Part shown: piece by piece, positions 1 through 32,125 of the stretch | Position numbering within the stretch: position 1 is the first letter of the stretch | Layout: the number at the start of each line of letters is the position of its first letter | DNA from: Jiangella anatolica | GTDB taxonomy: Bacteria; Actinomycetota; Actinomycetes; Jiangellales; Jiangellaceae | Reading direction: 5' to 3' | Assembly: GCF_003236295.1 (NCBI RefSeq) | Contig: NZ_POTW01000079.1 | Location: forward strand, 1 to 32,125 | Length of the DNA: 32,125 nucleotides | Notes under the pieces: generated by a model | Told to the model about the DNA's origin: nothing | Database searches by the model: none | What the model saw: only the letters and a program-made list of their open reading frames with translations | Made by a program: the position numbers and the translations under genes

Positions 1-227
1 CACCCCGACGCGCCCGGCGGACGGGTCGCCTTGCCGCCCGGCCCACCCTGCAGGAACAGCAGCCACGGCAGCTCGCGGTCCGGATCGGACGCCGACACGA
101 CCTCCCGCGCGTACAGCCGGATCCGCTCGCCGGCGGGAGCGGCGTGCGACAGCGGCGCGTCGAACCAGTGGTCCCGGAGGACCAGCCCGCCCAGGCGCAC
201 CGAGCCGTCGCGCGCCGCCGGGATCAC
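1..227 (-). CDS. Proline iminopeptidase-like alpha/beta hydrolase (N-terminal part, runs off the left edge)
   Basis: Only the first 75 codons are in the window. Reading starts at a GTG (227-225) that overlaps the fabI stop as GTGA, so it is probably translationally coupled to fabI. The visible protein has a short beta-rich start, the segment LRDHWFDAPLSH, then ERIRLYAREVVS, and the segment WLLFLQGGPGGKATRP. This is the usual N-terminus of the S33-family prolyl aminopeptidases, in which the QGGPG loop forms the oxyanion region. In that family the enzyme removes N-terminal proline from peptides in the cytoplasm. The Ser-Asp-His triad would lie beyond the window, so activity cannot be judged. 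Another S33 hydrolase with a different substrate is possible. Placement behind a fatty-acid gene suggests shared transcription rather than a shared pathway. Confidence 0.75.
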   Translation of the reverse strand, partial: MIPAARDGSVRLGGLVLRDHWFDAPLSHAAPAGERIRLYAREVVSASDPDRELPWLLFLQGGPGGKATRPPGASG

Positions 228-988
228 GCGCCCACCGCGTGCACACCGCCGTCGACGTGGATGACCTCGCCGGTCGTCTTCGGGAACCAGTCCGACAGCA
301 GCGCGACGACGCCGCGGGCGCCGGGCTCGGGGTCGGACAGATCCCAGCCGAGCGGCGCCCGGTCGTTCCAGACGCCCTCGAAGTCGGAGAACCCTGGGAT
401 CGACCGCGCCGCCATCGTCTTGACCGGCCCGGCCGAGATCAGGTTGACCCGGATGTTGCGCGGCCCCAGGTACTTGGCGAGATACCGGGACGTCGCCTCC
501 AGGCCGGCCTTCGCCACGCCCATCCAGTCGTAGCCGGGCCAGGCCACCTGCGCGTCGAAGTCCATGCCGACGACGGAGCCGCCGTCGGGCATCAGCGGCA
601 GCGTGGCCATCGTCAGCGACTTCAGCGAGTACGTCGACGCGTGCACGGCGGTGGAGACGTCCTCGAACGGCGTCTCCAGGAACGAGCCGCCGAGCGCGGA
701 CTGCGGCGCGAACCCGACCGAGTGCACGACGCCGTCCAGCCCGTCGATGTGCTCGCCGACCCGGGCCGCGAGCGAGTCCAGCTGCTCGGTGCTGGTGACG
801 TCCAGCTCGACGACGGGCGCCGGCGACGGGAGCCGCTTGGCGATGCGCTCCACCAGGGTCAGCCGGCCGAACCCGGTGAGCACCACCGTCGCGCCCTGCT
901 CCTGCGCCAGCCGAGCCACGTGGAACGCGAACGAGGCCTCCGTCAGAACGCCGGTGACCAGGATCCGCTTGCCGTCCAGAATGCCCAT
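224..988 (-). CDS. fabI: Enoyl-[acyl-carrier-protein] reductase (NADH), FabI/InhA type
   Basis: A 254-residue reductase that would catalyse the last step of each FAS-II elongation cycle, reducing enoyl-ACP with NADH in the cytoplasm. It has the divergent FabI nucleotide-binding start (KRILVTGVLTEASFAFHVA, residues 7-25) in place of the usual TGxxxGxG. It has the FabI-type catalytic pair Y153 and K160 separated by six residues (GYDWMGVAK), and a C-terminal HVDGG. The wording HSVGFAPQSALGG and the MDFDAQVAWPGYDW segment match the actinobacterial InhA branch. The ATG at 988 overlaps the fabG stop as TGATG, so fabG and fabI form one unit. Length is normal (InhA about 269, FabI about 255). Confidence 0.95.
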   Translation of the reverse strand: MGILDGKRILVTGVLTEASFAFHVARLAQEQGATVVLTGFGRLTLVERIAKRLPSPAPVVELDVTSTEQLDSLAARVGEHIDGLDGVVHSVGFAPQSALGGSFLETPFEDVSTAVHASTYSLKSLTMATLPLMPDGGSVVGMDFDAQVAWPGYDWMGVAKAGLEATSRYLAKYLGPRNIRVNLISAGPVKTMAARSIPGFSDFEGVWNDRAPLGWDLSDPEPGARGVVALLSDWFPKTTGEVIHVDGGVHAVGA

Positions 989-1692
989 CAGTGTCCCATC
1001 CCCAATCCGCCGTCGACCGGAATCACGGCGCCCGTCACGTACGACGCGTCGTCGCCGGCCACCCAGCGCACCACCCGCGCGACCTCGTCGGCGCTGGCGT
1101 ACCGGCCCAGCGGGATGCCGGACAGGATCTCCTTGCGCCGGTCGTCGGTGAGCTCGGCGGTCATGTCGGACTCGACGAACCCGGGCGCGACGACGTTGGC
1201 GGTGATGTTGCGGCTGCCCAGCTCGCGCGCCATCGACCGGGCCAGCCCGACCAGCCCGGCCTTGCTGGCGGCGTAGTTCATCTGGCCGGGAGAGCCGAGC
1301 AGGCCGACGACGCTGGAGATGAACACCACGCGCCCCTTTCGGGCCCGCAGCATCCCCTTGGCGGCCCGCTTGGCCACCCGGAACGCGCCGGTGAGGTTCG
1401 TGTCGAGGACGTCGGTGAAGTCGGACTCGCTCATCCGCAGCAGCAGCGTGTCGCGGGTGATGCCGGCGTTGGCGACGAGCACCTCCACCGGTCCCTGCGC
1501 GGCCTCGACCTCGGTGAACGCCGCGTCGACCGACTCGCTGTCGGTGACGTCGCAGCGCACCCCGCCCAGCCCCTCGGGCGGCTCGCCGCTGCGGTAGGTG
1601 ATGGTGACGTCGTCGCCGGCCTGCGCGAACGAGCGCGCGATCGCCAGCCCGATCCCGCGGTTGCCACCGGTCACCAGTACGGACCGACCCAC
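988..1692 (-). CDS. fabG: 3-oxoacyl-[acyl-carrier-protein] reductase FabG
   Basis: A 234-residue classical short-chain dehydrogenase that would reduce 3-oxoacyl-ACP with NADPH, two steps before FabI. It shows the cofactor loop TGGNRGIG (8-15), NAG at 75-77, and catalytic Ser126/127, Tyr140 and Lys144 (MNYAASKAG). It also has the PGFVESDM segment and a C-terminal VDGG. The start is GTG at 1692, preceded by a good AGGAGAG ribosome-binding site. The next gene, fabI, begins inside its stop codon. This mirrors the fabG1-inhA pair of mycobacteria and streptomycetes, which is the main reason for choosing FabG over a general SDR. Confidence 0.93.
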   Translation of the reverse strand: MGRSVLVTGGNRGIGLAIARSFAQAGDDVTITYRSGEPPEGLGGVRCDVTDSESVDAAFTEVEAAQGPVEVLVANAGITRDTLLLRMSESDFTDVLDTNLTGAFRVAKRAAKGMLRARKGRVVFISSVVGLLGSPGQMNYAASKAGLVGLARSMARELGSRNITANVVAPGFVESDMTAELTDDRRKEILSGIPLGRYASADEVARVVRWVAGDDASYVTGAVIPVDGGLGMGH

Positions 1693-1738
1693 GTCCGGCT
1701 CTCCTCTCCTCGGTGAACGTCGAGCGCCGACGCTACCG

Positions 1739-1948
1739 TCAGGCGTCCTCGAGCCGGAACCCGACCTTCATGCCGACCTGGAAGTGCTGGACCTCGCCGT
1801 CGACGATCTGGCCCCGGACCTCGGTGACCTCGAACCAGTCGAGGTGCCGCAGGGTCTGGGCGGCCCGGCCGATGCCGTTGCGCACCGCCTCGTCGATCCC
1901 CTCGCTGGACGTCCCGACGATCTCGGTCACTCGATAGGTGCGGTTCAT
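1739..1948 (-). CDS. Dodecin family flavin-binding protein
   Basis: A 69-residue protein starting NRTYRVTEIVGTSSEGIDEA and ending FQVGMKVGFRLEDA. This is the full length and layout of dodecin: one beta strand, a helix containing AVRNGIGRAAQTL, then two strands with HLDWFEVTEVRGQI. Dodecins form hollow dodecamers that store or buffer flavins (FMN in actinobacteria) and sometimes CoA. The Trp in HLDWFEV is the residue that stacks on the flavin in the family. The start ATG at 1948 has a GAGGGGAA ribosome-binding site. It lies 46 bp upstream of fabG on the same strand and may be co-transcribed with it. It is divergent from the DUF3099 gene, with 80 bp between them holding both promoters. Confidence 0.92.
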   Translation of the reverse strand: MNRTYRVTEIVGTSSEGIDEAVRNGIGRAAQTLRHLDWFEVTEVRGQIVDGEVQHFQVGMKVGFRLEDA

Positions 1949-2016
1949 GACGTTCCCCTCTGTCCGGCGCCGGGCCGATTGGGCGGCCCGGCCGCGCTGA
2001 TCGTCCGATTCTGGCC

Positions 2017-2028
2017 TACCGTTGAGGG
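2017..2028 (+). promoter_or_regulatory. -10 element for a leaderless DUF3099 transcript
   Basis: TACCGT (2017-2022) matches the actinobacterial TANNNT -10 and is followed by six bases and then the GTG start at 2029. The mRNA would begin at or next to the start codon. I see no clear -35. Confidence 0.5.
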
Positions 2029-2352
2029 GTGAACGGTCACGGCGCGCGTCGTAGCGACCCTGTGCCGTCGGTCACGACGGCCGCGGCGCCGCGCAGCGAC
2101 GACCTCGCCAGCCGGCAGCGCCGGTATCTGATCATGATGGGCATCCGGGTCGCCTGTCTGCCGCTGGCCGTGATCAGCCAGGGCTGGCTGCGGATCGTGT
2201 TCATCCTGGGTGCGGTGGTGCTGCCCTACATCGCGGTCGTCATCGCCAACGCGACCCGCCAGCCGCGGCACAGCGCCCTCTCACCGGTGGTTCCGGCACA
2301 GCGGCTGGAGCTTCCGCCGGCCCCGGTGGCCAAAGATCGAATCGAACATTGA
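2029..2352 (+). CDS. DUF3099 family membrane protein
   Basis: A 107-residue protein with a polar N-terminus rich in Ala, Pro and Arg, then two hydrophobic segments: about residues 34-53 (YLIMMGIRVACLPLAVISQ) and 55-76 (WLRIVFILGAVVLPYIAVVI). A short proline-rich cytoplasmic tail follows. This two-helix arrangement with RQRRYLIMMGIRVACLPLAV is typical of the DUF3099 family, which is confined to actinobacteria and has no known function. The GTG at 2029 is chosen because it follows the -10 hexamer at leaderless spacing. There is no Shine-Dalgarno sequence. The gene runs toward moaA and is separated from it by a hairpin terminator. Confidence 0.82.
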   Translation: MNGHGARRSDPVPSVTTAAAPRSDDLASRQRRYLIMMGIRVACLPLAVISQGWLRIVFILGAVVLPYIAVVIANATRQPRHSALSPVVPAQRLELPPAPVAKDRIEH

Positions 2353-2374
2353 CAGGCCCTTCCGAAGAGGTTGA

Positions 2375-2406
2375 GGAACGTGCAATACTCCCCAGGCGCA
2401 CGTTCC
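2375..2406. terminator. Hairpin terminator between DUF3099 and moaA
   Basis: A perfect 9-bp inverted repeat, GGAACGTGC (2375-2383) and GCACGTTCC (2398-2406), with a 14-base loop. It begins 22 bp after the DUF3099 stop in the 180-bp gap between two convergent genes. There is no U-run, as is common in high-GC actinobacteria. The rest of the gap holds nothing I can name. Confidence 0.5.
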
Positions 2407-2532
2407 GTATTCCCCCGTCGGTGCGTTGCGTACCGGCGACGTCGGGCGGCTTCCCCCGTGGCTGCCCGGCGTCGTCTTCATCTACGGCGAATCTGCCGGA
2501 TCTTCCCTGGTCAGCCGCAGGATTTGCGGTTT

Positions 2533-3522
2533 TCAGCCACCGATAGCAGACATCGGCCGCGACGGCTGGAGAAACCCCGGGTCATCGATGCCGTGACCGG
2601 CCGCCTTGCCGGCCATAGCGATCTTCCACCGGCGGGCCAACTCGGCGTCATCGGCGCCGGATCGCATGGCTCCGCGCAGGTCTGACTCCTCGCGCGCGAA
2701 CAGGCAGTTGCGCACCTGACCCTCGGCCGTGAGCCGGGTCCGGTCGCAGGCGCCGCAGAACGGCCGGGTCACCGACGCGATCACGCCGACGCGGGCCGGA
2801 CCGCCGCCGACCAGCCAGGTCTCGGCCGGCGCGCTGCCGCGGCCGTCGTCGCCGACGGGGGTGAGCGTGAACACCGACTGCAGCGAGGCCAGGATCTCCT
2901 CGGCCGTCACCATCGTGGCGCGGTCCCAGCCGTGCTGGGCGTCCAGCGGCATCTGCTCGATGAAGCGCAGCTCGTAGCCGTGCTCGAGCGCCCAGGCCAG
3001 CAGCTCCGGCGCCTCGTCGTCGTTGACGCCGCGCATGAGCACGGTGTTGATCTTGACGGGGGTCAGCCCGGCGTCGCGGGCCGCTGTCAGCCCGGCCAGC
3101 ACGTCGGCGTGCCGGCGCCGGTGCGTCAGCGCCTCGAACCGGTCGGCGCGCAGCGTGTCGAGCGAGCCGTTGACGCGGTCCAGCCCGGCCGCGGCGAGTG
3201 CGGCGGCCGTGCGCTCCAGGCCGACGGCGTTCGTCGTCAGCGACAGCTCCGGCCGCGGCTCCAGCTGCGCACAGGCGGCGACGATGTCGACCAGCCCGCG
3301 GCGCAGCAGCGGCTCGCCGCCGGTGAACCGGACCTCGCGCACGCCGAGCAGCTCGACCGCGATGCGCACCAGCCGCACCACCTCGTCGTCGGTCAGGATG
3401 TCCTGGCGGGGCAGCCAGGCCAGCCCCTCCTCGGGCATGCAGTAAGTGCAGCGCAGGTTGCAGCGGTCGGTCAGCGACACCCGCAGGTCGGTCGCGACGC
3501 GTCCGTATCGGTCCACCAGCAC
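2533..3522 (-). CDS. moaA: GTP 3',8-cyclase MoaA (molybdenum cofactor biosynthesis)
   Basis: A 329-residue radical-SAM enzyme that, with MoaC, turns GTP into cyclic pyranopterin monophosphate, the first step of molybdenum cofactor synthesis. The N-terminal 4Fe-4S cluster motif is CNLRCTYC (Cys21, 25, 28). TGGEPLLR (68-74) is the SAM-binding turn. The second, GTP-binding cluster uses Cys256, Cys259 and Cys273 ([11 protein letters not shown] and NCLF). The C-terminal Gly-Gly (328-329), needed for activity in the family, is present. GTG at 3522 is chosen because a TAGGCT -10 lies six bases upstream. One oddity: residues 118-120 read NGS where MoaA usually has NVS. No other moa gene is in the window. 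It is divergent from the SURF1 gene. Confidence 0.95.
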
Positions 3523-3534
3523 TCAACCAGCCTA
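3523..3534 (-). promoter_or_regulatory. -10 element for a leaderless moaA transcript
   Basis: On the minus strand TAGGCT (3534 to 3529) is followed by six bases and the GTG start at 3522. This spacing puts the transcription start at the start codon. There is no ribosome-binding site in between. Confidence 0.55.
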
Positions 3535-3567
3535 AGCCCCGCTGGACCCGCGGCGAGCCGCTCGGCG

Positions 3568-3580
3568 TACGGTCTTGGAT
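3568..3580 (+). promoter_or_regulatory. -10 element for a leaderless SURF1 transcript
   Basis: TACGGT (3568-3573) is followed by seven bases and then the GTG at 3581. It supports that GTG over the in-frame TTG at 3575, which would lie inside the promoter spacer. It sits back to back with the moaA promoter. Confidence 0.5.
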
Positions 3581-4345
3581 GTGTACAGGTTCCTGGCGTC
3601 GCGGCGCTGGCTGGTGCGCACGCTCGCCGGGGTGCTGCTGGTGCTGCTGTGCGTGCGGCTCGGGCTCTGGCAGCTGGACCGCAACGAGCAGCGGCAGGAC
3701 CGCAACGCCGTCATCGAGGCCAACGTCGGCGGCGACCCGGTCCCGGCCGCCGAGCTGGCCCCACCCGGCGAGACGCTTGCCACCGACGACCAGTGGCGCA
3801 CCGTCGAGGTGACCGGCCGCTGGGACGTCGACGAGGAGCTGCGGCTGCGGCTGCGCCCGGTCGACGGCACCCGCGGCGTGCACGCGCTGACCCCGCTGGT
3901 CACCGACGACGGCACGGCGCTGCTGGTGGACCGCGGCTTCGTCGCGGCCGACGGACGCGACGACGACGAGATCGAGCTGGCCGCCCCGCCGGACGGCGAG
4001 GTCACCGTCACCGCCCGAGTCCGGCGCAGCGAGACCGGCCACGATGTCGACCCGTCGTCGGGCTCGGTGCGGTTCGTCGACGTCGAGGCGATCGCCGCGG
4101 GCCTGCCCTACCCGCTCTACGGAGCGTGGGGCGAGCTGATCGCGCAGGTCCCGGAGCCGGCGACGTCGCTGCAGCTCATCGAGCCGCCAGAGACCGAGTC
4201 CGGGCCACACCTGTCCTACGCGATCCAGTGGTTCCTGTTCGCCGTCGTCGGCGTCGGCGGTTTCATCCTGCTGATCCGCGGTGAGGCGCGCGGGAGCGAG
4301 GAGACCCCCGAGCGGCCCGCCGGTCGGGTAGACATTGAGGCATGA
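3581..4345 (+). CDS. SURF1 family cytochrome c oxidase assembly protein
   Basis: A 254-residue membrane protein with the SURF1 layout: one N-terminal transmembrane helix (about residues 12-29), a large extracytoplasmic domain and a second helix near the C-terminus (about 214-232, IQWFLFAVVGVGGFILLI). Family hallmarks are the LGLWQLDR segment after helix 1, VTGRWD in the first strand region, RGVHALTPLV and VDRGF in the middle, and LSYAIQWF at helix 2. SURF1 proteins help insert heme a into subunit I of aa3-type cytochrome oxidase. I use the GTG at 3581 because a -10 hexamer precedes it at leaderless spacing and the protein then starts VYRFLASRRW, as in relatives. The 3' end overlaps the GH15 gene by ATGA. 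Confidence 0.9.
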   Translation: MYRFLASRRWLVRTLAGVLLVLLCVRLGLWQLDRNEQRQDRNAVIEANVGGDPVPAAELAPPGETLATDDQWRTVEVTGRWDVDEELRLRLRPVDGTRGVHALTPLVTDDGTALLVDRGFVAADGRDDDEIELAAPPDGEVTVTARVRRSETGHDVDPSSGSVRFVDVEAIAAGLPYPLYGAWGELIAQVPEPATSLQLIEPPETESGPHLSYAIQWFLFAVVGVGGFILLIRGEARGSEETPERPAGRVDIEA

Positions 4346-6129
4346 CGGGGCTGATCGAGGACCACGGGCTGATCGGCGACCTCCGCACCGCCGCGCTCGT
4401 CGACCGTGACGGCACCATCGACTGGCTCTGCCTGCCCCGGTTCGACTCCGCCGCCTGCTTCGCATCGCTGCTCGGCACCGCCAGGCACGGGTTCTGGCGG
4501 ATCGCGCCGATCGGCGCCGGGCCGGCCGACCGGCGCTGGTACCGCGGCGACACACTGATCCTCGAGCACGTCTGGGACACGCCCGACGGCAGCGTCAAGG
4601 TCATCGACTTCATGCCGCCGAGCACCGGCCAGCACGACGTCGTCCGCGTCGTCGAGGGGCTGTCCGGCCGGGTGCCGATGCACAGCGAGCTGCGGCTGCG
4701 CTTCGACTACGGCCGGTCGGTGCCGTGGATGCACCGCGAGCGCGGGCTGATCGTCGGCGTCGCCGGGCCGGACTCGGTCGCGCTGCACTGCGAGGTGCCG
4801 ACGTACGGGCGGGGGCTGACGACGCACTCGGACTTCACGGTCGGCGCGGGCGAGACCGTCAGTTTCGTGCTGGGCTGGCGGCCGTCGCACGAGCCGCCGG
4901 ACGAGCCCGCCGACGCGGCGCATGCGCTCGCGGCGACCGAGCGGTTCTGGACCGACTGGGCGGCCCGCTGCACGTCCAGCGGCCCGTACCGCGACGCCGT
5001 CATGCGCTCGCTGCTGACGCTCAAGGCGCTGACCTACGAGCCGACCGGCGGCATCGTCGCCGCGCCCACCACGTCGCTGCCCGAGGGCCTGGGCGGCGTG
5101 CGCAACTGGGACTACCGCTACTGCTGGCTGCGCGACTCCGCGTTCACGCTGGACGCGCTGGTCCGCAGCGGCTACGTCGACGAGGCGCGGGCCTGGCGCG
5201 ACTGGCTGATCCGGGCGATCGGCGGCGACCCGGCCGGCCTGCAGATCATGTACGGCCTCGGCGGCGAGCGGCGGCTGGTGGAGTACGAGCTGGACTGGCT
5301 GCCCGGCTACGAGGGCTCCCGCCCGGTCCGGGTCGGCAACGCCGCCGCCGAGCAGCTGCAGATCGACGTCTACGGCGAGGTGATCGACACGCTGGCCCGG
5401 GCGCACCAGCACGGGCTGACGCTGGAGAAGCACGTCTGGTCGCTGCAGGAGAAGCTGCTGGAGCACCTGGAGGGCGCCTGGAGCCAGCCGGACGAGGGCA
5501 TCTGGGAGGTCCGCGGGCCGCGCCAGCACTTCGTCCATTCCAAGGTGATGGCCTGGGTGGCCGCCGACCGCGCCGTCGCGACGCTGGAGAACGCGCACGC
5601 GATCGGCCAGCCGGACCGCTGGCGGGCGCTGCGGGCGACGATCATGAAGGACGTCCTCGACCAGGGCTACGACCCGCAGCGCAACACGTTCACGCAGGCC
5701 TACGGCCGGCCGGCGCTGGACGCGGCGCTGCTCCAGATCCCGATCGTCGGCTTCCTGCCGCCGGACGACCCGCGTGTCGCCGGCACCGTCGACGCCGTCG
5801 CGAAGGAGCTGTCGACCGACAGCGGGCTGGTGCTGCGCTACCGGCCCGAGCACACCGTCGACGGCCTGCCCGGCGACGAGGGCGCGTTCCTCGCCTGCTC
5901 GTTCTGGCTGGTCGAGGCGCTGCACCTGACCGGGCGGGAGGAGCGCGCGCGGGATCTGTTCGAGCACCTGCTCGGGCTGCGCAACGATCTCGGGCTGCTG
6001 GCCGAGGAGTACGACCCGCGCATCGGCCGCATGGTCGGCAACTTCCCGCAGGCGCTCAGCCACATCCCGCTGGTGACCGCGGCCTACCTCCTCACCGGGG
6101 TCGAGGGCCCGGCCACCGGCCACGCCTGA
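4342..6129 (+). CDS. Glycoside hydrolase family 15 protein (trehalase/glucoamylase-like)
   Basis: A 595-residue cytoplasmic protein without a signal peptide. It has an N-terminal beta-sandwich (about 1-215, starting IEDHGLIGDLRTAALV) and a C-terminal (alpha/alpha)6 barrel. Barrel motifs are RNWDYRYCWLRD (254-265), GYEGSRPVRVGN (322-333) and, near the end, LAEEYDPRIGRMVGNFPQA (from 553). The acidic residues of the last segment fit the catalytic base position of GH15. Enzymes of this subgroup in mycobacteria and streptomycetes hydrolyse trehalose, others act on alpha-glucans, so the substrate is left open. The ATG overlaps the SURF1 stop (ATGA), which suggests coupling but no shared function. 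Length is normal. Confidence 0.9.
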   Translation: MTGLIEDHGLIGDLRTAALVDRDGTIDWLCLPRFDSAACFASLLGTARHGFWRIAPIGAGPADRRWYRGDTLILEHVWDTPDGSVKVIDFMPPSTGQHDVVRVVEGLSGRVPMHSELRLRFDYGRSVPWMHRERGLIVGVAGPDSVALHCEVPTYGRGLTTHSDFTVGAGETVSFVLGWRPSHEPPDEPADAAHALAATERFWTDWAARCTSSGPYRDAVMRSLLTLKALTYEPTGGIVAAPTTSLPEGLGGVRNWDYRYCWLRDSAFTLDALVRSGYVDEARAWRDWLIRAIGGDPAGLQIMYGLGGERRLVEYELDWLPGYEGSRPVRVGNAAAEQLQIDVYGEVIDTLARAHQHGLTLEKHVWSLQEKLLEHLEGAWSQPDEGIWEVRGPRQHFVHSKVMAWVAADRAVATLENAHAIGQPDRWRALRATIMKDVLDQGYDPQRNTFTQAYGRPALDAALLQIPIVGFLPPDDPRVAGTVDAVAKELSTDSGLVLRYRPEHTVDGLPGDEGAFLACSFWLVEALHLTGREERARDLFEHLLGLRNDLGLLAEEYDPRIGRMVGNFPQALSHIPLVTAAYLLTGVEGPATGHA

Positions 6130-6136
6130 CACACCC

Positions 6137-6150
6137 TAGGCTGGACGACC
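6137..6150 (+). promoter_or_regulatory. -10 element for a (near-)leaderless SDR transcript
   Basis: TAGGCT (6137-6142) lies eight bases before the ATG at 6151, and the 21-bp gap after the GH15 stop has no Shine-Dalgarno sequence. Transcription would begin at or within two bases of the start codon. Confidence 0.45.
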
Positions 6151-6912
6151 ATGGATCTCGGCCTGAAGGATCGCGTCTACATCGTCACCGGCGGCACCCG
6201 CGGGCTGGGCCGGGCCGGCGCGGAGGCGCTGGTCGCCGACGGCGCCCGGCTGGTGCTGGCGTCGCGCTCCCAGGAGTCGGTCGACGCGGCGGTGAACGAC
6301 CTGGGCGTCGGCTCCGTCGTCGGCGTGGCGGCGGACAACGCCGACCCGGAGACGCCGGAGCGGCTGGCCGACGTCGCGCTGGACCGGTTCGGGCGGCTCG
6401 ACGGCGCCCTGGTCAGCGTCGGCGGCCCGCCGGCCGGCCCGGCCAGGGAGCTCACCGACGACCAGTGGCGGGCGGCGTTCGAGAGCGTCTTCCTCGGCGC
6501 GGTGCGGCTGGCCCGGGTGGTCGCGGCCCGGCTGTCCGGCGGCGGCGCGCTGGCGTTCGTGCTGTCCAGCTCGGTGAAGGCGCCGATCTCCGGCCTCGCG
6601 GCGTCGAACGGGCTGCGGCCGGGCCTGGCGATGGTGATCAAGCAGCTGGCCGACGAGCTGGGGCCTGACGGCGTCCGCACGATCGGCTTGCTGCCCGGCA
6701 GTATCGAGACCGACCGGCTGCGCGAGCTGGCCGAGATGTCCGGCCGCGACCCCGACGCCGTCAAGGAGACGGCGTCGCGGACCATCCCGCTGCGCCGCTA
6801 CGGCCGGCCCGAGGAGTTCGGCAAGGTCGCCGCGTTCGTCCTCTCCCCCGCCGCGTCCTACCTGACCGGCTCCATGATCGCCGTCGACGGCGGCTCGATC
6901 AGGTCGCTGTGA
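6151..6912 (+). CDS. Atypical short-chain dehydrogenase/reductase-like protein (catalytic Tyr and Lys replaced)
   Basis: A 253-residue Rossmann-fold protein with a good cofactor loop, TGGTRGLG (13-20), and a C-terminal AVDGGS. The NAG motif is replaced by SVGGPP (89-94). Where classical SDRs have YxxxK, this protein has S152 and R156 (ASNGLRPG), so both catalytic residues are missing although Ser139-141 remain. This pattern fits the 'beta-ketoacyl-ACP-reductase-like, SDR-like' subgroup, which lacks a perfect catalytic tetrad. The reaction is unknown and it may bind NAD(P) without classical catalysis. It is transcribed from its own likely leaderless promoter. Its 3' end overlaps the convergent ABC exporter gene by 14 bp. 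Confidence 0.85.
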   Translation: MDLGLKDRVYIVTGGTRGLGRAGAEALVADGARLVLASRSQESVDAAVNDLGVGSVVGVAADNADPETPERLADVALDRFGRLDGALVSVGGPPAGPARELTDDQWRAAFESVFLGAVRLARVVAARLSGGGALAFVLSSSVKAPISGLAASNGLRPGLAMVIKQLADELGPDGVRTIGLLPGSIETDRLRELAEMSGRDPDAVKETASRTIPLRRYGRPEEFGKVAAFVLSPAASYLTGSMIAVDGGSIRSL

Positions 6913-8797
6913 TCGTGCCGGCGTCCTGGAGGGCGAACTGGGTGCGGTACAGCTCGGCGTAGGTGCCGCCGGCGGCCAGGAGCTGCTCGTGCGTGCCGCG
7001 CTCGACGATGCGGCCGTCGTCGACGACGAGGATGGCGTCGGCGCCGCGGATGGTGGACAGCCGGTGGGCGATGACCAGTGACGTCCGGCCGGCCAGCGCG
7101 GTCTCCAGCGCCCGTTGGACCGCCACCTCGGACTCGGAGTCCAGGTGGGCCGTCGCCTCGTCCAGCACGACGACCCGCGGCGCCTTGAGCAGCAGCCGCG
7201 CGATCGCCAGCCGCTGCTTCTCGCCGCCGGAGAGCCGGTAGCCGCGGTCGCCGACGACGGTGTCCAGGCCCTCGGGCAGCGACCGGACCAGCCCGGCGAT
7301 CTGCGCGGCCTCCAGCGCCGCCCACAGCTCGTCGTCGGCGGCGCCGGGCCGCGCGTAGGCGAGGTTGTAACGGATCGTGTCGTGGAACATGTGCGCGTCC
7401 TGGGTGACGACGCCGACGGCCTCGTGCAGCGACTCCAGCGTGACGGCGCGCAGGTCGCGGCCGCCGACCCGTACGACGCCCGCCGTCGGGTCGTAGAGCC
7501 GCGCCACCAGGTGCGTGATGGTCGACTTGCCGGCGCCGGACGGGCCGACCAGCGCGACCAGCTGGCCCGGCGCGACGTCGAAGGAGACGCCGCGCAGCAC
7601 CGGCTCCGCCGACGCCGCGGTCGGCCGGGCGACCGACTCCAGCGAGGCCAGCGACACCTCGTCCGGTCCCGGGTAGCCGAAGTGCACGTCGTCGAACTGG
7701 ACCGACAGCTGCTCGTCCCCCGCGGGCAGCGGCCGGGCGCCGGGCGCGTCGCGCACCATCGGCTCCAGGTCCAGCACCTCGAAGACGCGGTCGAAGCTGA
7801 CCAGCGCGGTCATGATGTCGACCTGGACGTTGGACAGGGCGGTCAGCGGGCCGTAGAGCCGGGTGAGCAGCGCGGCCAGCGCCACCAGCGTGCCGACCTC
7901 GAGCGTCCCGCCGATCGCGAGCCAGCCGCCGACGCCGTACACGACCGCGGTGGCCAGCGAGGCCAGGAAGGTGAGGCCGAGGAAGAAGTAGCGGGCGTAG
8001 AGCGCCTGGACGACGCCGATGTCGCGGACGCGTCCGGCGGCCTGGCCGAAGTCGGCGTTCTCGTCCTGGTAGCGGCCGAAGATCTTCACCAGCAGCGCGC
8101 CGGAGACGTTGAACCGCTCGGTCATCGACTGGCTCATCGCGGCGTTGAGCTGCATGGCCTCGCGGCTGATGTCGGCCAGCTTGCGGCCGATGAAGCGGGC
8201 CGGCAGCAGGAACAGCGGCACCAGCACCAGCACGATCAGCGTGATCTGCCACGACAGCACGATCATCGCGCCGAGCGCCAGCACCAGCGTCACGGCGTTG
8301 CTGACCACCTGCGACAGCGTGCCGGTGAACGCCTGCTGGGCGCCGATCACGTCGCTGTTGAGCCGGGACACCAGCGAGCCGGTCTGCGTCCGGGTGAAGA
8401 ACGCGACCGGCTGGCGCTGCACGTGGTCGAAGACCTGGCGGCGCAGGTCGAAGATCAGGCCCTCGCCGACGCGGGCCGACATCCACCGGCCGACCAGGCC
8501 GAGCACGACGTCGACGACGGCCAGCCCGGCCACCGCGAGCGCGGCCCAGACGACGACGGACCGGTCGCCGGCGCTGACGCCGCTGTCGATGAGCAGCTTC
8601 AGCAGCAGCGGGACGGCGGCCGCCGATGCCGCGGCGAGAACGGTGGTGGCGAGGAAGACGGTGATCTGGCGGCGGTAGGGACGGCCGTAGCCGGCGATCC
8701 GCTTGACGGTGCCCTTCGGCAGCCGCTGGCTGGTCACCGACTGGTCGCCGGAGAACGACCTCGACGCGCGCCAGGCGTGACCCATCCCCATCGACAC
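6899..8797 (-). CDS. ABC exporter, fused permease/ATPase (type IV half-transporter)
   Basis: A 632-residue half-transporter: six transmembrane helices within about residues 45-320, followed by a nucleotide-binding domain. It has Walker A GPSGAGKST (418-426), signature LSGGEKQ (522-528), Walker B VVVLDEATAHLD (542-553) and the switch His578. The permease has the family segments FFTRTQTGSLVSRLNSDV and LYGPLTALSNVQVDI. Such proteins dimerise and export drugs, lipids or peptides; the substrate cannot be told. A Ser/Ala-rich insert (about 378-398) lies between FGYPGPD and the NBD core strand. The start is GTG at 8797, preceded by AGGAGG. The upstream region carries two near-identical operator-like repeats. 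No partner half-transporter is adjacent, so a homodimer is likely. Confidence 0.92.
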   Translation of the reverse strand: MSMGMGHAWRASRSFSGDQSVTSQRLPKGTVKRIAGYGRPYRRQITVFLATTVLAAASAAAVPLLLKLLIDSGVSAGDRSVVVWAALAVAGLAVVDVVLGLVGRWMSARVGEGLIFDLRRQVFDHVQRQPVAFFTRTQTGSLVSRLNSDVIGAQQAFTGTLSQVVSNAVTLVLALGAMIVLSWQITLIVLVLVPLFLLPARFIGRKLADISREAMQLNAAMSQSMTERFNVSGALLVKIFGRYQDENADFGQAAGRVRDIGVVQALYARYFFLGLTFLASLATAVVYGVGGWLAIGGTLEVGTLVALAALLTRLYGPLTALSNVQVDIMTALVSFDRVFEVLDLEPMVRDAPGARPLPAGDEQLSVQFDDVHFGYPGPDEVSLASLESVARPTAASAEPVLRGVSFDVAPGQLVALVGPSGAGKSTITHLVARLYDPTAGVVRVGGRDLRAVTLESLHEAVGVVTQDAHMFHDTIRYNLAYARPGAADDELWAALEAAQIAGLVRSLPEGLDTVVGDRGYRLSGGEKQRLAIARLLLKAPRVVVLDEATAHLDSESEVAVQRALETALAGRTSLVIAHRLSTIRGADAILVVDDGRIVERGTHEQLLAAGGTYAELYRTQFALQDAGTITAT

Positions 8798-8893
8798 CCG
8801 CGTCGACCTCCTCCTGTCCGCTGAACCCGCCGGAGGGAACGCCGGCCGGGCGGCGGTTTCTTCCCCCGTTCGCTCTGAGCGTGCCGGGCGGCT

Positions 8894-8977
8894 CCGTCAC
8901 GCTCGGTGATCTTTCCGGGTGACCTCGCGCTCGTCCGCGGACACCCAGCGCGGCACAAGCCGTCACGCACGGTGACG
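8894..8977. promoter_or_regulatory. Pair of operator-like partial palindromes upstream of the ABC exporter
   Basis: CCGTCACGCTCGGTGATC (8894-8911) and CCGTCACGCACGGTGACG (8960-8977) agree at 15 of 18 positions and are 66 bp apart. The second contains the perfect inverted repeat CGTCAC-N5-GTGACG. They lie 97-180 bp upstream of the exporter start, a plausible place for a repressor or activator. The regulator is not identified. Confidence 0.45.
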
Positions 8978-9114
8978 AAGTACCCAACGCGGGTAGCGTT
9001 TCCGGACATGCTGAAGCGCCCGATCGGCCCATCGCAAAGAACGCGAACAGGCACTCACTCTGCCTTCACGTCACTCTGCGTGAAAGCGCACCGATAACTC
9101 GGTCAATGGCGTGA

Positions 9115-9206
9115 ACCAAGATCAACAGCGCGGAGTGCGACGGTTTATCACTGTCCGTTATGTCGGACTTGCCCGCCCCACTCCGCGGGCGCTGACCAAG
9201 ATCAAC
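9115..9206. repeat. Nested repeat: 12-bp direct repeats enclosing 9-bp and 5-bp inverted repeats
   Basis: ACCAAGATCAAC occurs at 9115-9126 and 9195-9206. Between the copies is a perfect inverted repeat CGCGGAGTG (9129-9137) and CACTCCGCG (9179-9187). Inside it is a smaller one, GTCCG-TTATGT-CGGAC (9153-9168). The arrangement could fold as a long hairpin or be a small non-autonomous element. No gene overlaps it. Confidence 0.55.
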
Positions 9207-9413
9207 TCGTAATGGGAAGGAACCCCACGGGTTCGAGTACGACGACTCGAGAATCCGCCGAACGATTCACCGGCCGGGCTGCTCGGTGTTTCGCCCCCGC
9301 CGCCTGAACGGCGTGCGCGCCGGGGACCGCGCGTTGGGTGACGAGGCGTTTATCGGGGTGACCGAGCTGCTGGAGGCCACCCTCCTCCGGCATCTCGACC
9401 AACTGGGGCTGGT

Positions 9414-9635
9414 TCAGGCTTGCTTCTTGGCCTTGCCTCGAGTGGCGCCTCCACGGCCTCGTAGGTTGACACCGGACTCGGACAGAACCCGGTGGACGAA
9501 CCCGTAGGAACGCCCGGTTTCGGTGGCGAGCTCGCGGATGCTCCGTCCACCTTCGTACTTCTTCTTCAGGTCAGAGGCGAGCTTGTCACGCTGCCCCCCA
9601 CTGATCCGCGCGCCTTTTACCAACTTCTCGGCCAC
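9414..9635 (-). CDS. Small helix-turn-helix DNA-binding protein (conserved in actinobacteria)
   Basis: A 73-residue, strongly basic protein: VAEKLVKGARISGGQRDKLA, a short helix, then a helix-turn-helix at about residues 32-55 (SIRELATETGRSYGFVHRVL). It ends with a Gly/Arg/Lys-rich tail (RGRGGATRGKAKK). The HTH resembles those of resolvase/invertase-type and 'sigma-70 region 4-like' small regulators. The RSYGFVHR recognition helix followed by LRGRGGATRG is a pattern I know from a widespread uncharacterised actinobacterial family. The GTG at 9635 is chosen because relatives begin at this point and GGGAGGA lies just upstream. An ATG at 9662 would add nine residues. It is downstream of the ABC-F gene on the same strand. 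Targets are unknown. Confidence 0.85.
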   Translation of the reverse strand: MAEKLVKGARISGGQRDKLASDLKKKYEGGRSIRELATETGRSYGFVHRVLSESGVNLRGRGGATRGKAKKQA

Positions 9636-9759
9636 GCGTCCTCCCGTTTCGTTGTTCTGCATGACAGAGGACAATGATCCGCTCCATTCCGCTTTTTCGC
9701 CACTCGAAGGCGCGATCGTCCCTCCAGGGAACGAAAAAACGCAGGCTGGATCGACCTCT

Positions 9760-11358
9760 CTATGCGAGTGAGACGAGCTCCGCATAGTCGGGGTTCCACA
9801 GATCTTCGACTCCGTCGGGGAGCAGCACGACGCGCTCCGGGCCGAGCGCCTCGACGGCGCCCTCGTCGTGGGTCACCAGGACGATCGCGCCGGCGAAGGA
9901 GCGCAGCGCGGCCAGCACCTCCTCGCGGGAGGCGGGGTCGAGGTTGTTCGTCGGCTCGTCGAGGAGCAGCACGTTCGCGCTGGACACGACCAGCGAGGCC
10001 AGCGCCAGCCGGGTCTTCTCGCCGCCGGACAGCACGGCGGCCGGCTTGTCGACGGAGTCGCCGGAGAACAGGAACGAGCCGAGCACGCGGCGCGCCTCCA
10101 GCTCGGGGAGGTCCGGCGCGGACGTGCGCAGGTTCTCCAGCACGGTGCGCGAGGTGTCCAGCGTCTCGTGCTCCTGGGCGTAGTAGCCCAGCCGCAGCCC
10201 GTGTCCGGGCTCCACGACGCCGGTGTCGGCCGTCTCGACGCCGGCCAGCAGCCGCAGCAGCGTCGTCTTGCCGGCGCCGTTGAGGCCGAGGATGACGACC
10301 CGGCTGCCGCGGTCGATGGCGAGGTCGACGTCGGTGAAGACCTCCAGCGACCCGTACGACTTGGACAGCCCGGACGCCGTCAGCGGCGTCTTGCCGCACG
10401 GGGCGGGGTCGGGGAAGCGCAGCTTGGCGACCTTGTCGGAGCGGCGCTGCTCCTCCAGGCCGGACAGCAGCCGCTGGGCCCGCCGGTCCATGTTCTGCGC
10501 CGCGGTGGCCTTGGTGGCCTTGTAGCGCATGCGGTCGGCCTGCGCCTTGAGCGCGGCGGCCTTCTTCTCCGCGTTCGCCCGCTCGCGGTGCCGGCGGCGC
10601 TCGTCGGTCTCGCGCTGGGCCAGGTAGGCGGTCCAGCCGATGTTGTAGACGTCGAGCGTGGCCCGGTTCGCGTCGAGGTGGAAGACCCGGTTGACGGTCT
10701 TGTCCAGCAGCGCGACGTCGTGGCTGATGACCACCAGGCCGCCCTTGAAGGCGCGCAGGAAGTCCCGCAGCCAGACGATGGAGTCGGCGTCGAGGTGGTT
10801 CGTGGGCTCGTCCAGGAGCAGCGTCTCGGCGTCGGAGAAGAGGATGCGGGCCAGCTCCACCCGGCGCCGCTGGCCGCCGGAGAGCGTCTTCAGCGGCTGC
10901 GCGAGCACCCGGTCGGGCAGCCCGAGGCTGGCCGAGATGGTGGCCGCCTCGCTCTCGACGGCGTACCCGCCGGCGGCGAGGAACTCCGCCTCCAGCCGGG
11001 CGTAGCGGCGCATGCCGCGCTCGTGCTCGTCGGCGTCGCTGGAGGCCATCTGCTTCTCGGCGGTGCGCATGCCGGCCACGACGACGTCGAGGCCGCGGGC
11101 GCCGAGGATCCGGTCGCGCGCGATGACCTCCGGGTCGCCGGCCCGCGGGTCCTGCGGCAGGTAGCCGATCGGGCCGGTGCGGGTGACCGAGCCCGCGGCC
11201 GGCTGGCCCTCGTCGGCCAGGATGCGCGTCAGCGTGGTCTTGCCGGCGCCGTTGCGGCCGACCAGGCCGATCTTGTCGCCGGGGCCGATGCGGAAGCTGG
11301 CGTCTTCGAGCAACACCTGCGCGCCTGCGCGCACTTCGAGGTGGTGAGCGGTGATCAT
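9760..11358 (-). CDS. ABC-F family ATP-binding protein (ribosome-associated or antibiotic-resistance type)
   Basis: A 532-residue protein with two nucleotide-binding domains and no membrane segment. Domain 1 has Walker A GRNGAGKTT (34-42), signature LSGGQRR (159-165) and DEPTNHLD (183-190). Domain 2 has GLNGAGKTT (358-366), LSGGEKTR (443-450) and DEPTNNLD (467-474). A charged linker of about 70 residues (about 250-315, rich in Arg, Lys and Glu) joins them. That is the P-site tRNA interaction motif region of ABC-F proteins, which act on the ribosome E site to regulate translation or protect from antibiotics. Housekeeping or resistance function cannot be decided from sequence. ATG at 11358 is the natural start (ITAHHLEVRAG). 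Confidence 0.9.
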   Translation of the reverse strand: MITAHHLEVRAGAQVLLEDASFRIGPGDKIGLVGRNGAGKTTLTRILADEGQPAAGSVTRTGPIGYLPQDPRAGDPEVIARDRILGARGLDVVVAGMRTAEKQMASSDADEHERGMRRYARLEAEFLAAGGYAVESEAATISASLGLPDRVLAQPLKTLSGGQRRRVELARILFSDAETLLLDEPTNHLDADSIVWLRDFLRAFKGGLVVISHDVALLDKTVNRVFHLDANRATLDVYNIGWTAYLAQRETDERRRHRERANAEKKAAALKAQADRMRYKATKATAAQNMDRRAQRLLSGLEEQRRSDKVAKLRFPDPAPCGKTPLTASGLSKSYGSLEVFTDVDLAIDRGSRVVILGLNGAGKTTLLRLLAGVETADTGVVEPGHGLRLGYYAQEHETLDTSRTVLENLRTSAPDLPELEARRVLGSFLFSGDSVDKPAAVLSGGEKTRLALASLVVSSANVLLLDEPTNNLDPASREEVLAALRSFAGAIVLVTHDEGAVEALGPERVVLLPDGVEDLWNPDYAELVSLA

Positions 11359-11465
11359 GTCAGGGTGAACTCTCCGTGGCCGGGGAATGGGTGGGCGATC
11401 GGTCAGGCACGATCAGTCCGCCACGGGCATCATGGTGTGCAGTCTACGCGGGAGGTGAATCGGCC

Positions 11466-12362
11466 ATGAAGTTCAACCGGCGCGCACGCCTGGATCCTTC
11501 CCAGGTGTCCGACCAGCGCGGCCGCCGCTCGGCGGGCCGTACGGCCGCGGCCGGCGGCGGCATCGGCGCGGTCATCCTGACCCTGTTGGCGCTGCTCACC
11601 GGCACCAACCCGGCCGACCTCCTCGGCGGCTCCGACTCGCCCGCCGTCGAGGCGGCGCCGGGCTCGGAGGGCGAGCTGGAGCGCGAGTGCCAGACCGTCG
11701 CCGACATCGACGAGAACCAGGACTGCCGGTTCGTGCTGTACGTGAACTCGGTCCAGGCGTTCTGGGAGGACTACTTCGCCGCCGCCGGGCAGCGGTACAC
11801 GCCGTCGACGACGACGTTCTTCACCACGTCGGTCACGACGCGCTGCGGCACGGCGTCGTCGCAGGTCGGGCCGTTCTACTGCCCCGGCGACCAGAAGGTC
11901 TACCTCGACCTGGGGTTCTTCGACCAGCTGCGCACCACCTACGGCGGGCCGAGCGGGCAGTTCGCCGAGGCGTACGTGCTGGCGCACGAGTACGGCCACC
12001 ACGTGCAGAACCTCACCGGCCAGATGCAGCGGGTGCGCACCCAGTCCGGGCCCGACTCCGACGCCGTACGGCTGGAGCTGCAGGCCGACTGCTACGCCGG
12101 CATGTGGGCGCGCGCCGCCACGACCTCCGACGACGAGTCCGGCCAGCCGCTGATCACCGAGCTCACCGACCGCGACATCGCCGACGCGCTGGCCGCCGCC
12201 GGCACCGTCGGCGACGACTACATCCAGGAGCGCTTCCAGGGCACGGTCACGCCGGAGTCGTGGACGCACGGCTCCAGCGAGCAGCGGCAGGCCTGGTTCA
12301 CCACCGGGTTCCGCTCCGGCGACGTCGCCGCCTGCGACACCTTCGCCGCGTCGTCCTTGTGA
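11466..12362 (+). CDS. Neutral zinc metallopeptidase, YpfJ/KPN_02809 family
   Basis: A 298-residue membrane-anchored protein. A basic N-terminus (MKFNRRARLDPSQVSDQRG) precedes one hydrophobic helix at about residues 28-46, placing the enzyme domain outside the cytoplasm. The zinc site HEYGHH (174-179) is followed by LELQADCYAGMWA (203-215), in which Glu/Asp supply the third ligand. FYCPGDQKVYLDLGFF (138-153) is the family signature strand. Conserved cysteines (75, 87, 127, 139) fit disulfides. The ATG at 11466 is chosen over an upstream in-frame start because GGAGGTGA precedes it at proper spacing. Its stop overlaps the start of the next gene (GTGA). The family has no established substrate. 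Confidence 0.9.
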   Translation: MKFNRRARLDPSQVSDQRGRRSAGRTAAAGGGIGAVILTLLALLTGTNPADLLGGSDSPAVEAAPGSEGELERECQTVADIDENQDCRFVLYVNSVQAFWEDYFAAAGQRYTPSTTTFFTTSVTTRCGTASSQVGPFYCPGDQKVYLDLGFFDQLRTTYGGPSGQFAEAYVLAHEYGHHVQNLTGQMQRVRTQSGPDSDAVRLELQADCYAGMWARAATTSDDESGQPLITELTDRDIADALAAAGTVGDDYIQERFQGTVTPESWTHGSSEQRQAWFTTGFRSGDVAACDTFAASSL

Positions 12363-13036
12363 TCGCCGTCGAGGGGGTCACGCACCGGTACGGCGACCGG
12401 GTGGTGCTGCGCGACGTCACGGTCACGCTGACCGAGCAGCGGGTCGGCGTCATCGGGGCGAACGGCTCGGGCAAGTCGACGTTCGCGCGGCTGCTCAACG
12501 GCCTGGTGCTGCCGACGTCGGGGTCGGTGACGGTGGACGGCCTGTCCACGCGCGGCCGGTCCGGCGCGGAGGTGCGGCGCTCGGTCGGCTTCGTCTTCAC
12601 CGACCCGGACGCGCAGATCCTGATGCCGACGGTTGCCGAGGACGTCGCGTTCGGCCTGCGCGACCTGCCGCGGTCCGCGGTGGACGCCCGGGTGGCGGAG
12701 GCGCTGGAGGCGTTCGGGCTGGCCGGGCACGCCGACCACCCGGCGCACCTGCTCTCCGGCGGCCAGAAGCAACTGCTGGCGCTCTGCTCGGTCCTGGTGA
12801 CCGAGCCGAAGGTGCTGGTCTGCGACGAGCCGACGACACTGCTCGACCTGCGCAACACCCGCCGCGTGCTGACGCTGCTGAGCGAGCTGCCGCAGCGGGT
12901 GATCCTCGTCACACACGACCTCGACGCCGTGCTGGCGATGGACCGCGTCCTCGTCTTCGACGACGGCCGCCTCGCCTTCGACGGCCGCCCGGCCGAGGCG
13001 GTGGCGCACTACCGGGAGATCTCCGGCTGGCCGTGA
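12359..13036 (+). CDS. ECF/cobalt-type ABC transporter ATP-binding protein (BioM/CbiO-like), without partner subunits
   Basis: A 225-residue ATPase with Walker A GANGSGKST (33-41), Q-loop segment FTDPDAQI (80-87), signature LSGGQKQ (132-138), DEPTTLLD (156-163) and His186 (VTHD). The F-x-D-P-D-x-Q form of the Q loop and the short length are typical of energy-coupling-factor ATPases (EcfA, BioM, CbiO) that drive vitamin or metal uptake. Those need an EcfT membrane protein and an S component, usually encoded next door. Here the following gene is a convergent DUF6326 protein that overlaps by 28 bp, and no EcfT or BioY is in the window. The GTG start overlaps the metallopeptidase stop. The substrate is unknown and the partner may be encoded elsewhere. 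Confidence 0.85.
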   Translation: MIAVEGVTHRYGDRVVLRDVTVTLTEQRVGVIGANGSGKSTFARLLNGLVLPTSGSVTVDGLSTRGRSGAEVRRSVGFVFTDPDAQILMPTVAEDVAFGLRDLPRSAVDARVAEALEAFGLAGHADHPAHLLSGGQKQLLALCSVLVTEPKVLVCDEPTTLLDLRNTRRVLTLLSELPQRVILVTHDLDAVLAMDRVLVFDDGRLAFDGRPAEAVAHYREISGWP

Positions 13037-13491
13037 AGTCCAGGCAGGAGGACTGCTGTCGCCGACGGTGCGGTGCGGGGCCAGGTCCAGGCGTACCGCA
13101 GGATGAGGCCGAGAAGGATCACTTCCAGTGCGACGCCGAGGCCGTAGAAGAACAGCCAGGACTCGCCCACCGCGTTGAAAGCCGTGACGGGGACGTAGAG
13201 CGAGGCCACGATGAGGTTCGCGATGCGGTTCACTCTGGCGGGCAGCGTCATCGACAGCACGACCATGAGGATCGGGATGGCCACGAGGGTCAGCGCCGTG
13301 GTCGAAAAGGTCTGGGAGAGGTCGAACTCGAAGACCCTGCCGTCGAGGATGTCTTCGACGACGCCGGGCGTGAAGAAGTTGAGAACGTCCACGTAGACGT
13401 ACAGGAACATGAAGCTCGTCCACGCTGCGGCGAGCTTGGCTCTCACCGGGATCGGCTGATCTTCCAGTGTGGTGGGCTGGGGTGTTCTCAT
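13009..13491 (-). CDS. DUF6326 family integral membrane protein
   Basis: A 160-residue protein with four hydrophobic helices: WTSFMFLYVYVDVLNFF, STTALTLVAIPILMVVLSM, IANLIVASLYVPVTAF and SWLFFYGLGVALEVILLGLI. The wording FMFLYVYVDVLNFFTPGVVEDI is characteristic of the DUF6326 family of small bacterial membrane proteins of unknown role. Two ATGs are adjacent (13494 and 13491). GGAG lies three bases before the first and six before the second, so I prefer 13491. It is divergent from the two-component system, which suggests, but does not show, that it is a target of that system. Its 3' end overlaps the convergent ECF ATPase gene. Confidence 0.78.
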   Translation of the reverse strand: MRTPQPTTLEDQPIPVRAKLAAAWTSFMFLYVYVDVLNFFTPGVVEDILDGRVFEFDLSQTFSTTALTLVAIPILMVVLSMTLPARVNRIANLIVASLYVPVTAFNAVGESWLFFYGLGVALEVILLGLILRYAWTWPRTAPSATAVLLPGLHGQPEISR

Positions 13492-13640
13492 CATGGGCTC
13501 CGTTGTTGTGCTGAGGATCGGTGGGTCCACGATCGCTGAGCCCGGCGGCGGGCACATCGGCCCGGAGGCCGGAGCTCGCCTGGCCGATGGATGGTCTGTC
13601 TCTCGTTCTTTCGGCGGGTACGCCGGGACGCGCCGATCCC

Positions 13641-13652
13641 TAGGCTGGAGCC
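13641..13652 (+). promoter_or_regulatory. -10 element for a leaderless histidine kinase transcript
   Basis: TAGGCT (13641-13646) is followed by six bases and the GTG at 13653. It is the same hexamer and spacing as at moaA on the other strand. Confidence 0.55.
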
Positions 13653-14792
13653 GTGGTCACCGTCCGGCGCTCAATCTGGCAGGAGCCGCGGCCTGCTGAC
13701 GCCCCACCCATCGGTCGTCTCGACCGGCTGCTGGTGGGCGGGTTCGCGGCCGCCGCCTTGGTCGAGGGCATCGTTCGGCCGGGCCTGGCCTGGCGACCCC
13801 TGGTGACGGTGCTCGCCCTGGCGCTGATGCCTGCCCTGCTCTGGCGGCGGGGCCGCCCCCTGATGGCCGCCCTGATCGGGTGGGGCATCGCCGGGCTGCT
13901 CTCGGTCCTCCAGTTGACTGCGCAGGCCGGGGACCTCGGCCTCTACTCCATGATGGCCATCCTGATCCTGCTCTACTCCCTGGTGCGGTGGGGCTCGGGA
14001 CGGGAGATGGTCCTGGGGACGGCGTTCGTGACGGTCGTCATCGCGCTGGGGATGTACGCCTCCGCCGCGGGCTGGGCCGATGTTTTCGGCGGGAGCGTCC
14101 TCTTGCTGTTGTTCGTCGCCCTCGCGGCGGTGTTCCGTTACCGCGCGGACCTCTGGCATCGCCAACAGCGCGAGATCCGCAATCAGGAGCGGGTAGCGCT
14201 GGCGCGAGAGCTGCACGACACCGTGGCCCACCACGTCTCGGCCATCGCGGTGCAGGCGCAGGCCGGTGGAGTGGTCGCCGGCAGCCAGCCTGAGAAGGCT
14301 GCCGAGGTTCTGGCCGCGATCGAGTCCGAAGCGTCGCGAACCCTGGCGGAGATGAGATCCATGGTGCGGGTGCTGCGTGAGGAGGAAGCCGTCGCCTACT
14401 CACCGCAGCTGGGTGTCGCGGACCTGCCTGCTCTGGCGCGGGCCGACGCGACGCCCACCGTCGAGGTCTCGCTGGACGGCTCGTTGGCGCGGCTGGCACG
14501 ACCCGTGGACGCGGCGCTCTACCGGCTCGCGCAGGAGTCGCTGACCAACGCCGTACGGCACGCCCGGAGCGCGACCCGCGTCGGCATCGACGTACGCCGG
14601 GAGGGCGGCGCCGTCAGGCTGCGCGTCAGCGACGATGGACGGACCGAGCCGGGGCCGGCCCCGGAGCCTGGGTTCGGCCTGCTGGGCATGGCCGAACGCG
14701 CCCAGCTCCTCGGCGGATCGCTCTCCGCGGGGCCGGCGCCCGAGGGTGGCTGGGTGGTCGAGGCCGTGCTGCCGGTGGAGGCGCTGGCATGA
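13653..14792 (+). CDS. Two-component sensor histidine kinase, NarL/DesK type
   Basis: A 379-residue membrane kinase. Residues about 25-165 carry five to six hydrophobic helices with almost no extracellular loop, so it probably senses membrane or intramembrane stimuli. The dimerisation and phosphoacceptor helix (HisKA_3) reads RVALARELHDTVAHHVSAIA, with the phosphorylated His188. The ATP-binding domain has LAQESLTNAVRHA (N box), VSDDGR (G1) and GFGLLGMAERAQLLGG (G2 region). The GTG start follows a leaderless-type promoter. It overlaps the response regulator gene by ATGA, and the two would be translated together. The signal is not identifiable. Confidence 0.93.
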   Translation: MVTVRRSIWQEPRPADAPPIGRLDRLLVGGFAAAALVEGIVRPGLAWRPLVTVLALALMPALLWRRGRPLMAALIGWGIAGLLSVLQLTAQAGDLGLYSMMAILILLYSLVRWGSGREMVLGTAFVTVVIALGMYASAAGWADVFGGSVLLLLFVALAAVFRYRADLWHRQQREIRNQERVALARELHDTVAHHVSAIAVQAQAGGVVAGSQPEKAAEVLAAIESEASRTLAEMRSMVRVLREEEAVAYSPQLGVADLPALARADATPTVEVSLDGSLARLARPVDAALYRLAQESLTNAVRHARSATRVGIDVRREGGAVRLRVSDDGRTEPGPAPEPGFGLLGMAERAQLLGGSLSAGPAPEGGWVVEAVLPVEALA

Positions 14793-15445
14793 GCATCCGT
14801 GTCGTCGTAGCCGACGACCAGGACCTGGTCCGGACCGGGTTGGTGATGATCCTCGGCGCGCAACCCGACCTCGAGGTCGTGGGCGAGGCAGCAGACGGGC
14901 TCGCAGCGCTCGACCTGGCGACCCGGCTGCGTCCCGATGTCCTCCTCGTCGACATCCGGATGCCCGGGCTCGACGGCGTCGAGGTGACGCGGCGCCTGGC
15001 CGGGCCGGACGTGACGGACCCGATGGCGGTCGTCGTGATCACCACCTTCGACCTCGATGAGTACGTCCTCGGCGCCCTACGCGCCGGCGCCCGCGGCTTC
15101 CTGCTCAAGGACGCCGGGCCGGAGCTCCTCGTGCAGGCCATCCACGCGGCGGCCACCGGGGACGCGCTGATCGCTCCCAACATCACCCGCCGGCTGCTGG
15201 CGACCTTCGCCGACCAGGCGCCGGTCGCACCGGTCCAGCCCATCGACCCGCTCACCGGGCGCGAGGAGGAGGTGCTCGCGCTGGTGGCACGGGGCCGGAC
15301 CAACGCCGAGATCGCCACCGAGCTCTTCGTCGGCCTGAGCACGGTCAAGACCCACGTCGCATCGTTGATGACCAAGCTCGGCGCCCGCAACCGCGTCGAG
15401 ATCGCGATGTGGGCACACGACACCAGACGCCTGAGAGCCGATTAG
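14789..15445 (+). CDS. NarL/LuxR-family DNA-binding response regulator
   Basis: A 218-residue regulator: receiver domain 1-125 with acidic pocket Asp9/Asp10, phosphoacceptor Asp55 (LLVDIRMPG), Thr85 region and Lys107 (FLLKDAG). It has a LuxR-type helix-turn-helix at about 152-210 (LTGREEEVLALVARGRTNAE, then LSTVKTHVASLM). It would be phosphorylated by the overlapping kinase and bind promoter DNA as a dimer. Likely targets include the neighbouring DUF6326 gene or its own operon, by proximity only. It ends 19 bp from the convergent priA stop. Confidence 0.95.
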   Translation: MSIRVVVADDQDLVRTGLVMILGAQPDLEVVGEAADGLAALDLATRLRPDVLLVDIRMPGLDGVEVTRRLAGPDVTDPMAVVVITTFDLDEYVLGALRAGARGFLLKDAGPELLVQAIHAAATGDALIAPNITRRLLATFADQAPVAPVQPIDPLTGREEEVLALVARGRTNAEIATELFVGLSTVKTHVASLMTKLGARNRVEIAMWAHDTRRLRAD

Positions 15446-15464
15446 CGGGTACCGGACATCACGA

Positions 15465-17486
15465 CTAGCCGAAGTCGACGGGGTCGACGCGGACGCGGAC
15501 GGTGCCGCCGGTGCGCCGGGCCGACCGGACGCCCGCCGCCGCGCGCAGGGCCGCGGCCAGCGCCGTCCCGAGGCCGCGCGGCGCCCGGATCATCGCCCGC
15601 GCGCCGTCGTCGACCGGGACCGGGCCGATCACCTCGGCGCCGTCGGGCAGCTCGGCGTGCATGAGCAGGTCGTCGACGTCGGCGGGCGCCCCGGTCAGCT
15701 CGGCCACCCGGGCGGCCGGCGGCAGGTGCAGCGACGCCCGCTCGGCCAGCTCGCGGCCGGCGAACCCGGCCGGGTCCCAGCGGACCAGCGCCTGCACGGC
15801 CGGCGCCGAGGAGTCCGCGACGAGGACGATCTCGCCGCCCATGGCGCCCGGCCGGACCAGGGCCGCGGCCCGCAGCCAGCGGCGCAGCGCCTCCTCGGCC
15901 GCGCGCAGGCCGGTCCGTGCCAGCAGCGCCGTCCCGTCCAGCAGCAGCGCCGCCGGGTACCCACCGTCGGCGACCGGCTCGGCGCCGGGCGTCGCGACGA
16001 CGAGCGCGGGCTCGGACGGCACCGTGTCGCGGACGGCGTCGCCGCGCGACAGCAGCACCGGCACCCCGGGGAACGCCCGGCCCAGCTCCTCCGCCGTCCG
16101 CCGCACGCCGACGACGGTCGCGCGCAGCGTCGGGTTCCCGCACTCCCCGCACCGCCAGGACGGGTGCTCCGTCGCGCACCAGGCGCACCGCGGCGGCCGG
16201 TCGGCCTGGCCGAGCACCAGCGGGCCGGAGCAGGCCGTGCAGCGCGCCGGTGTCCGGCACCGCCCGCAGGCGACGCCGGGCAGGTAGCCGGCCCGCGGCA
16301 CCTGCACCAGGACCGGCCCGCGGGCGAGCCCGGCCCGCGCCGTCCGCCACGCCAGCGACGGCAGCCGGGCGGTGCGGGCGGCCTCGTCGCGGGCCTGCTC
16401 GTGGTCGTCGCCGCTGGCGTGGATGCGCGGCGCCGCCGCCCGCACCGTCGGCCGCGACGGCGTGACGGGCCGGGCCCAGCCGGTGGTCAGCAGCTGCTCG
16501 GCCTCCGCGGTGCGGGCGAACCCGCCGACGACGGCGGCCGCGCCGGCCTGGTGGGCGCGCAGCAGCAGCACCTCGCGCGCGTGCGGGTACGGCGCCCGCG
16601 GCTCGGCGTGCAGGTCGTCGCCGTCGTCCCAGACGAGGACGAGGCCGAGGTCGTGCACCGGCGCGAACGCCGCCGACCGGGTCCCGACGACGGCCTTCAC
16701 GGCGCCGCGGCGTACCGCCAGCCAGCGCTTGTACCGCGTCGACGGTCCGGCGTCGGCGGCCAGCTCGACGTGGCTGCCGGCGCCCAGCAGCGCCGTCAGC
16801 GCCGCCGAGACCTGCGCGAGGTCGCGGCCGTCGGGCACGACGACGAGCGCGCCCCGTCCGCCGGACAGCGTCGTGGCGACCAGCCGGGCGACGAGGTCGG
16901 GCCAGTCGGCGGCCGGGCCGGGATTCCAGACCGCGCGCGGCGCTCCCCCGGCGGCCAGCGCGTCCAGCAGCGCGGCGCCGTCGACGTGCTCGGCCCAGCC
17001 GCCGGGCTCGGGCCGGGCCGGCGGGACCGGCGGATCCGGCGACGCGGCCTTCTCGGCGGTCGCGTGCCGCGGCGGAACGGCGAGGCGCAGCACGTCGGAG
17101 ACGGTGCCGGCGTACCGGTCGGCGACGGCGCGGGCCAGCGCGACGATCTCCGGCGCCAGCACCGGCTCGGCCGACACGACGCGACGTAGCCGGGCCAGCT
17201 TGCCCTCGTGGTCGCTGGCGTCGGTGCGGGCGACGACGAAGCCGTCGTGGTCGGTGCCGGCGAACCGCACCGACACGCGCGCACCCACGACCGCGTCGCC
17301 GTCCATCGAGGCCGGCACGAGGTAGTCGAACGGCCGGTCCAGGTGCGGCAGCCCGACGTCGACCAGCACCTGGGCCACCGGCAGCTCGGCCGCGACCGGC
17401 TCCGGTTCACGGGTGCGGAACCGGCGCCGGCCGGGCGCGGCGACCAGCGCCAACTGGTCGGGCTCGGCCGGCTCGGATGCGCTCAC
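15465..17486 (-). CDS. priA: Primosomal protein N' (PriA), helicase-degenerate actinobacterial form
   Basis: A 673-residue protein with the PriA N-terminal DNA-binding domain (about 35-140, VAQVLVDVGLPHLDRPFDYL). All eight zinc cysteines are present as four CxxC pairs (407/410, 416/419, 434/437, 446/449). The helicase motifs are gone: no GKT Walker A at about 187-195 (WNPGPAADW), and the DEAH position reads WDDGDDLH (286-293). This degeneration is known for actinobacterial PriA, which is expected to lack helicase activity but may still load the replication restart machinery. GTG at 17486 is the likely start. The gene is 62 bp downstream of metK, as in many actinobacteria. Confidence 0.9.
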   Translation of the reverse strand: MSASEPAEPDQLALVAAPGRRRFRTREPEPVAAELPVAQVLVDVGLPHLDRPFDYLVPASMDGDAVVGARVSVRFAGTDHDGFVVARTDASDHEGKLARLRRVVSAEPVLAPEIVALARAVADRYAGTVSDVLRLAVPPRHATAEKAASPDPPVPPARPEPGGWAEHVDGAALLDALAAGGAPRAVWNPGPAADWPDLVARLVATTLSGGRGALVVVPDGRDLAQVSAALTALLGAGSHVELAADAGPSTRYKRWLAVRRGAVKAVVGTRSAAFAPVHDLGLVLVWDDGDDLHAEPRAPYPHAREVLLLRAHQAGAAAVVGGFARTAEAEQLLTTGWARPVTPSRPTVRAAAPRIHASGDDHEQARDEAARTARLPSLAWRTARAGLARGPVLVQVPRAGYLPGVACGRCRTPARCTACSGPLVLGQADRPPRCAWCATEHPSWRCGECGNPTLRATVVGVRRTAEELGRAFPGVPVLLSRGDAVRDTVPSEPALVVATPGAEPVADGGYPAALLLDGTALLARTGLRAAEEALRRWLRAAALVRPGAMGGEIVLVADSSAPAVQALVRWDPAGFAGRELAERASLHLPPAARVAELTGAPADVDDLLMHAELPDGAEVIGPVPVDDGARAMIRAPRGLGTALAAALRAAAGVRSARRTGGTVRVRVDPVDFG

Positions 17487-17548
17487 AGACCGTTTCTACC
17501 GCACCGGCGGACCCGGCCAGCGGTTGTCCACAGGACCGATCGGGCCGA

Positions 17549-18739
17549 TCAACCCGCGGCCGCCTGCAGGGCGTCGACCCGGTCGGTGCGCTCCCAGGTG
17601 AAGTCCGGCAGCTCGCGGCCGAAGTGGCCGTAGGCGGCGGTCTGCGCGTAGATCGGCCGCTTCAGGTCCAGGTCGCGGATGATCGCGGCCGGGCGCAGGT
17701 CGAAGACCTCGCTGACGGCGCGCTCGATGCGCTCCAGCGGGACCGTCTCGGTGCCGAAGCACTCCAGGAAGACGCCCACCGGCTCGGCCTTGCCGATCGC
17801 GTAGGCGACCTGGACCTCGCAGCGGCGGGCCAGCCCGGCCGCGACGACGTTCTTGGCCACCCAGCGCATCGCGTAGGCGCCGGAACGGTCCACCTTCGAC
17901 GGGTCCTTGCCGCTGAACGCGCCGCCGCCGTGGCGGGCCATGCCGCCGTAGGTGTCGATGATGATCTTGCGGCCGGTGAGGCCGGCGTCGCCCATCGGGC
18001 CGCCGATCTCGAACCGTCCGGTCGGGTTCACCAGCAGCCGGGCGTCGTGGCCGTCGAGCTCGAACTGCTCGAGCACCGGCTTGACGACCTGGTTGGCGAT
18101 GTCGGGCGTGAGCAGCTGGTCGAGGTCGATGTTCGCGGCGTGCTGCGTCGACACGACGACGGTGTCGAGGCGGACCGGGCGGTCGCCGTCGTACTCGATG
18201 GTGACCTGGGTCTTGCCGTCGGGGCGCAGGTACGGGACCGCGCCGGAGCGGCGGACCTCGGACAGCCGCTGCGCGAGCCGGTGCGCGACGATGATCGGCA
18301 GCGGCATCAGCTCGGGCGTCTCGTCGCTGGCGTAGCCGAACATCAGGCCCTGGTCGCCGGCGCCCTGAAGGTCCAGCGGGTCGAGGTCGCCCTCGACGCG
18401 GTGCTCGTACGCGGAGTCCACACCCTGCGCGATGTCGCGCGACTGCGAGCCGATCGAGACCGACACGCCGCACGAGTACCCGTCGAAGCCCTTCGTCGAC
18501 GAGTCGTACCCGATGCCGAGGATGGTCTCGCGGACGATCCCCGGGATGTCGGCGTAGCCCTGGGTGGTCACCTCGCCGGCGACGTGCACCAGCCCGGTGG
18601 TCACCATGGACTCCACCGCGACGCGGCTGTTCGGGTCGTCCTTCAGCAGCGCGTCGAGCACGGCGTCACTGATCTGGTCGCAGATCTTGTCCGGGTGACC
18701 CTCGGTGACGGATTCGGATGTGAACAGACGTAGAGACAA
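17549..18739 (-). CDS. metK: S-adenosylmethionine synthase
   Basis: A 396-residue enzyme making S-adenosylmethionine from ATP and methionine in the cytoplasm. Motifs are [13 protein letters not shown] (6-18, nucleotide and metal binding), [11 protein letters not shown] (126-136, the MAT signature) and [16 protein letters not shown], the second signature. Length is normal (about 400). I choose the TTG at 18739 ([10 protein letters not shown]) because AGAGGGGG lies just upstream and relatives begin there. A longer in-frame extension upstream would add 32 unconserved residues. I saw no SAM riboswitch in the 126-bp leader. It follows coaBC and precedes priA on the same strand. Confidence 0.96.
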
Positions 18740-18811
18740 CGCAAGCCCCCTCTTGGCACGCGGACCACCGTCCGGGCAGCCCAACTGTAGGGTAATGTCC
18801 CGCCGTCCGCG

Positions 18812-18842
18812 CCGGAAGGTCCACGGGCTGGACAATTTCCGG
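18812..18842 (-). terminator. Hairpin after coaBC (probable terminator)
   Basis: A two-step inverted repeat: outer arms CCGGAA and TTCCGG (18812-18817, 18837-18842) and inner arms GTCCA and TGGAC (18819-18823, 18829-18833) with a 5-base loop. It begins 24 bp past the coaBC stop. There is no U-run. It could also lie in the metK leader if transcription reads through. Confidence 0.5.
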
Positions 18843-18865
18843 CCGCATCCTGAGACGGCGGCGTT

Positions 18866-20080
18866 TCAGAGCCTGGCGCGGACCAGATCCCACACGATGT
18901 GCGCGAGCGCCGTCTTCGGCCCGTTCGCCACGGTGACCGCGCTGCCGTCGGCACCGAGCACGACCGCCGCGTTGTCCTCCGTCTCGAACCCGCGGTCCGC
19001 GCCGACCTCGTTCACCACCAGCAGGTCGCAGCCCTTGGCGGCGAGTTTCGCCCGGCCGTGGTCGAGCACGGTGCCCGACGCGTCGCCGGTCTCGGCCGCG
19101 AACCCGACGACGACCTGCTTCGGGTCCGGCCGGTGCGCGGCCAGGTGGGCCAGGATGTCGGTGGTCCGCTCCAGCTCGATCACCGGCGACGACCCGTCCG
19201 CCGCCTTCTTGATCTTCGTGTCGGTGTAGGCGGCCGGCCGGAAGTCGGCGACGGCGGCGGCCATGACGACGGCGTCCGCGCCCGCCGCGGCGGCCAGCAT
19301 CGCGTCGTACAACTGCGCCGCCGAGCCGACCCGGACGATGTCGACGCCGGCCGGGTCGGGCAGCGCCACGTTCGCCGCGACCAGCGTCACCTTCGCCCCA
19401 CGGGCCGCGGCGGCCCGGGCCAGCGCGTAGCCCTGCCGGCCGGACGAGCGGTTGCCGAGGAAGCGCACCGGGTCCAGGTGCTCGCGGGTGCCGCCGGCGG
19501 AGACGACGACGTGCCGGCCGGTGAGGTCCGGCCCGGCCGTGCCGCGGGCCAGCACGTCGGTGACGTAGGCGAAGATGTCGGCGGGCTCGGGCAGCCGGCC
19601 CTTGCCGGTGTCGGCGCCGGTCAGCCGCCCGACGGCGGGCTCGACGACGAGCGCGCCGCGCTCGCGCAGGGTGGCGACGTTGGCCACCGTCGCCGGGTGC
19701 TCCCACATCTCGGTGTGCATGGCCGGCACGAAGATCACCGGCCCGCGCGCCGTCAGCAGGGTCGACGTCAGCAGGTCGTCGGCCAGCCCCGCGGCGGCCT
19801 TGGCCAGCAGGTCCGCCGTCGCCGGCGCGACCAGCACCAGGTCGGCCCGCCGTCCGATGCGCACGTGCGGGACCTCGTGGACGTCCTCGAAGACCTCGGT
19901 GCGGGCCGGCCGTCCCGACAACGCGGCCCAGGTCGGCTCCCCGACGAATCGGAGGGCCGACCTGGTGGGTACCACGGTGACGCCGTGGCCGGACTCGGTG
20001 AGCCGGCGCAGCACGTCGGCGACCTTGTACGCAGCGATGCCGCCGCCGACCCCGAGGACGATTTCGATTTGCCGGGTCAT
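18866..20080 (-). CDS. coaBC: Bifunctional phosphopantothenoylcysteine decarboxylase/phosphopantothenate-cysteine ligase CoaBC
   Basis: A 404-residue fusion for two steps of coenzyme A synthesis. The N-terminal CoaC part (1-180) is an FMN decarboxylase with GGGIAAYK (12-19), catalytic His72 (EVPHVRIG) and PAMHTEMW (119-126), where many bacteria have Asn in place of His122. To my knowledge the His form is normal in actinobacteria. The C-terminal CoaB ligase part (about 185-404) has SAGGTREHLDPVR, NRSSG (from Asn210), ADFRP and the KIKK loop (289-292). Its place after rpoZ and before metK matches the conserved actinobacterial order. ATG at 20080 with an upstream GGTGA is the start. Confidence 0.95.
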   Translation of the reverse strand: MTRQIEIVLGVGGGIAAYKVADVLRRLTESGHGVTVVPTRSALRFVGEPTWAALSGRPARTEVFEDVHEVPHVRIGRRADLVLVAPATADLLAKAAAGLADDLLTSTLLTARGPVIFVPAMHTEMWEHPATVANVATLRERGALVVEPAVGRLTGADTGKGRLPEPADIFAYVTDVLARGTAGPDLTGRHVVVSAGGTREHLDPVRFLGNRSSGRQGYALARAAAARGAKVTLVAANVALPDPAGVDIVRVGSAAQLYDAMLAAAAGADAVVMAAAVADFRPAAYTDTKIKKAADGSSPVIELERTTDILAHLAAHRPDPKQVVVGFAAETGDASGTVLDHGRAKLAAKGCDLLVVNEVGADRGFETEDNAAVVLGADGSAVTVANGPKTALAHIVWDLVRARL

Positions 20081-20123
20081 GCGACGTTCACCCGCGCTCT
20101 CTAGACATCCTCAGCCCTGGATC

Positions 20124-20160
20124 GATGGTCGGGAGGACCTGCGGCCCTCCACTCACCATC
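20124..20160 (-). promoter_or_regulatory. Two-tier hairpin upstream of coaBC
   Basis: Outer arms GATGGT (20124-20129) and ACCATC (20155-20160) enclose inner arms GGAGG (20132-20136) and CCTCC (20146-20150). It lies 44-80 bp before the coaBC start and just past the rpoZ terminator hairpin. It could be a second terminator or a leader structure of coaBC. Confidence 0.35.
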
Positions 20161-20175
20161 AATGTCGCCTGACCC

Positions 20176-20205
20176 GGCGGTTCGGCCATGGCGGGCCGGA
20201 CCGCC
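20176..20205 (-). terminator. Hairpin terminator after rpoZ
   Basis: GGCGGTTCGGCC (20176-20187) and GGCCGGACCGCC (20194-20205) form a 12-bp stem with one G-T pair and a 6-base loop, directly after the rpoZ stop. There is no U-run on the minus strand. Confidence 0.6.
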
Positions 20206-20206
20206 G

Positions 20207-20545
20207 TCAGCTCTGCTGCTCGGTGGCGCTGTCGGCCGCCGGCGCCGGCGTGGCCGGGAGCTCGGCGTCGATGTCGTTCGGGTCGATGTGCTCGGCGGTG
20301 AGCAGGCCGGCGTCGATCTCGCGCAGCGCGATGGACAGCGGCTTCTCCTGCACGTGCGTCTCGACGAGCGGCCCGACGTACTCGAGCAGCCCCTCGCCGA
20401 GCTGGGAGTAGTAGGCGTTGATCTGCCGCGCCCGCTTGGCCGCGTAGATGACCAGGCCGTACTTGGAGTCGGTCTTGGCCAGCAGGTCGTCGATGGGTGG
20501 GAAAGTGATGCCCTCGGCAACGCCTTGGGTACCGGACACGCTCAT
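20207..20545 (-). CDS. rpoZ: DNA-directed RNA polymerase omega subunit
   Basis: The small RNA polymerase subunit that helps fold and hold the beta-prime subunit. The core [20 protein letters not shown], then [19 protein letters not shown], then [20 protein letters not shown] is near-invariant in actinobacterial omega. The tail is Ala/Pro/Asp rich. The start is uncertain. ATG at 20545 overlaps the gmk stop as ATGA, but the GGAGG lies only one base before it. GTG at 20539, two codons on, has seven-base spacing and gives MSGTQG, the usual beginning of relatives. I list the ATG because of the coupling overlap. Length is 112 or 110 residues, normal for the group. Confidence 0.94.
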
Positions 20546-21144
20546 GCCTCCGGGCTTGTCAAGTGGGGTGTACGCATCAAGGCTACCAACTCTTCGCAAA
20601 CCGTCTCGACGTCGGTGTTCACGAGCGTGACGTCGAACTCGGCCTCCGCGGCCAGCTCCTCGCGGGCGGTGGTCAGCCGGCGTTCCCGTTCGGCCTCGCT
20701 CTCGGTGCCGCGGCCGATCAGCCGGCGCACCAGCTCGTCCCAGCTCGGCGGCGCGAGGAACACGAACAGCGCGTCCGGGATGGTCCGGCGGACCTGGCGA
20801 GCGCCCTGCAGGTCGATCTCAAGCAGCACCGAATGGCCGTTGGCGAGCGCGCGCTCGACCGGGCCACGCGGCGTGCCGTACTTGGCCCGCTTGTGCACGA
20901 CGGCCCACTCGAGGAACTCGCCGTGCTCGATCATCTTGTCGAACGTCGCGTCGTCGACGAAGTGGTAGTGCTCGCCGTCGATCTCCCGCGGCCGCGGCGG
21001 CCGGGTGGTCGTGGACACCGAGATCCACAGCTCCGGGTGCGCCGCGCGCAGCTTCTTGACGACGGTCGTCTTTCCGACCGCCGTCGGCCCCGACAGGACG
21101 ATGACCCGCGGGGCCGACCGCGGATGGGACGTGTGCAGGCTCAA
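20542..21144 (-). CDS. gmk: Guanylate kinase
   Basis: A 200-residue enzyme phosphorylating GMP to GDP with ATP. It has the P-loop GPTAVGKT (19-26), where Ala-Val replaces the common Gly/Ser-Val variants. It also has [19 protein letters not shown] (GMP-binding), [17 protein letters not shown], and [13 protein letters not shown]. The start is TTG at 21144, which overlaps the IHF stop as TTGA. No ATG or GTG lies between it and the P-loop strand, so TTG is well supported. It is translationally coupled to both neighbours (IHF upstream, rpoZ downstream). This order is standard in actinobacteria. Confidence 0.95.
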
Positions 21145-21455
21145 CCGCCGAAACGCTCGATCAGCGCTGCCGACTGGTTGTTGCCCAGGCCGCGCACGCG
21201 ACGGGTCTCGGCGATGCCGATCTCCTCCATGATCTGCTTGGCGCGGACCTTACCGACGCCGGGCATCGACTCGAGGAGGGCGGAAACCTTCATCTTGCCG
21301 ATGACCTCATTCTTCTCGCCTTCCTTGAGCACGTCACCGAGACGGGCTCCGGCGTTCTTCAGGCGGTTCTTGACCTCCGCACGCTCCCGGCGAGCTTCGG
21401 CAGCCTTCTCGAGTGCGGCCGCGCGCTGTTCGGGAGTCAGGTTAGGGAGCGCCAC
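21141..21455 (-). CDS. Integration host factor, actinobacterial type (mIHF/sIHF)
   Basis: A 104-residue nucleoid protein: a long basic N-terminal helix (about 8-36, [20 protein letters not shown]) followed by a helix-two-turns-helix fold ([20 protein letters not shown], then [10 protein letters not shown]). Family members (mIHF of mycobacteria, sIHF of streptomycetes) bend and compact DNA and are unrelated to E. coli IHF. GTG at 21455 is chosen because GAGGTGA precedes it and homologues start [11 protein letters not shown]. An upstream in-frame start would add 16 unconserved residues. It is followed immediately by gmk with a 4-bp overlap. A promoter is visible about 75 bp upstream. Confidence 0.95.
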
Positions 21456-21527
21456 GAGCGGGTCACCTCTGTTGTGTCGTTGTGTGGATGTGGGTCCGAC
21501 CACCGCTTGTGATGGCCTTGTTTCAGG

Positions 21528-21557
21528 AACCTAGCGAGTGAACCGCCAGGTCAGCAA
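21528..21557 (-). promoter_or_regulatory. Promoter of the IHF-gmk-rpoZ unit
   Basis: On the minus strand TTGCTG (21557 to 21552) and TAGGTT (21533 to 21528) are separated by 18 bases, a fair housekeeping sigma-factor match. The leader would be roughly 65 bases to the GTG at 21455. Confidence 0.5.
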
Positions 21558-21640
21558 CGCAATCCACCGTACCTGTCCGGACGAATCCACGGTACGAGGT
21601 CCCCCGCGTGTCGCGCTGGAAGTCGCCGAATTCGCGCCGG

Positions 21641-22504
21641 TCAGGCCCCGGTGGAGGCACGAAACAGCAGGTCACGGACGTCGTCGATGGTCTTCTGGGC
21701 GGCCGCGCGGAGCGCCCGCGGATCCGGTCCGGCGGACAGGACCTCCCGTGACGCCGACGGCACGACCTGCGGCAAGGCCGCCCCGAACACCGTCGCGAGG
21801 TCCGCGACGGTGGCGCCCTGGGCCCCGATGCCGGGCGCCAGCAGCGGCCCGCCGACGGCGAGGTCCTCGCCGCTCCCGCCGGTCGCCGCCCCTCCTGTGG
21901 TGGCGCCGACGACGACGCCGACGGAGCCCAGCGGCTCGGCGCCGGCGTTCGCCGCCCGGACGTGGTCGAGCATCGTCCCGGCGACGGTGCGGCCGTCGGC
22001 GGTCGTCGCGCGCTGGACCTCCGGGCCCTCCGGGTTGGACGTCAGCGCCAGCACGAACACGCCGTTGCCGTGCGCCGCCGCGGTGTCGAGGACCGGCCGC
22101 AGCGACTCGAAGCCCAGGTACGGCGAGACGGTGACGGCGTCGGCGCACAGCGGCGACGCCGGGTCGCAGTAGGCATCGGCGTAGGCCTGCATCGTCGAGC
22201 CGATGTCGCCGCGCTTGACGTCGAGCAGGACGAGCGCGCCGGCGGCCCTCGCGTCGGCGATGACGTTCTCCAGCACGGCCACGCCACGGGAGCCGTGCCG
22301 CTCGAAGAACGCCGACTGCGGCTTGAGCAGCGCGACCGTGTCCCCCAGCGCCTCGACGGCGGTGCGGGCGAACCGCTCCAGCCCGTCGACGTCGTCGGTC
22401 AGGCCCCAGGCGGTGAGCAGGCCGGGATGCGGGTCGATGCCGGCGCAGAACGGCCCGCGGGCGGCCATCGCGGCGTGCAGCCGCGCCCCGAACGTCTCGG
22501 TCAC
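21641..22504 (-). CDS. pyrF: Orotidine 5'-phosphate decarboxylase, type 2
   Basis: A 287-residue enzyme converting OMP to UMP, the last step of de novo pyrimidine synthesis. The active-site segment is [16 protein letters not shown], with D95, K97 and D100. The length (about 285 against about 235 for type 1) and the beginning [12 protein letters not shown] place it in the type 2 (mycobacterial) branch. GTG at 22504 overlaps the pyrD stop as GTGA. It is the last gene of the pyr operon. The gap of 185 bp to IHF contains the IHF promoter and a weak inverted repeat, CGTACC and GGTACG. Confidence 0.94.
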
Positions 22505-23561
22505 TGGTCCTCCTCGATCAGGCGGGCGAGCTCGCGCTGGACGCGGGCCGGCCAGAACGGGCCGCCGTAGATGAAGGCGGTGTAGGCCTGGACGAGGGTC
22601 GCGCCGGCGCGCAGCCGCTCGTGGGCGTCCGCGGCGGAGGCGATGCCGCCGGCCGAGATCAGCGTCAGCCGGTCGCCGGCGGCGCCGTGCAGCAGCCGCA
22701 GCACGGCCAGCGACCGGTCGGCCAGCGGCGCGCCGGACAGCCCGCCGGCGCCGGCCCGCTCGACCGCGACCGGCGTGGAGCGCAGCCCGTCGCGGCCGAT
22801 GGTGGTGTTCGTCGCGATGACGCCGTCCAACTCCAGCTCCAGCGCCAGCTTCGCCACCGCGAGCACGTCGTCGTCGCCGAGGTCGGGGGCGATCTTCACC
22901 AGCAGCGGCACCCGCCGCGACGTGACGGCGTCGGCCTGCGCGCGGACGGCGACCAGCAGCGGCCGCAGCTTCTCCACCGCCTGCAGGTCGCGCAGGCCGG
23001 GCGTGTTCGGCGAGCTGACGTTGACGACCAGGTAGTCGGCGTACGGCGCGAGCAGCCGGGTGCTGGCCTCGTAGTCGGCGATCGCGTCGGCCTCCGGCAC
23101 CGCCTTGGACTTGCCGATGTTGACGCCGACGACGACCGGCAGCGCGCCGCGGCGGCGCCGGCGCCGGGCCAGCCGCGCGGCCACCACGGCGGCACCGTCG
23201 TTGTTGAAGCCCATCCGGTTGACGACGGCGCGGTCGGCCACCAGCCGGTGCAGCCGCGGCTTCGGGTTGCCCGGCTGCGGCCGTCCGGTGACGGTCCCGA
23301 CCTCGACGAACGCGAAGCCGAGGCCGGCCAGGCTGTCGATGCCGGTGGCGTTCTTGTCGAACCCGGCGGCCAGGCCCAGGTGGCCGGGGAAGTGCAGCCC
23401 GAACGCCTCGACACCGGGCCCGCGCGGGGTGAGCCGGCGCCGTCCGTACGCCGCCAGCCCCGGCACCCGGGCGGCCAGCCGCATCGCGGCGAACGCGCCC
23501 CGGTGCGCCTTCTCCGCGTCGAGCCTCGACAGCACCCGCCGGAACAGCAGGTCGTACGCCG

Positions 23562-23565
<4 letters not shown>
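22501..23565 (-). CDS. pyrD: Dihydroorotate dehydrogenase (quinone), class 2
   Basis: A 354-residue membrane-associated FMN enzyme oxidising dihydroorotate to orotate with quinone. The amphipathic N-terminal extension ([20 protein letters not shown]) is the class 2 quinone-access region. Motifs are [14 protein letters not shown] (64-77), [25 protein letters not shown] (116-123) and NVSSPNTPG (182-190) with the catalytic serine. A run of six arginines (134-139) in a surface region is unusual. GTG at 23565 overlaps the carB stop as GTGA. Placement between carB and pyrF matches streptomycetes. Mycobacteria lack pyrD here. Confidence 0.94.
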
Positions 23566-27978
<4,413 letters not shown>

Positions 27979-27982
<4 letters not shown>

Positions 27983-29277
27983 GCGATTCCCCCAGTCTGG
28001 TGCGTCATGCGGCCGCGCAGGAACGTCGCGACGACGGTTCCCGGCAGCTTCATCCCCTCGTACGGAGTGTTCCGCGACAGCGACGCCGATGCCGACGGGT
28101 CGACCGTGGTGGTGGTGGTCGGGTCGACGAGGGTGAGGTTGGCCGGCTCGCCGACGGCGATGGGCCGGCCGTGCGGCTGGTCGCCGCCGTCGCAGCGGCC
28201 GATGCGGGCCGGCGCGTAGGACATCCGGTCGGCGACGCCGGCCCAGTCGAGCAGACCGGTGTCGACCATGGCGTGCTGGACGACCGACAGCGCCGTCTCC
28301 AGCCCGAGCATGCCGAACGCGGCGGCGTCCCACTCGCAGTCCTTCGCCTCGACCGGGTGCGGCGCGTGGTCGGTCGCGACGATGTCGATGGTGCCGTCGG
28401 CCAGCGCCTCGCGCAGCGCGGCGACGTCGGCGGCGGAGCGCAGCGGCGGGTTGACCTTGTAGCGCGGGTCGTAGCCGGCCACCAGCTCGTCGGTGAGCAG
28501 CAGGTGATGCGGCGTGACCTCGGCCGTCACCGGCAGGCCGCGCTCCTTCGCCAGCCGGACGATCTCGACCGAGCCCCGCGTCGACAGGTGGCAGATGTGC
28601 ACCCGCGAGCCGACGTGTGCGGCCAGCATGACGTCGCGGGCGACGATCGCCTCCTCGGCGACGCTCGGCCAGCCGCGCAGGCCCAGCCGGCCGGAGAGCT
28701 CCCCCTCGTTCATCTGCGCGCCCTCGGTCAGCCGCGGCTCCTGCGCGTGCTGGGCGATGACGCCGTCGAACGCCTTCACGTACTCCAGCGCCCGGCGCAT
28801 CAGCTGGGCGTCGTGGACGCAGACGCCGTCGTCGGAGAAGACCCGGACGCCGGCGGCGGACTCGGCCATGGCGCCCAGCTCGGCCAGCCGTTCGCCCTTC
28901 AGGCCGATCGTGACGGCGCCGACCGGGCGGACGTCGGCGTGCCCGGCCTCGCGGCCCAGCCGCCAGACCTGCTCGACGACGCCGGCGGTGTCGGCGACCG
29001 GGTCGGTGTTGGCCATGGCGTGGACGGCGGTGAACCCGCCTCTCGCCGCCGCTCTGGTGCCGGACTCGACGGTCTCGGCGTCCTCGCGGCCGGGCTCGCG
29101 CAGGTGCGTGTGCAGGTCGACGAGACCCGGGAGGGCGATCAGCCCGGTGGCGTCGATGACGTCCGCGTCCTCCCGCGCTGCTCCGGTGCCGAGGGCGACG
29201 ATGACGCCGTCGTCGATGAGGACGTCCTGCGGGTCGCCGCCGAGGACGCGGGCGTTCTGGATCAGGGTCGCGGTCAC
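27979..29277 (-). CDS. pyrC: Dihydroorotase, class I
   Basis: A 432-residue metallo-enzyme cyclising carbamoyl aspartate to dihydroorotate. The metal-binding start is [12 protein letters not shown] with His56 and His58. Further ligands are expected in AQHAQEP, HICHLST and TPHHLLL, and Asp in IVATDHAPH. The class I (longer) form matches those beside pyrB in Gram-positive bacteria. GTG at 29277 overlaps the pyrB stop (GTGA). The 3' end overlaps carA. Length is normal. Confidence 0.95.
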
Positions 29278-30212
29278 GCCGCCTCCTCGCTGTTCGTGCC
29301 GGCGAGCATCAGGTAAAGCACCGCCATGCGGACGTAGACGCCGTTCGTCACCTGCTCGACGATGACGGAGCGGGCGCTGTCGGCGACCTCGGCGGTGATC
29401 TCCATGCCGCGGTTCATCGGCCCGGGGTGCAGGACCAGCGCCTCGGGCGGCATCAGTCTCTGGCGCCTCGTGTCCAGGCCGTAGCGGCGGCTGTACTCGC
29501 GGGCGGACGGGAAGAAGGCGGCGTTCATGCGCTCGCTCTGGACCCGCAGCATCATGACCGCGTCGGCACCGGCCAGGGCGCCGTCGAGGTCGTAGCTGGT
29601 GGCGCAGGGCCAGGCGTCGACGCCGTTCGGGAGCAGCGTCGGCGGCGCGACCAGCGTGACGTCCGCCCCGAGGGTCGCCAGCAGCAGGACGTTGCTGCGC
29701 GCGACCCGGCTGTGCAGCACGTCGCCGACGATGACGATGCGCTTGCCGGCCAGCTCCCCCAGGTGCCGCCGCATCGTGAACGCGTCGAGCAGCGCCTGCG
29801 TCGGGTGCTCGTGGGTGCCGTCGCCGGCGTTGACCACGCACGCGTTGATCCAGCCCGACGTCGCCAGCCGGTACGGCGCCCCGCTGGCGGAGTGCCGCAC
29901 GACGACACCGTCGGCGCCCATCGCCTCCAGCGTCAGCGCGGTGTCCTTCAGGCTCTCGCCCTTGGACAGGCTGGACCCCTTGGCGGAGAAGTTGACGACG
30001 TCGGCGGAGAGGCGCTTCGCGGCCAGCTCGAAGGACGTGCGGGTGCGGGTGGAGTCCTCGAAGAAGAGGTTCACCACGGTGCGGCCGCGCAGTGTCGGCA
30101 GCTTCTTCACCGCGCGGCCCTCGGTCAGCCGGGCCATCTCGTCGGCGGTGTCGAGCACCAGCGTCGCGTCGTCCAGGGACAGGTCGCCGGCGGAGAGGAG
30201 GTGGCGGATCAT
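29274..30212 (-). CDS. pyrB: Aspartate carbamoyltransferase catalytic subunit
   Basis: A 312-residue enzyme joining carbamoyl phosphate and aspartate, the committed pyrimidine step. The carbamoyl-phosphate loop [13 protein letters not shown] (50-62), the [12 protein letters not shown] loop, [20 protein letters not shown] and HPGPMNRG are all present. No regulatory pyrI is in the window, as expected in actinobacteria, where PyrR does the control. ATG at 30212 overlaps the pyrR stop (ATGA), so the gene is probably translated by coupling from pyrR. Confidence 0.96.
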
Positions 30213-30802
30213 GGCGTGGCCTCCTGCTGCTCGTCCGGGGCCTGCGTGTCGTGGGCGGGCTTGTCGAGCAGGACGCCGTCGTGCCCGTCGGTCTCGGCGA
30301 GGCGCACCTTCACGCTCTCGACCAGCGAGGTCGGGATGTTCTTGCCGACGTGGTCGGCGCGGATGGGCAGCTGGCGGTGTCCCCGGTCGACGAGGACGAC
30401 CAGCCGGACGGCGCGCGGCCGCCCGATGTCCTCCAGCGCCGTCAGCGCCGCCCGGATCGTCCGCCCCGAGAACAGGACGTCGTCGACCAGCACCACCGTC
30501 CGGTCGTCGACCCCGCCCGGCGGGATGTCGGTGGGCTCGAGGGCGCGGGCCGGCCGCAGGCGCAGATCGTCGCGGTACATGGTGACGTCGAGCGCCCCGA
30601 CGGGGACGTCGATGCCCTCGGCCGCCGAGATGCGCTCGGCCAGCCGATGCGCCAGCGGCACGCCGCGTTTCGGGATGCCGAGCAGGACGAGGTCGGCGGC
30701 GCCTCTGTTGCGCTCCACCACCTCGTGCGCGATACGCGTCAGCGCCCGGGCCACATCGTCGCCGTCGAGCACTTCGCGCGCGCCGGATAGGTCGCGAGAC
30801 AT
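30209..30802 (-). CDS. pyrR: PyrR: pyr mRNA-binding attenuation protein / uracil phosphoribosyltransferase
   Basis: A 197-residue bifunctional protein. The PRPP-binding loop [13 protein letters not shown] (103-115) and [20 protein letters not shown] are typical. [20 protein letters not shown] carries the basic RNA-binding face. It senses UMP/UTP and binds a hairpin in the pyr leader. In mycobacteria this blocks translation initiation and does not terminate transcription, and the leader here fits that: there is a PyrR hairpin next to the ribosome-binding site and no terminator. The C-terminal tail (about 180-197, [14 protein letters not shown]) is longer and more acidic than usual. ATG at 30802 is 11 bases after the GGAGG. 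It is the first gene of the pyr operon. Confidence 0.95.
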
Positions 30803-30811
30803 GCTTCGCAG

Positions 30812-30839
30812 GACCTCCTTCCCCGCCTCACGGGACGGG
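30812..30839 (-). promoter_or_regulatory. PyrR-binding hairpin and pyrR ribosome-binding site
   Basis: On the minus strand, 30839 to 30822 reads CCCGUC-CCGUGA-GGCGGG: a 6-bp stem (one G-U pair) with a hexaloop that fits the known PyrR loop consensus CNGNGA. It is within UCCNGNGAGG. AAGGAGG (30820 to 30814) follows one base after the stem. PyrR bound here would cover the ribosome-binding site. No terminator or antiterminator is visible, so translational repression is inferred. Confidence 0.8.
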
Positions 30840-30841
30840 AC

Positions 30842-30859
30842 TTAAAGGACGTCGGTCAT
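30842..30859 (-). CDS. Five-codon leader mini-ORF (MTDVL) before the PyrR hairpin
   Basis: On the minus strand ATG ACC GAC GTC CTT TAA runs from 30859 to 30842 and stops two bases before the PyrR hairpin. A -10-like hexamer lies five bases before the ATG, so the mini-ORF would be leaderless. A ribosome ending at this TAA would overlap the hairpin and could hinder PyrR binding. This is seen in the sequence, but its translation is an inference and it could be chance. Confidence 0.35.
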   Translation of the reverse strand: MTDVL

Positions 30860-30864
30860 CTGCG

Positions 30865-30872
30865 AGACTATC
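30865..30872 (-). promoter_or_regulatory. Candidate -10 of the pyr operon promoter
   Basis: GATAGTCT on the minus strand (30872 to 30865) contains two overlapping -10 candidates, GATAGT and TAGTCT. Either gives a transcription start at or a few bases before the mini-ORF ATG at 30859. I see no good -35. Confidence 0.4.
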
Positions 30873-30914
30873 AGCGGCCCCGGCCCGACCCGCCGCGACC
30901 CGCTGTCGGCCCCG

Positions 30915-31313
30915 TCACACCCGACTCGGTGCGACGACGCGCAGCCCGGCGGCCCGCGCAGCCTCCGCCTGACGGTGGTCGTAGGCCACCAGCTCGTCGG
31001 CCTCCACCCGGATCGCGACGGCGACGTGCAGGGCGTCCAGGCTGCGCAGAGTCGCTCCCGGCAGCAACCCCGCCTCGACGTAGGTCGCCCGGTCCGGCTC
31101 GTAGAGGTCGAATCGGTCCAGCAGGTCGGTGACGCGGTCCTGCCCGATCCCGGTGCGGGTGGCCAGCCGGCGCAGCTCGGTCTCCAGCAGTAGGCTCGAC
31201 ACGAGTGGCCGGCCCGCGCGCTGCCGGTCGTCCAGGTAGTCCGCGAGCGCCGCCGACTCCGCCTCCTCGATCAGCAGCTTCGCCGCCGCCGACGTCTCGA
31301 CGTAGACGCTCAC
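30915..31313 (-). CDS. vapC: VapC-type PIN-domain ribonuclease toxin
   Basis: A 132-residue PIN-domain protein. The acidic metal-binding residues are Glu6 (YVETSAAAKLL, where Asp is the commonest residue), Glu44 or Glu46 (LLLETELRRL), Asp93 (LRSLDALHVA) and Asp112 (LVAYDHRQAEAA). VapC toxins cleave tRNA or rRNA when not bound by antitoxin. GTG at 31313 overlaps the antitoxin stop (GTGA), the usual antitoxin-first arrangement. The pair sits between the pyr operon and a damaged gene with an IS element, so it belongs to an accessory patch. Toxin activity is inferred from the family. Confidence 0.9.
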   Translation of the reverse strand: MSVYVETSAAAKLLIEEAESAALADYLDDRQRAGRPLVSSLLLETELRRLATRTGIGQDRVTDLLDRFDLYEPDRATYVEAGLLPGATLRSLDALHVAVAIRVEADELVAYDHRQAEAARAAGLRVVAPSRV

Positions 31314-31558
31314 CGATCGCCGCGCAGATCGTCGAGGAGATCCTGCACCGGACCGTCCAACCGGACGCGGTCGAGCTCGGCCAGCCCGCCGCGCACCCGG
31401 GCCGGGCGCACGCGCAGACCCGGCCGGCTGCCCGGCGGCACCAGGATCGCCACGATCTCGCCGTGGTTGCTGATGGCGATGCTCTCCCCCGCCTGCACCT
31501 CGCGGAGGACGGCGCTGCTGTTGTTGCGCAGCTCTCGATGCGGGATGGTCCGGGCCAT
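31310..31558 (-). CDS. vapB: VapB-type antitoxin, Phd/YefM family
   Basis: An 82-residue protein. The N-terminal DNA-binding fold ARTIPHRELRNNSSAVLREV, then AGESIAISNHGEIVAILVPP, is the Phd/YefM pattern. The C-terminal part (RPARVRGGLAELDRVRLDGP) would wrap around the toxin. ATG at 31558 is chosen because GAGGAGGTGGGAG precedes it. A longer in-frame reading has no support. It should repress its own promoter with VapC, and a repeat-containing sequence 20-40 bases upstream is a fair operator candidate. Confidence 0.9.
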   Translation of the reverse strand: MARTIPHRELRNNSSAVLREVQAGESIAISNHGEIVAILVPPGSRPGLRVRPARVRGGLAELDRVRLDGPVQDLLDDLRGDR

Positions 31559-31576
31559 CGCTCCCACCTCCTCGGG

Positions 31577-31596
31577 CTGTAGCAAACGTAGCACAG
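31577..31596 (-). promoter_or_regulatory. Candidate vapBC operator/promoter
   Basis: On the minus strand the 20 bases from 31596 to 31577 read CTGTGCTACGTTTGCTACAG. It has inverted ends (CTGT and ACAG) and a direct repeat GCTAC-GTTT-GCTAC, and TACGTT could serve as -10. It lies just upstream of the vapB ribosome-binding site. Confidence 0.4.
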
Positions 31597-31683
31597 GTCC
31601 TCCTCCTGGGGTGCTCGACCTCTCACCTCCTATGGGTGCTTTCCAGAGGCTGAATGTGACGGGCGACGTGATGTCATGTCCCG

Positions 31684-31913
31684 ATGAGGCTCAGCTGGGT
31701 CGACGGCTCCGGCGGCGGCGAGACGTCACTGACGGATGTCGGCCCGGTTCGGCATCGGCTCGCCGCGCTCGACGGCCACCACCGGACCATCGTGACGATC
31801 GACGGCGGTACCCGGCCAGGTATGTCGTCTCACTGGAGGTCGCCGTCGCGGCCGCCGAGCACTACGTGATCCATGGGGACTGCGCGCCAACCCTCAGCTG
31901 GGAGCGGTACTAG
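31684..31913 (+). pseudogene. Broken Imm1-like immunity protein gene
   Basis: Two frames together look like one protein. The first, from ATG 31684, reads MRLSWVDGSGGGETSLTDVG and continues to RTIVTIDGG. The second reads RYPARYVVSLEVAVAAAEHY and ends APTLSWERY with TAG at 31911-31913. The start (SWVDG) and the end (a YVVSLE-AA-HG-LSWE pattern) resemble the first and last parts of Imm1-family immunity proteins of contact-dependent or polymorphic toxin systems. The middle is missing and the frame changes near 31808. Total coding is about 76 residues against the usual 130 or so. There is no ribosome-binding site at the ATG. I take it as a remnant with an internal deletion. Family assignment is tentative and no toxin gene is nearby. 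Confidence 0.5.
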
Positions 31914-31960
31914 CTGTACCCGGCCAGGACGTTGGTAGCGGCGAGCCTGGTTGAACGAAC

Positions 31961-32016
31961 GAGAACCTCCGAATGGGATGTGGCTTGTCGAAGGCCCACT
32001 CCACCCGGAGGTTCTC
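31961..32016 (+). promoter_or_regulatory. Inverted repeat covering the transposase ribosome-binding site
   Basis: GAGAACCTCCG (31961-31971) and CGGAGGTTCTC (32006-32016) are perfect complements 34 bases apart. The second arm contains the GGAGG used by the transposase GTG at 32017. A shorter GTGG and CCAC pairing lies within the loop. If transcribed from outside, the ribosome-binding site would be locked. Confidence 0.55.
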
Positions 32017-32125
32017 GTGTCCCACGGTAGTGCCCGGCTGACCGTGCATGGTCGCCGCCTGATCGTTCAACGCCACCGGGCCGGCTGGCCCCAGGCCCAC
32101 ATCGCCGCTGCGATGGGAGTCTCCC
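32017..32125 (+). CDS. IS481-family transposase, N-terminal part
   Basis: The first 36 residues read SHGSARLTVHGRRLIVQRH, then AGWPQAHIAAAMGVS. This is the helix-turn-helix start of IS481 transposases (usually MSHANAPLTPEGR...), which continue with a second HTH and a DDE catalytic core beyond the window. GTG at 32017 has GGAGG six bases upstream. Whether the enzyme is intact cannot be told. Confidence 0.85.
   Translation, partial: MSHGSARLTVHGRRLIVQRHRAGWPQAHIAAAMGVS

Follow-up and report, generated by a model that had tools for sequence, protein, structure and literature searches.

The leader of pyrR in Jiangella anatolica raises the question of whether a five-codon open reading frame that ends against a PyrR-type hairpin brings translation into pyrimidine control, or is an incidental product of the letters from which the hairpin is built. 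The window, i.e., the whole stretch of DNA analysed, comprises 32,125 nucleotides, and the features discussed here are collected in Table 1. The letters of the frame, ATG-ACC-GAC-GTC-CTT-TAA, are present as the first-pass annotation described them, five bases past a -10-like hexamer. The interpretation of these letters depends on the promoter, the hairpin and the start codon, which are considered in turn.

Table 1. Coordinates of the pyr leader and of the adjoining genes within the window.
Feature	Position	Strand	Basis or remark
Five-codon frame ATG ACC GAC GTC CTT TAA	30842..30859	-	judged a chance frame over the 5' arm of the hairpin
Extended -10 element TGATAGTCT (TGNTANNNT)	30865..30873	-	sequence
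Variable spacer between -10 and hairpin, including the ATG (30859-30857)	30854..30864	-	length and letters differ across 12 same-genus genomes
PyrR-type hairpin	30812..30853 (about)	-	fold, sub-gathering RF00515 match, 78-sequence alignment and pair counts
pyrR Shine-Dalgarno AAGGAGG	30814..30820	-	sequence and fold; within the 3' arm of the lower stem
pyrR, first pyrimidine operon gene	30209..30802	-	NF003547 284 bits (cut-off 230), NF003549 230 bits (cut-off 138)
pyrB, aspartate carbamoyltransferase; overlaps the pyrR stop	29274..30212	-	NF002032 405.9 bits
Dihydroorotase-like frame, next after pyrB	27979-29277		open frame
Carbamoyl-phosphate synthase small-chain frame, downstream of the dihydroorotase-like frame	within 26849-28333		open frame

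The genes for PyrR, aspartate carbamoyltransferase, a dihydroorotase-like protein and the small chain of carbamoyl-phosphate synthase would together form an ordinary pyrimidine operon of predicted extent. Immediately upstream of the pyr promoter, at 30915-31558 (-), lies a toxin-antitoxin-like pair consisting of a PIN-domain protein (PF01850) and a Phd-family antitoxin (TIGR01552). Further away, at about 31960-32125 (+), an inverted repeat recognised by eye (CGAGAACCTCCG ... CGGAGGTTCTCG) precedes a frame cut by the window end. This truncated frame gives a weak, below-cut-off match to HTH_23, and it is reminiscent of how an IS481-type transposase begins.

For the promoter, the hexamer TAGTCT at 30870-30865 (-) is directly preceded by TGA, giving an extended -10 element of the form TGNTANNNT, and the five-base spacer CGCAG separates it from the ATG. 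The same form ends 10-24 nt upstream of CTTTAA in 162 of 215 distinct leaders, compared with 4 of 215 when a control interval, 60-74 nt upstream, is searched, an enrichment which makes it very likely that the -10 element is real. A simple scan of the leader found no two-hexamer sigma-70 promoter, in agreement with an extended -10 promoter. From the position of this element, the 5' end of the transcript is expected close to the hairpin; transcription starting at A30859 is plausible, as the spacing fits.

The MFE fold of the leader shows a hairpin longer than the one first reported. Beneath the upper stem (CCCGUC/GGCGGG, closed by the loop CCGUGA) and the bulge AAGU, GAC pairs with GUC and UCCUUU with GAAGGA to form a lower stem. 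The first-pass annotation placed the stop codon two bases before the hairpin; this is correct for the upper stem-loop, CCCGUC-CCGUGA-GGCGGG at 30839-30822 (-), which follows the TAA after GT, but not for the whole hairpin, whose lower stem contains GAC-GTC-CTT-TAA in both the fold and the RF00515 alignment. The upper stem-loop is followed by GAAGGAGGTC and then by the pyrR ATG at 30802. The Rfam PyrR family, RF00515, matches 30852-30797 (-) and again gives the lower stem as UCCUU(U)/(G)AAGGA, with the same two-stem architecture and GUCC-N-G-N-GAGG core. The score, 30.7 bits, lies below the curated gathering score of 54, with 66 of the 115 model positions skipped and 11 bases in their place, and no Rfam family reaches its gathering score anywhere in the window. 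The leader also departs from the family in detail: the RF00515 consensus at the position of the mini-ORF stop is CCUUUUAA where J. anatolica has CCUUUAA, and a core A-U pair of the model is C-G in the leader. The element is therefore named PyrR-type on the basis of its motif, structure, conservation and gene context, and not by the Rfam threshold. As to the motif, the features of a PyrR binding site, a two-stem hairpin with the core UCC-N-G-N-GAGG above a lower stem UCCUU/AAGGA, are all found here. The fold energy of 30859-30797 is unremarkable (z -0.94; 33 of 200 shuffles fold at least as well).

Comparison among relatives was more informative than energy. In an alignment of 78 of the 243 leader rows, picked by script for diversity, the 15 hairpin pairs are formed in 89.8% of cells, a figure that drops to 54-62% once the partners are slid; seven of the 15 pairs change on both sides. 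The covariation score is reached by none of 500 shuffles, a result that kinship among the sequences alone can give without any structure; it amounts to 0.095 compared with 0.088 in a control slid by -1, and the 30 doubly changed cells compare with 27 and 28 at slides of +1 and +3. Since the slid controls come so near on both measures, the percentage of pairing carries more weight. Constancy falls off in the outer pairs: the three GAC/GUC pairs are open in 27, 28 and 20 of the 78 leaders, and the upper stem is unpaired at its base in 26.

The hairpin pattern is found in all 12 genomes of the genus, in 21 of 22 of the family and in 256 of 296 of the class (each set including the one before), whereas the pattern read backwards matches 2 of the 296 by a hand count; conservation on this scale is far beyond what chance would be predicted to give. 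At 110 pyrR loci picked by protein homology, CTTTAA together with the PyrR core occurs in 100, TTTTAA in four and neither in six. Outside these loci most leaders were chosen by the loop pattern, so that the invariance of CTTTAA in the 78-leader alignment is partly a matter of construction. Identical leaders were merged, since many loci are duplicates of genomes fetched repeatedly. Among same-family leaders, the 120 bases compared are identical in L017, L161 and L031 (Phytoactinopolyspora halophila), as they are in L018, L155 and L049 (Jiangellaceae bacterium). The strict loop is absent from 10 of 253 loci (L023, L024, L027, L029, L038, L039, L041, L073, L103 and L108). The TTTTAA variant, with an extra T (CCCTTTTAA) and an altered 3' arm (AAAGGTGGTGA or AAAGGCGGTGA), is carried by leaders of Herbidospora (L038, L041), by one Microtetraspora record (L039) and by L027. 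Separately, several genomes of genera g43 (e.g., G081, G148, G157, G166) and g102 (G238, G294) contain two loop matches each, suggesting a second PyrR-controlled unit.

Against this background, little of the five-codon frame is independent of the RNA element. Its GAC-GTC-CTT-TAA portion makes up the bulge and the 5' side of the lower stem, whose partner is the GAAGGA-G-GUC that carries the pyrR Shine-Dalgarno sequence. As CTTTAA belongs to the PyrR site, both in the protein-selected loci and in the Rfam consensus, a stop codon is expected at this position with or without any ORF. With the stop and the last codons thus accounted for, the start codon is the sole independent claim of the mini-ORF.

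The first-pass annotation had proposed that the frame supplies a translation-dependent input, and had named loss of the start codon in relatives that keep the hairpin as an outcome that would speak against it. In such a functional leaderless uORF, transcription would start at A30859, a 70S ribosome would load on the 5' AUG, and its footprint on the lower stem would compete with PyrR. The ATG five bases past a good extended -10 gives this idea a plausible start position, and two relatives in the genus also carry in-frame start codons: L005 an ATG, with a spacer one base shorter than that of the window, and L007 a GTG. An in-frame ATG is, however, absent from 10 of the 12 same-genus leaders, own genome included, although all 12 keep the hairpin; nine have neither in-frame ATG nor in-frame GTG. 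Seven of these show no ATG or GTG at all between the -10 and the hairpin, and the other two, L008 and L009, have GTG out of frame. In a tree built on 1500 bases counted onward from near the pyrR start, L004, in which CTG replaces the ATG, is the sister of L005 at a starred fork, while L007 clusters with L008 and L009. Within the genus, hardly any letters differ between CCGAC and the pyrR start, and it is the spacer that changes in length and letters.

From the wider sample of 218 distinct leaders, one containing an N was dropped and 12 of the remaining 217, without TANNNT, were excluded, leaving 205 for the start-codon counts. An in-frame ATG 3-11 nt past the -10 is found in two of these, the window and L005, and an in-frame GTG in five; these frame-0 counts omit frames with an earlier stop, which removed L059 (otherwise 8/205 in all), whereas frames 1 and 2 were left unfiltered. 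Among 116 non-redundant leaders with a -10, ATG or GTG in this interval falls in frames 0, 1 and 2 in 7, 4 and 2 cases, respectively, with no clear excess of frame 0 (one-sided binomial of about 0.10, worked by hand). Nor does the distance from the -10 to the hairpin keep a triplet phase, the gap modulo 3 being 0, 1 and 2 in 30, 42 and 44 of 116 representatives (hand tally). With redundancy kept and the -10 at any position, ATG within 21 nt of CTTTAA occurs in 5, 22 and 4 of 215 leaders by frame, and GTG, counted in frame 0 alone, in 19 of 215.

An apparent excess of ATG in frame 1 (21 of 205, vs 2 and 3 in frames 0 and 2) was discarded, as it drops to 1 of 116 once redundancy is removed. It stems from leaders with GGATGG just behind the -10, many of them Streptomyces rows. 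In Streptomyces leaders such as L048, L067 and L070, a recurrent GGATGGCGCAA comes right after the -10. Two bases separate its ATG from the hexamer, probably too short a distance for this codon to be transcribed, and the ATG does not share the reading frame of the loop stop.

Mycobacteria have many leaderless RTG starts, small uORFs among them (Shell et al. 2015, PMC4633059), and the J. anatolica arrangement resembles them in having an RTG a few bases past a -10 and a short ORF before an annotated gene. In the examples of that study that we draw on, M. tuberculosis and M. smegmatis share the leaderless initiation, whereas the start seen in J. anatolica is not preserved across species of one genus; the main text of PMC4633059 makes no mention of pyrR. 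Given these mycobacterial examples, an idea of this type is reasonable, but the comparison among relatives that the first-pass annotation proposed speaks against it. Among the papers listed by literature searches, none has a title or abstract opening that reports a mini-ORF for the leader of pyrR, which is a statement about those papers and not a claim of absence from print. On the frame, position and sister-species comparisons a conserved mini-ORF was rejected, and a functional leaderless uORF is considered very unlikely; the proposed translation-dependent input is left unsupported.

A narrower form of the proposal would confine the effect to this strain, or perhaps to the species of G011. 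Here, transcripts starting at A30859 would load ribosomes on the AUG that occupy the lower stem, so that a recently arisen, lineage-restricted input would overlie a conserved PyrR switch. Leaders with an ATG or GTG in frame close to the -10 make up a higher share of the genus (3/12) than of the wide sample (7/205), so that a lineage-restricted role keeps a small probability; a strain-level effect, should transcription start exactly at 30859, is conceivable but unsupported. If true, pyr expression would also sense the capacity for leaderless initiation. We give this version very little credence. A transcription attenuator of the Bacillus type, in which PyrR would act on an antiterminator/terminator switch in place of translational repression, shares the same binding-site family, but is hardly credible and was rejected, since the terminator scan of 30780-31000 found no terminator-like site, the hairpin is just nine bases from the pyrR start and the Shine-Dalgarno sequence lies within the stem.

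The reading with by far the greatest weight, which we hold with high confidence, is a standard actinobacterial PyrR translational-repression leader with a chance start codon; judged on sequence, the element is most likely of an already known kind. PyrR-dependent translational repression is reportedly the mode of control of the Mycobacterium smegmatis pyr operon, where a PyrR loop in the proximal leader, without a terminator, is said to overlap the first ribosome-binding site, with pyrR heading the operon. The J. anatolica leader has the same layout: a proximal loop over the first ribosome-binding site, an absence of terminator-like sites in the interval scanned, and pyrR first. It differs in belonging to another organism, in which it is known here from sequence, and in the ATG, a feature that this strain shares with one relative. 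The translational-repression layout suggested by the first-pass annotation stands as far as sequence goes, with a conserved element and the ribosome-binding site in its stem, and PyrR binding and repression in J. anatolica would follow the mycobacterial precedent.

According to this preferred reading of a PyrR repression leader, the extended -10 promoter would start a short 5' leader in which the PyrR-binding hairpin begins almost at once. PyrR acts with UMP/UTP. When pyrimidine nucleotides are plentiful, PyrR would sit on the loop and stabilise the hairpin, blocking ribosome access at pyrR and lowering expression of pyrR and of the downstream pyrB-pyrC-carA; when they are scarce, the pyrR ribosome-binding site would open. 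The PyrR site would supply GAC-NTC-CTT-TAA, and a chance ATG in the unconstrained spacer would complete an incidental five-codon frame.

The leader illustrates cleanly how PyrR would act by hiding a ribosome-binding site. Comparison among relatives reveals how broadly this layout is conserved within the class of the window. A short ORF lying over a conserved RNA element needs to be tested on its start codon alone, because the stop and most of the codons come free from the RNA motif.
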